Source: Ideonella sp.
GTDB lineage: Bacteria; Pseudomonadota; Gammaproteobacteria; Burkholderiales; Burkholderiaceae_C
Direction of reading: 5' to 3'
Assembly (NCBI GenBank): GCA_015075545.1
Contig: JABTUC010000001.1
Coordinates: 558,001 to 622,000 of the forward strand
Length of the DNA: 64,000 nucleotides
Part shown: positions 1-64,000 of the stretch, one piece after another
Position numbering within the stretch: position 1 is the first letter of the stretch
Layout of the letters: the number at the start of each line of letters is the position of its first letter
Translations under genes and position numbers: made by a program
The notes under the pieces: model-generated
Told to the model about the DNA's origin: nothing
Databases searched by the model: none
Seen by the model: the letters and a program-made list of their open reading frames with translations, nothing else

Positions 1-41
1 GCGGCGGCCGGCCCGCGCCACCATCCCTGAGGACTGCGACG

Positions 42-701
42 ATGCTCGCCCTGCACCACTACCCCGGCAACGCGAGCATGATCGTGCACATCCTGCTGCG
101 CGAGCTGAAGCTGCCGTTCGAGCTGAAACTGGTCAACCGCACGCGCGGCGCGCACCAGTCGCCGGAGTACCTGAAGCTCAACCCCAACGGCCTGATCCCG
201 GTGCTCGAAGACGGGCCGCTGGTGCTCTACGAGACCGCGGCGATCTGCCTGCACCTGGTCGACACGCATTCGAAGGCCCGCCTCGCGCCGGCGCTCGGCA
301 CGCCGCAGCGCGCGCACTTCTACAAGTGGCTGGTGTGGATGAGCAACTCGCTGCAGACGGCGCTGATCGCGTACTTCTACCCCGAGCGCTGGGTCGACGA
401 CGGCAACGAGGACGGCGCCGCGCAGGTACGCGAGCATGCGCAGGCGCGCGCCGGTGGGCTGCTGGCGCAGCTCGACGCGCAACTGGCGTCGCACGGGCAG
501 CCGTGGCTGCTGGGCGCCGACTACAGCGCGCTCGACCCGTACGCGCTCGTGCTGTGCCGCTGGACGCGCGGCTTCAAGGGGCCGGCGGCCAGGCCGGCGC
601 GCGAGTGGCCACAGCTCGGGGCCTACCTGCAGCGCATGCTGGCGCGGCCCGCGGTGCAGCGCGTGCTGGCCGACGAGGGGCTGGCGCAGCCGTGGGTGTA
701 G
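42..701 (+). CDS. Glutathione S-transferase family protein
   Basis: 219 residues, the usual size of a cytosolic GST. The N-terminal thioredoxin-like half (about residues 1-80) contains the GST pattern NPNGLIPVLEDG followed by LYETAAICLHL, the cis-Pro and glutathione gamma-glutamyl binding segment (the usual ES is ET here). The rest is the all-helical GST C-terminal domain. It probably conjugates or transfers glutathione to electrophiles in the cytoplasm; the substrate cannot be told. The start has a GAGGA ribosome site about 7 nt upstream. It converges on the arsenic methyltransferase gene with only 8 nt between the stops. The subclass is not assigned. Confidence 0.9.
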   Translation: MLALHHYPGNASMIVHILLRELKLPFELKLVNRTRGAHQSPEYLKLNPNGLIPVLEDGPLVLYETAAICLHLVDTHSKARLAPALGTPQRAHFYKWLVWMSNSLQTALIAYFYPERWVDDGNEDGAAQVREHAQARAGGLLAQLDAQLASHGQPWLLGADYSALDPYALVLCRWTRGFKGPAARPAREWPQLGAYLQRMLARPAVQRVLADEGLAQPWV

Positions 702-709
702 GTGCGGCG

Positions 710-1636
710 CTAACCGTCGCGCCCACAGCAGGAGCTGGTGCAGCAGGACTGCGCCGCCGCCGCTGACAGCGCATTCGCAGCAAGCTTCGGGGCCTTGGCG
801 CCCGCCGCTGGCGCGAGCGGCTTGGTGGCACGGATGAAGCCGCTGACGATCTTGCCGTCCACTTGCGCGGCGAGTTGCTGCACGTCGGCGCCCTGGCCGG
901 CGAGGAACTCGCGTGCGTCGTCGGCACGGTAGACGCGGGTGGCCTCGATGTCGACGTTCTCGAAGCCGGCGGCGGCGAGCTTGGTCCGGTAGTCGTCGTC
1001 GCCGAGCGCGCCGGCCACGCAGCCGACCCACAGCTCCATGCTGCGGCGGATGGCCGGCGGCACCTCGCCGCGCACGACGACATCGGAGACTGCGAACCGC
1101 CCGCCGGGTTTGAGCACGCGGAAGGCTTCCTGCAGCACGCGGTCCTTGTCGGCCGAGAGGTTGACGACGCAGTTGGAAATGATCACGTCCACCGAGGCGT
1201 CGGGCAGCGGGATGTTCTCGATCTCGCCTTTCAGGAAGTGCACGTTGGTCAGGCCGCTCTTGCGCTTGTTCTCCTCGGCCAGCGCGAGCATCTCGTCGGT
1301 CATGTCGAGGCCGAACGCCTTGCCGCCGGGGCCCACGCGCCGGGCCGACAGCAGCACATCGATGCCGCCGCCCGAGCCCAGGTCGAGCACGGTCTCGCCG
1401 GGTTTCAACTCGGCCAGCGCGGTGGGGTTGCCGCAGCCCAGCGAGGCGAGCAGCGCCTGCTCGGGCACCTGGCCGGCCTGCACCGCGTCGTAGAGATTGG
1501 AGGTGATGGGGTCGGCGTTGCCGGCACAGCCCTCCGCGCTGCCGCAACAGGCGTTGCGCGCGCCGCTCGCCACGCGCGCGGCGGCCTGGCCGTAGCGCTC
1601 CTTCACGATGGTCTTGACGTCGGCGGGGGTGTTCAT
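710..1636 (-). CDS. arsM: Arsenite S-adenosylmethionine methyltransferase ArsM
   Basis: 308 residues. It methylates trivalent arsenic with SAM and glutathione or thioredoxin, giving methylated and volatile arsenicals. The SAM-binding motif VLDLGSGGGIDVLLSA lies at about 83-98. The three cysteines expected of ArsM are visible at Cys68 (SLGCGNP), Cys156 (ISNCVVNL) and Cys206 (ELWVGC). Extra cysteines sit near the N-terminus (Cys30, 31, 37), and the C-terminus ends in two Cys pairs (SCCTSSCCGRDG), as seen in some bacterial ArsM proteins. It lies 25 nt downstream of arsR, so the two form an arsR-arsM operon and the gene should be induced by As(III). Confidence 0.93.
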   Translation of the reverse strand: MNTPADVKTIVKERYGQAAARVASGARNACCGSAEGCAGNADPITSNLYDAVQAGQVPEQALLASLGCGNPTALAELKPGETVLDLGSGGGIDVLLSARRVGPGGKAFGLDMTDEMLALAEENKRKSGLTNVHFLKGEIENIPLPDASVDVIISNCVVNLSADKDRVLQEAFRVLKPGGRFAVSDVVVRGEVPPAIRRSMELWVGCVAGALGDDDYRTKLAAAGFENVDIEATRVYRADDAREFLAGQGADVQQLAAQVDGKIVSGFIRATKPLAPAAGAKAPKLAANALSAAAAQSCCTSSCCGRDG

Positions 1637-1661
1637 CGCTCGGGTTCCTTCGGTCGGTGGT

Positions 1662-2006
1662 TCACTTGCAGCACACGATGCGCTGCGGTTCGATCGCCTT
1701 GTTGCGCGTGCAGCACTCGGCGTACAGAAAACCCAGCAGCTCCTGCAGGCTGGCGGTGTTGGCGCTGTAGCGCAGGAAGGTGCCTTCGCGCGTCACGTTC
1801 ACCAGCGACTCGTTCTTCAGCTTGTCGAGGTGGTGCGACAGCGTGGAGTTGGCGATGCCGAGCTCCGCCGCAATTTCGCCCACCACCAGGCCATCGGGGT
1901 GCGCGGCCAGCAGCAGCCGCACGATGCGCAGCCGCGGCTCGGCGCCCATCGCACCGAGCATGTCGGCAAAGCGGGCGGTCACGGCGGTGTCGTCGCGCTT
2001 GGGCAT
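1662..2006 (-). CDS. arsR: ArsR/SmtB-family arsenic-responsive repressor
   Basis: 114 residues from the ATG at 2006; a longer upstream reading runs through the promoter and is rejected. The winged helix-turn-helix is clear (about 35-75: VVGEIAAELGIANSTLSHHLDKLKNESLV). The usual ELCVCDL metal site in helix alpha3 is absent. Instead the C-terminus has Cys98-Cys99 and Cys112-Cys113. From family knowledge, a C-terminal Cys cluster is the As(III) site of the Acidithiobacillus ferrooxidans ArsR type, so arsenite sensing by these cysteines is inferred. It is the first gene of arsR-arsM and should repress its own promoter at about 2045-2074. Confidence 0.93.
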   Translation of the reverse strand: MPKRDDTAVTARFADMLGAMGAEPRLRIVRLLLAAHPDGLVVGEIAAELGIANSTLSHHLDKLKNESLVNVTREGTFLRYSANTASLQELLGFLYAECCTRNKAIEPQRIVCCK

Positions 2007-2044
2007 GGAACTTCGTTCTCGAAGGCTTTCAATCCTATAATTGC

Positions 2045-2074
2045 AGAATAATCGAAATAATGAACGGGCGTCAA
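2045..2074 (-). promoter_or_regulatory. Candidate promoter and operator of arsR-arsM
   Basis: On the minus strand TTGACG (2074-2069) and TATTCT (2050-2045) are separated by 18 nt, a good sigma-70 match about 40 nt before the arsR start. The stretch 2030-2062 is conspicuously A+T-rich in otherwise G+C-rich DNA, as is typical of ArsR operators. The exact repressor site is not assigned. Confidence 0.6.
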
Positions 2075-2141
2075 GCCCTGCGTCGCGAGCCGCGCCGCCC
2101 ATGCCAGGGGCGGGCCAGCCGCCGCCGAGGTCAGCGGCCAG

Positions 2142-2498
2142 TTATAGGGCGCCGCCGCGTAGCCGCTCGAGCCGTAGCGCGATCAGCTGTTGCAGCTCGC
2201 TGGCCTTCTGACCCAGCCGGCGCGCTTCGTCGGCGTCGCTCGCCGCGGCCGCCTCGCGGCGCAGCGCCGCCAACTGGTGCAGCAGCTCGACCTCCGGCGG
2301 CACCACGCCGGCGTCGTGCAGGATCTTCATCGCCATGCGCAGCTCGGCCGGCGTGTCGTCGTAGCCGTCGTTGAACTGCAGCGCTCGGCCGTAGCTCGGC
2401 GCGGCGCGCAGCTCGCCCGAGGCCTCGCTCTGGCGCAGATGCTCGCCGATATGGTCGTCGAGCAGCTTCAGCGGGTTGGGTTTGCGCTCGCTGGCCAT
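2142..2498 (-). CDS. DUF1992 (DnaJ-homologue subfamily C member 28-like) protein
   Basis: 118 residues. The core HIGEHLRQSEASGELRAA (about 16-34) followed by a conserved GRAL segment is the signature of the DUF1992 family, which in eukaryotes is the conserved region of DNAJC28. The molecular function is unknown. The C-terminal half is a charged helix with coiled-coil character. It starts 7 nt after the stop of the TPR protein gene upstream, so the two are almost certainly co-transcribed. Confidence 0.8.
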   Translation of the reverse strand: MASERKPNPLKLLDDHIGEHLRQSEASGELRAAPSYGRALQFNDGYDDTPAELRMAMKILHDAGVVPPEVELLHQLAALRREAAAASDADEARRLGQKASELQQLIALRLERLRGGAL

Positions 2499-2505
2499 TC
2501 GCGGC

Positions 2506-3852
2506 TCACGGCATCGTCACGCCGAGCCGCTCGCCCCAGCGGCGCGTCAGCGGCGACATCGGGCGCGCGCTGCGGCGCTCGTTGAACACCGCGCGGCCGA
2601 GCGCGCGCGACCCCGGGTCGGCGGCAGCGGCGGCCAGCAGGGTCTGGTCGACGAGGTCGCGCTGCGCGTGGCTGCCGCCGAAGCGCTGCGCCTTGCCGCG
2701 CACCGCGTACAGCGCCTGCGCGGCGCTGCCCGCCTCGCCGCGTGCCAGCGCCAGCAGCGCGCGCATCAGCGGCGCGCCGACCTCGCGCGCCATCGTGTGG
2801 TTGGCGCGCGGTGCGTCGTCGGCGGCCAGCGCGCGCTCGGCGCAGCGCGCCACCCAGTGCTCGGCGCGCGCGCCGTCGTCGGCCGCCAGCATCGCCAGCA
2901 GCGCGTGCACGTCGTTGAACGCGTAGTAGCCGGCGCTGTCGTCGGCGAGATCCCACTGCGCCACCAGCGCGGCGCTGCGCTGGCGCACGTCGACGCCCAG
3001 CAGGTGCAGCCGCCACAGCATCGACGCCGCGTCGACGCGCTGCAGCGTCACCTGCAGCGCATCACCGGCCAGGTGCGCATCGACCAGGCGCAGCACGCCG
3101 GCGTCGTCGAGCCCCTCGAGGCGGAACAGCGCCAGGTGCCACCACAGATGGCACGCGTAGCCGTTGCCCTCGACCCACGCCGCCTGGTTCTGACGCAGCC
3201 AGGCAGCGCCGTCGTCGAAGCGGCCCTGCATCTCCATCACGTGCGCCACCGCGTGGATCGCCCACGGCGAGCGCGCGTCGAGCGCCAGCGCGCGGCGCCC
3301 GGCCTCCTCGGCCTGCTGCTGCAGGTTGCACTCCTCGAGGCCGAACGCGTGCAGCGCCAGCACGTGCGCGTACAGCGGGTCGGCCGGCTCCCACTCGGGC
3401 AGCGCGCGCGCCGGCCGCGCGCGCAGGTTGGGCGCGTCGCCGCGATAGAAGTCCCACAGGTGCGCCCACTGCAGCGCCAGCGCGTCGCGCGGATGGTCGA
3501 GCAGCCATTCGTCCCACAGCGCGCAGGCGTCGTGCCAGCGGCCGTCGAGCACGCGCTGCGTGGCCTCGCAGTGCGTGCGCTCGCGCGGCGAGGCGCGCTC
3601 CAGCAACGCCTGCGCGCGCTCGAGGTCGGTGCGCGCCTGCGCGCGCAGCGACGGCTCGGTGAGGCTGAGCAGGAAGCCCGCCTTCATCACGTGCGGCAAC
3701 GGCCAGTGCGGATCGTGCGCGCTCGCGCACTCGAGGTCGGCCAGCGGCGGCTCGTAGAACGACATCATCCGCCACAGCGCCGACTCGACGGCGTCGCGCG
3801 CAGCCGCTGAGTCGGTGCCGAGCAGGTTGCCGCGCGAGTCCTTCAGGGCCAT
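2506..3852 (-). CDS. Tetratricopeptide-repeat protein, TTC38-like
   Basis: 448 residues from the ATG at 3852; a GTG two codons upstream is possible. The protein is alpha-helical with TPR-like repeats, and the central WAIHAVAHVMEMQGRFDDGAAWL and YACHLWWHLALF segments match the TTC38-like family. No signal peptide or membrane segment is seen, so it is probably cytoplasmic. The function is unknown; TPRs suggest protein-protein contacts. It is in an operon with the DUF1992 gene (7 nt gap). The family call rests on remembered motifs, not a search. Confidence 0.75.
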   Translation of the reverse strand: MALKDSRGNLLGTDSAAARDAVESALWRMMSFYEPPLADLECASAHDPHWPLPHVMKAGFLLSLTEPSLRAQARTDLERAQALLERASPRERTHCEATQRVLDGRWHDACALWDEWLLDHPRDALALQWAHLWDFYRGDAPNLRARPARALPEWEPADPLYAHVLALHAFGLEECNLQQQAEEAGRRALALDARSPWAIHAVAHVMEMQGRFDDGAAWLRQNQAAWVEGNGYACHLWWHLALFRLEGLDDAGVLRLVDAHLAGDALQVTLQRVDAASMLWRLHLLGVDVRQRSAALVAQWDLADDSAGYYAFNDVHALLAMLAADDGARAEHWVARCAERALAADDAPRANHTMAREVGAPLMRALLALARGEAGSAAQALYAVRGKAQRFGGSHAQRDLVDQTLLAAAAADPGSRALGRAVFNERRSARPMSPLTRRWGERLGVTMP

Positions 3853-3931
3853 GGCCACACTCTAACGCGGCGATCACCCTCGGTTTGGACTACCATGCGT
3901 CGCGCCGCAGCGAGCCGCCTGCCGAAGCACG

Positions 3932-4528
3932 ATGAAGATCCAACTCGAGAAGTCGTACCCGATGCCGGCATCGGCCGACACCGGGTGGGCCCTGCTGCAG
4001 GACATCGAGGGCGTCGCCTCGTGCATGCCGGGGGCGAAGATCACCGAGCGCGTCGACGCGCAGCACTACAAGGGCACGGTGGCGGTGAAGCTCGGGCCGG
4101 CGAGCCTGTCGTTTCGCGGCGAAATCGAAGTCAGGGCCCTCGATGCGGCCGCCCGCAGCCTGCACCTGTTCGCCAAGGGCACCGACAGCACCGGCGGCTC
4201 GGCGGCATCGATGGACCTCACCGCGCGCGTCGAGGCGGTCGATGCCGCGAGCTGCAACCTGGTGGGCACGAGCGAGGTCACGATGAGCGGCAAGGCCGCC
4301 ACCTTCGGCGGCCGCGTGATGGGCCCGGTGTCCGACCAGATCCTCGGCCAGTTCGCTGCCAACTTCGCGGCCAAGGTGCAGGCGATGCAGGCCGCGCCCT
4401 CGATCGCGGGCGCGGCGGCAGGCTCCGCTGCCCCTGCGGCCGAACCCAAGCCGCTCAACGCGCTGGCCCTGATGTGGGCCGTCGTCAAGGGCTGGTTCGC
4501 CTCGCTCTTCGCAGCGCGGAAGTCGTAG
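3932..4528 (+). CDS. CoxG-family (SRPBCC) protein
   Basis: 198 residues. The N-terminal 150 residues form an SRPBCC domain of the carbon monoxide dehydrogenase subunit G type, with a CMPGAKI segment at about 31-37, GRVMGPVSDQILGQF near 127-141, and a C-terminal hydrophobic/aromatic tail (LMWAVVKGWFASLF) that could touch the membrane. In Oligotropha CoxG helps attach CO dehydrogenase to the membrane. No CO dehydrogenase large, medium or small subunit is near here, so the family assignment is good but a role in CO oxidation is not supported. It converges on the amidase gene with a 3-nt gap. Confidence 0.85.
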   Translation: MKIQLEKSYPMPASADTGWALLQDIEGVASCMPGAKITERVDAQHYKGTVAVKLGPASLSFRGEIEVRALDAAARSLHLFAKGTDSTGGSAASMDLTARVEAVDAASCNLVGTSEVTMSGKAATFGGRVMGPVSDQILGQFAANFAAKVQAMQAAPSIAGAAAGSAAPAAEPKPLNALALMWAVVKGWFASLFAARKS

Positions 4529-4531
4529 CCG

Positions 4532-5917
4532 TCAGCTCATCGGCCAGGGCCGCTGCGCGGGGCGCAACTGCTCGTACGCCCGCGACACCTGGAGCACACC
4601 GAGGTCGTCGTGCCGGCGGCCGATGATCTGCAGCCCGATCGGTAGCCCGCTGCCGGTGGTGCCGCAGTTGATCGACGCCGCCGGCTGCTCGCTCATGTTG
4701 TACGGCAGCGTGAAGGCGATGTGCTCCAACGGCCGCGCCGGGTCGTTGGTGGGGCCGGCCCACTCGGCGGCATAGGTCGGCACCGGGCTCACCGGCGACA
4801 GCACGAAGTCGTAGCGCTGGCAGGCCGCGACCGCCGCGTCGCGCAGCACGGCCATCTGGCTGTAGCCGTCGAACAGCTCGGCCGCGGTCAGCCGCGCCCC
4901 GCCCTCGGCCCAGGCGCGGATGTACGGCAGCACCTTGTCGCGCCGCTCGGAGGGCAGCGCCTGCATGTCGAGCCAGCTGCGCATGCGCCAGAAGCGGTCC
5001 ATGCCGTCGATCATCGCGCGCGTCGAGAACGCCGGCATCGGCTCGACGACGGCGCCGGCGCGTTCGAACGCGCGCGCCGCGGCGAGCACCGCGTCGCGGA
5101 TCTCGGGCTCGACCGTCAGGCCCCAGCCGGCGTCGAGCTGCAGGCCGAGTTTCAGCCCCCTGACGTCGCGCTGCAGATTCGTCCACTCGATCACCTGGTA
5201 AGGCAGGCTCATCGCGTCGCGCCAGTCGGGCTTCGACAGCTCGGCCATCAACAGTGCCGCGTCGGCGACGGTGCGCGTCATCGGCCCGGCGACGCGGCCG
5301 GCGTACGGCGGCTTGATCGGGATGCGGCCGAGGCTCGGCTTCAAGCCGAACACGCCGCACCAGCCCGCGGGCAGCCGGATCGAGCCGCCGATGTCGGTGC
5401 CGACGTGCAGCGGCCCGTAGCCCGCCGCTGCGGCCGCGCCGGCGCCGGCGCTCGACCCGCCGGGGTTCTTGGTGGTGTCCCACGGGTTGCGCGCCAGCGC
5501 GTGGAAGCTCGACAGGCCCGACGACAGCATGCCGTAGTCGGGCATCGTGGTCTTGGCCAGCAGCACCGCGCCGGCCTCGCGCCAGCGCGCGGCCGGCGGT
5601 GCGTCGTCGGCCGCAGGCGTGAGCAGCGACGCCGCGGTGCCCAGCGGCACCGGCGTGCCCTGGGTGGCGATGTTCTCCTTCAGCGTGCCGGGAACGCCGT
5701 CGATCGCCGACAGCGGCGCGCCAGCGCGCCAGCGCGCCTCGCTGGCGCGCGCTGAGGCGAGCGCCGCTTCGGGGTCGTAGGCGTACAGCGCGTGCAGCTC
5801 GGGCTCGCAGCGCTCGATGTGCGCGAGCACCGCGCGCACCGCCTCGACCGGCGACGCCTGCCCGCTGCGGTACAGCGCGCTCAGCTCGGTGGCCCCGAGC
5901 CGGTGCAGTTCGGCCAT
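4532..5917 (-). CDS. Amidase signature family enzyme
   Basis: 461 residues, full length for the amidase signature family. The Ser-cisSer-Lys triad is visible: Lys80 in GTLKENI, cis-Ser155 in NPGGSSAGAG and the nucleophile Ser179 in GTDIGGSIRLPA, with the normal 24-residue spacing between the two serines. It hydrolyses an amide bond; GatA is excluded as a likely role because no gatB or gatC is adjacent. It lies 28 nt downstream of the peptide-binding protein gene in the same direction, so its substrate may be an amide imported by that transporter (inference). Confidence 0.88.
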   Translation of the reverse strand: MAELHRLGATELSALYRSGQASPVEAVRAVLAHIERCEPELHALYAYDPEAALASARASEARWRAGAPLSAIDGVPGTLKENIATQGTPVPLGTAASLLTPAADDAPPAARWREAGAVLLAKTTMPDYGMLSSGLSSFHALARNPWDTTKNPGGSSAGAGAAAAAGYGPLHVGTDIGGSIRLPAGWCGVFGLKPSLGRIPIKPPYAGRVAGPMTRTVADAALLMAELSKPDWRDAMSLPYQVIEWTNLQRDVRGLKLGLQLDAGWGLTVEPEIRDAVLAAARAFERAGAVVEPMPAFSTRAMIDGMDRFWRMRSWLDMQALPSERRDKVLPYIRAWAEGGARLTAAELFDGYSQMAVLRDAAVAACQRYDFVLSPVSPVPTYAAEWAGPTNDPARPLEHIAFTLPYNMSEQPAASINCGTTGSGLPIGLQIIGRRHDDLGVLQVSRAYEQLRPAQRPWPMS

Positions 5918-5945
5918 CAGCAGCTCCCGCCGTCGCGCCGCGCGT

Positions 5946-7442
5946 TCACTGCCACGACACCGCCGAGATGTCGTTGGCGAAGATCGGCGAACTGGCCCAC
6001 AGGCCCTTCAGGCCCTTCTTCGCGACGCACACCTGCGACGGGTTGAAGATGAACACGTTGACGCAGTCGGTGGCGATCATGCGCTGGATGTCGGCGAACA
6101 GCCTGGCGCGCTCCTTCGGGTCGGTGGCGGCGGCGTGCCGGGACGCCAGGTCGCGGAACGCCTTGCTGTCGTAGCCCCAGTAGTACGACGGGTTGGCGTA
6201 CTGCATGTAGTCGAGCGGCTCGACGTGGTTGATGATCGTGAGGTCGAAGTTGCCCTTGAAGGCGCCGCCGAGCCACTGCGCCCACTCGACGTTCTCGAGC
6301 TTGGCGATCACGCCGACCTTGGCCAGCATCGCGGCCACCACCTCGCCGCCCTTGCGCGCGTACTGCGGCGGCGGCAGTGTCAGCGTCACGTTGAGCGGCG
6401 TGGCGGCGCCGGCCTCCTTCAGCAGCGCCTTGGACTTCTCGGGGTCGTAGGGGTACATGCCGGTCAAGTCGATGTAGCCGGCATCGGTGGGCGCGAAGTG
6501 GCTGCCGATCGGCTTGGCCAGGCCGTCGAGCACGCCGTCGATGAACGCCTTGCGGTCGATCGCGTGCGCCAGCGCACGGCGCACGCGCACGTCGTCGAAC
6601 GGTTTGCGCTTGTTGTTGATCGCCATGATGCCCTTGCCGGCCGTCGAGCCGATCTCGACCGTGAAGCGCTTGTCGGCCTGGAACCGCTTGACGGCCTCGG
6701 GCGCATTGAAGCGCGGCATGCCGTCGACGTCGCCGGCCAGCAGCGCCGCCACCGCGGCCGCGGGGTCGTTGATGAAGCGGAAGGTGATGCGCTTGATGCG
6801 GATCGCCTTCGCGTCGCGGAAGCCGTCCCATTTGACGAGCGTGACCGAGGTGCCCTTCTTCCAGTCTTCGAAGCGGTACGGGCCGGTGCCGACCGGCCGC
6901 GTGGCGGTGCTGTCGGCGCTCTTGGGGTGCAGGATCACCGCGGTGTTCTCGCCCATGCGGAACAGGAAGTTGCCGTCGGCGTTGTTGAGCGTGAGGATCA
7001 CCGTGTGCGCATCGGGCGCGGCGATCGAGCTGATGTTGTCGAACACCGCCTTCTTGGCCTTGTTGGTGCTGTTCGGGGCCTTGGCGCGCTCGAAGCTGAA
7101 CTTCACCGCCGACGAGTCGAACGGCTCGCCGTCCTGGTACTTGACGCCCCTGCGCAGCCGGAAGGTGTAGCTCTTGCCGTCGGGGTCCATGCTCCAGCTC
7201 TCGGCCAGCAGCGGCGTCACCTTGCCGTCGACGTTGATCTTGGTGAGGCCTTCGAGCACGTTGTAGTGCACGATCTCGCCGATCGCCGCGGCCGGCGCGG
7301 TGGTGGGGTCGAGCCCCGGTGGCTCGAGCACCATCGCCAGCGTGACGGTGTCTTTCTTCGATTGCGCCAGCGCGCGCGGCGCCGCGAGCGCGGCGGCGGC
7401 GGCCAGCGAGGAGGCCAACGCTTCGCGTCGGTGCATGGTCAT
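5946..7442 (-). CDS. Peptide/nickel-type ABC transporter substrate-binding protein (SBP_bac_5)
   Basis: 498 residues from the ATG at 7442, chosen because AGGAGA lies 7 nt upstream. The N-terminus HRREALASSLAAAAALAAPRALAQ is a signal peptide with a twin-arginine-like RR and a cleavage site after ALA. The mature protein follows the extracellular solute-binding family 5 layout: a start of the DTVTLAMVLEPPGLDP kind, then SWSMDPDGKSYTFRLRRGVKYQDGEPF and GTGPYRFEDW. It acts in the periplasm and delivers an oligopeptide or similar solute to the permease encoded at 13870-15947. It lies between a PLP lyase and an amidase in a minus-strand cluster. Confidence 0.92.
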   Translation of the reverse strand: MTMHRREALASSLAAAAALAAPRALAQSKKDTVTLAMVLEPPGLDPTTAPAAAIGEIVHYNVLEGLTKINVDGKVTPLLAESWSMDPDGKSYTFRLRRGVKYQDGEPFDSSAVKFSFERAKAPNSTNKAKKAVFDNISSIAAPDAHTVILTLNNADGNFLFRMGENTAVILHPKSADSTATRPVGTGPYRFEDWKKGTSVTLVKWDGFRDAKAIRIKRITFRFINDPAAAVAALLAGDVDGMPRFNAPEAVKRFQADKRFTVEIGSTAGKGIMAINNKRKPFDDVRVRRALAHAIDRKAFIDGVLDGLAKPIGSHFAPTDAGYIDLTGMYPYDPEKSKALLKEAGAATPLNVTLTLPPPQYARKGGEVVAAMLAKVGVIAKLENVEWAQWLGGAFKGNFDLTIINHVEPLDYMQYANPSYYWGYDSKAFRDLASRHAAATDPKERARLFADIQRMIATDCVNVFIFNPSQVCVAKKGLKGLWASSPIFANDISAVSWQ

Positions 7443-7532
7443 TTCGATGTCTCCTGGAACGGGGCTCGGCATCGATGGTGCCGCATTTCGCGGCCACGGG
7501 CACGGCGTGCCAACCCTACCGAGGTGTCGCCT

Positions 7533-8813
7533 TCACACCGTGGCCAGCGCCTGCCGCAGATCGGCGATCAGATCCTGCGGCTCCTCGACGCCGATCGAGA
7601 TGCGGATCAGCCCCGGGGTGATCGAGAAGCGCTTGAGTTGCTCGGGCGGCATGCCCGAGTGCGTGGTCGACGCCGGGTGCGACGCCAGCGTCTCGGTGCC
7701 GCCCAGGCTGACCGCGAGCTTGATCACCTCGAGCCGGTCGAGCAGCGCGAAGGCGGCGCGCTCGCCGCCCTTGACCTCGAACGAGAAGGTCGAGCCGGCG
7801 CTCTTGTTCTGGCGCTCGTGCAGCGGGCGGTCGGGGTGGTCGGCGGGCAGGAAGTCGAGGTACCAGACGTTGTCGATCTTGGGATGCTCGCGCAGGAACT
7901 GCGCCACCTGCCGCGCGCCGGCGGCGCTGGCCGTCATGCGCAGCTTGAGCGTCTCGAGCGAGCGCAGCAGCAGCCAGGCGGTGTGCGGGTCGCACATCGT
8001 GCCCAGCGTCGAGCGCATGCGCCGCACCGGCGCCAGCATCTCGCGTGCGCCGCTGGCGCCGCCACCGATCAGGTCGGAGTGGCCGCCGACGTACTTGGTG
8101 AGCGAGGTCACCACCAGGTCGGCGCCGTGCGCCAGCGGCGTGCAGTAGATCGGCCCGAGCATCGTGTTGTCGACGATCACCGGCGGACGCTTGCCGTTCA
8201 CCGCCATCGCTTCGGACAGGCGCCGCGCCTGCGCGATATCGACCAGGCCGTTGGTCGGGTTGGCCGGGGTCTCGATGTAGATCACCGCGACGCGGCCGGC
8301 GGCCTGGGCCTCGCGCGCCGCCGCGCGCATCGCCGGCAAGCCGCCTTCGACCTCGAAGCCGACCTGGCGCACGCCGAACTCCGGCAGGATCGAGTGGATC
8401 AGCGTCTCGGTGCCGCCGTAGATCGGCTGGCTCTGCAGCACCACGTCGCCGGGCCGCAGGTACGCCCACAGGCAGGTCGAGACCGCCGCCATGCCCGAGG
8501 CGAAGGCGAGGCTCGCCTGCGCCTCGTCCCACAGCGCGAGCCGGTCTTCGAGCACCTCGAGGTTGGGGTTGTTGAAGCGCGAGTAGACGAGGCCCGGCTC
8601 CTCGTCGGGGCCGAGCTTGCGCCGGCCCTGCATGGTGGCGAAGAAGTCCTTGCCCGCCTGCGCCGACGGGAACACGAAGGTCGAGGTCTGGAACTGCGGC
8701 GGCTTCAACGACCCTTCGGAGAGCATCGGGTCGAAGCCGAAACCCATCATCAGGGTCTCGGGGGCGAGCGCGCGATCGCCCAGCTTGCGTCTGCGCCACT
8801 TCTTCTCGGCCAT
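7533..8813 (-). CDS. Cystathionine gamma-synthase/lyase-type PLP enzyme
   Basis: 426 residues from the ATG at 8813. Features of the Cys/Met metabolism PLP family are present: YSRFNNPNLEVLEDRLALW (78-96), ASGMAAVS, PIYGGTET, IETPANPTN (180-188), VDNTMLGP, and the PLP lysine Lys240 in VVTSLTKYVGGHSD. The C-terminal segment TPGLIRISIGVEEPQDLI is also typical. Members interconvert cystathionine, cysteine, homocysteine and methionine derivatives; the exact reaction cannot be chosen from the sequence. It lies between the transporter ATPase and binding-protein genes, so a sulfur-containing peptide or amino acid may be the cargo (inference). Confidence 0.85.
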   Translation of the reverse strand: MAEKKWRRRKLGDRALAPETLMMGFGFDPMLSEGSLKPPQFQTSTFVFPSAQAGKDFFATMQGRRKLGPDEEPGLVYSRFNNPNLEVLEDRLALWDEAQASLAFASGMAAVSTCLWAYLRPGDVVLQSQPIYGGTETLIHSILPEFGVRQVGFEVEGGLPAMRAAAREAQAAGRVAVIYIETPANPTNGLVDIAQARRLSEAMAVNGKRPPVIVDNTMLGPIYCTPLAHGADLVVTSLTKYVGGHSDLIGGGASGAREMLAPVRRMRSTLGTMCDPHTAWLLLRSLETLKLRMTASAAGARQVAQFLREHPKIDNVWYLDFLPADHPDRPLHERQNKSAGSTFSFEVKGGERAAFALLDRLEVIKLAVSLGGTETLASHPASTTHSGMPPEQLKRFSITPGLIRISIGVEEPQDLIADLRQALATV

Positions 8814-8881
8814 GGAACACCTCGCAATGCCGCTGCCTTGCGCAGTATGCGCGCCCTGCCGGCGCGGGGCCGCCGCGGCGC

Positions 8882-9673
8882 TCAGGCCAACTGCGCGGCC
8901 GCCAGCAAGGTGCGCGTGTACTCGTGCTGCGGCCGCTGGAACACCTCGCGCGTCGGCCCGCGCTCGACCACCACGCCGTGCTGCAGCACCAGCACCTCGT
9001 CGCACACCAGGTCGACCACCGCGAGGTCGTGGCTGATGAAGAGGTAGGTCACGCGCCAGCGGTCCTGCAGGTCCTGCATCAGGTTGAGCACCTGCGCCTG
9101 CACCGAGACGTCGAGCGCGCTCACTGGCTCGTCGGCCACGATCAGCTGCGGCCGCGTGATCAGCGCGCGCGCGATCGCGATGCGCTGGCGCTGGCCGCCG
9201 GAGAACTCGTGCGGGTACTTGTCGAGGTCGCTCGCGCGCAGCCCCACCGCGTCGAGCGCCTCGGCGGCGCGCTCGCGCTGCTCGGGCGCAGCCGCGCCGT
9301 GCAGCACCGCCAGCGGCTCGGCCACCGTCTGCGCCACCGTGCGGCGCGGATCGAGCGAACCGTAGGGATCCTGGAACACCATCTGGAAGCCGCTGCGCGC
9401 GCGGCGCAGCGTCGGCGCATCGAGGCTTGCGAGGTCCTGGCCGCCGAAGCGCACGGCGCCCGCGTCGGGTTGCTCCAGCGCCATCACCAGCCGCGCCAGC
9501 GTGCTCTTGCCCGAGCCCGACTCGCCCACCACGCCGAGGCTGCGGCCGGCACGCAGCGTGAAGCTCACGTCCTCGAGCGCACGCACCAGCGGCGCGGGGC
9601 GGAACACGGTCTCGCGCGGCAGACGGTAGCGGCGGCTGACGCGATCGGCCTGCACCAGCGGTGTTTCAGGCAT
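8882..9673 (-). CDS. Peptide ABC transporter ATP-binding protein, DppF/OppF type (short form)
   Basis: 263 residues. Walker A GESGSGKST (50-58), signature FSGGQRQR (157-164) and Walker B LIVADEP (177-183) are intact. It ends just after EYTRTLLAAAQLA and lacks the roughly 50-60 residue oligopeptide/dipeptide C-terminal extension usual in DppF, so it is shorter than most relatives. It overlaps the stop of the DppD-type gene by 8 nt, which implies translational coupling. It should pair with that ATPase to drive the permeases at 13870-15947. Confidence 0.88.
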   Translation of the reverse strand: MPETPLVQADRVSRRYRLPRETVFRPAPLVRALEDVSFTLRAGRSLGVVGESGSGKSTLARLVMALEQPDAGAVRFGGQDLASLDAPTLRRARSGFQMVFQDPYGSLDPRRTVAQTVAEPLAVLHGAAAPEQRERAAEALDAVGLRASDLDKYPHEFSGGQRQRIAIARALITRPQLIVADEPVSALDVSVQAQVLNLMQDLQDRWRVTYLFISHDLAVVDLVCDEVLVLQHGVVVERGPTREVFQRPQHEYTRTLLAAAQLA

Positions 9674-10661
9674 GCACCGCCTCGCTCGCGCTCTCGTGCG
9701 CGCCGTACATGTGGATGCAGCGCGCCACGTGCCCGGAGGCCACCGGCAGCGCCGGTGGCAGCGCCGCGCGGCACGCGTCGTCGGCGCGCTCGCAGCGCTC
9801 GGCGAACGGGCAGCCCACGGGCAGGTCGGCCAGCTCGGGCACGCGGCCGGGAATCGTCGGCAGCCGCGTGCCGCGTGCCAGCCCCAGGCGCGGCCGCGAC
9901 GCGAACAGCGCGCGTGTGTACGGGTGCGCCAGCCGCTCGAACACGCTCGCGGTGGGGCCGCTCTCGGCGACGATGCCGCCGTACATCACCATCAGCCGCC
10001 GCACGCTGCGCGCCATCAGCGCGAGGTTGTGGCTGATGAACAGCAGCCCCATGCCGCGCTCGGCCACCAGCTCGGCGATCAGATCGAGCACCTCGCGCTG
10101 CACGGTGACGTCGAGCGCAGTGGTCGGCTCGTCGGCGATCAGCAGGTCGGGCCCGCAGGCCAGCGCGATCGCGATCACCACGCGCTGGCGCTGCCCGCCC
10201 GAGAGCTGGTGCGGGTACGCATCGAGCCGGCGCGCCGCCTGGGGCACACGCACGCGCTCGAGCAACTGCAGCGCGCGCGTGCGCGCCTCGCGCGGGTTCA
10301 ACCCCAGGTGCCCGCGCAGCGGCTCGGCGATCTGGCGGCCCACCGTGTGCAATGGGTTGAGCGCGGTCATCGGCTCCTGGAACACCATGCCCAGGCGCCG
10401 CCCGCGCAACCGGCACAGCTCGGCCTCGCGCAGGCCGACCAGCTCGCGCTCGTCGAGCCGGATCGAGCCGGCGACGCGCGCGCCCTCGGGCAGCAGCCCC
10501 ATCAGCGCGAGCGCGGTGATCGACTTGCCGCAGCCCGACTCGCCGATCAGCCCGACGGTGTCGCCACGGTCGATGGCGAACGACACGCCGCGCAGCGCGT
10601 CGGCCGGGCCGCGCGAGGTATGGAGGGTGACGCGCAGGTCGGCGACTTCGAGCAGCGGCAT
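9666..10661 (-). CDS. Peptide ABC transporter ATP-binding protein, DppD/OppD type
   Basis: About 331 residues from the ATG at 10661 (MPLLEVADLRV); an in-frame ATG at 10715 would add 18 unlikely residues. Walker A GESGCGKS, signature LSGGQRQR, Walker B LLIADEPTTALDV and the switch ISHNLALMA are present. The C-terminal extension has the cysteine cluster GCPFAERC...C...C, as in DppD-type proteins. It overlaps the next ATPase gene. Upstream the expected permease genes are not adjacent: a plus-strand cassette at 10755-13080 separates it from dsbA and the permeases. Confidence 0.88.
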   Translation of the reverse strand: MPLLEVADLRVTLHTSRGPADALRGVSFAIDRGDTVGLIGESGCGKSITALALMGLLPEGARVAGSIRLDERELVGLREAELCRLRGRRLGMVFQEPMTALNPLHTVGRQIAEPLRGHLGLNPREARTRALQLLERVRVPQAARRLDAYPHQLSGGQRQRVVIAIALACGPDLLIADEPTTALDVTVQREVLDLIAELVAERGMGLLFISHNLALMARSVRRLMVMYGGIVAESGPTASVFERLAHPYTRALFASRPRLGLARGTRLPTIPGRVPELADLPVGCPFAERCERADDACRAALPPALPVASGHVARCIHMYGAHESASEAVHA

Positions 10662-10754
10662 CGGTGCAGGCGGTGTGACGACACGACACGATAAACGATC
10701 GGCCGCGTTGCCCATGAAGGGCGCCCGCTATGATCCGCGCCCACGAGGAGTGAC

Positions 10755-11148
10755 ATGGCCATCCGCAAGAGCAGCGCTAAGCCCAAGGCGCAGACCGGCG
10801 CCTTCGTGCATGCCGATGCCAACGAAGCGCTGGTCGATCGGCCCGAGGTCGTCAAGGGCATGGCGCGCGCAACTGGCCGCTGCACCGTCGTGGCGCCGAT
10901 TCCCACGCTCTGCCTGCCGGCGCCCAAACAACCATCGTGCTCCAGGTCTGCCAAGCGTTCTTTCCGAGCACCGCGGCGAGGGACGGTTTGAAGCGCGGTT
11001 TGAAGGCCGAGTTCGACGACGGCGGGTCGGCGCAGCTGGCCGCAACAGCAGCGCGCGGGTTAGCTACGGCTCGCACGAGCAGATCGAGGTGAAGGTGATC
11101 GACGATCGCGGTAACGAGCTGCTGATGGTGAAGGAGCTGAAGCCGTGA
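10755..11148 (+). pseudogene. Remnant of a type III-like DNA methyltransferase (mod) gene, internally deleted
   Basis: Two pieces of coding sequence sit in 394 nt. The first, from ATG 10755, reads MAIRKSSAKPKAQTGAFVHA and stays open to a TGA at 10991. The second, in other frames, reads DGLKRGLKAEFDD (about 10981-11020) and then EQIEVKVIDDRGNELLMVKE (about 11077-11140), ending at 11148. I recognise the LKAE..D and KVI..GNE endings as the extreme C-terminus of type III Mod-like adenine methyltransferases, and the GAFVHAD start is like their N-terminus. None of the catalytic centre (DPPY, FxGxG) is left, so the gene is dead. Its stop overlaps the AAA start (GTGA). The family call is from memory and moderately sure. 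Confidence 0.5.
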
Positions 11149-12335
11149 GTCAGGTCTTGCGATTCACCCACTTGCGCTTGCGCAACTGGCGCAATTTCAC
11201 GCATGTGGACATACCGCTGGCCAAACGCATGTTCGTCGTCGGGCCGAACGCGGTGGGCAAGTCCAATCTGCTCGACGTGTTCCGCTTCCTACGGCACTTG
11301 ACCTTGGAGGGTGGTGGATTGGCGCAGGCCGTCAAGGCGCGCCGCGGCTTATCGCGCCTGCGCTCGCTACATCACAAGGGAGCGAATTCCGATGTCGAGA
11401 TCGAGGTTCGCGCCATGGACGCGGACGGCGGCCGCTGGCGTTATCTGCTGGCCTTCAACCGCCTCGGTCGTGGCGGCCGGGACGAGACCCCTGTCGTCAA
11501 GCGCGAGGAGGTTTGGTTCCAAGCCAGCAGTGCGCAACAGGAGATCAGCCAGCTGCGACGACCCGACTCCGAGGACAAGGCCGACGAGCTGCAGCTCACG
11601 CAGACGGCGATGCAGCAGGTGGCAAAGACCAAGAACTTTCGCGATCTCAAGGAGTTCTTGTCGAGCGTCACCTACTTGCACCTGGTTCCTCAGCTCATCC
11701 GCGAGGAACAGCTCCCGCCCGAAGACGCAATCGGCGGCGATCTGTTCGGAAGAGATCTGCTGTTCAGAATCCGCGCGACGCCACAGCGCACGCGCAACGC
11801 ACGGCTGGGGCGCATCAAGGACGCGTTGAAGATCGCCGTGCCTAATCTGGACGATCTCCAGCTCGTGGATGACTCGCAAACCACCCGACCTCATCTGCAA
11901 GCCGCTTTCCGTCACTGGCGCGGCCCGGCGGCCAAACAGGATGAGCGCGAGTTTTCCGACGGCACTCTGCGCCTGATTGGCTTGTTGTGGGCGATGCAGG
12001 AGCCGGCCGGACCGCTGCTGCTCGAAGAGCCCGAGCTGTCGCTGCACTCGGGCATCGTGCGTCACCTGGCGGCATTCATCGCCCGCGCGCAGCGAGGGCC
12101 GAAAGGCAGACAGGCGTTCGTGTCCACTCATCATGATCTGCTGATGTCGGACCCCGGCATCGGGGCCGACGAAGTGCTGCTGATCCGTCCGGCACGAGAG
12201 GGCTCCGAGGCTGTACTCGGCGCCGCTCGGCCCGACATCCGGGAGGCGTTGCAGCATGGACTGTCGCCTGCGGATGTAGTGATGCCGTTGACGGCGATGG
12301 ACCAGATCGATCTGTTCGCCGAGCTGAAGGTCTGA
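11145..12335 (+). CDS. AAA family ATPase (OLD/RecF-like, AAA_21 type), likely defence component
   Basis: 396 residues starting at a GTG that overlaps the preceding stop. Walker A GPNAVGKSN is at 33-41, an ABC-like signature FSDGTLRL at 270-277, Walker B LLLEEPELSLH at 291-301 and a STHHDLLMS switch at 327-335. This order is that of RecF/OLD-type ATPases with a lid inserted between the Walker motifs. G+C is visibly lower than the flanks (33 of 60 on the line from 11641 against about 40-45 on lines near 9-9.5 kb). It is followed after 1 nt by a DUF4276 gene. In known defence systems such ATPases sense infection and control a TOPRIM nuclease partner; that role is inferred here. Confidence 0.85.
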   Translation: MSQVLRFTHLRLRNWRNFTHVDIPLAKRMFVVGPNAVGKSNLLDVFRFLRHLTLEGGGLAQAVKARRGLSRLRSLHHKGANSDVEIEVRAMDADGGRWRYLLAFNRLGRGGRDETPVVKREEVWFQASSAQQEISQLRRPDSEDKADELQLTQTAMQQVAKTKNFRDLKEFLSSVTYLHLVPQLIREEQLPPEDAIGGDLFGRDLLFRIRATPQRTRNARLGRIKDALKIAVPNLDDLQLVDDSQTTRPHLQAAFRHWRGPAAKQDEREFSDGTLRLIGLLWAMQEPAGPLLLEEPELSLHSGIVRHLAAFIARAQRGPKGRQAFVSTHHDLLMSDPGIGADEVLLIRPAREGSEAVLGAARPDIREALQHGLSPADVVMPLTAMDQIDLFAELKV

Positions 12336-12336
12336 A

Positions 12337-12906
12337 GTGATTCCTGCGCTCGTGGAGGGCTACCTCGAAGAGCGGCTGATCGGCGCGTTGTGGCGTCAAC
12401 TCGGCAGGCACGAAGAGCCGCTGGTGGTGCGCAATGCGGGTGGCAGCCCCTTCTGGGCGCATGCACGCCGCTACAACGAAGCGGGGCGGCACCGGATTGT
12501 GCTCGGACTCGCCGATCTCGAGCAGGAGGTCTGTGCGCCGGCGGCGATCGACAAGCTCGGCAAACCGCTGAGCGCGGGCTTCAAGCTGAGGCTTGCGGTG
12601 CGAATGATCGAAAGCTGGATCATGGCCGACAGGGAGGCCTTCGCCGCGCAGTTCGGCCTGCGCGTGGCCGACGTGCCGTTGCAGCCTGATCTACTCCCGC
12701 ATCCCAAGCGCACGGTCGTGGAATTGGCCAGACGCAGCCGGAAGAAGTTGGTACGCGACGCGATGATTCCCGCCGGTGTCGGCCTCGTAGGTGCCGAGTA
12801 CACAGCGTTTATGGCCCGATTCGTCGAGTCGCGATGGCGTCTGAGGCATGCGCGCACTCGCAGCCCGAGCCTCGAGCGAGCCTGTCTGCGCTGGTCGGGA
12901 GCCTAA
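12337..12906 (+). CDS. DUF4276 family protein (TOPRIM-like partner of the AAA ATPase)
   Basis: 189 residues from a GTG 1 nt after the ATPase stop. The family pattern is clear: VEGYLEERL near the start, GLADLEQEVCAP (about 57-68), RLAVRMIESWIMADREAF (about 87-104), PHPKRTVVELARRSRKK, and a C-terminal RWRLRHARTRSPSLERACL. The early Glu of VEG..EE and the Asp of GLADLE are where a TOPRIM nuclease would place its metal ligands, but the second acid is Glu rather than the usual Asp of DxD. It is probably the effector that works with the ATPase. The domain relation to TOPRIM is my inference; the DUF4276 call is firmer. Confidence 0.8.
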   Translation: MIPALVEGYLEERLIGALWRQLGRHEEPLVVRNAGGSPFWAHARRYNEAGRHRIVLGLADLEQEVCAPAAIDKLGKPLSAGFKLRLAVRMIESWIMADREAFAAQFGLRVADVPLQPDLLPHPKRTVVELARRSRKKLVRDAMIPAGVGLVGAEYTAFMARFVESRWRLRHARTRSPSLERACLRWSGA

Positions 12907-12910
12907 GGAC

Positions 12911-13079
12911 ATGCTCGACTTCCAGGTCAATAGCCGATGCTCAACTCGCCATACGAGGAACCGAAGCGGCACTGTTGCATCCACGAGGACAAACCCGTCG
13001 AGCTGATCGAAGGGCATCGCTTGCCGATCTGCATCTGGTGCCCGCCCCGCCAGGGCGATGCTCGACGAGGCCCCGGCAA
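12911..13079 (+). pseudogene. 5' remnant of a type III-like restriction (Res/helicase) gene
   Basis: ATG at 12911, 4 nt after the DUF4276 stop, reads MLDFQVNS. After a small frame-changing interruption the second piece (from 12937) reads LNSPYEEPKRHCCIHEDKP and VELIEGHRLPICIWCPP. The NSPYEEP..H......EGRRP pattern is, from memory, the N-terminus of the BPTD_3080-type restriction endonuclease subunits (SF2 helicase plus nuclease). The reading becomes antisense to the downstream dsbA-like gene by about 13080, so everything after the first 50 or so codons is gone. It matches the mod remnant on the other side of the AAA-DUF4276 pair. Confidence 0.5.
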
Positions 13080-13727
13080 TCAGCCTTCATCCTGCTGCGC
13101 GATCTGCCGCAGCGCCTGCTCGAACACCTCGGGCGGCTGGCCGCCCGAGATCAGGTGGCGCTCGTCGATCACGATGCCGGGCACCGAGTGGATGCCGGCC
13201 TGCTGCCAGCGGCGCTCCGCGGCGCGCACCTCGTCGGCGTAGCGGCCGCTTTGCAGCACCTCGCGCGCGGCGTCGGCGTCGAGCCCGGCTTCGCCGGCGA
13301 TCTGCACCAGCTCCTCGTGCGCGCTGACGTTGCGACCGTCGCCGTGGTAGGCCTTCAGCAGCGCGTGCTTCAGCTCGCGCTGCTTGCCGCTCGACCCCGC
13401 CCAGTGCAGCAGCCGGTGCGCGTCGAAGGTATTCCACACGCGCGCGCGCTGCCCGAAGGCGAAGCCCACCTCGGCGCCGCGCTGGCGGATCGCGGCCTGG
13501 TTGTGCGCGATCTGCTCGGGCCCGATGCCGTACTTGGCCGACAGGTATTGCACCGTGTCGGCGCCCTCGGCCGGCATCGACGGATTGAGCTCGAACGGCT
13601 GGAAGTGCAGTTCGGCGTCGATGCCGTCAGGCCGCGTGCGATCGAGCGCGCGCTCCAGCGAATGCAACCCGATGGCGCACCACGGGCACGCCACGTCGGA
13701 CACGAAATCGATCTTCAACTTCCTCAT
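13080..13727 (-). CDS. DsbA-family oxidoreductase, FrnE type
   Basis: 215 residues from the ATG at 13727, which has AAGGA about 7 nt upstream. A thioredoxin-fold CPWC active site (Cys14, Cys17) follows the first strand in FVSDVACPWCAIG. Other family features are FQPFELNP and VWNTFDAHRLLHWA, and a C-terminal SVPGIVIDERHLISGGQPPEVF with the cis-Pro loop. No signal peptide, so it is cytoplasmic, as for FrnE/2-hydroxychromene-2-carboxylate isomerase relatives. It follows the permease gene in the same direction and abuts the res remnant of the cassette at its 3' end. Confidence 0.88.
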   Translation of the reverse strand: MRKLKIDFVSDVACPWCAIGLHSLERALDRTRPDGIDAELHFQPFELNPSMPAEGADTVQYLSAKYGIGPEQIAHNQAAIRQRGAEVGFAFGQRARVWNTFDAHRLLHWAGSSGKQRELKHALLKAYHGDGRNVSAHEELVQIAGEAGLDADAAREVLQSGRYADEVRAAERRWQQAGIHSVPGIVIDERHLISGGQPPEVFEQALRQIAQQDEG

Positions 13728-13825
13728 CGGGATTCCTTCGCTAGAGCATGGACGCGACATTGCGCATCGCGGCGCTCGAACCCAGCGGACGCCGCGGATC
13801 TGGCTCGGCCAGGCCGCTGGCGGCG

Positions 13826-13839
13826 CCCCCTCGAGGGGG
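13826..13839. repeat. Perfect G+C palindrome between permease and dsbA genes
   Basis: CCCCCTCGAGGGGG is a perfect 14-nt inverted repeat about 30 nt past the dppC-like stop. It is flanked by GGCGGCCGCCAGGCCGC and belongs to the same kind of intergenic palindrome seen at 14763-14988. Confidence 0.6.
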
Positions 13840-13869
13840 AGGCGGCCGCCAGGCCGCTTCGGGGGTGGG

Positions 13870-14733
13870 TCATCTCTTGCGCGCGAGTTTGGGGTCGAGC
13901 AGGTCGCGCAGGCCGTCGCCCATCAGGTTGAGGCCGAGCACCGCCAGCACGATCGTCAGGCCAGGGTACACCGCGAGCATCGGCGCCTGAAACATCTGGG
14001 TCTGCGCCTCGTTGAGCATGCGGCCCCAGCTCGGCATCGGCGGCTGCGTGCCCAGGCCCAGGTAGCTTAGCGCCGCCTCGGCGATGATGGCGGTGGCGAA
14101 CTGGTTGGTGGCCTGCACGATCAGCACGCTGGCGATGTTGGGCACCACGTGGTGCCAGGTGATCTGCCAGCGGTTCTTGCCCGCCGCGCGCGCCGCCAGC
14201 ACGTACTCGCGCGCCCAGATCGCGTTGGCCGCGGCGCGCGTGACGCGCGCGAAGACCGGGATGTTGAAGATGCCGATGGCGACGATGCCGGTCACCAGCC
14301 CCGGGCCGTAGATCGCGCCCAGCAGGATCGCCGACAGCAGCGCCGGAAACGCGAAGGTGAAGTCCGACAGCCGCATCACGCCTTCCTCGACCCAGCCGCG
14401 GCGCGCCGACGCCAGCAGGCCGAGCGCCGCCCCCATCGAGAAGCCGATCAGCACCGCGAACACGCCGACCACGATCGTCGCCTGCGAGCCGACCAGGAGC
14501 TGCGAGGCGACGTCGCGCCCGAGGCTGTCGGTGCCGAACCAGTGCGCGGAGCTCGACCCCTGCAACTTGTGGGGGATGTCGATCTCGGCTGCCGGATACG
14601 GCGACCACACCAGCGACACCGTGGCCGCCAGCAACAACAGCAAGGTGAGCGCGGCACCGATCGCGAAGCTCGGATGGCGCAGCGCACGCGCCACGAACCC
14701 GCTGGGCGCCGCCGCCGGCAGCACCGCGCTCAT
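13870..14733 (-). CDS. Peptide ABC transporter permease, DppC/OppC type
   Basis: 287 residues from the ATG at 14733; upstream in-frame sequence is repeat DNA. The protein has the DppC layout: an N-terminal membrane helix (FAIGAALTLLLLLAATVSLV), the conserved HWFGTDSLGRDVASQLL, then five more membrane segments with the EAA loop EYVLAARAAGKNRWQITWHHVVPN. The C-terminus GLRDLLDPKLARKR is typical. With the DppB-type permease it forms the inner-membrane channel. The gap to the upstream dppB-like gene is 251 nt and filled with palindromic repeats, unusual within such an operon. Confidence 0.9.
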   Translation of the reverse strand: MSAVLPAAAPSGFVARALRHPSFAIGAALTLLLLLAATVSLVWSPYPAAEIDIPHKLQGSSSAHWFGTDSLGRDVASQLLVGSQATIVVGVFAVLIGFSMGAALGLLASARRGWVEEGVMRLSDFTFAFPALLSAILLGAIYGPGLVTGIVAIGIFNIPVFARVTRAAANAIWAREYVLAARAAGKNRWQITWHHVVPNIASVLIVQATNQFATAIIAEAALSYLGLGTQPPMPSWGRMLNEAQTQMFQAPMLAVYPGLTIVLAVLGLNLMGDGLRDLLDPKLARKR

Positions 14734-14762
14734 CGAGCGTTGCCCCGTGCGGTCACCTGACT

Positions 14763-14800
14763 CCCTTGGCGCTGCGCGCCGCCCCCCCGAGGGGGCCGAG
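14763..14800. repeat. Intergenic repeat family A, copy 1
   Basis: Begins CCCTTGGCGCTGCGCGCCG, then C7-GA-G5. It is nearly the same as 14921-14955. The C-run and G-run can pair, so the element is a REP-like hairpin. Confidence 0.7.
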
Positions 14801-14810
14801 TGCCGCGGCT

Positions 14811-14834
14811 CCATGCCCGCCTGCGCGGGCATGG
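14811..14834. repeat. Inverted repeat (10-bp arms) in the dppB-dppC gap
   Basis: CCATGCCCGC and GCGGGCATGG are perfect complements around a 4-nt CTGC loop. Confidence 0.7.
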
Positions 14835-14846
14835 ACGGCACGAGGA

Positions 14847-14867
14847 GGCGTCGCGTCTCGCGACGCC
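14847..14867. repeat. Inverted repeat (9-bp arms) in the dppB-dppC gap
   Basis: GGCGTCGCG and CGCGACGCC are perfect complements around a TCT loop. There is no T-tract, so it is not a factor-independent terminator. Confidence 0.7.
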
Positions 14868-14882
14868 GCGGCCTGCAAGGCC

Positions 14883-14914
14883 GAGCGCCTTCGGGGCGGC
14901 CGCGCGGCGCTCAT
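14883..14914. repeat. Intergenic repeat family B, copy 1
   Basis: A 32-nt element, starting GAGCGCCTTCGGGGCGGCC and ending GCGCTCAT. It is identical to 14957-14988. Its ends (GAGCGCC and GGCGCTC) are inverted repeats. Confidence 0.75.
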
Positions 14915-14920
14915 CTCACC

Positions 14921-14955
14921 CCCTTGGCGCTGCGCGCCGTCCCCCCAAGGGGGAG
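14921..14955. repeat. Intergenic repeat family A, copy 2
   Basis: Begins CCCTTGGCGCTGCGCGCCG and continues with C6-AA-G5; one base differs from copy 1 in the first 20. It sits directly between the two family B copies, so A and B form a tandem composite. Confidence 0.7.
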
Positions 14956-14956
14956 C

Positions 14957-14988
14957 GAGCGCCTTCGGGGCGGCCGCGCGGCGCTCAT
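14957..14988. repeat. Intergenic repeat family B, copy 2, carrying the dppB-like stop codon
   Basis: Identical over 32 nt to 14883-14914. The last bases GCGCTCAT read ATGAGCGC on the minus strand, and the TGA in it (14987-14985) is the stop codon of the dppB-like permease. Confidence 0.75.
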
Positions 14989-15947
14989 GCATCGCTCGGC
15001 TTGAGCCGCGGGTCGACCACCGCGTACAGCACGTCGACGACGAAGTTGACGACGACCACCATCGCCACCAGCAGCAGCACGACGTCGCGCACCACCACGA
15101 GGTCGCGGTTGGCGATGGCCTGGAACACCAGCCGGCCGATGCCCGGCAGCACGAACACCTGCTCGACCACCACGGTGCCGCTGATGAGGAACGCGAACTG
15201 CAGCCCGAGGATCGTCAACACCGGGATCATCGCGTTGCGCAGCACGTGCCGCCACAGCACCGCACGCCGGCTCAGGCCCTTGGCGCGCGCGGTGCGCACG
15301 TAGTCCTCGCGCAGCGTCTCGAGCACCGCCGAGCGCGTCCAGCGCGACAGCACGGCGGCCTGCACCACCGCCAGCGCGATCGCCGGCAGCAGCAAGGCGA
15401 CGAAGCCTTGCCAGAAGCCGCCGCCGTCTTCCTCGCGCCAGCCGGGGAAGCCGCCGGCGTTGACCCATTGCAGCTTCACCGCGAACAGCAGGATCAGCAG
15501 GATCGCGAACCAGAAGCTCGGCACCGCGATGCCGAGCTGGCTCAGCGCCATCACGCCGACGTCGCCCGCCCGGTTCTGGCGCGCCGCCGCGAAGATGCCG
15601 GCGCTGATGCCGATCAGCACCGTGAACGCCATCGCCATCACCGCCAGCGGCAGCGTCACCTGCAATCGATCGCCGATCAGCGTCGCGGTGGGGGTGTCGT
15701 ACGAGACGCTCTGCGCGGTGCGGCCCTGCAGCAGGCCGCCGATCCAGTCGCCGTAGCGCACGAGTGCGGGGCGGTCGAGCCCGAGCTTGGCCTCGAGCGT
15801 GGCGATCGATTCGGGCGTCGCGGTGTCGCCCAGGATCACCTGCGCGACGTTGCCGGGCAGTACGTCGAGCACCGCGAACACCAGCACCGACGCCACCGCC
15901 AGGGTGACGACAAAGGTGGCAAAGCGCTTGAGCAGGAAGACGCTCAC
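14985..15947 (-). CDS. Peptide ABC transporter permease, DppB/OppB type
   Basis: 320 residues from a GTG at 15947 (MSVFLLKRFATFVVTLAV), with GGGGAG upstream; longer in-frame readings are repeat DNA and antisense of the dehydrogenase. The DppB pattern is complete: N-terminal helix, the periplasmic segment ESIATLEAKLGLDRPALVRYGDWI, then five helices with the EAA loop EDYVRTARAKGLSRRAVLWRHVLRNAMIP and GTVVVEQVFVLPGIGRL. It is the first gene of the minus-strand transporter cluster and is divergent from the aldehyde dehydrogenase. Confidence 0.9.
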   Translation of the reverse strand: MSVFLLKRFATFVVTLAVASVLVFAVLDVLPGNVAQVILGDTATPESIATLEAKLGLDRPALVRYGDWIGGLLQGRTAQSVSYDTPTATLIGDRLQVTLPLAVMAMAFTVLIGISAGIFAAARQNRAGDVGVMALSQLGIAVPSFWFAILLILLFAVKLQWVNAGGFPGWREEDGGGFWQGFVALLLPAIALAVVQAAVLSRWTRSAVLETLREDYVRTARAKGLSRRAVLWRHVLRNAMIPVLTILGLQFAFLISGTVVVEQVFVLPGIGRLVFQAIANRDLVVVRDVVLLLVAMVVVVNFVVDVLYAVVDPRLKPSDA

Positions 15948-15977
15948 TGGACTCCCCTGCGCGCTGCGCGCTTCGGG

Positions 15978-16009
15978 ATGAGCGCTTCGGAGCGGCCGTG
16001 CGCGCTCAT
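15978..16009. repeat. Intergenic repeat family B, divergent copy 3
   Basis: Begins ATGAGCGCTTCGGAGCGGCC and ends GCGCTCAT, 32 nt long with inverted ends. It lies in the divergent region between the dppB-like gene and the aldehyde dehydrogenase. Confidence 0.6.
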
Positions 16010-16149
16010 GCCGCGTGCGCGCGGCGGCACTGCGGCCGCTGCAGTGCCAGGGACTCGGATCGGGGCATCGGACTATCATGCCCCAAAGCGAGAGCCGCCC
16101 CATGGATGCCCGCCGGAGCACCATGCCGGCCGCGGCGCGGGAAGTGGCC

Positions 16150-17604
16150 ATGGAATCGATCGACTTCGACACCCGTTCGGTCTTCGTCGACGGGCACTGG
16201 CAGGCGGCGTCGTTCGGCCGCACGCTGCCACTCGTCAATCCGTCCGACGGCTCCGAGCTGACGCAGATCGCGCGCGGCGGCCCCGCCGAGATCGACGCCG
16301 CGGTGCGCGCGGCGCAGGCCGCGCTCGACGGCGCCTGGGGGCGCAGCAGCGCGGCCGAGCGCGGCCGCATCCTGCAGCGCATGAGCCAGCGCGTGAGCGA
16401 ACTCGCCGACGTGCTGGCGCGCATGGAGGCGCTCGACGTCGGCAAGCCGGTCAAGCAGGGGCTGGCCGACGCGCATGCACTGGCGCGCTACCTCGAGTTC
16501 TACGGCGGCGCCGCCGACAAGGTGATGGGCGAGACGATTCCGTTCACGCCCGGCTACACCGCGCTGACGCTGCGCGAGCCGCACGGCGTCACCGGCCACA
16601 TCGTGCCGTGGAACTACCCGATGCAGATCATCGGCCGCTCGGTCGGCGCGGCGCTGGCGATGGGCAACGCCTGCGTGCTCAAGCCGGCCGAAGAGGCGTG
16701 TCTCACCGCGCTGGCGTTCGCGCGCATCGCGAACGACTGCGGGCTGCCGGGCGGCGCGCTCAACGTCGTGCCCGGGCTCGGCGAGGAGGCCGGCGCCGCG
16801 CTGGCGCGACACCACGGCGTGGCGCACCTGTCGTTCACCGGCTCGGTGGCGGTGGGGCAGCAGGTGCAGGCGGCGGCGGCGAAGAACACCGTGCCGGTGA
16901 CGCTCGAGCTGGGCGGCAAGAGCCCGCAGCTCGTGTTCGCCGACGCCGACCTCGACGCCGCGCTGCCGTTCCTGGTCAACGCCGGCGTGCAGAACGCCGG
17001 CCAGACCTGCTCGGCGGCGTCGCGCATCCTGGTGCAGGCGAGCGTCTTCGACGAGGTGGTCGCGCGCATGGCCGAGCGCTACCGCAAGCTGGTGGTCGGC
17101 CCGGCGATCGCCGACCCCGACGTCGGCCCGCTGATCTCGGCGCGCCAGAAGGAGGTGGTGCAGAGCTACCTCGCCGCGGCGCGCGATAGCGGCCTGCGGG
17201 TGGCCGCTCAGGCCGACCTCGCCAGCAGCCTGCCTCGCGAGGGCTGCTACGTCGCGCCGACGCTGCTGGCCCCGGTGCGCAGCGACCACCGGCTGGCGCA
17301 GGAGGAGATCTTCGGCCCGGTGCAGGTGGTGATCGCGTTCGACGACGAGGCCGATGCCATCGCGCAGGCCAACGGCACCGACTACGGCCTGGTGGCCGGC
17401 GTCTGGACGCGCGACGGCAGCCGCGCGCTGCGCGTGGCGCGCGCGCTGAGGTGCGGCCAGGTGTTCGTCAACAACTACGGTGCCGGCGGCGGCGTCGAGC
17501 TGCCGTTCGGCGGCGTCAAGCGCTCAGGCCACGGCCGCGAGAAGGGCTTCGAGGCGCTGTACGGCTTCTCGACGCTGAAGACGATCGCCATCAAGCACGA
17601 CTGA
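16150..17604 (+). CDS. Aldehyde dehydrogenase family protein
   Basis: 484 residues from the ATG at 16150 (MESIDFDTRSVFVDG), chosen because relatives begin about 10 residues before this FVDG; ATGs at 16102 and 16123 are alternatives. NAD(P)-dependent oxidation of an aldehyde to its acid is expected. Motifs: VPWNYPMQIIG, the general base Glu in ELGGKSPQLVF, the nucleophile Cys in NAGQTCSAASR, EEIFGPV and the C-terminal FGGVKRSGHGREKG. The resemblance is to betaine- or gamma-aminobutyraldehyde-type dehydrogenases, but the substrate is not decided by sequence alone. A TATCAT box at 16074-16079 could be part of its promoter. Confidence 0.9.
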   Translation: MESIDFDTRSVFVDGHWQAASFGRTLPLVNPSDGSELTQIARGGPAEIDAAVRAAQAALDGAWGRSSAAERGRILQRMSQRVSELADVLARMEALDVGKPVKQGLADAHALARYLEFYGGAADKVMGETIPFTPGYTALTLREPHGVTGHIVPWNYPMQIIGRSVGAALAMGNACVLKPAEEACLTALAFARIANDCGLPGGALNVVPGLGEEAGAALARHHGVAHLSFTGSVAVGQQVQAAAAKNTVPVTLELGGKSPQLVFADADLDAALPFLVNAGVQNAGQTCSAASRILVQASVFDEVVARMAERYRKLVVGPAIADPDVGPLISARQKEVVQSYLAAARDSGLRVAAQADLASSLPREGCYVAPTLLAPVRSDHRLAQEEIFGPVQVVIAFDDEADAIAQANGTDYGLVAGVWTRDGSRALRVARALRCGQVFVNNYGAGGGVELPFGGVKRSGHGREKGFEALYGFSTLKTIAIKHD

Positions 17605-17607
17605 GGC

Positions 17608-17787
17608 TCAGCCCTCGGCCGGCGGCTCGCTGGCGCCGGGCTGCGGTTCGGCGGCCGGCAGCGCCTCGCGACGCACCGGCGCGATCCATTGCTCGAGCCA
17701 GCCCCACCACGAGAACGCGCTCGGCGCGGTGCTCGGCTCGGCCAGGGGCATCGCTCGTGAATCGAAAGCCGGACTGACGGTGTCCAT
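17608..17787 (-). CDS. Small hypothetical protein
   Basis: 59 residues, Pro- and Ala-rich with an aromatic patch FSWWGWLEQWIAPV that could sit at a membrane surface. The ATG at 17787 has a good GGAGA ribosome site 6 nt upstream (GCGGAGACCCGTC), the main reason to accept it. No family is recognised. It converges on the aldehyde dehydrogenase gene with 3 nt between the stops. The remaining 17788-17960 holds nothing I can name. Confidence 0.45.
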   Translation of the reverse strand: MDTVSPAFDSRAMPLAEPSTAPSAFSWWGWLEQWIAPVRREALPAAEPQPGASEPPAEG

Positions 17788-17960
17788 GACGGGTCTCCGC
17801 GCGGGTTGTTTCGGCACGCCCGGGCCACAGCCTAGAGGCTGCGCGGCACGTTTCCGATGCCGGCGACGCCCTGGGGCCCAACAAGCGTGTCGGGTGACCG
17901 CCCACTACGTCACGGCCGATACGCTGCTGCCCGACGCCGCGCCTGCGGCGCGCTCTCGGA

Positions 17961-19154
17961 TTACGCCAGCACCGCAGCGAACGCCTGCGCGGTGCGCTCG
18001 ACGTTGCCGTGGTTGAGCCCCGCCACGCACATGCGGCCCGAGCGGATCAGGTAGACCGCGTACTCCTCGCGCAGGCGATCGACCTGCGCCGCCGACAGGC
18101 CGGTGTAGCTGAACATGCCGCGCTGGGTCAGCAGGTAGCCGAAATCGCGCCCCGGCACGCGCGCGCTGAGCACCTCGTGCAGCGCCTTGCGCATCGCACG
18201 GATGCGCTCGCGCATGCGCGCCACCTCGCCCTGCCACTGCGTGCGCAACTGCGGGTCGCCGAGCACCTGCGCCACGATGCCCGCGGCGTGGATCGCCGGG
18301 CTGGAGTAGATGCGGCGGATCGTCAGCCTGAGCTGGCCGAACACCAGCTCGGCCTCGCGCGCGCTGGGGCAGACCACCGACAGCGCGCCGCAGCGCTCGC
18401 CATACACGCTCATGCTCTTGGAGAACGAATTGGCCACCAGGCAGGCCGCGCCGGAGGCGGCCAGCGCACGCACCGCGTAGGCGTCCTCGTCGAGCCCGTC
18501 GCCGTAGCCCTGGTAGGCGAGGTCGAGGTAGGCGATCAGCTCGCGCCGCTTCAACACCGGGATCAGCTGATCCCACTGCGCGCGCGTGAGGTCGACGCCG
18601 GTCGGGTTGTGACAGCAGGCGTGCAGCAGCACGATGCTGCGCGCGGGCAGCTGCTCGATCGCCGCCAGCATCTCGGCGAAGCGCACACCGCCGCTCGCCG
18701 CGTCGTAGTACGGATAGGTGCTGACCGCGAAGCCGCTGCCCTCGAACATCGAGCGGTGGTTCTCCCAGCTCGGGTCGCTGATCCAGACGCCGCTGCCGGG
18801 AAACCAGCGCCTCAGGAAGTCGGCGCCGACCTTGAGCCCCCCGCTCGACCCCACCGACTGCACGGTGACCACGCGGCGCGAGGCCAGCGCCTCGTGGTTG
18901 GCGCCGAACAGCAGTTGCTGCACCGCGCTGCGCGCATCGGCAGCGCCCTCCATCGGCAGGTAAGGCTTGGGCCCGCCGCGAGCGAGCAGGCGCTGCTCGG
19001 CCGAGTGCACGCTGTCGAGCACCGGGATTCGACCCTCGTCATCGAAGTAGATGCCGATCGAGAGGTTGACCTTGTGCGGCCGCGGGTCGGCGTTGAAGGC
19101 CTCGACCAGCGCGAAGATCGGGTCGCCCGCATAGGGCTCGACATGCTCGAACAC
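17961..19154 (-). CDS. tyrB: Aromatic amino acid aminotransferase (class I, TyrB/AspC type)
   Basis: 397 residues. It transfers the amino group between aromatic or dicarboxylic amino acids and 2-oxoglutarate, with PLP. The N-terminus FEHVEPYAGDPIFALVEAFN and NLSIGIYFDDEGRIPVL are typical of the E. coli TyrB/AspC subgroup. PLP-binding residues are in HACCHNPTGVD (178-188), YLDLAYQGYG (209-218) and the Schiff-base Lys246 in VANSFSKSMSVYGER. Aspartate versus aromatic preference cannot be proved from sequence, so the symbol is tentative. Confidence 0.88.
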   Translation of the reverse strand: MFEHVEPYAGDPIFALVEAFNADPRPHKVNLSIGIYFDDEGRIPVLDSVHSAEQRLLARGGPKPYLPMEGAADARSAVQQLLFGANHEALASRRVVTVQSVGSSGGLKVGADFLRRWFPGSGVWISDPSWENHRSMFEGSGFAVSTYPYYDAASGGVRFAEMLAAIEQLPARSIVLLHACCHNPTGVDLTRAQWDQLIPVLKRRELIAYLDLAYQGYGDGLDEDAYAVRALAASGAACLVANSFSKSMSVYGERCGALSVVCPSAREAELVFGQLRLTIRRIYSSPAIHAAGIVAQVLGDPQLRTQWQGEVARMRERIRAMRKALHEVLSARVPGRDFGYLLTQRGMFSYTGLSAAQVDRLREEYAVYLIRSGRMCVAGLNHGNVERTAQAFAAVLA

Positions 19155-19205
19155 ACGATGCTCCTGCAGTGGATGGCGCGATTATCGGGCCGCGCGCCCG
19201 CTCAG

Positions 19206-19694
19206 CTACGCCGCGAGCGCGGCCTCGATGTCGTGCGTCAGCTTGGCCGGCTCGTCCTTCGGCGCGTAGCGCTTGATGGTCTTGCCGTCGCGGCCGATCA
19301 GGAACTTGGTGAAGTTCCACTTGATCGCCTGCGTGCCGAGCATGCCCGGCGCCTCCTGCGTCAGCCAGCGGTACAGCGGATGCGCGCCGCTGCCGTTGAC
19401 CTCGATCTTGGCCATCATCGGGAACGAGACGCCGTAGTTGAGCCGGCAGAACGAGGCGATCTCGTCGTTGGCACCCGGATCCTGGCCGCCGAACTCGTTG
19501 CTCGGGAACCCCAGCACGACGAGCCCGCGATCCTGGTAGGCCTGCCACAGCACCTGCAGGCCGTCGAACTGCGGCGTGAACCCGCACTGGCTGGCGGTGT
19601 TGACGATCAGCAGCACCTTGCCCTTGTAGCGGTCGAGCTTGACTCGCTTGCCGTCGATCGCCTGTGCCTCGAAGCCCCACACATCGGTGCCCAT
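19206..19694 (-). CDS. Glutathione peroxidase family thiol peroxidase
   Basis: 162 residues, full length. The thioredoxin-fold peroxidase motifs are present: NTASQCGFT with the peroxidatic Cys37 (cysteine, not selenocysteine), FPSNEFGGQDPG, and KWNFTKFLIGRDG with the Trp-Asn pair. It reduces hydroperoxides in the cytoplasm with glutathione or thioredoxin. It follows the aminotransferase gene by position but is upstream in transcription, with a gap of about 50 nt. Confidence 0.92.
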   Translation of the reverse strand: MGTDVWGFEAQAIDGKRVKLDRYKGKVLLIVNTASQCGFTPQFDGLQVLWQAYQDRGLVVLGFPSNEFGGQDPGANDEIASFCRLNYGVSFPMMAKIEVNGSGAHPLYRWLTQEAPGMLGTQAIKWNFTKFLIGRDGKTIKRYAPKDEPAKLTHDIEAALAA

Positions 19695-19828
19695 CGCTGC
19701 TCCTTTCTCGCCGCCGCCCGGGCCGCCGTGATGTTATGCCGCGGCGCCTGCACGCGCTGCATTGACGCGCCATGACCCGGCAGCGGACGATGCGACACCC
19801 TCCTTCGAGCCGTCCAGGGGCCCGCCCC

Positions 19829-20746
19829 ATGTCGTCGCCACACAGCGTGTGCCTGCTGGGCTTCAGCGATTTCGAGCGCCGTGCGCTCGCGCTGCAGTTT
19901 CGCCTCGCCGCGGGTCGTACGCCGTCGTATGCCCTGGTGGCGGGCATCGACGAGGCGCGCTTCCTGGTGGTCGACGGCGACTCCAAGCCGGCGGTGCAGC
20001 GCGCGCTCGATGCCGGGCGGCTGGCGCACTGCCTGTTCGTCGGCGTGGCGGCGGCGCCCAAGGGCGCGCTGGCGCGCCTGCGCCGCCCGATCGACGCGCT
20101 GTCGCTGCTGCGCGAACTCGACGCCGCGCTGATTCAGCTGCAAGGCCCGGCCGCCCTGCCGCCGGCGCCGCCGCCCCCGCCGCCGGCCGTGGTGCCCGTG
20201 CGGCCAGCGTCGCGCGTCGTGGCCGCTGCGGCAGAGCGACCCGCACCTGAACCGCAACGCGCTGCCGACGGGGGCCTGCTCGACTCGCAGTTGTCGGAGC
20301 TGGCCGAGCGATTTCCCGATCGCGCAGCGGTCGCCGGGCAGGCCGCGCCGGCCGCCGCCAAGGCCGCTGCGCGCTGCGATGCGCTGCTGGTCGACGACAG
20401 CGAGATCGCGCTGAAGTTCCTCGAGCTGAAGCTCGGCGAACTGGGGCTGCGCTCGCGCACCGTCACCGACAGCGACGCCGCGCTCGCGCAGCTCGCGCAG
20501 CACGACTTCAACTACGTCTTCCTCGACGTCGAACTCGGGCCCGGCAGCAAGCTCGACGGCCTGGCGCTGTGCCGGCACATCAAGCGCCGTTGGCACCGGC
20601 CGCCGGTGGTGGCGATGGTGTCGGCCCACGCGACGCAGACCGACCGCGTGCGCGGCAGCCTCGCCGGCTGCGACGCCTACCTCGGCAAGCCGCTGCAGCC
20701 GCGCGAGCTGCTGGCGGTGGTCGGCCTGCGCCGCGGCCGCCCGTAG
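19829..20746 (+). CDS. Response regulator receiver protein with unusual N-terminal domain
   Basis: 305 residues from the ATG at 19829 (MSSPHSVCLLGFSDFERR). The C-terminal 120 residues are a receiver domain: acidic pair in ALLVDDSEIALKFLELKLG, phosphorylatable Asp in YVFLDVELGPGSKLDG, Ser of MVSAHA, and Lys in GKPLQPRELL. The N-terminal 110 residues are not a known output domain, though the fold looks alpha/beta and receiver-like (SLLRELDAALIQL at its end). A Pro/Ala-rich linker (about residues 112-145) joins them. No DNA-binding domain follows, so output is probably by protein contact. No kinase gene is nearby. Confidence 0.75.
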   Translation: MSSPHSVCLLGFSDFERRALALQFRLAAGRTPSYALVAGIDEARFLVVDGDSKPAVQRALDAGRLAHCLFVGVAAAPKGALARLRRPIDALSLLRELDAALIQLQGPAALPPAPPPPPPAVVPVRPASRVVAAAAERPAPEPQRAADGGLLDSQLSELAERFPDRAAVAGQAAPAAAKAAARCDALLVDDSEIALKFLELKLGELGLRSRTVTDSDAALAQLAQHDFNYVFLDVELGPGSKLDGLALCRHIKRRWHRPPVVAMVSAHATQTDRVRGSLAGCDAYLGKPLQPRELLAVVGLRRGRP

Positions 20747-20756
20747 CCCGCCAGGG

Positions 20757-21677
20757 TCAGTCCGCGCGCTCGCCGCGGCCTTCGTGCCACGCCGCGAGCA
20801 ACGCCGCCGCGACGATCAACAGGCCGCCGGCCACCGTCTGCGCGCGCAGCGTCGCGGCGCCGAGCACGACTGCCGAGACGCTGGCGAACACCACCTCGCT
20901 GACCATCACCACGGCGGTAGTGCCGGCACGCAGCCGGGCGGCGCCGAACTGCAGCGCCAGGTTCGACACCAGGATCCACAGCGCCAGCCCCAGCACCCAC
21001 GGCGCCCAGGCAGCGCTCAGCGGCGGCAGCAGCGCGAAGCCGGCCTGCGTGCCGGTCGCCGCCACCAGCGCGCTGACCAGGGCACCGCCGACGAACATCG
21101 CCAGCGCGCGCGACGCCGCGGGCCGACGCGCCTCGCGGCGCAGCATCACGTTGTTGAGCGCGAACGACGCGCCGCCGGCCAGCCCCAGCCAGTCGGCCGC
21201 CGTGCGCGGCGCAGGCCAGCCGCCGCCGTCGGGCCACAGCACCACCAGCGCACCGATCACCGCCAGCAGCGCGCGCAGCAGCACGTCGGCATGCAGCGGC
21301 TCGCGCAGCAGCGCCCTGGCGAGCAGCACGCTCCACAGCGGCATCAGATAGAACAGCAGCACCACGCGCACCACGTCGCCGACCGTGACGCCCCAGTTGA
21401 AGCAGGCGTTGGTGAAGCCCGAGGCAAACACCAGCACCCACAGGCTGCGCGTGCGCAGCAGATCGGCCAGCGCCGACGGCCGCCAGGCCGCGAGCGCGGC
21501 CACCACGACGCCGTAGGTCAGCGCGGTCGCCCACAGCGGGTGCACGCCCAGCGCCTGCAACTGGCGCAGCGGCCACCAGAAGACGCCCCAGGTGAAGGCA
21601 TTGAACAGCAGCGCCGCCACCGCCGCCCGCGATGCAGGGACTGCCGTCACCGCCGCGCCGCGTGCGCCGTCAGGCAC
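20757..21677 (-). CDS. EamA-family (DMT) inner-membrane transporter
   Basis: 306 residues from a GTG at 21677 whose first bases overlap the stop of lplT (GTGCCTGA), so translation is coupled. Ten hydrophobic segments in two EamA repeats are visible, e.g. AALLFNAFTWGVFWWPLRQL, FASGFTNACFNWGVTVGDVV and VVMVSEVVFASVSAVVLGA. Family members export amino acids, metabolites or drugs; the substrate is unknown. Confidence 0.85.
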   Translation of the reverse strand: MPDGARGAAVTAVPASRAAVAALLFNAFTWGVFWWPLRQLQALGVHPLWATALTYGVVVAALAAWRPSALADLLRTRSLWVLVFASGFTNACFNWGVTVGDVVRVVLLFYLMPLWSVLLARALLREPLHADVLLRALLAVIGALVVLWPDGGGWPAPRTAADWLGLAGGASFALNNVMLRREARRPAASRALAMFVGGALVSALVAATGTQAGFALLPPLSAAWAPWVLGLALWILVSNLALQFGAARLRAGTTAVVMVSEVVFASVSAVVLGAATLRAQTVAGGLLIVAAALLAAWHEGRGERAD

Positions 21678-22953
21678 CGAGCTTGTCGGAGCGCGCGATC
21701 ACCAGCAGCCGCTCCACCTCGTCGCGATGGCGCACGCTGTTGGAGCGGTGCCAGCGGCCGATCAGCGCCATCGTCGCGGTGACCGCGACGCCGAACACGG
21801 CGATCGACACGAACGCCGACAGGCCGACCTTGGTCATGCCGGTGTAGAACGCGCCCAGGCCGAGGATGGCCGCCTGCTCGTTGAAGTTCTGCACCGCGAT
21901 CGAGCGGCCGGCGCCCATCAGGTTGTGGCCGCGGTGCTGCAGCAGCGCGTTCATCGGCACCACCAGGAAGCCCCCCGCCGCGCCGAGCAGGATCATGAAC
22001 GGCGCGGCCACCCACGGCTGGTGGATGATGTTGAGCCCGATCACCAGCACGCCCATCGCCACGCCGAGCGGAATGACCTTGGTCGCCTGGTCGAGCCGCA
22101 CCAGCCACGCCGCCACCACCGCGCCGATGGCGGTGCCGATGGCCACCACGCCCACCAGCGACGACGCCTGCGTCGTGCTGTAGCCGAGCGCCGCCGCTGC
22201 CCAGGCGAAGACGATCACGCGCAGGTTGCCCGACACGCCCCAGAACAGCGTGGTCGTGGCCAGCGAGATCTGCCCCAGCTTGTCGGCCCACAGCCGGGCG
22301 TTGCACTGGCTGAAGTCGGCCACCAGCACGAGCAGGTTGGTGGTCAGCGGCTGCAGCGGCGCCTCGGTGCGCGGAATGTAGAGGTTGAACACCGCGGCGA
22401 TCACGTACAGCACGATGATCGCGGCGATCGCCGCCTCCGGTGGCGTGTTGACCCCGAAGTCGAACCACGGGAAGTCGAAACCGAGCAGCCACGGCGCCAC
22501 CCTGCCGCCGATCAGCTGGCCGCCGAGCAGCACGCCGAGAATGATCGAGGCGATCGTCAGCCCTTCGATCCAGCCATTGGCCTTGACCAGTTGCGACGGC
22601 GGCAGCAGCTCGGTGAGGATGCCGTACTTGGCCGGCGAGTAGGCCGCCGCGCCGAGCCCGACCACCGCGTACGAGAGCAACGGGTGGCCGCCGAACAGCA
22701 TCAGCAGGCAGCCCACCGCCTTGATCGTGTTGGAGATGAACATCACCTGCCCTTTGGGCACGGCGTCGGCGAACGCGCCCACCAGCGGCGCGAGCAGCAC
22801 GTAGAACAGCGCGAACATCGGTGTCAGCGCCGGGATCTGCCACGCCGGCGCATGCGTACTGCGCAGCAGCTCGATGGCGCCGACCAGCAACGCGTTGTCG
22901 GCCAGCGAGCTGAAGAACTGCGCCGACATGATGGTGTAGAAGCCTCTTTTCAT
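21670..22953 (-). CDS. lplT: Lysophospholipid transporter LplT (MFS)
   Basis: 427 residues from the ATG at 22953. The N-terminus MKRGFYTIMSAQFFSSLADNALL matches LplT. Twelve membrane segments are visible, with the MFS motif GAFADAVPKGQVMFISN after helix 2 and YSPAKYGILTELLPPSQLVKANGWIEG. LplT flips lysophosphatidylethanolamine inward across the inner membrane for re-acylation. In E. coli it is followed by aas; here the next gene is an EamA exporter instead and no acyltransferase is adjacent. Confidence 0.9.
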   Translation of the reverse strand: MKRGFYTIMSAQFFSSLADNALLVGAIELLRSTHAPAWQIPALTPMFALFYVLLAPLVGAFADAVPKGQVMFISNTIKAVGCLLMLFGGHPLLSYAVVGLGAAAYSPAKYGILTELLPPSQLVKANGWIEGLTIASIILGVLLGGQLIGGRVAPWLLGFDFPWFDFGVNTPPEAAIAAIIVLYVIAAVFNLYIPRTEAPLQPLTTNLLVLVADFSQCNARLWADKLGQISLATTTLFWGVSGNLRVIVFAWAAAALGYSTTQASSLVGVVAIGTAIGAVVAAWLVRLDQATKVIPLGVAMGVLVIGLNIIHQPWVAAPFMILLGAAGGFLVVPMNALLQHRGHNLMGAGRSIAVQNFNEQAAILGLGAFYTGMTKVGLSAFVSIAVFGVAVTATMALIGRWHRSNSVRHRDEVERLLVIARSDKLGA

Positions 22954-23016
22954 CGCTTCTCGTGTGCGGCGCGCCCGACGGCGCTCTGACGGCTTGGCGT
23001 AGGCATGCGACCGTGG

Positions 23017-23076
23017 GCGCGGCGTTATAGCACGCACGGTCGGGGCCGCCGGCGGGCGCGGCGGCGCTGGCAGAAT
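23017..23076. promoter_or_regulatory. Candidate divergent promoters between lplT and alr
   Basis: Minus strand: TGCTATAAC (23032-23024), an extended -10 for lplT. Plus strand: TGGCAGAAT (23068-23076), an extended -10-like box about 42 nt before alr. No clear -35 boxes are seen. Confidence 0.35.
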
Positions 23077-23117
23077 CGTTCGCGCCATCGTTCCCCACGC
23101 ATTCGAGGCCCACCGCC

Positions 23118-24206
23118 ATGCCCAGACCGATCGAAGCGCTCGTGCACGGCGACGGTCTCGCGCACAACCTGGCGCGTGCGCGCGCGCTGGCGTGCGGCGC
23201 GCGCGTATGGGCGGTAGTCAAGGCCAACGCCTACGGCCACGGCATCGAGCGCGTGTTCGAGTCGCTGCGCGCCGCCGACGGCTTCGCGCTGCTCGACCTC
23301 GGCGAGGCCGAGCGCGTGCGCGCGCTGGGCTGGCGCGGTCCGGTGCTGCTGCTCGAAGGGGTTTTCGAAGCGCGCGACCTCGAGCTGTGCTCGCGCCTGA
23401 ACCTGTGGCACACGGTGCACCGCGAGGAGCAGATCGACTGGCTGGCCTCGCACAAGACGGCGCAGCCGCAGCGCGTGTTCCTCAAGCTCAACAGCGGCAT
23501 GAACCGGCTGGGCTTCGCGCCGCACGCCTATCGCGCCGCGTGGGCACGGCTCAACGCGCTGCCGCAGGTCGACGAGGTCGCGTTGATGACCCACTTCGCC
23601 GACGCCGACGGGGCCGGCGGCGTGGCCGAGCAACTGGCGGTGTTCGAGCGCGCCACCGAAGGCCTGCCCGGCGAGCGCACGCTGGCCAACAGTGCCGCGC
23701 TGCTGCGTCACGCGCAGGCCAGCGCCGCCGACTGGGTGCGCCCGGGCATCATGGTGTACGGCGGCGCGCCCGACCATCCGCAGCACACGGCCGCGCACTG
23801 GCAGCTGCAGCCGACGATGACGCTGCGCGCGCAGCTGATCGGCGTGCAGCAGCTCGCGCGCGGCGATCGCGTCGGCTACGGCGGCACCTTCGTCGCCGAC
23901 GCGGCGATGCGCATCGGCGTCGCCGCCTGCGGCTATGCCGACGGCTACCCGCGCCATGCCGGCACCGGCACGCCGGTGCTGGTCGACGGTGTGCGCACGC
24001 GCACCCTGGGCCGCGTATCGATGGACATGATCGCCGTCGACCTCGCGCCGGCGCCGCACGCCGCGCCGGGCAGCGAGGTCACGCTGTGGGGCCGCGGGCC
24101 GCACGGCAGCGTGCTGCCGATCGACGAGGTGGCGCACGCCGCCGGCACCGTCAGCTACGAGCTGATGTGCGCGCTCGCGCAGCGCGTGCCGACCCGCGTC
24201 GCCTGA
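23118..24206 (+). CDS. alr: Alanine racemase
   Basis: 362 residues, normal length. It interconverts L- and D-alanine for peptidoglycan. The PLP lysine is Lys35 in [15 protein letters not shown]. The second-half catalytic Tyr lies in [19 protein letters not shown], and the C-terminal domain has CGYADGYPR and [13 protein letters not shown]. Substrate segment [11 protein letters not shown] is also intact. The start ATG at 23118 is clear because upstream in-frame sequence is G+C-rich and unlike the family. It is divergent from lplT and followed after 11 nt by arfB. Confidence 0.95.
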
Positions 24207-24217
24207 GGTCCGCCGCG

Positions 24218-24631
24218 ATGGCGCGCATCCCCTTCGTGCTCGACGAGCGCGACGTGCGCTTCGAGGCGGTGCGCGCGCAAGGCGCCGGCGGGCAGAACGT
24301 CAACAAGGTGTCCAACGCAGTGGTGCTGCGCTTCGACATCGCGGCTTCCAGCCTGCCCGACGCGCTGAAGACGCGCCTGCGCGCGCGCAGCGACCGCCGC
24401 ATCGGCAGCGACGGCGTGGTGACGATCAAGGCGCAGGAGCATCGCAGCCTGCCGCGCAACCGCGCCGCGGCGCTCGAGCGCCTGCGCGCGCTGCTCAACG
24501 CGGCGGCGACGCTGCCGCGCCGGCGCGTCGCCACCGCGCCGACGCCCGCCTCGCGCGAGCGGCGGCTCGACGACAAGCTGCGCCAGGGCCGGCTCAAGGC
24601 AACGAGGGCGACGCCCTCTCGCGACGAGTGA
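24218..24631 (+). CDS. arfB: Alternative ribosome-rescue factor ArfB (YaeJ)
   Basis: 137 residues from the ATG at 24218. The hydrolytic GGQ is at 24-26 in AQGAGGQNVNKVSNAVVLRF, exactly the ICT1/YaeJ form, and the C-terminus is a basic tail (RRRVATAPTPASRERRLDDKLRQGR) of the kind that enters the empty mRNA channel of stalled ribosomes. It lacks the other release-factor domains, as expected of ArfB. It follows alr by 11 nt and converges on an EamA gene. Confidence 0.92.
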   Translation: MARIPFVLDERDVRFEAVRAQGAGGQNVNKVSNAVVLRFDIAASSLPDALKTRLRARSDRRIGSDGVVTIKAQEHRSLPRNRAAALERLRALLNAAATLPRRRVATAPTPASRERRLDDKLRQGRLKATRATPSRDE

Positions 24632-24650
24632 ACGGCCGCGGCGAAGCCGG

Positions 24651-25538
24651 TCACCCCGATCGCCGCGTCGCGACGTAGACGCTGCCCAGGCTGAGCACGA
24701 TACCGAGCCACGATAGCGCGTTGGGCCGCCAGCCTTCGAGCGCCGCCGAGATCGCCAGCGCGATCGGCGGGATCGTCACGCCGGTCATCGCCGCACGCGC
24801 CGGGCCCACGCGCTGCGCCAGCCTGAAGTAGACGAAGAACGCAACCACCGAGCCGGCCAGCGCCAGGTACAGCAGCGAGCCCCACCACAGCACGCTGGTG
24901 CCCACCTGAGCCGCAGTGCCCTGCGCCAAAGCCACCAGCCACAACGCCAGCGCGCCGTAGGCCATCGACCAACCGAGCATCGGCACCAGCGGCAGGCCGC
25001 GACGCGACAGCGCGAGCGTCATCACGTTGCCGATGCAGGCGCAGGTCACCGCGAGCAGGCCGGCGCCGAGGCCGAGCCCCGCATCGGGCCGCGAACCGGT
25101 GGCCACCAGCTCGGGCCAGAAGATCAGCGCGACGCCGACCACGCCGCACACCGCGGTGGCGATGAAGCGCCGGCTCACCGGTTGGCCGAACACGCGCCAG
25201 CCGAGCAGCGCGTTGCCGAACACCATCAGCGAGAACAGCACCGCCACCAGGCCGCTCGGCACGTGGCGCTCGGCTTCGTAGACGGCCCAGTAGTTGAGGC
25301 TGTACTGCACCACGCCGGTGGCCACGAGCCAGCCGTGCCAGCGCGGCGCCAGCAGCCAATGTTCGCCACGCGCAGCGGCCAACGCGAGCAGCACGACGCC
25401 GGCCAGCCCGAAGCGCCACGCCACCGAGTTCAGCGGCGCGACTTCGGCCAGCTGGTACAGGATGACGTGCCAGGTCGAGGCCCAGATCAGCGTGGGCACC
25501 CAGAACAGTACGCGGGGCGAGTCGAGAAGCTGGCGCAA
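24651..25538 (-). CDS. EamA-family (DMT) inner-membrane transporter
   Basis: 295 residues with ten membrane segments in two EamA repeats. Recognisable parts are WVPTLIWASTWHVILYQL at the N-terminus, AWRFGLAGVVLLALA, VVQYSLNYWAVYEAERHVPSG and the second-repeat LVPMLGWSMAYGALALWLV. It is most like the RhaT/YdcZ-neighbourhood DMT exporters; the substrate is unknown. It is not closely alike to the EamA protein at 20757-21677 in the segments compared, so the two are not a recent duplication. Confidence 0.85.
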   Translation of the reverse strand: MRQLLDSPRVLFWVPTLIWASTWHVILYQLAEVAPLNSVAWRFGLAGVVLLALAAARGEHWLLAPRWHGWLVATGVVQYSLNYWAVYEAERHVPSGLVAVLFSLMVFGNALLGWRVFGQPVSRRFIATAVCGVVGVALIFWPELVATGSRPDAGLGLGAGLLAVTCACIGNVMTLALSRRGLPLVPMLGWSMAYGALALWLVALAQGTAAQVGTSVLWWGSLLYLALAGSVVAFFVYFRLAQRVGPARAAMTGVTIPPIALAISAALEGWRPNALSWLGIVLSLGSVYVATRRSG

Positions 25539-25643
25539 GCGGAAGGCGGGAGTCGCCGCGCAAGCCGGCGCGGGGTCGCGATGCTAGCAGCGCGAGCCGG
25601 TGCGCCTCGGACGCCTCGGCGCCAGCTTGCACAATGGCGTTCG

Positions 25644-27020
25644 ATGGCGCGCGACAAGACCGTCTACACCTGCACTGCCTGTGGCGGCACGAGCCCGAAG
25701 TGGCTCGGCAAGTGCCCGCACTGTGGCGAGTGGAACACGCTGGAGGAGACCGTCGCCGAGGCCAACGGCGGCGCGACTCGGCACCGCTTCAAGGCGATGG
25801 CGCCGATGCAGCCGGTGGCCACGCTGTCGCAGATCGAGGCCGCCGAGATCGAGCGCTCGCCCACGGGCCTGGCCGAGCTCGACCGGCCGCTGGGCGGCGG
25901 CATCGTCGAAGGCGGCGTGGTGCTGATCGGCGGCGACCCGGGGATCGGCAAGTCGACGCTGCTGCTGCAAGCGGCCGAGAAGCTGTCGCGGACGATGCCG
26001 GTGCTGTACGTCACCGGCGAGGAGTCGGGCGCGCAGGTGGCGCTGCGCGCGCGCAGGCTCGGCCTGCGTGACGCACCGGTGCGCGTGCTGGCCGAGATCC
26101 AGCTCGAGCGCATCCTGGCGGCGATCGACGCCGAGCGCCCGCGCTTCTGCGTGATCGACTCGATTCAGACGCTGTTCTCCGACGCGCTGACCTCGGCGCC
26201 GGGCTCGGTGGCGCAGGTGCGCGAGTGCGCGGCGCAGCTCACGCGCGCCGCCAAGTCGCTCGGCACCGCGGTCGTGCTGGTGGGCCACGTCACCAAGGAA
26301 GGCGCGCTCGCCGGCCCGCGCGTGCTCGAGCACATGGTCGACACGGTGCTGTACTTCGAGGGCGACACGCATTCGAGCTTCCGCCTCGTGCGCGCCATCA
26401 AGAACCGCTTCGGCGCCGTCAACGAGATCGGCGTCTTCGCGATGACCGAGCGCGGGCTCAAGGGGGTGAGCAACCCGAGCGCGATCTTCCTGTCGACGCA
26501 CGGTGCGCCGGTGCCCGGCACCTGCGTGCTGGTGACGCTCGAAGGCACGCGGCCGCTGCTGGTGGAGGTGCAGGCGCTGGTCGATTCCGCCGGCGTCGCA
26601 CCGCGGCGGCTCTCGGTGGGGCTCGATCGCGACCGCCTCGCGATGCTGCTGGCGGTGCTGCACCGCCACGCCGGCGTGTCGTGCATGGACCAGGACGTGT
26701 TCGTCAACGCGGTGGGCGGCGTGCGCATCGGCGAGCCCGCGGCCGACCTGGCGGTGCTGCTGGCGATCCACGGCTCGCTGCGTGGCAAGGCGCTGCCGCG
26801 CGGCTTTCTGGCGTTCGGCGAAGTGGGGCTCGCCGGCGAGGTGCGGCCCGCGCCGCGCGGCCAGGAGCGGCTGCGCGAAGCGGCCAAGCTCGGCTTCGCG
26901 GTGGCGGTGGTGCCCAAGGCCAACGCGCCGAAAGCGGCCGATGCGCGCGCGTTCGAGGGCCTGACGATCCACGCGGTGGAGCGCATCGAAGAGGCGATCG
27001 AGGTCGTGCGCGGGCTGTGA
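25644..27020 (+). CDS. radA: DNA repair protein RadA
   Basis: 458 residues from the ATG at 25644; a long in-frame extension upstream is antisense of the EamA gene. RadA helps branch migration of recombination intermediates. The zinc finger has Cys10, Cys13, Cys24 and Cys27. Walker A is GDPGIGKS (97-104), the RadA-specific KNRFG motif follows, and the C-terminal third is the Lon-protease-like domain (GGVRIGEPAADLAVLLAI, GEVGLAGEVRP). All are intact. A hydrophobic protein gene follows after 4 nt. Confidence 0.95.
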   Translation: MARDKTVYTCTACGGTSPKWLGKCPHCGEWNTLEETVAEANGGATRHRFKAMAPMQPVATLSQIEAAEIERSPTGLAELDRPLGGGIVEGGVVLIGGDPGIGKSTLLLQAAEKLSRTMPVLYVTGEESGAQVALRARRLGLRDAPVRVLAEIQLERILAAIDAERPRFCVIDSIQTLFSDALTSAPGSVAQVRECAAQLTRAAKSLGTAVVLVGHVTKEGALAGPRVLEHMVDTVLYFEGDTHSSFRLVRAIKNRFGAVNEIGVFAMTERGLKGVSNPSAIFLSTHGAPVPGTCVLVTLEGTRPLLVEVQALVDSAGVAPRRLSVGLDRDRLAMLLAVLHRHAGVSCMDQDVFVNAVGGVRIGEPAADLAVLLAIHGSLRGKALPRGFLAFGEVGLAGEVRPAPRGQERLREAAKLGFAVAVVPKANAPKAADARAFEGLTIHAVERIEEAIEVVRGL

Positions 27021-27024
27021 CGCG

Positions 27025-27438
27025 ATGCTGAACAACCCGATCGTCGGCTGGGCGCTGGCGGCGCTGGCCGTCGCGATCGGCTACGTGCAGTGGGGCTGGC
27101 CCGGCGTCGCGCTGGCGGCGACGATGATCGCGTTCTGGCTGCTGCTGCAGTTCAGCCGCGCGCTGCGCGTGCTGCGCAACGCCGGCCGCGCCCCGGTGGG
27201 GCACATCGACAGCGCGGTGATGCTCGCCGCGCGGCTGCACCAGGGCCAGCGGCTGCCGCAGATCCTGGCGTTGACGCGCAGCCTGGGCCTCGCATCGGGC
27301 AGCCCCGAGCGCGACCAGGAGGTGTTCGAATGGCGCGACGCCGGCGGCGACGTGGTGCGCGCCGAACTGGTTCGCGGCAAACTCGCGCGCTGGCGGTTGC
27401 TGCGCGCGGGGGAGCCAGCGACGACGACGCCGAACTGA
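27025..27438 (+). CDS. Hypothetical membrane-anchored protein
   Basis: 137 residues. Two membrane segments (about 8-25 and 28-46) are followed by a basic stretch (RALRVLRNAGRAPVGHIDSAVM) and a soluble C-terminal part of about 75 residues with an EWRDAGGDVVRAELVRGKLARW beta-like pattern. I do not recognise a named family, though such a protein downstream of radA is a common arrangement in this group as far as I recall. It starts 4 nt after radA, so they are co-transcribed. Confidence 0.7.
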   Translation: MLNNPIVGWALAALAVAIGYVQWGWPGVALAATMIAFWLLLQFSRALRVLRNAGRAPVGHIDSAVMLAARLHQGQRLPQILALTRSLGLASGSPERDQEVFEWRDAGGDVVRAELVRGKLARWRLLRAGEPATTTPN

Positions 27439-27459
27439 CGACAACGAGGAGACGCAACC

Positions 27460-28302
27460 ATGCGAACGATCCGCAGCCTGGGCCTGCTGCTGTGCGCCGT
27501 GCTGGTGGTGGCCGGCTGCGCCACCGGGGGCGCGCGCGCGCCGCTGCGGGTGGCCGCGCTGTACTGCGGCGAGATCCAGATCCCCGACATCTCGCCGTGG
27601 TCGCCGGGGTTCAATCAGGGTCGGCCGATGACCTTCAGCGACAACTGCTACCTGATCCAGCACGGCTCCGACTGGATGCTGTGGGATTCGGGGCTCGCCG
27701 ACGCGCTGGCCGCCAACCCCGACGGCGCCGGCGGCCCGATGGGCATGCGCATGCGGCGCACCAAGACGCTGGCGTCGCAGCTCGCCGCGCTCGGCGTGGC
27801 GCCCGAGCAGATCAAGATCGTCGCGTTCTCGCACACGCACGCCGACCACGTGGGCAACGCGAACCAGTTCGCCGGCGCCACGCTGTACATGCAGCAGGCG
27901 GAGCACGACGCGGCGTTCGGCGCCGAGCCGGGCAAGTTCGGCTTCAACCCGGCGCTGTACGCCAAGCTGCGCGACGCCAAGGTGGTCAAGCTCAACGGCG
28001 ACAAGGACGTGTTCGGCGACGGCAGCGTGGTGATCCTGTCGACGCCGGGGCACACGCCGGGCCACCAGTCGCTGCTGCTGCGGCTGCCCAAGACCGGCGC
28101 CGTGATCCTATCGGGCGACTGCGCGCACTTCGAGGAGAACTTCGATCAGCGGCGGGTGCCGCGCTTCAACTTCAGCCGCGAGCAGACGCTGGCATCGATG
28201 GAGCGCGTGGCGCAATTGATGCGAACCGAACGGGCGCAGTTCTGGATCAACCACGACGGCGAGCAGAACGCCGGCCTCGCGCACGGGCAGTTCATCGACT
28301 GA
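27460..28302 (+). CDS. MBL-fold metallohydrolase lipoprotein (N-acyl homoserine lactonase-like)
   Basis: 280 residues. The signal peptide ends in the lipobox LVVAGC, with Cys20 as the lipidated residue, so it is an envelope lipoprotein. The metallo-beta-lactamase metal site is complete: HTHADH (125-130), His in STPGHTPGHQSLLL, Asp in LSGDCAHF, and His in WINHDGEQ. The order and length resemble the AHL-lactonase (AttM/AiiA) branch of the superfamily. AHL hydrolysis is possible but unproved; the export signal is unusual for that branch. It is preceded by GAGGAG a few bases before the ATG. Confidence 0.82.
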   Translation: MRTIRSLGLLLCAVLVVAGCATGGARAPLRVAALYCGEIQIPDISPWSPGFNQGRPMTFSDNCYLIQHGSDWMLWDSGLADALAANPDGAGGPMGMRMRRTKTLASQLAALGVAPEQIKIVAFSHTHADHVGNANQFAGATLYMQQAEHDAAFGAEPGKFGFNPALYAKLRDAKVVKLNGDKDVFGDGSVVILSTPGHTPGHQSLLLRLPKTGAVILSGDCAHFEENFDQRRVPRFNFSREQTLASMERVAQLMRTERAQFWINHDGEQNAGLAHGQFID

Positions 28303-28457
28303 AGCTCGGCCGAGCCCCGGTTCTTCGCGGCTTCACGGGGCGGGGCTCGTGGCGGGCCGGCCGGGGGTGGGGGCGAGCGCCGGGCGGTGCAGGCCGACCC
28401 GCGCCAGCGGCCTAAAATCGTCGCCCGCTCCCGCGTTTTCACCGCCAAGGAACTCCG

Positions 28458-29384
28458 ATGTCGATGTCCGACCGCGACGGCAAGATCTGGTTCGACGGCA
28501 AGCTGGTCGACTGGCGCGACGCCAAGATCCACGTGCTGACGCACACGCTGCACTACGGCTGCGGCGCTTTCGAGGGCGTGCGCGCCTACAAGACCACCGC
28601 CGGCAAGACCGCGATCTTCCGCCTGCGCGAGCACACCGAACGGCTGTTCAACTCGGCCAAGATCCTGCGCATGAAGATCCCTTACTCGTTCGAGCAGGTG
28701 TGCGACGCGCAGCGCGAGGTGGTGCGGGTCAACAAGCTCGACAGCTGCTACCTGCGCCCGCTCACCTGGATCGGCGACCAGAAGCTCGGCGTCAGCCCCA
28801 AGGGCAACACCATCCACCTGATGATCGCGGCCTGGGCCTGGGGCGCCTACCTCGGCGAAGAGGGGCTGGCCAAGGGCATCCGCGTCAAGACCTCGAGCTA
28901 CGCGCGCCACCACGTCAACATCACGATGACGCAGGCCAAGGCGGTGAGCAACTACACCAACTCGATCCTCGCCAACGTCGAGGTCACCGACGACGGCTAC
29001 GACGAGGCGATGCTGCTCGACTCGGCCGGCTTCGTCAGCGAGGGCGCCGGCGAGAACCTGTTCGTCGTCAAGGGCGGCGTGGTCTACACGCCCGATCTGT
29101 CGGCCGGCGCGCTCAACGGCATCACCCGCAACACGGTGTTCGCGATCTGTGCCGACCTCGGCATCCGCATCGTCGAGAAGCGCATCACGCGCGACGAGGT
29201 CTACATCGCCGACGAGGCGTTCTTCACCGGCACCGCCGCCGAGGTGACGCCGATCCGCGAGTACGACCGCGTCACGCTCGGCGCAGGCGCGCGCGGCCCG
29301 GTCACCACCAAGATCCAGAACGCGTTCTTCGACATCGTCAACGGCCGCAACGCCAAGTACGCCGAGTGGCTGACTCCGGTATGA
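28458..29384 (+). CDS. ilvE: Branched-chain amino acid aminotransferase
   Basis: 308 residues, the normal size. It carries out the last step of Leu, Ile and Val synthesis and the first of their breakdown, with PLP. The fold-type IV PLP lysine is Lys161 in QAKAVSNYTNSIL. Other conserved parts are HYGCGAFEGVRAYKT near the N-terminus, SEGAGENLFVV and the ADEAFFTGTAAEVTPI phosphate-binding segment. A TAAAAT box at 28413-28418 may be its -10. Its TGA stop lies in a family B repeat (29381-29412). Confidence 0.93.
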   Translation: MSMSDRDGKIWFDGKLVDWRDAKIHVLTHTLHYGCGAFEGVRAYKTTAGKTAIFRLREHTERLFNSAKILRMKIPYSFEQVCDAQREVVRVNKLDSCYLRPLTWIGDQKLGVSPKGNTIHLMIAAWAWGAYLGEEGLAKGIRVKTSSYARHHVNITMTQAKAVSNYTNSILANVEVTDDGYDEAMLLDSAGFVSEGAGENLFVVKGGVVYTPDLSAGALNGITRNTVFAICADLGIRIVEKRITRDEVYIADEAFFTGTAAEVTPIREYDRVTLGAGARGPVTTKIQNAFFDIVNGRNAKYAEWLTPV

Positions 29385-29412
29385 ACGCGCATGGCCGCTC
29401 CAAAGCGCTCAT
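29381..29412. repeat. Intergenic repeat family B, divergent copy 4 (inverted), carrying the ilvE stop
   Basis: Begins ATGAACGCGCATGGCCGCTC and ends GCGCTCAT; it matches the reverse complement of 15978-16009 with few differences. The TGA at 29382-29384 is the ilvE stop codon. Confidence 0.55.
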
Positions 29413-29442
29413 GCCGGAGCGCGATCAGCGCGGAGGCTCCAG

Positions 29443-29658
29443 ATGAGTGCACAACCGCAACCCAAGGCCCTGGTCGAGCTGGCCGCGAGCGACCTGATCG
29501 GCGGCCGCGTCGTGTTCTGCCCGAACCCGAAGATGCCGCTGTGGAGCAACCATCCGCGGGTGTTCATCGACATCGCCACCGAGGGCGTCGGTAGCTGCCC
29601 CTACTGCGGCACCGAGTACCGGCTGCGGGCCGGCGAGAAGCTCGCGCCGGGCCACTGA
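29443..29658 (+). CDS. Zinc-finger (zf-CHCC) domain protein
   Basis: 71 residues. The pattern FCPNPKMPLWSNHPRVFIDI, then SCPYCGTEYRL, gives the Cys-His-Cys-Cys metal ligands of the zf-CHCC family, which includes the NDUFS6 accessory subunit of complex I. The bacterial function is unknown. GGAGG lies 7 nt before the ATG. It follows ilvE by 58 nt of repeat-bearing DNA and is probably co-transcribed, as is common in related genomes. Confidence 0.88.
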   Translation: MSAQPQPKALVELAASDLIGGRVVFCPNPKMPLWSNHPRVFIDIATEGVGSCPYCGTEYRLRAGEKLAPGH

Positions 29659-29675
29659 CGCCGCAGCGCGCAGGC

Positions 29676-30173
29676 TCAGCGCGGGTCGCGCGTCGGCGCG
29701 GTTGCGGCGGAGCCCCAGCGGGGCGAGTAGCTGCGGCGCATGCGCACCGCCAGACGGACGCGCGACAGCAGCGCTTCGGCGCTGGCCGTGTGCGGCAACC
29801 ACGCCAGCGCGCCGCCGCGCAAGGCGTCGCGCTCGCTGGCGTCGCCGTCGCCGGCGGCCAGCACGATGACCGGAATGTCCTCCAGCATCGCGCCGGCCTG
29901 AAACGCCGCCAGCACCGTCGCCACGTCGGCGCCGTCGATGGCGCCGCCGAGCGCAATCGCGTCGGGCTGCAGATCGCGCGCCATGTCCACGGCGTCGCGC
30001 AGGCGGGTGGCCAAGCGCACCCGCACCAGCGGCGAAAGCAAGCGCACCAGCGTCATCGCCCGCGCGGGCTCGAAGCCCAGCAGCAGCATCGTCGGGCGCT
30101 CGCCCTCGATGGGTTCGTCTTGCGGCGCCGCAAGGAGCGCCCCGTGGTCCGAATCTCGCCAAACGATCGCCAT
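29676..30173 (-). CDS. Degenerate receiver-like protein
   Basis: 165 residues. Residues about 28-145 read like a receiver: TMLLLGFEPARAMTLVRLLSP, then ARDLQPDAIALGGAIDGAD, IPVIVLAAGDGD and LAWLPHTASAEALLSRVRLAV. The position of the phosphorylatable Asp (normally PDLILLDxxMP) is a Gly here, the acidic pair is missing, and the Lys after strand 5 is not found, so phosphorylation is unlikely. It may be a pseudo-receiver adaptor. It is unrelated by position to any kinase. The family call is from fold pattern only. Confidence 0.6.
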   Translation of the reverse strand: MAIVWRDSDHGALLAAPQDEPIEGERPTMLLLGFEPARAMTLVRLLSPLVRVRLATRLRDAVDMARDLQPDAIALGGAIDGADVATVLAAFQAGAMLEDIPVIVLAAGDGDASERDALRGGALAWLPHTASAEALLSRVRLAVRMRRSYSPRWGSAATAPTRDPR

Positions 30174-30400
30174 GTTTCATCTCCTGGCTGGCACCACGCC
30201 CTCGCCCCCTTCATCGCGATCGGTGGACAACCGTCGCACTTGTAACCATAGACCTCGCGGGCCACGGACGGTGCGATGGGCGCGGCCGATGGCCACACGT
30301 CGGCGTGAAAAAATGCCGTCCGAAGCCTCGCTTGTTACATCGCTGGTCTGCGCTCACTCCAGCGTGCATGGCGACTCCGGGCGGCCCGTGCCAGACGGGA

Positions 30401-30428
30401 TTGACACCCCGGCGCACCCTCTTACAGT
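30401..30428 (+). promoter_or_regulatory. Candidate sigma-70 promoter of the FecR-domain gene
   Basis: TTGACA (30401-30406), 16 nt, then TACAGT (30423-30428). The perfect -35 and position about 40 nt before the chosen start support it. The rest of the gap 30174-30400 shows no gene or repeat that I can name. Confidence 0.55.
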
Positions 30429-30468
30429 GTCGCGGCCGGCTCTGCGGTCGGCCATGGAAGCCGACTCG

Positions 30469-31425
30469 ATGACCCAACGCGCCCCCAAGAACCGGCCCAG
30501 GCAACCCTGCGGCACCCGGCATATGCCGGGCGCGGTGGCGCTGCTGCTCGCCTGTGCATCGGCCGGTGCGGCCACCCCGACGATGACCATCGCCGAAGGC
30601 AAGATCACCGTCTTCTCGGGCGGCGCTGCGTACCTGCCGAAGGCCGGGTTGCAGTTGCGCACCTGCGACGTCATACGCACCGGGCCGAAGGCACTGGTGC
30701 AGATCGAGTACGACGACGGCGGCAGGATCGTGCTGGGGCCCGACAGCCGGCTGGTGGTCGACCTGCCGCTCGGCGGCGACCCGGTGGTGGGGCCGCACTA
30801 CCTGTTGTCGGGCTGGGTGAAGCTGACGGTGCCGAAGCGCGACAAGGCCGCGGCGTATCGCATCGACACGCCGCAGTTCAACCTCGCCACCGACAGCGGC
30901 GTCGCCGCATTGCGCGTCGGCGAGCACGACGCCGCATTCTTCGTCGAGCAGGGTACGGTCACCGCGCTCGTGCCGAGCGGCCGCTCGCTGGCGCGGGTGC
31001 AGGTGGGCAACGGTCGCACGTTCGTACGCAAGGGCCCGGCCGACCGCGGTGCCGTGACCCAGCGCGCCGACCCGGCCTTCGTGCAGGCGATGCCGACGGC
31101 TTTTCGCGACACGCTGCCGTCGCTGCTGGCGCACGTGAAGGGTCGCGATTCGTCGCCGCGGCCGTCGCCGGACGACAACGCCGCCGAAGTCGAAGGCTGG
31201 TTCCGCGCTGCGCCGGAGCTCGGCGCCTGCATCGTCGACCCGACGCTGCGAGCCGCACAGCGCACGCTGGAGAGCGCGGGCTTCGAGGTCGGCCCGATCG
31301 ACGGCATCCTCGGGCCGCGCACGCAGGCGGCCTTGCGAGCCTTCCAGGAGAAGCAGGGGCTTTCTCGCTCGGGCAAGCTCGACGCGCCGACCCAGAAGGC
31401 GCTCGAGGAGTTGCAGCGGCGCTGA
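30469..31425 (+). CDS. FecR-domain protein with C-terminal peptidoglycan-binding domain
   Basis: 318 residues from the ATG at 30469, which has GGAAG about 7 nt upstream; ATG 30454 is an alternative. A signal peptide (GAVALLLACASAGAATP) is followed by a FecR/LysM-less beta-rich domain (about 40-200), with GKITVFSGGAAYLPKAG, LVQIEYDDGGRIVLGPDSRL and RIDTPQFNLATDSGVAALRV. The C-terminus has a PG_binding_1 fold: AQRTLESAGFEVGPIDGILG, then TQAALRAFQEKQGL. It is therefore a periplasmic or outer-membrane-attached protein that binds peptidoglycan. FecR domains of this short type occur without sigma factors; no ECF sigma gene is near. Confidence 0.8.
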   Translation: MTQRAPKNRPRQPCGTRHMPGAVALLLACASAGAATPTMTIAEGKITVFSGGAAYLPKAGLQLRTCDVIRTGPKALVQIEYDDGGRIVLGPDSRLVVDLPLGGDPVVGPHYLLSGWVKLTVPKRDKAAAYRIDTPQFNLATDSGVAALRVGEHDAAFFVEQGTVTALVPSGRSLARVQVGNGRTFVRKGPADRGAVTQRADPAFVQAMPTAFRDTLPSLLAHVKGRDSSPRPSPDDNAAEVEGWFRAAPELGACIVDPTLRAAQRTLESAGFEVGPIDGILGPRTQAALRAFQEKQGLSRSGKLDAPTQKALEELQRR

Positions 31426-31439
31426 CCGCCCGCGACACC

Positions 31440-31883
31440 ATGGCGTCGCCGCAAGCCGCTCATCTGCTGGCGACCCCCGACGACGTGGAGGCGCAGTTCT
31501 ACGAGGCGCTGCGCGACGCCGACATCGGCAAGCTGATGGCGGTGTGGTCCGACGACGACGACATCGTCTGCGTGCACCCGGGCGGGCCGCGCGTGGTGGG
31601 CGCAGCGGCCATCCGCGCGTCGTTCGAGGCGATCTTCGAGCGCGGCGGCATCCCGGTGCAGCCCGAGCAATTGCATCGCACGCGCTCGCTGGAAGCGGCC
31701 GTCCACAACCTGGTCGAGACGGTGGCGATCGTCAGTGCCGAAGGCCTGCAGCAGGCCTACGTGGTGGCGACCAATGTCTACCTGAAGACGACGCTCGGCT
31801 GGCGGTTGGTGGCGCACCATGCGAGCCCCGGCAGCGCGCTGCCGCCGCACGAGAACGCCGAGGCGCCGAGCACGCTGCATTGA
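31440..31883 (+). CDS. SnoaL/NTF2-like (DUF4440-type) protein
   Basis: 147 residues. The first half reads DDVEAQFYEALRDADIGKLMAVWSDDDDIVCVHPGG, then GAAAIRASFEAIF, and the second half is beta-rich ending in WRLVAHHASPG. This is the cone-shaped NTF2 fold of ketosteroid-isomerase-like proteins. No catalytic residues can be assigned. The stop overlaps the start of the next gene (TGATG), so the two are translated together. Confidence 0.78.
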   Translation: MASPQAAHLLATPDDVEAQFYEALRDADIGKLMAVWSDDDDIVCVHPGGPRVVGAAAIRASFEAIFERGGIPVQPEQLHRTRSLEAAVHNLVETVAIVSAEGLQQAYVVATNVYLKTTLGWRLVAHHASPGSALPPHENAEAPSTLH

Positions 31884-32860
31884 TGAGCGAGCCGCTGCCC
31901 GTGCTCGGCGACTGGCGCGCGCCGCGCTGGCTGCCCGGCGGCAACGCGCAGACGATCTGGCCGGCGCTGCTGTCGCGGCGACCGCCTGCGCCAGCGTGGC
32001 GACGCGAGCGCTGGGACACACCCGACGGCGATTTCGTCGACGTCGATTTCATCGACGCGAGCACCATCGCCGCCCCGGCCCTGGTACTGCTTCACGGCCT
32101 GGAGGGGTCGTCGCGAAGCCACTATGCGGTGGCGTTCGCACACTGGGCGCGACGCGCCGGCTGGCGCTTTGCGGTGCCGCACTGGCGCGGCTGCTCCGGC
32201 GAGGCGAACCGCCTGCCGCGCGCCTACCACTCGGGCGACTACGCGGAGGTGGCGTGGCTGATGGTGCGCCTGCGCGCCTGGGCCGGCGTGCCGCTGTGCG
32301 TGGTGGGGGTGTCGCTGGGCGGCAATGCGTTGCTGCGCTGGGCCGGCGAGGTCGGCGAGCAGGCCTCGGCCGAGGTGCGTGCACTGGCCGCGATCAGCGC
32401 ACCGCTCGATCTGGCCGCCGGCGGCCACGCCATCGACAGCGGCTTCAACCGCATCGTCTACGCCAGCATGTTCCTGCGCACGATGAAGGCCAAGGCGCTG
32501 GTCAAGCTGGGGCAGTTTCCGGGGCTGTTCGACCGCCAGCGCATGCTCGGCGCACGCACGCTGTACGAGTTCGACAACGTGGTCACCGCGCCGCTGCACG
32601 GCTTTCGCGACACCGACGACTACTGGTCGCGCGCCTCGGCCAAGCCGCACCTGGCGCGCATCCGGGTGCCGACGCTGGCGCTCAACGCGCACAACGATCC
32701 GTTCGTGCCGCAGGCGAGCCTGCCGCCGCGCGGCACCGCGTACGTCACGTTGTGGCAGCCGGCGCACGGCGGGCATGTCGGCTTTCCCGGCGGCGCCTTT
32801 CCGGGCCACCTGATGACCCTGCCCGACGCGGTGATGCGCTGGATGCACGAGCTCGCGTGA
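31883..32860 (+). CDS. YheT-family alpha/beta hydrolase
   Basis: 325 residues from the ATG at 31883. The N-terminus WRAPRWLPGGNAQTIWPAL is diagnostic of the YheT/ABHD1-3 family. The oxyanion segment LLHGLEGSSRSHY (69-81), nucleophile Ser144 in GVSLGGNAL, Asp in LNAHNDPFVP and His in HGGHVGFPGG complete the triad. Members are esterases or lipases of poorly known substrate. It overlaps the SnoaL-like gene and is followed after 15 nt by a DUF2946-type gene. Confidence 0.92.
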   Translation: MSEPLPVLGDWRAPRWLPGGNAQTIWPALLSRRPPAPAWRRERWDTPDGDFVDVDFIDASTIAAPALVLLHGLEGSSRSHYAVAFAHWARRAGWRFAVPHWRGCSGEANRLPRAYHSGDYAEVAWLMVRLRAWAGVPLCVVGVSLGGNALLRWAGEVGEQASAEVRALAAISAPLDLAAGGHAIDSGFNRIVYASMFLRTMKAKALVKLGQFPGLFDRQRMLGARTLYEFDNVVTAPLHGFRDTDDYWSRASAKPHLARIRVPTLALNAHNDPFVPQASLPPRGTAYVTLWQPAHGGHVGFPGGAFPGHLMTLPDAVMRWMHELA

Positions 32861-32875
32861 GCTAAGGTCGAGCGC

Positions 32876-33421
32876 GTGGACGAGATCGTCAAGGCCGCGC
32901 TGAAGAAGTGGCCCTCGGTGCCTCACTGCTACGGCTGGCTCGCGCTCGACGCGCGCGGCCAGTGGTTCATGCGCGACGAGCGCATCCAGCGCGCCGGGCC
33001 GTTTCCGCGCGTCAAGGGCAGCCTGATCCGGCACGACAGACTGCTCGAGTTCATCCACCGCAACTACGAGTGCGATGCGCAGGGCTGCTGGTTCTTCCAG
33101 AACGGCCCGCAGCGCGTCTATGTCGAGCTCGAGGCCGCGCCGCTGGTGTGGCGCGTGCTGTGGCGCGGCGACGCGCTGTGCGTGCAGGCCCATACCGGCG
33201 AGGAAGCCGCGGTGCGCGACGCCTGGCTCGACCAGCACGGGCGCCTGTTCCTGCGATCCGATCGCGGGTTGGGCATCGTCCACTCGCAGGACATGCTCGA
33301 TGCCGCGCGCGCGATCGAGCAGGGCGCGTGGTTGCCGCAGCCGCTGCCGTTCGAGGCGATGCCCGGGCGCTTCGGCTACGTGCTCGAGCCGCTGCCCGCG
33401 GCCACCGCCCGCGGGGGTTGA
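32876..33421 (+). CDS. DUF2946-like conserved protein
   Basis: 181 residues from a GTG at 32876. MDEIVKAALKKWPSVPHCYG, then WLALDARGQWFMRDE, CWFFQNGPQRVYVELEAAP and ALCVQAHTGEEAAVRDAWLD are the conserved parts. I recall this as a Burkholderiales-specific DUF2946 family, with no known function. The composition has no membrane segments, so it is soluble. The C-terminal AMPGRFGYVLEPLP is short and tail-like. Confidence 0.72.
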   Translation: MDEIVKAALKKWPSVPHCYGWLALDARGQWFMRDERIQRAGPFPRVKGSLIRHDRLLEFIHRNYECDAQGCWFFQNGPQRVYVELEAAPLVWRVLWRGDALCVQAHTGEEAAVRDAWLDQHGRLFLRSDRGLGIVHSQDMLDAARAIEQGAWLPQPLPFEAMPGRFGYVLEPLPAATARGG

Positions 33422-33487
33422 GTCGCGCGCGAGCCCGCTGGCGCGGGCGATGATCTCGAGCGGAGAACTCGGTGAGCTGCGAAGACG

Positions 33488-34024
33488 CTATTTCGCCGCG
33501 CTGGCCGCGGCCGTCGGCAGCGTGGGCTCGGCGAACTTGGCGCCGGCCTTGCCGGCCATGAACACCACCGCGCGCGCGATCTCGAAGTCAGTGAAGTCGC
33601 CGCCGCCTTGCGCCGGCATGCTGCCCTTGCCCTTGAGTGCCGCTTGCAGCAGCGTGTCGAAGCCGGTCTTGATGCGCGGCGCCCAGGCGGCGGTGTCACC
33701 GAGCTTGGGTGCGTTGAGTGCGCCGCTGGAGTGGCATACCGTGCACTGCGCCTGGAACACCTGCTCGCCGGTCTTCATCGACTTAACGTCGGTGATGTCC
33801 TTGTAGTCCGACACGCCCACCGGCTGGATGCGACGGGCCACGGCCGCAGCGCTCAAGCCGTCGCTGCCGGCGCCCGACTTGCTCTCGGTCGCGACGGAAT
33901 TGATCATCATGATGATGATGACCACCGGCAGCACGAACGCAGCCACCAGCACCGCGACCAGTTGCTTGGGCGTGCGGATCGGGCCCTGATGCGAATCGGA
34001 GTCGGGATGCGTGGCGTCGCTCAT
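33488..34024 (-). CDS. Membrane-anchored c-type cytochrome, cytochrome c5 family
   Basis: 178 residues. One membrane anchor lies at about 21-43 (LVAVLVAAFVLPVVIIIMMI). The haem motif CTVCH is at 94-98, and the axial Met136 is in KGKGSMPAQGGGDF, a cytochrome c5 feature. It is an electron carrier on the periplasmic face. The tail ends in Ala- and Pro-rich TLPTAAASAAK. It is transcribed alone, with about 80 nt to the nitroreductase gene. Confidence 0.92.
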   Translation of the reverse strand: MSDATHPDSDSHQGPIRTPKQLVAVLVAAFVLPVVIIIMMINSVATESKSGAGSDGLSAAAVARRIQPVGVSDYKDITDVKSMKTGEQVFQAQCTVCHSSGALNAPKLGDTAAWAPRIKTGFDTLLQAALKGKGSMPAQGGGDFTDFEIARAVVFMAGKAGAKFAEPTLPTAAASAAK

Positions 34025-34107
34025 GGATCGATGACCTTCGGCAGGGCCGCGATTCTATCAGCGCACCTCGACGGATCGGCCCGGCGCGCAGGCGAAGCGC
34101 CGCAAGT

Positions 34108-34797
34108 TCAGAGCCAGTGCGCGATCTGCTGCAGCGGCTTCTTGATGCCGCCGTGCACCGGCACCCTGCAGCCCGGCTTCGGATAGCCGACGACGAGCAG
34201 GATCACCGGCTTCTCCGATGCCGGCCGCTCGCACACCTCGTTGAGAAAGCCCATCGGGCTCGGCGTGTGCGTCAGCATCACGAGCCCCGCGTGGTGCAGC
34301 GCGGCGATCAGCAGGCCGGTGGCGATGCCCACCGACTCGGGCACGTAGTAGTGCGAGAAGCGCGAGCCGTCGGGACGCACGCCGTACTTCTGCGCGAAGA
34401 TCGCGATCAGCACCGGCGCCTCCTCGAGAAACGGCTTGTCGGGGTCGGTGCCGAGGGGGGCCAGCGCGTCGAGCCACTCCTGCGGCGCGCGGCCGCCGTA
34501 GAAGGCGCGCTCCTCCGCCTCGGCGGCCTCGCGGATGCGGCGCTTGCGCTGCGCGTCGGTGATCACGCAGAACGACCATGGCTGCTGGTTGGCCCCCGAC
34601 GGCGCAGTGCCCGCGGCGAGCAGGCAGGCCTCGATGACCTCGCGCGGCACCTCGCGGCCGGCGTCGTAGTCGCGCACCGTGCGCCGACGCACCAGGTCGG
34701 CGTGGAAGGCGCGCGCGCGCTCGATCATCTCGGCGCGCGGGTACTCGCGGTAGGCCGGCAGCGGTTCCTGCAAGAAAGAGGTCGTTGGCTTGCTCAT
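34108..34797 (-). CDS. Nitroreductase family protein
   Basis: 229 residues, full length. [20 protein letters not shown] near the N-terminus, [15 protein letters not shown] for FMN phosphate contacts, [22 protein letters not shown] and [20 protein letters not shown] are the usual FMN-dependent nitroreductase segments. Likely an NAD(P)H-dependent reductase of quinones or nitro compounds. The closest eukaryotic parallel for this layout is iodotyrosine deiodinase-like. Confidence 0.88.
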
Positions 34798-34884
34798 GCA
34801 TCGATTCCGACTGCAGCGCTCACGTGGCGCGAAGCAGCTCGACTATAGCCAGCGCCGGCGCGCGGCGGTCGCCACGAGGGCCGC

Positions 34885-34893
34885 TGATAGAAT
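34885..34893 (+). promoter_or_regulatory. Extended -10 box upstream of tRNA-Arg
   Basis: TGATAGAAT (34885-34893) is a TGN extended -10 with TAGAAT, 53 nt before the tRNA. No good -35 is seen, as is allowed for an extended -10. Confidence 0.45.
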
Positions 34894-34946
34894 CGCGCGC
34901 TCCGCGCTGATGCGGTGCGTCGCGCTCGCGACCCGCGCATCACGCT

Positions 34947-35022
34947 GCGCCCGTAGCTCAGTGGATAGAGTACTGGCCTCCGAAGCCAGGGGTCGCGCGT
35001 TCGATCCGCGCCGGGCGCGCCA
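34947..35022 (+). tRNA. tRNA-Arg (anticodon CCG), with encoded CCA
   Basis: The acceptor GCGCCCG (34947-34953) pairs with CGGGCGC (35012-35018), followed by discriminator G and CCA. The D-arm GCTCAGTGGATAGAGTA, anticodon stem-loop CTGGC-CTCCGAA-GCCAG and T-arm GCGCG-TTCGATC-CGCGC are all paired. The loop gives anticodon CCG, so it reads CGG codons, frequent in this genome. No gene overlaps it. Confidence 0.96.
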
Positions 35023-35169
35023 GTTCGAGCATCACCCTTGCCGCCCCTTCGGCTCGCGGCGACATCGCGGCGGAACGCTGCCCACGGTGATCGCGGCGAA
35101 TGCCACAACGCAGCTGGCGCCGTATCGCCCTGCGCCTGCGACGCCCCGTTCGCTGGTATGGTTGCCCCC

Positions 35170-36207
35170 ATGCACGACGCTGCGCGCCGGCGCTGGACCG
35201 CGACGGTGCTCGCGGTGGCCCTGCTCGCGCTGGTGGGCTGCTCGTCGACACCGCGCCTGGCCGGCCGCGACGGGCCCGGCACGAGCCCACCGCCGAACCT
35301 GGCGCAGGTGCCCGATGCCGAACCGCGGGTCGAGCCGTTGCGCAGCGGCGGCCCGAACAAGCCCTATGAAGTGTTCGGTCGCACTTACACGCCGATGACG
35401 CGCGACGCGGCGTTCAGCGAGCGCGGGTTGGCATCCTGGTACGGCCGCAAGTTCCACGGCAGGCCGACTTCCAGCGGCGAGCCGTACGACATGTACGCGA
35501 TGACCGCGGCGCACAAGACGATGCCGATCCCGAGCTACGCGCGCGTGCGCAACCCGGCCAACGGACGCGAGGTGATCGTGCGCATCAACGACCGCGGGCC
35601 GTTCCACGAGGGCCGCGTGATCGACCTCAGCTACACCGCAGCGCTCAAGCTCGGCGTGCTCAACGCGGTGGCGCCGGTGGAAGTGGAGCGCATCACGCAG
35701 GAGGCGATCCGCAGCGGCGCCTGGCGGGCGCGATCCGATCGTGCGTACGCCGCCGCACCGGCGCCCGACAGAGCAGTCGATGCGCCAGTGTCGCCTGCCG
35801 CACCGGCAGTCGCGCCGCCCGCGATAAGCCCGCCCCCGGTGCCGGCCGGCGCCATCGTCAACGTGGCCGTTGCGCCGCCGGCCGCGGCTGCCGACACCAC
35901 GACCCCCGACCGCGCCGAGGCTCCCATCGACGACAGCGTGACGCGTACGCCGCAACCGATCGCCGCGGCGGCGACGGGCTTCTGGCTGCAACTGGGTGCG
36001 TTCCGCGAGCGCGACGGCGCCCTCGATTTCCAGCGCAAGGTCGAACGCGAGCTCGACTGGCTGGCGCCATCGCTGGCGGTGTTCACCGATCACGCTCTGC
36101 ATCGTCTGCAGGCCGGCCCGTACCGCACGCGCGCCGATGCCAGCGGCGCCGCCGAGCGGCTGCGCGCCGAGCTGCAACTGGTGCCGATGATCGTCGAGCG
36201 GCGCTGA
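35170..36207 (+). CDS. rlpA: Septal ring lytic transglycosylase RlpA family lipoprotein
   Basis: 345 residues from the ATG at 35170; an in-frame ATG at 35158 is possible. The lipobox LALVGC places it as an outer-membrane lipoprotein. The double-psi beta-barrel RlpA domain is clear: GLASWYGRKFHGRPTSSGE, AAHKTMPIPSYARVRN and NDRGPFHEGRVIDLSYTAAL. A Pro/Ala-rich linker (about 200-260) follows, and the C-terminal SPOR domain (FWLQLGAFRERDGAL...VFTDHALHRLQAGPY) should bind denuded septal glycan. It cleaves naked glycan strands at the septum. It converges on a hemolysin III gene. Confidence 0.9.
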   Translation: MHDAARRRWTATVLAVALLALVGCSSTPRLAGRDGPGTSPPPNLAQVPDAEPRVEPLRSGGPNKPYEVFGRTYTPMTRDAAFSERGLASWYGRKFHGRPTSSGEPYDMYAMTAAHKTMPIPSYARVRNPANGREVIVRINDRGPFHEGRVIDLSYTAALKLGVLNAVAPVEVERITQEAIRSGAWRARSDRAYAAAPAPDRAVDAPVSPAAPAVAPPAISPPPVPAGAIVNVAVAPPAAAADTTTPDRAEAPIDDSVTRTPQPIAAAATGFWLQLGAFRERDGALDFQRKVERELDWLAPSLAVFTDHALHRLQAGPYRTRADASGAAERLRAELQLVPMIVERR

Positions 36208-36268
36208 AGAACGGCCCGTCACGCCGAATCCGAGCACGGCGGGCGCAACGGCCCGCGCGCCGGCTGCT

Positions 36269-36895
36269 TCAAGCCGTGTGCTTGAGCACCGCCACCAGGT
36301 GGCAGCCGCTGCCGACCAGCACCAACAGATGCCAGACCAGGTGGCCGAAACGCATTCGCTGGTCGAGCAGGAAGAACAGCGTGCCCGCGCAATAGGCGAT
36401 GGCACCGGCCAGCAGCCACAACAAGCCGTCGCGGCCCAGTGAAGCCAGCAGCGGCTGCACGGCGGCGATCATCAGCCAGCCGAACGCCAGATACAGCGCA
36501 GTCGACAGCGCACGGTTGCGCAGGCAGCCCACGAGCTTGAGCGCCACGCCGGTGGCGGCCACCGCCCACACCAGTGCCAGCAGCGGCGCACCCAGCGCAT
36601 GGCCGAGCGCGAACGGCGTGTACGTGCCGGCCATGAAGACGTAGATCGCCGCGTGATCGAGCCGCCTGAGCCAGGCCTTGGTCCGATGGCCGGCTGGCGT
36701 CGCGTGGTACATCGACGAGACCGTGTAGGCCAGCAGCATGGTGGCCGCGAACACCCACATGCCGGTCTCGCGTCCGTTCGATCGCGCGGCATGCTCGGCG
36801 GCCAGCACCGGCAGCGCGGCGAGGGCGGCCACTGCGCCCAGGGCATGGCTGGCCGTGTTGGCCAGCTCCTCGCGCAGTCTCGGTGACACCGGCAT
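36269..36895 (-). CDS. Hemolysin III family membrane protein (HlyIII/YqfA), copy 1
   Basis: 208 residues from the ATG at 36895 (MPVSPRLREELANTASHALG). Seven membrane segments are visible. The PAQR/HlyIII conserved parts are ELANTASHALGA, SMYHATPAGHRTKAWLRRLDHAAIYVFMAGTYTPF with the HAA..H-like metal-site residues, and C-terminal FGHLVWHLLVLVGSGCHLVAV. Function in bacteria is not settled. It lies 138 nt downstream of a paralogue that is clearly alike in all these segments. Confidence 0.88.
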   Translation of the reverse strand: MPVSPRLREELANTASHALGAVAALAALPVLAAEHAARSNGRETGMWVFAATMLLAYTVSSMYHATPAGHRTKAWLRRLDHAAIYVFMAGTYTPFALGHALGAPLLALVWAVAATGVALKLVGCLRNRALSTALYLAFGWLMIAAVQPLLASLGRDGLLWLLAGAIAYCAGTLFFLLDQRMRFGHLVWHLLVLVGSGCHLVAVLKHTA

Positions 36896-37033
36896 GCCCG
36901 CGCTCCTGTGCGCGCGACATGCTCGACGCGCACGCAGCCCAGTGTGAGCATCGGTGCCACCGGGCGGCATCCCGCGGCCACGGGCAGGGCCCTCGTTCCG
37001 GGGCCGCGCTGCCTGCGGCCGCGGTACCGACGG

Positions 37034-37699
37034 CTAACGCGCGTAACCCAGCACCGCGAAGAAGTGGCACCCGCTGCCGGCCATCACCAGCAGGTGCCAT
37101 GCCAGATGCGCGTAGCGCACCCGGTTGTCGAACAGGAACACCACCGCGCCGGCGGTGTACGCGAGGCCGCCGCCGACCAGCCAGGCCAGACCGGCCGCCG
37201 GCAGCCGCTGCACCAGCGGCACCACGGCGATCATCGCCACCCAGCCCATTGCCACGTACAGCGCGGTCGACGCCAGCGGATGGCGCAACCGGTTCAGCAG
37301 CTTGGCCGCGACGCCGAGCGCCGCCAGCGCCCATACGACGCCGAACAACGACCAGCCCCAGCCGCCGCGCAGCACGCCGAGCACGAACGGCGTGTAGCTG
37401 CCGGCGATGAAGACGAAGATCGCGGCGTGATCGATGCGCGCGAGCCATCGCTTGGCTGCCCCGCGCGGCACGGCATGGTAGAGCGCCGATACCAGGTACA
37501 GCACGATCATCGTCGCTGCAAAGACGCTGGCACCCACCACGTCGGCGGCGCCGCCGTGCTGCACCGACACCACCGCGAGGATCGGCAGCGACGCCACCGC
37601 GAGCAGGAAGCCGATGCCGTGGCTGATCGCGTTGGCGATCTCCTCGCCGAGGGTCTGCGGCCGTGCGACGAACAGCGGCCGCGGTGTCGTTGTGCTCAT
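37034..37699 (-). CDS. Hemolysin III family membrane protein (HlyIII/YqfA), copy 2
   Basis: 221 residues from the ATG at 37699. It has the same seven-segment layout: EEIANAISHGIGFLLAV, ALYHAVPRGAAKRWLARIDH, AAIFVFIAGSYTPFVLG, and AHLAWHLLVMAGSGCHFFAVLG. It is a tandem paralogue of the gene at 36269-36895; similarity is spread over the whole length. It starts 16 nt after the SDR stop, so it is in the mmsA-uspA-SDR operon. Confidence 0.88.
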   Translation of the reverse strand: MSTTTPRPLFVARPQTLGEEIANAISHGIGFLLAVASLPILAVVSVQHGGAADVVGASVFAATMIVLYLVSALYHAVPRGAAKRWLARIDHAAIFVFIAGSYTPFVLGVLRGGWGWSLFGVVWALAALGVAAKLLNRLRHPLASTALYVAMGWVAMIAVVPLVQRLPAAGLAWLVGGGLAYTAGAVVFLFDNRVRYAHLAWHLLVMAGSGCHFFAVLGYAR

Positions 37700-37715
37700 C
37701 GCCCGCGCCCCTGCT

Positions 37716-38468
37716 TCAGCGCCCGCCGCTGACGGTGAGCACGCTGCCGGTGACGTAGCTCGCCTCGTCGGACAGCAGCCAGGCGATCGCCTGCGCGACC
37801 TCGAGCGCGGTGCCGGGGCGCTCCATCGGAATGACCGCTGCCGACTTGTGGGCACGCGCCGCGTCGCCCGAGTCGGCATGGATCTCGGTGTCGATGATGC
37901 CCGGGCGCACCGCGTTGACGCGCACGCCCTCGAGCGCCAGCTCGCGGCCGAGGCCGAGCGTGAAGGTGTCGATCGCGCCTTTGCTGGCCGCATAGTCGAC
38001 GTACATGCCCGGCGCGCCCAGGGTGGCAGCGATGCTCGACAGGTTGACGATCGCCCCGCCCGAACCGCCGTGCAGCGTGCTCATGCGCCGGACGGCCTCG
38101 CGCGAGCACAGCAGCGTGCCCAGCACGTTGACGTCGAGCATGCGCTTCAATCGTGCCGAGCTCATCTCGTCGAGGCGCGCCTTCATATCGACGATGCCGG
38201 CATTGTTGACGAGTGCGCTGAGACGCCCGAGCCCCCGGTCGACCGCTTCGAACATCGCGACCACCGCCGCTTCGTCGGCCACATCGGCGCGCACCAGCAA
38301 GGCGCGCCGGCCGCGTGCGCGCACATCGGCGGCCACGCCCTCGGCCGCGCTGCCATGACGCGCGTAGTTGATGGCCACGTCGTAGCCGCACTCGGCCAGC
38401 AGCCGCGCGGTGGCCGCACCGATGCCGCGGCCGGCGCCGGTGACCAGGGCGATGCGCGGTGGGGACAT
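37716..38468 (-). CDS. SDR family NAD(P)-dependent oxidoreductase
   Basis: 250 residues from the ATG at 38468 (MSPPRIALVTGAGRGIG); another ATG at 38492 overlaps the uspA stop as ATGA and would add eight residues. Cofactor motif TGAGRGIG (10-17), NNAG, catalytic Ser in NLSSIAAT, and the YxxxK in YVDYAASKGA are present, with the classical SDR end YVTGSVLTVSGGR. The substrate is unknown; FabG-like enzymes of this type act on 3-oxoacyl or sugar substrates. It is downstream of uspA and mmsA in one operon. Confidence 0.88.
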   Translation of the reverse strand: MSPPRIALVTGAGRGIGAATARLLAECGYDVAINYARHGSAAEGVAADVRARGRRALLVRADVADEAAVVAMFEAVDRGLGRLSALVNNAGIVDMKARLDEMSSARLKRMLDVNVLGTLLCSREAVRRMSTLHGGSGGAIVNLSSIAATLGAPGMYVDYAASKGAIDTFTLGLGRELALEGVRVNAVRPGIIDTEIHADSGDAARAHKSAAVIPMERPGTALEVAQAIAWLLSDEASYVTGSVLTVSGGR

Positions 38469-38488
38469 GGTGGCGCCCGCCGGATCGA

Positions 38489-38941
38489 TCATTCCACCTC
38501 GTCGTCGGGCGGGATGTGGCGTACCACGGTCACCGGCACCGTGCAGTGGGTGAGCAGCCAGTGCGACACCGAACCAACCACCGCGCTGCGTGCCGAGCCG
38601 AGCCCGCGCGTACCCATCACGACGGCGTCGATGCCGTGGCTCTCGATCATCTCGGCCAGCACGTGCGCCGGGTCGCCGCTGGCGATCTTGCGCTCCCACG
38701 GTGCACCGGCTTCGGCCAACAGCGCCTCGGCCGGTTGCAGCAGGTGCGCGCCGGCGCCGGTGCTCACCCGCTGCAGCACTTCGGGGTCGTGCGCGGTCAC
38801 CAGTTCGTACAGGTTGGCCGGCTCCTGCACGTTGGCCAGCACGAAGCTCGCCGCCAGCCCGTGCGAGCGCAGCGCGAGCGCATGACGCACCGCGTCGAGC
38901 GACGCCTCGGAGCCGTCGACCGGCAGCAGGATCTTCAGCAT
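38489..38941 (-). CDS. Universal stress protein (UspA family)
   Basis: 150 residues. The N-terminus MLKILLPVDGSEASLDAVRHAL and the ATP-binding signature GTRGLGSARSAVVGSVSHWL (G-x2-G-x9-G-S) show an ATP-binding Usp. It lies 24 nt after the mmsA stop and its own stop overlaps an SDR start codon (ATGA). Not alike enough to the Usp at 41183-41608 to suggest a recent duplication. Confidence 0.92.
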   Translation of the reverse strand: MLKILLPVDGSEASLDAVRHALALRSHGLAASFVLANVQEPANLYELVTAHDPEVLQRVSTGAGAHLLQPAEALLAEAGAPWERKIASGDPAHVLAEMIESHGIDAVVMGTRGLGSARSAVVGSVSHWLLTHCTVPVTVVRHIPPDDEVE

Positions 38942-38965
38942 CGTCGGCCCCTTCGCGCAGGCGGT

Positions 38966-40486
<1,521 letters not shown>

Positions 40487-40579
40487 GCTGGTTCCTCGTG
40501 CAACGGCTCGCGGCGAACGCGCGAGCGAAACCGCGATGCTACGCCGGCGGCGCAGCAGCGAGCGCCTCAGGGTCGGGCA

Positions 40580-40608
40580 CAAAAAAAGCCCGCGCCGAGG
40601 CGCGGGCT
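40580..40608 (-). terminator. Factor-independent terminator (minus strand)
   Basis: AGCCCGCGCC (40587-40596) and GGCGCGGGCT (40599-40608) are perfect complements; in the minus-strand transcript the hairpin is followed by seven U (the A-run at 40581-40587). It faces mmsA transcription, from upstream. Confidence 0.8.
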
Positions 40609-40735
40609 CGAAAGTCCTCAAGGAGGACGTCGTTGGGACCAATGCAGCCGGTACCCCCCATCGGGCACCGCCCCTTGCCACCGGCCTGCACGGCCGCCGG
40701 TTCGGGTTTGCGGCTGACACGGGCGCACTCTAGGC
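40580..40735 (-). ncRNA. Candidate small RNA or structured leader upstream of mmsA
   Basis: Reading the minus strand from about 40735, there are several possible hairpins (CCGGC..GCCGG at 40681-40700; GTCCTC-CTT-GAGGAC at 40614-40628) and then the strong terminator at 40580-40608. There is no open frame with a good ribosome site, and the structure ends before mmsA (start 40486). It is either an independent small RNA or a leader whose terminator controls read-through into mmsA. A TAGAGT box at about 40734-40729 could be its -10, weakly. No Rfam family is recognised. Confidence 0.35.
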
Positions 40736-40929
40736 ACAAGCCGCGACCGCGCCCATCCCTAACCCGCAACTCGCGATCGCTGTCGCGCGATGGAACTTCG
40801 ACTCCTGCGCGCGCGCCGGATCCCGGCCAAGCGGCCTCACGAACTGCACGGCGGTTCCGTGCCTTATCTCCTTCGTCGCATGCGGCGCGCGGCGCACACT
40901 CGGGTCGGGTCGTTGGTTGTGAGGGCCTC

Positions 40930-41148
40930 ATGCGCGACGCACACGAATCTCCCGATCCTCCGGCGCCCGGCGAGCCGGCACCGCCCGCACCGCGAGCGCC
41001 TGCACCCGACCCGGCGGACTTCGGCACCGCCTACGGCATGGAGTTGACGATCGACTCGTCGGCGAAGCAAGCGCCCGCTGAGGAGGACGCCGACGATCCG
41101 CTCGGCTGGATCCGCCGCTGGGTCGAGCAGCACAAGCCGGCAGGCTGA
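40930..41148 (+). CDS. Small proline-rich hypothetical protein
   Basis: 72 residues from the ATG at 40930, with GAGGG about 4 nt upstream. The first 30 residues are Pro/Ala-rich (PPAPGEPAPPAPRAPAPDPA), then FGTAYGMELTIDS, acidic AEEDADD and LGWIRRWVEQHKP. No family is recognised; a short amphipathic C-terminal helix is likely. It converges on a Usp gene. The 40630-40929 stretch before it holds only the small RNA candidate. Confidence 0.5.
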   Translation: MRDAHESPDPPAPGEPAPPAPRAPAPDPADFGTAYGMELTIDSSAKQAPAEEDADDPLGWIRRWVEQHKPAG

Positions 41149-41182
41149 CGCGGCCGGCGGCGGGCCGCGATGAACGGACGGC

Positions 41183-41608
41183 TCAGCGGATGACCAGCAG
41201 CGGCACCTCGCAGGCGGCGAGCACGCGGCCGGTCACCGAGCCGACCACCAGGCGCGTCAGGGCACCGTGGCCGTGCGAGCCCATCATGACCAGGTCGAAC
41301 TTGCCCTTGCGCGCGAACTCGGCGATGTGGTCGCCGGCATTGCCGACCCGGTATTCGAACGTCGCCTCGATCCCTTGCTTGGCGAAGAACGCCCGGATCG
41401 GCTTGAAGGTCGCCTCGGCTTCCTGCTTGTAGTAGTCGTGCACGACCTTCTTGTCGAGCGCGCTCGCCGCGCGCGCCGGAATCGGCCCGACCACGGTCAG
41501 CACCGTGAACCGGTGCTGCCTCGATCCGAACGTGTCGTCGTGCGCGGCCAAGTAGGCGAGCATGCGCTTGGTGTAGCGGCTGCCATCCACAGCGACCAGG
41601 GTCTTCAT
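41183..41608 (-). CDS. Universal stress protein (UspA family)
   Basis: 141 residues from the ATG at 41608; upstream in-frame sequence is antisense of the phosphoesterase gene. MKTLVAVDGSRYTKRMLAYL starts the fold and the ATP signature is MGSHGHGALTRLVVGSVTGR (G-x2-G-x9-G-S). It is a single-domain Usp. It sits alone between the small proline-rich gene and a metallophosphoesterase. Confidence 0.92.
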   Translation of the reverse strand: MKTLVAVDGSRYTKRMLAYLAAHDDTFGSRQHRFTVLTVVGPIPARAASALDKKVVHDYYKQEAEATFKPIRAFFAKQGIEATFEYRVGNAGDHIAEFARKGKFDLVMMGSHGHGALTRLVVGSVTGRVLAACEVPLLVIR

Positions 41609-41691
41609 CGGCGTTCTCCAGAGCAGGCGGTGCGGTCGCCCAACTGCAGTATCGCTGCGCCGTGCCACCTCGCATTGACCGTGATCACGCG

Positions 41692-42462
41692 CTAGACGTC
41701 GACCACCCGCAGCGGGTCGAAGCCCCCACCCTCGGCCTTGTTCAGCAGGCCGCGTGCATTGCACACCACGCGCACCGGCAGCGCGCCCGGACGTGCCACC
41801 GTGTAGTCGTGGCAGCAGTGGACGTGGCCGTGCAGCCAGAGGTCGGCCCGCGTCAACAGCGCCTGGTCGTCGTTGCAGAAGCTCGCCGTGCTCGGCTGCA
41901 AGCCGAAGCGCGGGTCTGCGCTCGCAACGCTCGGCCCGAAGTGCGTGACCACCACGGTGGCTGCGCAGTCGTGCGGCTGGGCCAACGCGTTCGCCAGCCA
42001 GGCCCTGCATTGCAGCGCTTCGGCGCGCATCGCCGTCGCATCGAACGGCTGGCCGTCGCGCGTGGCCTGCATCAGGCGCATGAAATAGCCCGCGCTGCGC
42101 ATCGCCCGCTCGCGCTGGTCCGCGCCGAACAGATCGAAGTCGGCCCAGCGGGTGGTGGCAAGCAGCCGGATGCGGCGGCCGTCGCGGCCGCGCAGTTCGA
42201 TGACCTCGCGCTCGAGCAGCCGGATGCCGACCCCCGCCGCCCGCGCGCGCAGCGCCGGCCACGCGTCGTTCCATTCGCGGCCGTCGAACTCGTGATTGCC
42301 GGCCACCAGCAGCACCGGCACCGGCCAGTGCGCGAAGCGGTCGAGTCCGCCCCAGGTCGAATCGATGTCGCCGGCCAGCACCAGCGCGTCGGCCTGCAGC
42401 GCCGGCTGCGGGTCGAACGCTTCGGTCTCGAGGTGCAGGTCCGACAGCAACTGCAGCCGCAT
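41692..42462 (-). CDS. Metallophosphoesterase
   Basis: 256 residues. The five calcineurin-like motifs are in order: SDLH (7-10), GDID (31-34), GNHE (55-58), VVVTHFGPS and HGHVH. They bind the two-metal centre. The protein is cytoplasmic; the substrate (nucleotide, diester or phosphoprotein) is unknown. It follows pckG on the same strand by 35 nt. Confidence 0.92.
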   Translation of the reverse strand: MRLQLLSDLHLETEAFDPQPALQADALVLAGDIDSTWGGLDRFAHWPVPVLLVAGNHEFDGREWNDAWPALRARAAGVGIRLLEREVIELRGRDGRRIRLLATTRWADFDLFGADQRERAMRSAGYFMRLMQATRDGQPFDATAMRAEALQCRAWLANALAQPHDCAATVVVTHFGPSVASADPRFGLQPSTASFCNDDQALLTRADLWLHGHVHCCHDYTVARPGALPVRVVCNARGLLNKAEGGGFDPLRVVDV

Positions 42463-42497
42463 GGTCGGGCGGCCGCGGCGCGGACGAGGGCGTTCGG

Positions 42498-44378
42498 TCA
42501 GGCGGCGAGCTTGCGCTCGAACGATGCCTTGGTCTTGGGCAACTGCTCGGGCAGCCGCGCGGCCAGGCGGGCGAACAGCTCGTCGTGCGACTGCAACTCC
42601 TGGCGCCAGGCCGCCGTATCGATCGACATCACGACGCCGAACTGCTCACGCGTGAAGGGCAGACCGTCCCACGACAGGTCTTCGTAGCGCGGGCTGATGC
42701 CGAACACGTGTTCGACGCCGCCGGCGCGGCCTTCGATGCGGTCGAGCATCCACTTGAGCACGCGCATGTTCTCGCCGTAGCCTGGCCACACGAACTTGCC
42801 GTCGTCGCCCTTGCGGAACCAGTTGACGCAGTAGATGTGCGGCAGCCGCGCGCCGGCCGCCTGCAGCTTCGCCCCCAGGGCGAGCCAGTGCCGGAAATAG
42901 TCGCCCATGTGGTAGCCGGCGAACGGCAGCATCGCGAACGGATCGCGCCGCACCGCGCCGTTGCCGCCGGCCATCGCCGCGGTGGTCTCGCTGCCCATGG
43001 TGGCGGCCATGTACACGCCTTCGACCCAGTTGCGCGCCTCGGTCACCAGCGGCACCGTGGTCGAGCGCCGGCCGCCGAACACGAAGGCGTCGATCGCCAC
43101 GCCGGCCGGGTTGTCCCACTCGGAGTCGAGCGCCGGGTTGTTGGTGGCAGCCACCGTGAAGCGCGCGTTGGGGTGCGCCGCCGGCTTGGGTTTGCCGTTG
43201 ACCGCGTCGCGTCTGGCGATCTCGGGCGTCCAGTCGTTGCCCTGCCAGTCGATCAGGTGCGCCGGCGGCGTGTCGGTCATGCCCTCCCACCAGACGTCGC
43301 CGTCGTCGGTACGCGCGACATTGGTGAAGATGACGTCGCGCTGCAGCGAGGCCATGCAGTTGGGGTTGGTCTTCTCGTTGGTGCCCGGCGCGACGCCGAA
43401 GTAGCCTGCCTCCGGGTTGATCGCCAGCAGGCGCCCGTCGCGGCCGGGCTTGATCCACGCGATGTCGTCGCCGATGGTGGTGACCTTCCAGCCGGCGAAG
43501 GCTTTCGGCGGCACCAGCATCGCGAAGTTGGTCTTGCCGCACGCGCTCGGGAACGCCGCCGCGACGTGGTACTTCTTGCCGCCGGGCGAGGTGACGCCGA
43601 GTATCAGCATGTGCTCGGCGAGCCAGCCCTGCTCGCGCCCCATCTTGGAGGCGATGCGCAGCGCGAAGCACTTCTTCCCCAGCAGCGCGTTGCCGCCGTA
43701 GCCCGAGCCGTAGCTCCAGATCTCGTGCGTCTCGGGGTAGTGGACGATGTACTTGGTCTTGTTGCACGGCCACGCCACGTCGCGCTGGCCCGGCTGCAGC
43801 GGCGCGCCGACGGTGTGCACGCACGGCACGAACTCGCCGTCGCTGCCCAGCACGTCGAACACCGCGCGGCCCATGCGGGTCATGAGGCGCATGTTGACCG
43901 CCACGTACGGCGAATCCGACAGCTCGATGCCGAGGTGCGCGATCGGCGAACCGAGCGGCCCCATCGAGAACGGCACCACGTACATCGTGCGGCCACGCAT
44001 GCAGCCCTTGAACAGCGCGTGGTCGCCGGTTTCGAGCAGCGCGCGCATCTCGGCGGGGTCGACCCAGTTGTTGGTCGGGCCGGCGTCTTCCTTGTGGCGG
44101 CTGCAGATGAAGGTGCGGTCTTCGACGCGGGCCACGTCGCCCGGGTCGCTGAGCGCGAGGTAGCTGTCGGGTCGCAGCTTCGGGTTCAGCCGCTGCAGCG
44201 TACCGCCGTCGACGAGGCGCTGGCACAGGCGGTCGTACTCGGCCTGCGAGCCGTCACACCAGTAGACATCGTCGGCCTCGGTGAGCGCGGCGATGCGCGC
44301 CACCCAATCGAGCAGGCGTTGGTGATTCACGTAGGCGGGCGCGTTCAGGCGCACGCCTTCGAGGCGCGGGCTGTTCAT
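42498..44378 (-). CDS. pckG: Phosphoenolpyruvate carboxykinase (GTP)
   Basis: 626 residues from ATG 44378 (MNSPRLEGV); ATG 44393 would add five residues. It converts oxaloacetate and GTP to PEP and CO2 in gluconeogenesis. The GTP-type signature [14 protein letters not shown] contains the P-loop and catalytic Cys280. Upstream motifs [35 protein letters not shown] and [16 protein letters not shown] are typical. No ATP-type pckA features are seen. It is monocistronic or followed by the phosphoesterase. Confidence 0.96.
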
Positions 44379-44393
44379 CGGCGATCCAATCAT

Positions 44394-44680
44394 CGAAGTT
44401 CAAGAGACGGGTTTGGCCCAACCTCGCGCACCCGACGGGCGCTCCATGCATTGCAGCGGGGTTCGGCCAAAGCCGCGCGCGGAGGGCGGCTGGCGGGCTG
44501 GCGACGTCTGCCATGACACGAGAGAGACCGCCGTGGGGACGTACTCCGAGGGGCTGAGGCGGAATTCTGGGCGCAGTGTAATCGCGCGGTCACCACCCGT
44601 AGCCGGGGGGCCCGACCCGCAAAGCAGGTATGACCAAACCCCGGGCAATCGGTTCCGGCGCGGCATGCCGGCTCGTCGTG
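44394..44680. other. Intergenic region upstream of pckG, no gene seen
   Basis: No supported open frame, repeat or RNA. It carries a G-rich/C-rich stretch at 44601-44622 and a TGTAATCG at 44577-44584 which on the minus strand gives CGATTACA, possibly part of a pckG promoter; I do not assign one. Confidence 0.4.
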
Positions 44681-46869
<2,189 letters not shown>

Positions 46870-46923
46870 CCGGCGGGTTGGAGCGCGACCTGCAATCGGT
46901 CGTCAGCGTTGCAGAATGGTTCC

Positions 46924-49008
46924 ATGGCCGAGGCCATCGCACAAGAAGGCACGATACCCGAGTCGCGGGCGGCACCCAAGGCGAGCGCACCGGTGCGGGC
47001 GCTCGAACGCATGGGCTTGGTACGCGACATCGACCTCGCACTGCACGTGCCGCTGCGCTACGAGGACGAAACGCGGCTGACGCGCATCGCCGATGCGCAC
47101 GACGGCGACACGGTGCAGGTCGAGGGCGTGGTGACCGATTCGCAGGTGACGTACCGGCCGCGGCGGCAGCTGGTGGCGCGCATCCGCGACGACAGCGGCT
47201 CGATGGTGCTGCGCTTCGTGAACTTCTATCCGTCGCACCAGAAGGCCCTGGCACGCGGTGTGCGCGTGCGCGCGCGCGGCGACGTGCGTGCGGGCTTCTT
47301 CGGCCGCGAGATGGTGCACCCGGGCTTCAAGGCGGTCGAGCCCGGCGCGCCGCTGGCCAGCGCGCTGACGCCGGTGTACCCGACGGTGGCGCAGCTGCCG
47401 CAGGCGTACTTGCGCAAGGCGATCGCCTCGGCGCTGCAGCGCGCGCCGCTGCACGAGATGCTGCCGCCCGAGGTCGTGCCGGCGGGCCTGCCGGCGCTGC
47501 GCGACGCGCTGCAGCGCGTGCACCACCCGAGCGCCGATGCCGCGCTCGGCGCGCTGCTCGACCACAGCGACCCGGCATGGCAGCGGCTGAAGTTCGAGGA
47601 GCTGCTGGCACAGCAACTGGCGCAGCACGAGGCGCGGCTGCAGCGCGCATCGCTGCACGCGCCGCCGCTGCCCGCCGTTCCCGGCGCGCTGCACGACCGC
47701 CTGCTGGCCGCGCTGCCGTTTCGCCTCACGGCGGCACAGCAGCGCGTCGGGCGCGAGATCGCGGCCGACCTGGCGCAGCCGCGCCCGATGCACCGCCTGC
47801 TGCAGGGCGACGTCGGCTCGGGCAAGACGGTGGTCGCCGCGCTGGCCGCGACCACCGCGATCGACAACGGCTGGCAGTGCGCGCTGATGGCACCCACCGA
47901 GATCCTGGCCGAGCAGCACTTCCGCAAGCTGGTGCAGTGGCTGGCACCGCTGAACGTCGGCGTGGCCTGGCTCACCGGCAGCCGCAAGGGCCGCGCGCGC
48001 GAGGCGATGGTGGCGCGCGCCGCCAGCGGCGACGCCGCGCTGGTGGTGGGCACGCACGCGGTGATCCAGGACGACGTGCGCTTCGCCCGGCTCGGCCTGG
48101 CGATCGTCGACGAGCAGCATCGCTTCGGCGTCGAGCAGCGGCTCGAGCTGCGGCGCAAGCTCGGCTCGCAGGCCAGCGGCGGCCAGGAGCCGCACTTCCT
48201 GATGATGAGCGCCACGCCGATCCCGCGCACGCTGGCGATGAGCTACTTCGCCGACCTCGACGTCAGCACGATCGACGAGCTGCCGCCCGGCCGCCAGCCG
48301 GTGACGACCAAGCTGTTCGCCGACACGCGCCGCGACGAGGTGGTGGCGCGCATCCGCGACGAGGTGGCGCGCGGCCGGCAGGTGTACTGGGTGTGCCCGT
48401 TGATCGAGGAGAGCCAGACCCTCGACCTGAAAAACGCCACCGAGACGCATCGGCAGCTTTGCGCGGCACTGCCCGATCGCATGATCGGCCTGCTGCACGG
48501 CCGCATGCCGGCACGCGAGAAGACCGCGGTGATGAGCCTGTTCGGCGGCGGCCAGATGCCGGTGCTGGTGTCGACCACGGTGATCGAGGTCGGCGTCGAC
48601 GTGCCCAACGCCAGCCTGATGGTGATCGAGCACGCCGAACGCTTCGGCCTGGCGCAGCTGCACCAGTTGCGCGGCCGCATCGGCCGCGGCAGCGACGCCA
48701 GCGTCTGCGTGCTGCTGTACGGCGGCGCGCTGTCGCCCACCGCCAAGGAGCGTCTGCGCGCGATCGGGCAAACCCACGACGGCTTCGAGATCGCGCGGCG
48801 CGACCTCGAGATCCGCGGGCCCGGCGAGTTCATGGGCGCGCGCCAGAGCGGCGACGCGCTACTGCGCTTCGCCGACCTCGCCGAGGATGCGCCGCTGCTG
48901 CAGCACGCGCGCGCGGTGGCGCCCCGGCTGCTCGCCAGCGACCCCCAGGCCGCACGCGCACACGTGCAACGCTGGCTCGGCAACCGGGCCGACTACTTCA
49001 AGGCGTAG
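46924..49008 (+). CDS. recG: ATP-dependent DNA helicase RecG
   Basis: 694 residues from the ATG at 46924. It regresses stalled forks and processes Holliday junctions. The wedge/OB domain is about 55-135, Walker A GDVGSGKT at 295-302, DEQH at 396-399 (VDEQHRFGVEQR), motif III SATPIPRT, and C-terminal motifs STTVIEVGVDVPNA and QLRGRIGRG. All are intact. It is followed by oxyR on the same strand after about 135 nt. Confidence 0.97.
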   Translation: MAEAIAQEGTIPESRAAPKASAPVRALERMGLVRDIDLALHVPLRYEDETRLTRIADAHDGDTVQVEGVVTDSQVTYRPRRQLVARIRDDSGSMVLRFVNFYPSHQKALARGVRVRARGDVRAGFFGREMVHPGFKAVEPGAPLASALTPVYPTVAQLPQAYLRKAIASALQRAPLHEMLPPEVVPAGLPALRDALQRVHHPSADAALGALLDHSDPAWQRLKFEELLAQQLAQHEARLQRASLHAPPLPAVPGALHDRLLAALPFRLTAAQQRVGREIAADLAQPRPMHRLLQGDVGSGKTVVAALAATTAIDNGWQCALMAPTEILAEQHFRKLVQWLAPLNVGVAWLTGSRKGRAREAMVARAASGDAALVVGTHAVIQDDVRFARLGLAIVDEQHRFGVEQRLELRRKLGSQASGGQEPHFLMMSATPIPRTLAMSYFADLDVSTIDELPPGRQPVTTKLFADTRRDEVVARIRDEVARGRQVYWVCPLIEESQTLDLKNATETHRQLCAALPDRMIGLLHGRMPAREKTAVMSLFGGGQMPVLVSTTVIEVGVDVPNASLMVIEHAERFGLAQLHQLRGRIGRGSDASVCVLLYGGALSPTAKERLRAIGQTHDGFEIARRDLEIRGPGEFMGARQSGDALLRFADLAEDAPLLQHARAVAPRLLASDPQAARAHVQRWLGNRADYFKA

Positions 49009-49143
49009 TCGAGGCCCCGCGCCGAAGCTGCGACGGCTTCGCGCGCGGCCCTGCGCGGTGACGCATGCCCGCCGCGGCGCTGCCCACCGCAGCGCGCGCG
49101 CCACCGCGGCGCCATCCGCGGGGCGTTGGCCGACAATGCGGCC

Positions 49144-50064
49144 ATGACCCTCACCGAACTGCGCTACATCGTCGCGGTAGCCCGCGAGCGCCACTTCGGC
49201 CGCGCCGCCGAGGCGTGCTTCGTGTCGCAGCCGACGCTCAGCGTGGCGATCAAGAAGCTCGAGGAGGAGCTCGATCTGAAGATCTTCGAGCGCGGCGCCA
49301 GCGAGGTCAGCGTGACGCCGCTCGGCGAGGCGATCGTGCAGCAGGCGCAGCAGGTGCTGGCGGACGCCGCCGAAATCAAGCAGATCGCACGCCGCGGCAA
49401 GGATCCGCTGGCCGGCCCGCTGAAGCTCGGCATCATCTACACCATCGGCCCCTACCTGCTGCCCGAACTGGTGCGCGAGGCGATCCGCCTGACGCCGCAG
49501 ATGCCGCTGATGCTGCAGGAGAACTTCACCGTCAAGCTGCTCGACCTGCTGCGCAGCGGCGAACTCGAGTGCGCGATCATGGCCGAGCCGTTTCCCGACA
49601 CCGGGCTGGCGATCGCGCCGCTGTACGACGAGCCTTTCCTGGTGGCGGTACCCAGCTCGCACGCGCTGGCGCGGCGCAAGTCGGTGAGCGCGCAGGAGCT
49701 CAAGCGCGAGACCATGCTGCTGCTGGGCACCGGACACTGCTTCCGCGACCAGGTGCTCGAGGTGTGCCCCGAGTTCGCGCGCTTCTCGACCGACGCCGAG
49801 GGCATGCGCAAGAGCTTCGAGGGCTCGTCGCTGGAGACGATCAAGCACATGGTGGCTTCCGGCATGGGCATCACCGTGGTGCCGGTGATGAGCGTGCCCA
49901 AGCAGCCCCAGGACCACGTGACCTACATCGAATTCGAGCCGCCGGTGCCGTCGCGCCGCGTGGTGCTCGCGTGGCGGCGCAGCTTCACGCGCTACGAGGC
50001 GATCGCCGCGCTGCGCAACGCGGTGTACGCCTGCCAGCTCGACGGCGTGAGGCGTCTGTCGTAG
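49144..50064 (+). CDS. oxyR: Hydrogen peroxide-sensing transcriptional regulator OxyR
   Basis: 306 residues from the ATG at 49144; a longer in-frame start at 49126 is unlikely. The LysR helix-turn-helix is at about 18-38 (FGRAAEACFVSQPTLSVAIK). The redox pair is exactly at Cys199 and Cys208 (GTGHCFRDQVLEVCPEF), the E. coli positions, so peroxide forms a disulfide here. The dps gene with a candidate OxyR site lies directly downstream. Confidence 0.95.
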   Translation: MTLTELRYIVAVARERHFGRAAEACFVSQPTLSVAIKKLEEELDLKIFERGASEVSVTPLGEAIVQQAQQVLADAAEIKQIARRGKDPLAGPLKLGIIYTIGPYLLPELVREAIRLTPQMPLMLQENFTVKLLDLLRSGELECAIMAEPFPDTGLAIAPLYDEPFLVAVPSSHALARRKSVSAQELKRETMLLLGTGHCFRDQVLEVCPEFARFSTDAEGMRKSFEGSSLETIKHMVASGMGITVVPVMSVPKQPQDHVTYIEFEPPVPSRRVVLAWRRSFTRYEAIAALRNAVYACQLDGVRRLS

Positions 50065-50110
50065 CGCCACCGCGGGCCGGGCGGGCAAAGGCTATCGCCG
50101 CGCTTGACGC

Positions 50111-50146
50111 GATCAACTTGATCGATCCCGCAGGCGCCCGTATCTT
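50111..50146 (+). promoter_or_regulatory. Candidate OxyR-controlled promoter of dps
   Basis: TTGATC (50118-50123), 17 nt, TATCTT (50141-50146) about 30 nt before dps. A perfect palindrome GATCAACTTGATC (50111-50123) overlaps the -35, and a CTATC occurs at 50092-50096. This is where OxyR would touch RNA polymerase. The palindrome is seen; its binding by OxyR is inferred from gene order. Confidence 0.5.
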
Positions 50147-50175
50147 CATGACTACGAGTCACGAAGGAGTCGTCC

Positions 50176-50667
50176 ATGAGCACCAGAGAATCCCTCGGCA
50201 TCCACATCGGCATCGGCGACAAGGATCGCGCCGCCATCGCCAACGGCCTCAGCCGCCTGCTGGCCGATACCTACACGCTGTACCTGACGACCCACAACTT
50301 CCACTGGAACGTCACCGGGCCGATGTTCAACACGCTGCACGCGATGTTCATGACGCAGTACACCGAGCTGTGGAACGCAGTCGACCCGATCGCCGAGCGC
50401 ATCCGCGCGCTCGGCCACCCGGCGCCGGGCAGCTACGGCCAGTACGGCAAGCTGGCCAGCGTGCCCGACGCGCCGGCCGAGCCGCCGAAGGCGATGGACA
50501 TGGTGCGCATCCTCGTCAAGGGGCACGAGGCGGTGGCGCGCACCGCGCGCGAGCTGTTCCCGCTGGTCAGCCAGGCCAACGACCAGCCGACCGCCGACCT
50601 GCTGACGCAGCGGCTCGATATCCACGAGAAGACGGCGTGGATGCTGAGATCGTTGCTGGAAGACTGA
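50176..50667 (+). CDS. dps: DNA-binding ferritin-like protein Dps
   Basis: 163 residues with AAGGAG 7 nt before the ATG. The inter-subunit ferroxidase residues are in [31 protein letters not shown] and [17 protein letters not shown]. It forms 12-mers that bind DNA and oxidise Fe(II) with peroxide. No long basic N-terminal tail is present, so DNA binding may be weak. It is next to oxyR, its usual activator. Confidence 0.95.
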
Positions 50668-50694
50668 CGAGCACGGTGGCGCGGTGCCCCCGAT

Positions 50695-51327
50695 TCAGGG
50701 CGCCGCGCCGTCGGTCGGCACCAGCGCGGCCATGCCCAGGCCCTGCTCGCCGCCGCGCTGCCGCAGACCGGCCACCGTGCCGAGGCGATCGGGCACGCCG
50801 CGGTTCTGACTGGCCTTCCACTTGCCCACCCACCGCTCGACCGCGATCTCGATGCCGACGATCGCCTTGAGCATCTGCTCGATGTAATCGGCCGGCGCAT
50901 CGCTGACCGCCCACGGCACCGCGCTGCCCGCCTCGTGGGTCTGCGTCAGGCGGGTGACGATCGCCAGCACCTCGTCGGGTGCCTCGATCGCGCGCGGCGT
51001 GCCGTGCGCGTGAACGACGGCGTAGTTCCAGGTCGGCACCACCTTGCCGTGCTCGCGCTTGCTCGGGTACCACGACGGCGAGATGTACGCCTGTGGGCCC
51101 TGGAACACCGCGACGCTCGGGCCCAGCGAGCGCCACACCGGGTTGGCGCGCGCCACGTGACCCACCAGCGTGCCGTGCGGCCCGCGGTCGGCATCGAGCA
51201 TGAACGGGATGTGGTTCACCTGCAGGCCGCCGTCGGCCTGCACGACCCAGGTGGCCAGCGGGTTCTCGCGCAGCAGCGCGCGCAGCCTCTCGGGGCGGGT
51301 TTCTTCGAAGTGGGCGGGCAGGTACAT
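50695..51327 (-). CDS. FMN-binding split-barrel protein, PaiB family
   Basis: 210 residues. MYLPAHFEETRPERLRALLRE, LQVNHIPFMLD, YISPSWYPSKREHGKVVPTWNYAVVHAHG and the C-terminal KWKASQNRGVPDRLGTVAGL are the conserved PaiB parts. In Bacillus PaiB is a negative regulator of sporulation and protease genes; other members bind FMN or haem. The function here is unknown. It is divergent from prfC. Confidence 0.9.
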   Translation of the reverse strand: MYLPAHFEETRPERLRALLRENPLATWVVQADGGLQVNHIPFMLDADRGPHGTLVGHVARANPVWRSLGPSVAVFQGPQAYISPSWYPSKREHGKVVPTWNYAVVHAHGTPRAIEAPDEVLAIVTRLTQTHEAGSAVPWAVSDAPADYIEQMLKAIVGIEIAVERWVGKWKASQNRGVPDRLGTVAGLRQRGGEQGLGMAALVPTDGAAP

Positions 51328-51452
51328 GGCTGGCCTCGGCGCGGGTGACCGGGCAAGGATAATTGCGGCCGGTCCCTGAAGGCGCTGCCGCGGTGCCCGC
51401 CGGGCATGCCACCCGCCCCACGCGGCCGCCGAACGCGCTCGCCTTTCACCTC

Positions 51453-53078
51453 ATGTCCGACATCGCCACCGAGGTCCGGCGCCGCCGCACCTTCGCCATC
51501 ATCTCGCACCCCGACGCGGGCAAGACCACGCTGACCGAGAAGCTGCTGCTGTTCTCGGGCGCGATCCAGATCGCCGGCTCGGTGAAGGCGCGCAAGGCGA
51601 GCCGCCACGCCACCAGCGACTGGATGGAGATCGAGAAGCAGCGCGGCATCTCGGTGGCCAGCTCGGTGATGCAGATGGAGTACCGCGGCTGCGTGATCAA
51701 CCTGCTCGACACGCCAGGGCACCAGGACTTCAGCGAAGACACCTACCGTGTGCTGACCGCGGTCGACGCCGCGCTGATGGTGATCGACGCCGCCAACGGC
51801 GTCGAGCCGCAGACGCGCCGGCTGCTGCAGGTGTGCCGGGCGCGGAACACGCCGATCCTCACCTTCGTCAACAAGATGGACCGCGAGGTGCGCGAGCCGC
51901 TGGAGCTGATGGACGAGATCGAGCGCGAGCTGGGCATGAGCGTGGTGCCGTTCACCTGGCCGATCGGCATGGGCAAGGTGTTCCACGGCGTGATGGACCT
52001 GAGGCGCGAGCAGATGCGCGTGTTCGTGCCGGGCGAAGATCGCAACCGCGACGACGACGAGATCCTCCAAGGGCTCGCCAACCCCGCGTACGCCGAGCGC
52101 TTCGGCGCGCAATACGAGCACGCGAAGCACGACATCGATCTGGTGCGCGAGGCCGCGCCCGCCTTCGACGAGGCGCAGTTCCTCGCCGGCCAGCAGACGC
52201 CGATGTTCTTCGGCTCGGCGATCAACAACTTCGGCGTGCGCGAGGTGCTCGACGCGCTGGTCGACCTGGCGCCGCCGCCGGGCCCGAAGCCGGCGATGCA
52301 GCGCACGGTGCAGCCCGACGAGCCCAAGTTCTCCGGCGTGGTGTTCAAGATCCAGGCCAACATGGACCCGGCGCACCGCGACCGCATCGCGTTCGTGCGC
52401 GTCGCCTCGGGGCACTTCGAGCGCGGCATGCGGCTGAGGGTCACGCGCTCGGGCAAGGAGCTCAAGCCCAACACGGTGGTGAGTTTCCTCTCGCAGCGGC
52501 GCGAGCTGCTCGACGAGGCGTATGCCGGCGACATCATCGGCATCCCGAACCACGGCGTGCTGCAGCTCGGCGACACGCTGACCGAGGGCGAGGCGCTGCA
52601 GTTCACCGGGCTGCCGTTCTTCGCGCCCGAGATGTTCCGCAGCGTCGAGGTGGCCGACCCGCTGAAGACCAAGCAGCTCAAGGCCGGCCTGACGCAGCTC
52701 GGCGAGGAGGGCGCGATCCAGGTGTTCCGCCCGGTGGCGGGCACGGTGCTGCTGCTGGGTGCGGTTGGGCAGCTGCAGTTCGAGGTGGTGGCGCACCGGC
52801 TCGAGCACGAGTACGGCTGCAAGGCGCGCATTCAGCCTGCGCGCTACTCGATCGCGCGCTGGGTCTCCTGCGACGAGGCCGACGGAGGCGAGCGCGAGCT
52901 GCAGCGCTTCATCGACGGCAACGCGCACCGCATGGCCCACGACGCCGTCGGCGCGCCGACGATCCTGGTGGAATACGCGCCGGAGCTGCGCGCGATCGAG
53001 AGCAACTGGCCGAAGATCAAGTTCCACGCGCTGCGCGAGCACGCGGGGCTGGTGTTTCAGCGGCAGCTCGAAGGCTGA
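51453..53078 (+). CDS. prfC: Peptide chain release factor 3
   Basis: 541 residues from the ATG at 51453. It is the GTPase that recycles RF1/RF2. G1 SHPDAGKTT (18-26), G2 QRGISVASSVMQ, G3 DTPGHQDFSEDT and G4 NKMD are intact, with domain 2 (SGVVFKIQANMDPAHRDRIAFVRVASG) and domain 3 following. The ERDGE-type translation factor features of EF-G domain IV are absent, as expected. Confidence 0.97.
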   Translation: MSDIATEVRRRRTFAIISHPDAGKTTLTEKLLLFSGAIQIAGSVKARKASRHATSDWMEIEKQRGISVASSVMQMEYRGCVINLLDTPGHQDFSEDTYRVLTAVDAALMVIDAANGVEPQTRRLLQVCRARNTPILTFVNKMDREVREPLELMDEIERELGMSVVPFTWPIGMGKVFHGVMDLRREQMRVFVPGEDRNRDDDEILQGLANPAYAERFGAQYEHAKHDIDLVREAAPAFDEAQFLAGQQTPMFFGSAINNFGVREVLDALVDLAPPPGPKPAMQRTVQPDEPKFSGVVFKIQANMDPAHRDRIAFVRVASGHFERGMRLRVTRSGKELKPNTVVSFLSQRRELLDEAYAGDIIGIPNHGVLQLGDTLTEGEALQFTGLPFFAPEMFRSVEVADPLKTKQLKAGLTQLGEEGAIQVFRPVAGTVLLLGAVGQLQFEVVAHRLEHEYGCKARIQPARYSIARWVSCDEADGGERELQRFIDGNAHRMAHDAVGAPTILVEYAPELRAIESNWPKIKFHALREHAGLVFQRQLEG

Positions 53079-53098
53079 CCCCGACGCGGATCGCGCCG

Positions 53099-53692
53099 TT
53101 ACGACGTGTGCGCCGGCTCGCGTTGCAGGTCGTGCGACATCGCGTTCAGCCACACCTTGGCCGACTCCGACCACCACTGCTGCGCCGACCGCAACGCCTG
53201 CATCGGCGCGGCGGGATCGGGCGGGTCGACCAGGTCCTGCGCCGATCCGAACGCGATGCGGCCATCGCGGGTGATCAGCGGCGCCAGCCACTGCGCGGCG
53301 GCGGCCTCGACTTCCCTGAACCATGCCGCCTGCACGTCGAGCAGACTGGCGGCAAGCCGGTTCGACAGCTGCGCCCAGCGAGTCACCTGCTCGGCGCTGA
53401 AGCCGATCGGCGCGCCAGCCAGTTGCTGCGGCGTGTCGGCGCGCTGCACGTCTTCGGTTTCGATCTCGAGGTCGCGCCGCAGGTCCTGCCAGGCCTGCTC
53501 GCTCGCGCGCTGCAGCTCCTGCGAGAACTGCGTCCACACGCTCGACAGATTCGGCGCCATCGCCCAGGCCAGGCCATTGCCGTCAGCGGTCGGCTCGACG
53601 CTGCCGCCGGCGACGATCCTGCGCGCGCTCGCCCGGCGTGCCGCAGGAACCTTGTCGCGAGCCCGAAGCGGTGCGGTGGGTTTGCGTGCCAT
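53099..53692 (-). CDS. Phasin-like hypothetical protein
   Basis: 197 residues, soluble and strongly helical. An N-terminal basic segment (ARKPTAPLRARDKVPAARRASARR) is followed by long amphipathic helices (SSVWTQFSQELQRASEQAWQ, FREVEAAAAQWLAPLI, ALRSAQQWWSESAKVWLNAM). This resembles phasins that coat polyhydroxyalkanoate granules. No PHA synthase is near. The basic N-terminus could bind DNA, as in PhaM-like proteins. Family not certain. Confidence 0.5.
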   Translation of the reverse strand: MARKPTAPLRARDKVPAARRASARRIVAGGSVEPTADGNGLAWAMAPNLSSVWTQFSQELQRASEQAWQDLRRDLEIETEDVQRADTPQQLAGAPIGFSAEQVTRWAQLSNRLAASLLDVQAAWFREVEAAAAQWLAPLITRDGRIAFGSAQDLVDPPDPAAPMQALRSAQQWWSESAKVWLNAMSHDLQREPAHTS

Positions 53693-53835
53693 GGCGATCT
53701 CCTGACTGCTTGCCGCGGGCCAGCGGCGTACGACGACCCTAGTCTCGCGCGATGCGCTGCGCCTTGATCTCGCGCAGACTTAGGCCCCGCCCGCTGCGCG
53801 CGGCCCGCCGATGCCGCCGCGTGCCCATCGGCATG

Positions 53836-55356
53836 CTATGCCGACGGCGCCGGGCCGTCGCGCTGCGCCTCGATATCCCGCAACTGCGTCTTGAGTACTT
53901 TGCCGTAGTTGTTCTTCGGCAGCGCGTCGACGAAACGGTAGATCTTGGGTCGCTTGAAGCGCGCGATGCGCTCGATGCAGTGGGCGTCGAGGTCGGCTGC
54001 GTTCAGCGGCGTGCGCGCGACGACGTAGGCGACGACGACTTCGCCCCACTCGGCATCGCGCCGGCCGATCACGCTCGCCTCCTGCACCGCCGGGTGCTGC
54101 AGAAGCGCTTCTTCGACCTCGCGCGGATAGATGTTGCTGCCGCCCGAGATGATCAGATCCTTGCTGCGGTCGAGCAGCGTCAGGAAGCCTTCGCCGTCGA
54201 GCCGGCCGACGTCGCCGGTGCAGAGCCAGCCGTCGCGGATCGCCGCGTCGGTGGCTTCGGGTTGCTGCCAGTAGCCTTGCATCACGACCTCGCCGCGCAC
54301 GCAGACTTCACCGGTGGCCCCCGCCGGCAGCGCCGCACCGACCTCATCGCGGATCGACACCTCGAGCATCGGTTGCGCGTGGCCCACCGACGCCAACCGC
54401 TCGCGATGCCGCGGGTGCGCGCTGTCGTTGATCACGCCACGCGGCAGCACGGTGATCGTCATCGGGCTCTCGCCCTGGCCGTAGATCTGCGCGAAGTGCG
54501 GGCCGACCACCTGCAGCGCGCGTTCGATGTCGGCCAGATACATCGGCCCGCCGCCGTAGGTGATGGTGGCCAGCCCTTCGGGCCGGCGGCCGGCCGCCGC
54601 CACGTGGTCGACCAGGCGGCGCACCATCGTCGGCGCGGCGAACAACGACGCATTGCGCCAGTGCGCGGCCAGCTCGACGATCTCGGCGGGGTCGAAGCCG
54701 CCCGACGCCGGCACGACGTTGACGCCGGCGTGCATCACATACGGCAGGTGGTACAGGCCGCTGCCGTGCGACAGCGGCGCCGCATGGAGCATCGCGTCGC
54801 CGGGCGCAACGCTCTGCACTTCGCTCAGGTAGCCGAAGCTCGCAGCGCGCAACTGTCGCGCCGCCAGCACCACACCCTTTGGCCGACCGGTGGTGCCGCT
54901 GGTGTAGAACAGCCAGGCGGGGTCGGTGTCCGCGCGCGGCACGGGCTCGCTCAGCGCGCCGGCCGCACGCAGCGGCGGCAACTCGGTGTGCAGTGCACAG
55001 GTGACGCCGCAGCCGAAGAGCTCGCCGCGCTGCGCGGCGTCGACGAACGCCAGCCGCGCGCCGCTGTGGCCGAGAATCCACGCCGCCTCGCGCGGATGGA
55101 GCTTGGCGTTGATCGGCACCGCGGCGGCGCCTGCCCACCAGGCGCCCCACAGCATCACCAGGTATTCGGGGCGATTGGCGAGGAAGATGCCCACGCGATC
55201 GCCGGGCTCGACTCCGCCACTGCGCAGCCATGCCGCCAGCGCCGCGGCGCGCTGCGCGAGCTCGGCATAAGTGCACCAGCGCTGCAGGCCGTGGGCGATC
55301 GCCGCGCGTTCGCCGTCGCGCTGCGCGCTGCGTTGCAGCCAGAGGGCGAGGTTCAT
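53836..55356 (-). CDS. AMP-dependent acyl-CoA synthetase/ligase family protein
   Basis: 506 residues. ANL-superfamily motifs: P-loop [11 protein letters not shown] (151-161), YGQGESPMT (A5-like), [37 protein letters not shown], and the catalytic Lys in [12 protein letters not shown]. It activates a carboxylic acid as acyl-AMP and then thioester. It resembles long-chain or malonyl-type acyl-CoA ligases; the acid is not identified. It stands alone between a phasin-like gene and ubiA. Confidence 0.9.
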
Positions 55357-55413
55357 TCGGGGCGCGAGAATAGCGCAAGCTCGTTGACTTTACCGAAGGG
55401 ACTCGGGGCGCCG

Positions 55414-56322
55414 ATGACCGGCCTCGCAGCCACCGCGCCACGCCTGGCGCTCTACCTCGACCTGATCCGCTGGGACCGGCCGGCGGGCTGGCTGCTGCTG
55501 CTGTGGCCGACGCTGTCGGCACTGTGGATCGCCGCCGACGGCTTTCCGGGCTGGCATCTGCTGGCGGTGTTCGTCGCCGGCACGATCGTCACGCGCAGCG
55601 CTGGCTGTTGTGTCAACGACGTCGCCGACCGCGAGTTCGACCGCCACGTCAAGCGCACAGCCGGCCGGCCGGTCACCAGCGGCAGGGTCAGCGTGCGGCA
55701 AGCACTGACGCTGGGCGCCGCACTGGGCGTGCTGGCCTTCGCGATGGTGCTGACGACCAACCCGCCCACCGTGTGGCTGTCGGTCGCGGGGCTGGCGGTG
55801 ACGCTGCTGTACCCGTTCGCCAAGCGGGTGACGCCGATTCCGCAGGCGGTGCTCGGGGTGGCGTTCAGCTTCGGCATTCCGATGGCGTTCGCGGCGGTGC
55901 TGGGTGCGCCCGACTGGACGCTGCGCGCGGTGCCCGATGCCGTGCCGCCGCACGCCTGGTGGCTGCTGGCCGGCAACCTGTTCTGGGTGCTGGCGTACGA
56001 CACCGAGTACGCGATGGTCGACCGCGACGACGATCTGCGCATCGGCATGAAGACGTCGGCCATCACGCTCGGCCGCTTCGACGTCGCCGCGGTGATGGCG
56101 TTCTATGCGATCTACCTGGCCGCCTGGTCATGGCTGGGCCGCTCGCTGGGCCTGGGGCTCATTTTCCAGCTCGGCATCGCCGCGGCGGCGGCGCAGGCGC
56201 TGTGGCACTACACGCTGATCCGCGGCCGCACGCGCGAGGGCTGCTTCAAGGCGTTTGCCGTCAACCACTGGCTCGGTGCCAGCGTCTTCATGGGCGTGGC
56301 GCTGGATCTGGCGCTGCGTTAG
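55414..56322 (+). CDS. ubiA: 4-hydroxybenzoate polyprenyltransferase UbiA
   Basis: 302 residues from the ATG at 55414. It attaches the polyprenyl tail to 4-hydroxybenzoate in ubiquinone synthesis. Motif 1 [19 protein letters not shown] (68-86) and motif 2 [20 protein letters not shown] (196-215) bind the Mg-diphosphate. Eight or nine membrane segments are visible. Its last 35 nt overlap the end of proC on the other strand. Confidence 0.95.
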
Positions 56323-57157
56323 CGGGCTGGGGCGCGGCGCCGAACTCGTCGCCGAGCGTGCGCGCCCGCTCGCGCGCGGCGTGCAGCGCACGAACGAACG
56401 CGGCCTTGACCGCATCGTTGTCGAGCGACATCAGCGCCGCATAGGTGGTGCCGCCCTTGGAGGTGACGCGCTCGCGCAGCACGGCCGGCGAGTCGCTCGA
56501 CTGCCGTGCCAGCGCGGTGGCGCCGGCAAAGGTGGCCAGCGCCAGGCGGCGACCCTGCTCGACCGAGAGCCCCATCTCGCCGGCGGCCTGGATCATCGCC
56601 TCGATGAAGTAGTACACGTAGGCCGGCCCCGACCCCGACAGCGCCGTCACCGCGTCGAGGTCGGATTCGCGCGCCAGCCACATCAGCTCGCCGCTGGCGC
56701 CGAGCACGCCTTCGGCGGCGGCGCGATCGGCGGCGTTGACCTCGGGCGTCGCGAACAGGCCGGTGATGCCCAGGCCGACCAGTGCCGGCGTGTTGGGCAT
56801 CGCGCGCACGACGCGCGCGCTGCCGGTGGCGGCGACCAGCGCGCCAGTGCGGATGCCGGCCATCACGCTGAGTTGCAGGGCGTCCGCGATGAACGGCGCG
56901 CACGGACGCGCGGCGGCGGCGAACGCCTGCGGCTTGACCGCCCACACGACCAATGGCACGCCCGCGAGATGCTCGTCGGCGGCGGGCAGCGCCAGCACGC
57001 CGAACTGCAATGCGATGCGGGCCCGCTGGCGATCGTCGGGCTCGATCATCAGCACGGTGGCCGGCACCCGGCCGCCCTTGAGCAGGCCGCCGGCCAGCGC
57101 GCTGGCCATGTTGCCGCCGCCGACGAACGCGATCTCGGGGCGGATGCCGCTATTCAT
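56288..57157 (-). CDS. proC: Pyrroline-5-carboxylate reductase
   Basis: 289 residues from the ATG at 57157. It makes L-proline with NAD(P)H. The Rossmann GGGNMASAL near the N-terminus, [32 protein letters not shown] and [10 protein letters not shown] near the C-terminus are diagnostic. The last part extends beyond the usual end as an Ala/Pro-rich tail ([13 protein letters not shown]) and this tail is what overlaps ubiA by 35 nt, convergently. Confidence 0.95.
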
Positions 57158-57343
57158 CGGATCAGTGTAGTGGCGCGGGTTCCGATCGTCGGCGCTCCTC
57201 GTCGCCCGGATGTCGCGCGGGCACCGGCAAGGCCCGCGAATGAAGGGCGGTACTTGCACGCAGGCACGCCGCGCCGGAGCCCAGTTGCGCAATGGCTACA
57301 CCCGCGCCTACAGTGCCGCCTTGGCTTGGGCGAGGTGCAAGGC

Positions 57344-58615
57344 ATGAGCAGACTGTCCTATGTCGACGAATCTCCCGACGGCCCGTGGAGCACCTACCTG
57401 GCGCAGGTCGACCGCGTGGTGCCGTATCTCGGCTCGCTGGCGCGCTGGGCCGAGACGCTCAAGCGCTGCAAGCGCGCGCTGATCGTCGACGTGCCGATCG
57501 AGATGGACGATGGCAGCGTGGCGCACTTCGAGGGCTTTCGCGTGCAGCACAACCTGTCGCGCGGCCCCGGCAAGGGCGGCGTGCGCTACCACCCTGCGGT
57601 GACGCTCGACGAGGTGATGGCGCTGGCGGCGTGGATGTCGGTCAAGAACGCGGCGGTCAACCTGCCGTACGGCGGCGCCAAGGGCGGCATCCGCGTCGAC
57701 CCGAAGACGCTGTCGCACAAGGAGCTGGAGCGCCTGACGCGCCGCTACACCAGCGAGATCGGCATCATCATCGGGCCACAGCAGGACATTCCGGCGCCCG
57801 ACGTCAACACCAACGCCCAGATCATGGCGTGGATGATGGACACCTACTCGATGAACGTCGGGGCCACCGCCACCGGCGTGGTCACCGGCAAGCCGATCCA
57901 CCTCGGCGGCTCGCTCGGCCGCGTCAAGGCCACCGGCCGCGGCGTGTTCGTCACCGGCCGCGAGGCGGCACGCAGGATCAACCTCGAGCTGCAGGGTGCG
58001 CGCGTCGCGGTGCAGGGCTTCGGCAACGTCGGCTCGGCGGCCGCCGAGCTGTTCGTGGGCGCCGGCGCGAAGATCGTCGCCGTGCAAGACCACACCGGCA
58101 CCATCGTCAACTCCCGCGGGCTCGATCTGGCCACGCTGATGCCGCACGTGCGCGAGGCCGGTGGCGTGGCCGGCTTCCCGGGCGCCGACCGCGCCGACGA
58201 CGAGTCGTTCTGGGGCGTCGACTGCGAGATCCTGATCCCGGCCGCGCTCGAGAGCCAGCTCACGCCGGCGCGTGCGCGCCGCACCAAAGCGAAGCTGGTG
58301 CTCGAGGGCGCCAACGGGCCCACGCTGCCCGCGGCCGACGACGTGCTGGCCGAACGTGGCATCTTGGTGGTGCCCGACGTCATCTGCAACGCCGGCGGCG
58401 TGACGGTGAGCTACTTCGAGTGGGTGCAGGATTTCAGCTCGTTCTTCTGGACCGAGGACGAGATCAACCTGCGGCTCGACAAGATCCTGGTCGGCGCGCT
58501 CAAGCGCATCTGGGACACCGCCGACCAGCACAAGATCACGCTGCGCACGGCCACCTTCGCGGTGGCGTGCGAGCGCATCCTGATGGCCCGGGTGGAGCGC
58601 GGGCTCTATCCCTGA
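57344..58615 (+). CDS. gdhA: Glutamate dehydrogenase (Glu/Leu/Phe/Val dehydrogenase family)
   Basis: 423 residues from the ATG at 57344 with GAGG about 8 nt upstream. It interconverts glutamate and 2-oxoglutarate. The substrate motif [15 protein letters not shown], the first conserved Lys in [18 protein letters not shown], the dinucleotide fold [17 protein letters not shown] and PAALESQLT are intact. It is most like the GudB/RocG-type hexameric enzymes rather than the E. coli GdhA type, so the symbol is loose. It overlaps yggS by 10 nt at its 3' end, convergently. Confidence 0.93.
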
Positions 58616-59325
58616 GCGTTCAAACCTGCGGCGGGGTACGCGCGATCGCCGAAGATCGCGCTGCCCACGCGCACGAGGGTAGCGCCTTCGGCGATGGCCG
58701 CCTCGAGATCGGCGCTCATGCCCATCGACAGCGTGTCGAGCGCGAGCCCGGACGCGTTGAGGCCGAACAGCAGGCGCGCCAGGGCGCGGTGCGGCGCGCG
58801 CTGCGCCGCGAAGTCGCCGGCCGGCTCGGGCACCGCCATCAGGCCACGCAGGCGCAGCCGCGGCAGCGCCGCCACCGCGTGCGCCAGCGCCGGCACATCG
58901 GCCGGCGCGACCCCGCTCTTGCTGGCCTCGCCGCTGATGTTGACCTGCAGGCACACCTGCAGCGGCGGCAGCGCGTCGGCGCGCTGCGCCGACAGCCGCT
59001 CGGCGATCTTCAGCCGATCGATCGAGTGCACCCAGTCGAACGACGCGGCCACCACGCGGGTCTTGTTGCTCTGCAAGGGGCCGATCAGGTGCCACTCGAT
59101 TGCACCTCGCAGGTCGGCCAGCGATTGCATCTTCTCGAGCGCTTCCTGCACGTAGTTCTCACCGAAGGCGCGCTGGCCGGCGGCGTGCGCGTCGCGCACC
59201 GCCTGCGGGCCGAAGGTCTTGGTCACGGCCAGCAACGTGACGCTTTGCACGGGACGCTGCGAGGCCTCGCACGCAGTCGCGATACGCGTGCGCACTTGTT
59301 GTAACTTCGCTGCGACGCTGCTCAT
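58606..59325 (-). CDS. yggS: YggS family pyridoxal phosphate-dependent protein
   Basis: 239 residues from the ATG at 59325. It keeps cellular PLP and amino-acid pools balanced. The PLP lysine is Lys36 in [60 protein letters not shown] and [10 protein letters not shown] complete the family. It is next to pilT in many proteobacteria, divergently, as here. Confidence 0.95.
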
Positions 59326-59328
59326 AAT
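59299..59328 (+). promoter_or_regulatory. Candidate pilT promoter
   Basis: TTGTAA (59299-59304), 18 nt, CATAAT (59323-59328), 31 nt before pilT. The -10 overlaps the yggS start codon on the other strand, so expression of the two genes could interfere. Confidence 0.4.
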
Positions 59329-59358
59329 CCCGCGCAGCCTACACCCGCCCCGCGCTCC

Positions 59359-60402
<1,044 letters not shown>

Positions 60403-60414
60403 CGCCGCCCCGCC

Positions 60415-61050
60415 GTGAAGAAACTGCTCGACCGCATCGCGGGCAATCACCGCGAGAACCCAGAGACGCCGGACTCCGGCTACTTCTCCACCATGTTCCT
60501 CGAGCGCGATGAAGAAGCGCCGCCGCTGGTGCCGTGGGACGTGCGCGCGACCCAGCTGCAGGCGCAGCCGCTCGACCCGGCCGACGGCGCGCTCAAGTTC
60601 GCCCGCGCATGGAGCAACGATCGCCATGCGGTCGCGCTGGCCGACAGCGAGCAGAAGCGCCTGATGGAGTACCTGTCGTTCGTCGGCCTGGCGCCCGACC
60701 GCGAAGTGATCGCGCAGGACGAACAGGGCGCCTATCTGCTGATCGTGCTCGAGGGCACGATCGCCGTCGACCGCGTGCAGCCGTGGGGCGGCCGCGCACG
60801 GCTCGGCGAGGCGCGGGTGGGCGATCTGCTGGGCGAGATGTCGCTGCTCGACGCCGGCACGCGCTTCTCGTCGTGCCGCACCCTCACGCCATGCGTGGTG
60901 GCGGTGCTCGAAGCGCATGCGCTCGACCGCATGATGACCGAGGATCCGCGGCTGGCTGCGGTGCTGCTGGCCGCATTGGCGCGCCGGCTTTCGCTGCGGC
61001 TGCGGCAGGCCAGCGCGCGCCTGAGCGCGCTGCTGACCAGCTCCACCTGA
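60415..61050 (+). CDS. Cyclic nucleotide-binding (cNMP) domain protein between pilT and pilU
   Basis: 211 residues from a GTG 12 nt after pilT. A cNMP-type beta-roll is at about 85-175: YLSFVGLAPDREVIAQDEQGAYLLIVLEGTIAVDR, then LGEARVGDLLGEMSLLDAGTRFSSCRTLTPC. The phosphate-binding cassette (normally GELA...RSA) reads GEMSLLDAGTRFSS, so the Arg is kept. No helix-turn-helix follows, only a helical tail. It may let cAMP or c-di-GMP tune pilus retraction (inference). The same gene position is common in Burkholderiales. Confidence 0.85.
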   Translation: MKKLLDRIAGNHRENPETPDSGYFSTMFLERDEEAPPLVPWDVRATQLQAQPLDPADGALKFARAWSNDRHAVALADSEQKRLMEYLSFVGLAPDREVIAQDEQGAYLLIVLEGTIAVDRVQPWGGRARLGEARVGDLLGEMSLLDAGTRFSSCRTLTPCVVAVLEAHALDRMMTEDPRLAAVLLAALARRLSLRLRQASARLSALLTSST

Positions 61051-61076
61051 GCGCCTGGACCCGGGAGAACCGACTC

Positions 61077-62213
61077 ATGGAACGCGACCAGGCATCGAAA
61101 TTCGTCAACGATCTGCTGCGCCTGATGATCTCGCGCAACGGGTCGGACCTGTTTCTCACCGCCGACTTTCCGCCGGCGATCAAGGTCGACGGCCGTGTCA
61201 CCAAGGTGAGCCCGCAGCCGCTGACCGGCCAGCACACGATGGCACTGGCCCGCGCGGTGATGAACGACAAGCAGGCCGCCGAGTTCGAGAAGACCAAGGA
61301 GTGCAACTTCGCGATCTCGCCGCAGGGCATCGGGCGTTTCCGCTGCAACGCCTTCGTGCAGATGGGCTACATCGGGCTGGTGTTCCGCGTCATCCCGCAG
61401 ACCTTGCCGACTGTCGACCAGCTCGGCCTGCCCAAGGTGCTGAAGGACGTGGCGATGACCAAGCGCGGCCTGGTCATCATGGTGGGCGCCACCGGCTCGG
61501 GCAAGAGCACGTCGCTGGCGGCGATGGTCGACTGGCGCAACGAGCACTCGCACGGCCACATCATCACGATCGAGGACCCGGTGGAGTTCGTGCACCCGCA
61601 CAAGAACTGCATCATCACGCAGCGCGAGGTCGGCATCGACACCGACGGCTGGGAGCACGCGCTGAAGAACACGCTGCGCCAGGCGCCCGACGTCATCCTG
61701 ATGGGCGAGATCCGCGACCGCGAAACGATGGAGCACGCGGTGGCGTTCGCCGAGACCGGCCACCTGTGCATGGCCACGCTGCACGCCAACAGCTCGAACC
61801 AGGCGCTCGACCGCATCATCAACTTCTTCCCCGAGGAGCGGCGCGCACAGTTGCTGATGGACCTGTCGCTCAACCTCAAGGGCATCATCTCGCAGCGGCT
61901 GCTGCCGCGCGAGGAGGGCAAAGGCCGCATCGCGGCGGTGGAGATCATGCTCAACACGCCGCTGGTGTCGGACATGATCTTCAAGGGCGAGGTCGGTGAG
62001 CTGAAGGAGCTGATGAAGCGCTCGCGCGAACTCGGCATGCAGACCTTCGACCAGTCCCTGTTCGATCTCTACGAGCAGCGGCACGTGTCGTACGAAGACG
62101 CGCTGCGCAACGCCGACTCGGTCAACGATCTGCGGCTGCAGATCAAGCTCAACAGCCAGCGCGCGCGCAACCAGGATCTGGCCGCGGGCACCGAGCACTT
62201 GACGATCGTCTGA
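61077..62213 (+). CDS. pilU: Type IV pilus retraction ATPase PilU
   Basis: 378 residues from the ATG at 61077 with GGGAG about 9 nt upstream. Walker A GATGSGKST (137-145), Asp box ITIEDPVEFVHPHK, Walker B DVILMGEIRDRETM and His box GHLCMATLHANSSNQALDR are intact. The PilT-type AIRNLIRE tail is absent, which distinguishes PilU. It works with PilT to raise retraction force. Confidence 0.96.
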   Translation: MERDQASKFVNDLLRLMISRNGSDLFLTADFPPAIKVDGRVTKVSPQPLTGQHTMALARAVMNDKQAAEFEKTKECNFAISPQGIGRFRCNAFVQMGYIGLVFRVIPQTLPTVDQLGLPKVLKDVAMTKRGLVIMVGATGSGKSTSLAAMVDWRNEHSHGHIITIEDPVEFVHPHKNCIITQREVGIDTDGWEHALKNTLRQAPDVILMGEIRDRETMEHAVAFAETGHLCMATLHANSSNQALDRIINFFPEERRAQLLMDLSLNLKGIISQRLLPREEGKGRIAAVEIMLNTPLVSDMIFKGEVGELKELMKRSRELGMQTFDQSLFDLYEQRHVSYEDALRNADSVNDLRLQIKLNSQRARNQDLAAGTEHLTIV

Positions 62214-62303
62214 TCGGCGCAGCCGCGGCCTCGAAGCCGCGGCGCAGCGCTCGCCGAGGGCCGCGGCTTAAACTGGCGGCCCTTTTCGTTGCCGGATGCC
62301 GCC

Positions 62304-63191
62304 ATGAAGACCTACGATCCGACCCCCTCGCGCAAGGCCGCATTCCTCGGCCTCGGCGTGATGGGGTATCCGATGGCAGGCCACCTCGCGCGCGCGGGCC
62401 ACGAGGTGTGCGTGTACAACCGCACCGCGACCAAGGCGCAGGCCTGGGCCGGGGAGTACGGCGGCCGCACCGCCGCCACGCCGCACGAGGCGGCCGCCGG
62501 CGCCGACTTCGTGTTCTGCTGCGTCGGCAACGACGACGATCTGCGCTCGGTGGTGCTCGGCGAGCACGGGGCGCTCGCCGGCATGAAGAAGGGGGCGATC
62601 TTCGTCGACCACACCACCGCGTCGGCCACGGTGGCACGCGAATTGAGCGCGGCGGCGCAGACGAGGGGCCTGTCGTTCGTCGATGCGCCGGTTTCCGGCG
62701 GCCAGGCCGGCGCCGTCAACGGCATGCTCACCGTGATGTGCGGTGGCGATCAACCCTCGTTCGACGCGATCAAGCCGCTGGCCATGTCATTCGCGCGGGC
62801 GGTGACACGAGTCGGCCCGAGCGGTGCGGGCCAGTTGGCGAAGATGGTCAATCAGGTCTGTATCGCCGGCCTGGTGCAGGGGCTGGCCGAAGGCATCGCG
62901 TTCGGCCAGCGTGCCGGCCTCGACATGAAGCTGGTGCTCGAGGTGATCGGCAAGGGCGCCGCGCAGAGCTGGCAGATGGACAACCGCGGTACGACGATGA
63001 TCGACGACAAGTTCGACTTCGGGTTCGCGGTCGACTGGATGCGCAAGGATCTCGGCCTCGTGCTCGACGAGGCTCGCCGCAACGGCGCCCATCTGCCGGT
63101 GACGGCGCTGGTCGACCAGTTCTACGGCGACGTGCAGGCCGCGGGCGGCCGCCGCTGGGACACCTCGAGCCTGATCAAGCGGCTGCGCTGA
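62304..63191 (+). CDS. 3-hydroxyisobutyrate dehydrogenase family NAD(P)-dependent oxidoreductase
   Basis: 295 residues from the ATG at 62304; a TTG five codons earlier is unlikely. FLGLGVMGYPMAGHLARAGH (14-33) is the cofactor motif, FVDAPVSGGQAGAVNGMLTVM the substrate loop, and the catalytic Lys is in GAGQLAKMVNQVC. It could be a 3-hydroxyisobutyrate, tartronate semialdehyde or succinic semialdehyde/glyoxylate reductase; the sequence does not decide. Valine breakdown with mmsA (38966-40486) is possible but the two are 22 kb apart. Confidence 0.9.
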   Translation: MKTYDPTPSRKAAFLGLGVMGYPMAGHLARAGHEVCVYNRTATKAQAWAGEYGGRTAATPHEAAAGADFVFCCVGNDDDLRSVVLGEHGALAGMKKGAIFVDHTTASATVARELSAAAQTRGLSFVDAPVSGGQAGAVNGMLTVMCGGDQPSFDAIKPLAMSFARAVTRVGPSGAGQLAKMVNQVCIAGLVQGLAEGIAFGQRAGLDMKLVLEVIGKGAAQSWQMDNRGTTMIDDKFDFGFAVDWMRKDLGLVLDEARRNGAHLPVTALVDQFYGDVQAAGGRRWDTSSLIKRLR

Positions 63192-63203
63192 GCGCCGTGG
63201 CGT

Positions 63204-63875
63204 TCACTTCTTCGCCGGTTCGCCCGACGCAGCGGGAGCCGGCTTGGGCGTCAGATCGGCGAGTTCGGCCTCGCTGATGATCTCGAACACCCGCACCACC
63301 TTCTGTACGCCGCTGACCGAGCGCGCCAGATCGGAGGCGCGGTTGGCTTCACGCTCGGTGACGCGGCCCATCAGGTAGACGTTGCCGCGTTCGGTGACGA
63401 CCTTGATCGCGTTGGCCTGCAGATCCTTCGCGTCGACGAATGTGGCCTTGACCTTGGTGGTCAGGAACGAATCGTTCGAACGCGACGAGATCGAACTGGG
63501 AAAACCCACCGCCAGTTCGTTGACGGTCGAGCGGACATTGTCGATCTGCTGCACCGCCTGTTCGACGGCCGTGCGGTCGGCCTCGGTGGGCACCTCGCCG
63601 GTCAGCAGGACAGTGCGGTTGTAGCTCGTGGCGTTCACGTGCCCGCGGTCGCCGAGCAGCTCGCCCACGCGGCGGCTGGCCTTCAGTTCGATCGCCTGAT
63701 CCTCCACCTGCGCGCCGGTGCTGCGCCGATCGACGTACATCAGCGTGCCGCCGACCATCGCCCCGCCGATCACCAGCGGGGCGCACGCCCCGAGCTGCAG
63801 CGCGGCCAGCACTGCGGCAATCAACAGCTGCGGCCTGCCGCGGCGTGGCAACGATGGGTTTGGTGCTTGGATCAT
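63204..63875 (-). CDS. BON-domain lipoprotein (DolP/YraP-like)
   Basis: 223 residues from the ATG at 63875, which overlaps the previous stop (ATGA). Lipobox LQLGAC, then two BON domains (about 65-125 and 140-205) with NRTVLLTGEVPTEADR and GNVYLMGRVTEREANRASD. Dual-BON lipoproteins sit in the outer membrane at division sites and bind anionic phospholipid. The coupling to a diaA-like gene matches the yraN-diaA-yraP order of E. coli. Confidence 0.92.
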   Translation of the reverse strand: MIQAPNPSLPRRGRPQLLIAAVLAALQLGACAPLVIGGAMVGGTLMYVDRRSTGAQVEDQAIELKASRRVGELLGDRGHVNATSYNRTVLLTGEVPTEADRTAVEQAVQQIDNVRSTVNELAVGFPSSISSRSNDSFLTTKVKATFVDAKDLQANAIKVVTERGNVYLMGRVTEREANRASDLARSVSGVQKVVRVFEIISEAELADLTPKPAPAASGEPAKK

Positions 63876-64000
63876 GTGGGGTCCTGTTCTCCCAGCAATT
63901 GAAGATCGATCGCGTCGCACAGGCAGTGCAGGATCAGCAATTGCATCTCCAGCACCCGCGCGGCGCGCTCGTGCGACACGCTAATCGCCGCATCGGTCTC
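63872..64000 (-). CDS. diaA: SIS-domain protein, DiaA/GmhA-like (3' end only)
   Basis: The last 42 codons are inside the window; the start lies beyond 64000. The end ISVSHERAARVLEMQLLILHCLCDAIDLQLL is typical of DiaA (DnaA initiator-associating) and of phosphoheptose isomerases. Position next to a dual-BON lipoprotein favours DiaA. Its stop overlaps the BON gene start. Confidence 0.85.
   Translation of the reverse strand, partial: ETDAAISVSHERAARVLEMQLLILHCLCDAIDLQLLGEQDPT

Follow-up and report, generated by a model that had tools for sequence, protein, structure and literature searches.

The window, that is, the whole 64,000-nucleotide stretch of Ideonella sp. DNA that was analysed, carries an island in which two intact genes, coding for an ATPase and a TOPRIM-like protein (hereafter the partner), lie between the remnants of a type III-like modification (Mod) gene and those of a restriction (Res) gene. 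The features are listed in Table 1. The island core has a G+C content of 63-65% compared to about 71% in the surroundings. In the sister species G005 the ABC-ATPase and DsbA-like genes adjoin each other with about 0.13 kb between them, and in the sister species G004 the same gap is filled by another gene (L067, approximately 9118-9640) whose product looks, by eye, like a CYTH-domain protein; the content of this gap thus varies. Scans for promoter and terminator consensus sequences found nothing.

Table 1 Features of the island in the window.
Feature	Position	Strand	Remarks
Whole island	10716..13079	.	between ABC-transporter ATPase gene and DsbA-like gene
Shine-Dalgarno-like GAGGAG	10745..10750	+	sequence; 5' of the Mod remnant start codon
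78-aa ORF: putative Mod N-terminus and in-frame Mod middle piece	10755..10991	+	
Mod remnant, profile positions 905-948, second frame	10934..11065	+	profile match
Mod C-terminus remnant, profile positions 943-974 and stop, third frame	11047..11148	+	profile match
AAA_21/SMC-type ATPase, HEC-01A, 396 aa	11145..12335	+	intact, GTG start
Remote DUF4276/TOPRIM-like protein, HEC-01B, 189 aa	12337..12906	+	intact, GTG start
Res (BPTD_3080 family) N-terminal remnant	12911..13068	+	profile 7-53 at 12928-13068

Remnants of the Mod and Res genes

Intact operons from bacteria of the same order served to build a Mod and a Res profile, of which the former comprises 7 intact Mods and 975 positions. Three pieces, lying in three different frames and collinear with Mod, were matched by profile positions 659-691 (10812-10910, 12.9 bits), 905-948 (22.5 bits) and 943-974 (11047-11142, 23.9 bits), and the Res profile matched its piece with 22.7 bits. 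The best scores in 500 dinucleotide shuffles, each searched in six frames, were 1.2 bits for Mod and 2.5 bits for Res. The sequence-only reading had described the flanks as the start and end of a Mod gene and the first 50 or so codons of a Res gene, and this similarity was borne out for the Res piece and for the Mod end. The 19 codons at 10755-10811 have no profile match and are probably the Mod start, judging by their position and the preceding GAGGAG; the Mod middle piece and a frame change in Res were additional to that description. Two or more small frame changes occur in the surviving parts; that in Res comes after about 8 codons and was seen by eye against Res N-termini. Almost the whole of Res and about 870 of the 975 positions of Mod have no counterpart left. 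A C-terminal Res remnant suspected by eye near 13050 was ruled out, there being no profile match.

When the window's own genome was scanned with NF046055 up to E 1, the Res remnant was the single place found (E 0.01), and its 15.1 bits are all that the genome holds in relation to the 800-bit cut-off for an intact Res; matches were also obtained in 5 of 14 control genomes in the same scan, so this score by itself proves little. The joints are as described before, namely a 4-nt overlap GTGA (11145-11148), 1 nt (12336) and 4 nt (12907-12910). The Mod and Res remnants stand in operon order, and the profile comparison confirms, at the sequence level, that 10755-13079 is a collapsed type III-like restriction-modification (RM) operon with Mod and a BPTD_3080-family Res.

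The intact pair and its occurrence in relatives

Both reading frames of the pair proved intact, as had been claimed. The ATPase keeps the motifs GPNAVGKS (Walker A), LLLEEPE (Walker B) and TH, the partner has E7 and D60-x-E62 as candidate acid motifs, and a Shine-Dalgarno-like GAAGGAG (11130-11136) inside the Mod C-terminus remnant precedes the ATPase gene. In PADLOC, the ATPase matches PDLC04180 (HEC-01A) with E 3.1e-125, residues 5-389 on 1-376 of 382, and the partner matches PDLC04194 (HEC-01B) with E 1.3e-39, residues 4-184 on 8-192 of 204; all seven PADLOC models matching the partner up to E 1 are HEC-01B. By these matches the pair is the PADLOC candidate system HEC-01 and hence not new. 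A 2024 preprint by Payne et al. is reportedly the cited source for HEC-01. HEC stands for “Hma-embedded candidate” in an excerpt of PMC12988326, which also mentions a guilt-by-embedding approach. The match to the MAD3 model of MADS (NF047739) reached 67.5 bits, under the cut-off of 420 bits, so that the pair does not qualify as MADS.

The DUF4276 label given earlier to the partner is weak for this protein itself (PF14103, E 0.21, 12.3 bits, gathering cut-off 30.2) and gains support from the family, in which PF14103 matches all 27 of the 27 scanned members with an E limit of 10 (best E 8.1e-7). Nothing convincing was found by searching PDB sequences with the partner profile (best E 0.38). The predicted fold of the partner appears to resemble the TOPRIM domains of OLD, GajA and PARIS, in line with the OLD/Gabija resemblance proposed from the sequence.

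The ATPase was searched for at E limits of 1e-20 in relatives, 1e-30 in the order and 1e-40 in the class and in the family, and was present in 6/100, 9/399, 8/369 and 19/399 genomes, respectively; these samples overlap and the own genome is counted in each. None of five other genomes of the genus had it at E 1e-20, and the nearest relative of the window's copy shows 63% identity. All loci of the 33 distinct ATPase relatives were fetched. The partner gene is present in 30 of them, the other loci (L025, L108, L122) ending at a contig edge. The survey of pairs with and without Mod and Res neighbours that the sequence-only reading had called for gave 28 of 33 loci with no Mod or Res gene on the contig-covered sides, contig ends cutting one side in several (e.g. 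L024, L025, L106, L108, L122) and L112, also among the 28, keeping a Mod scar. In four loci (L022, L031, L110, L117) Mod and Res flank the pair, and in L111 the pair lies behind Mod and the contig then ends. The upstream Mod of L111 (1837-4592) lies in two separate frames, which may reflect an early decay stage or a sequencing error.

Neighbours were called at a limit of 1e-4 with broad profiles, by which the window's own pieces would be missed; this gap was closed by searching 10,879 open frames, taken from 34 loci and 18 kb of the window, with an E limit of 10. The only matches under 60 bits were the window pieces, one fragment of the split L111 Mod (56 bits) and an additional 2.2-bit stretch in L117. 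Among the 33 genomes with an ATPase relative, nine have a BPTD_3080 Res over the cut-off: at the pair in four (G028, G386, G775, G925), elsewhere in the genome in four (G700, G409, G824, G756) and on a separate contig in G501, the genome of L111. The other 24 have none over the cut-off, five of these with partial matches at E 1e-10.

Embedded rows lie dispersed between stand-alone ones in the ATPase tree, and the window groups with the stand-alone L020 (100/100). The end of the window's Mod remnant reads DRGNEL. All 7 Mods in the narrower profile have RGNEL, whereas RGIES is the reading in the embedded loci L022, L031, L110, L111 and L117. The window pair thus belongs with another lineage of Mod, an indication that it was captured separately. 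The Mod-end motif pattern was found beside none of the 28 stand-alone loci, and it also missed the degraded scar of L112.

A partner-alignment search found the pair on three viral contigs (L135 3739-5483, L136 3823-5591, L137 3310-5042), in L135 and L136 adjoining phage-type genes and in L137 near apparent phage regulatory genes, as named by eye; a search with only the ATPase as query found no viral contig. No match to the ATPase was obtained by tblastn in plasmids at E 1e-20 or in phages at E 1e-10. Genome contigs searched with the partner gave five loci, of which L002, from a Candidatus Poribacteria MAG, is a full pair, L004 has a distant ATPase-like gene, and L003, L005 and L006 have no pair by tblastn or in the ORF list.

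Cargo of the Mod-Res slot and selection on the pair

Sixteen operons with Mod before Res were fetched, four via HEC-01 and 12 by widening from BPTD_3080 hits, the latter chosen non-randomly by Res type. The distance from Mod to Res is 3-24 bases in L075-L078, about 0.5 kb in L073 and L081, and 1.7-2.0 kb in 10 of the 16. HEC-01 occupies four of the ten wide gaps (L022, L031, L110 and L117, found through HEC-01), and a lone AAA gene lies between Mod and Res in L071 and L072. The slot holds a PD-T4-4 pair in L083 (5414-7413; PD-T4-4_A E 2e-116, PD-T4-4_B E 2e-15), a PDC-S01-like gene in L080 (3614-5215), a HEC-05-like gene with a GmrSD_N domain in L079 (5154-6893; HEC-05 E 2e-66) and a Schlafen AlbA_2/HATPase gene in L082 (7319-9199). 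None of 30 BPTD_3080 loci from 300 genomes of the order had the HEC-01 pair (1.5-kb flanks, tblastn, E 1e-3), which makes HEC-01 an uncommon tenant. Two Res proteins of the intact counterparts were scanned and matched REase_III only (E 1e-5); for two scanned Mods MTase_III was best, with no Hma model among the best 25 of 31 and of 28 matches. By eye, a UvrD-like helicase gene was also seen directly upstream of Mod in L075 (8125-10875), L076 (8026-10833) and L079 (9922-12450), and a few genes upstream of it in L081 (1469-4237).

Two loci of one genus, L112 (G1000) and L117 (G925), have pairs 93% identical at the DNA level. The L117 pair is embedded; that of L112, on a 4.4-kb contig, has no adjoining Mod or Res gene, and a search of the L112 genome at E 1e-10 gave no BPTD_3080 match. 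L112 keeps the last 18 Mod codons as a degraded scar. Between the two loci the dN/dS is 0.93 for the scar (dN 0.209, dS 0.226), 0.06 for the ATPase (dN 0.0144, dS 0.2445, 387 codons) and 0.04 for the partner (dN 0.0105, dS 0.238, 170 codons), and the corresponding YN00 dN/dS value pairs are 0.0146/0.212 for the ATPase and 0.0166/0.184 for the partner. Non-synonymous differences make up 8 of 10 in the scar versus 25 of 106 in the pair, counted over the ATPase and the first 183 partner codons (Fisher p 0.0006). The scar in L112 is near-neutral and the L112/L117 pair is under purifying selection.

In the L112 partner, 6 residues stand in place of the last 15. With this tail, relative-rate tests put more partner changes on the L112 side (8:0, p 0.005; 6:0, p 0.014; 4:1; 6:2), and without it the counts there are 4:0, 3:0, 2:0, 2:1 and 1:0. 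For the ATPase there is no lean to L112 (4:5, 3:2, 6:5, 4:3). The window and L020 are saturated with respect to each other (ATPase dN 0.33, dS not computable; partner dN/dS values 0.49/2.6). At conserved columns the window ATPase departs in 9/102 and that of L020 in 6/103.

We tentatively suggest, at slightly less than even odds, that the Mod-Res gap of BPTD_3080-type operons is a dock for cargo such as HEC-01, HEC-05, PD-T4-4 and PDC-S01, and that the cargo outlives RM decay under selection, keeping only the Mod end with its ribosome-binding site. Collapse would then be a regular route to independence, with the window and L112 as two independent snapshots, and host-operon collapse would regularly free embedded defence systems.

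Origin, function and comparison with known systems

In the preferred reading, to which we give a probability of roughly 0.7, a complete Mod/pair/Res operon was hollowed out in place and the HEC-01 pair is self-contained, working alone as a two-chain counterpart of OLD, GajA and PARIS. The order of the remnants and the intact sets elsewhere imply that Mod, the HEC-01 ATPase, its TOPRIM-like HEC-01 partner and a BPTD_3080-type Res once formed a complete operon of four genes in the gap bounded by the ABC-ATPase gene and the DsbA-like gene. As the sequence reads, Mod and Res were destroyed in place through deletions and frame changes, while the embedded pair stayed intact with its ribosome-binding site in the retained Mod end.

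It could be suspected that the broken Mod and Res are an assembly or sequencing error, as small frame changes can come from sequencing and the genome is 85% complete in 13 contigs. This is scarcely credible, since hundreds of codons are gone from both genes, a loss that indel errors do not cause. Each of the neighbour genes in the window aligns to its genus orthologues as a single unbroken stretch, so general sequencing error is no explanation for the broken frames, and the genome gave neither a further BPTD_3080 match (E 1) nor an N6_N4 methylase match (E 0.01). A more substantial rival, still unlikely in our view, is that the whole operon is dying and the pair is merely the last part to break, with no present function. 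Mod and Res are indeed gone, open frames by themselves are statistically not strong, the window ATPase departs from conserved columns more often than 31 of 34 other rows, and the L112 partner, with its replaced C-terminus, shows more change on the L112 side. However, purifying selection acts on the L112/L117 pair and not on the Mod scar, relative-rate tests of the window versus L020 were not significant, and most relatives have their pair without Mod and Res.

The pair might instead need the RM enzymes, like the PrrC guard silenced by a linked type I RM enzyme according to PMC2610378, in which case the loss of Mod and Res would have left it inert or derepressed. Its position exactly between Mod and Res in four of 33 relatives, and behind Mod in a fifth, fits such a guard. 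Nevertheless, we find this quite improbable given the 28 loci with neither gene on the covered sides, the 24 genomes with no Res over the cut-off (five with partial matches) and the lack of an N6_N4 methylase match in the window's own, 85% complete genome.

The self-contained reading is supported by the same counts, as well as by the viral contigs and the selection on the L112 pair but not on its scar, and the suggestion that the pair has a role of its own thus gained support. Comparison shows the pair, by sequence, to be a self-contained cassette that occurs in Mod-Res slots, by itself on chromosomes, and also in viral contigs. The SMC/Rad50-like ATPase would sense phage-induced DNA or replication states, and its ATP binding or hydrolysis would activate the TOPRIM-like partner, which would cut nucleic acid, stopping the infected cell or the phage. 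By analogy with OLD, Gabija and PARIS we infer the sensing of an infection signal, the control of a TOPRIM-type nuclease and an abortive outcome. Inside an RM operon the pair would be a second line once restriction fails, and alone it would still work. It is most likely a self-sufficient, probably abortive, candidate anti-phage cassette.

The HEC-01 pair and the embedding principle are already known. What this locus adds is a host operon collapsed around intact cargo, together with a second independent case for which there is evidence of selection. A collapse sparing the cargo was not found in the literature searched, bioRxiv lying outside its scope, and the search found no literature on DUF4276. 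The intact pair in a hollowed-out operon suggests that such lodged cassettes are able to function once the host around them is lost. Defence genes embedded in an operon may be regarded as its accessories, and operons that have lost the host enzymes and kept the cargo are natural deletion experiments indicating which cargo stands alone. The short ATPase with its TOPRIM-like partner is a directly testable pair for asking whether HEC-01 needs restriction and modification, and collapsed operons suggest that Mod-Res slots swap defence cassettes.

Among known systems, OLD and Gabija GajA share with the pair, as modelled, an SMC-type ATPase and a putative TOPRIM-like fold; however, the two parts are separate genes and chains in the window, the PADLOC GajA models match its proteins weakly (best E 4e-11), and no GajB helicase adjoins the pair, which is followed by the Res remnant and then the DsbA-like gene. 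PARIS (AriA/AriB) likewise consists of two genes, an ATPase and a TOPRIM-like partner; the window ATPase matches an AriA model (E 4e-26) and the partner model resembles chain A of 8ux9. Yet the ATPase resembles HEC-01A far more closely than AriA, and the partner matches HEC-01B models only and not the DUF4435 protein AriB.

An excerpt of PMC12255303 describes type I RM operons with DarTG2, or an AAA-like ATPase and a putative RNA-binding protein, between hsdS and hsdR, so an RM-operon slot accepting varied defence cargo is common to both; in contrast, the window operon is type III-like, and the features described in that excerpt include no collapse. PrrC is a precedent for an RM-dependent mode, and RloC, rarely linked to an RM enzyme, for an independent one (PMC2610378). 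The BPTD_3080 type III-like RM operon (NF046055 Res and MTase_III Mod) is matched by the window remnants, and intact same-order sets exist, whereas the window retains neither enzyme. Closest is HEC-01 itself, whose HEC-01A and HEC-01B are matched by the two window proteins over nearly their full length. The HEC class is named for embedding and the window pair is likewise embedded, with the difference that its host, a type III-like operon of Mod and a BPTD_3080 Res, has collapsed around it.
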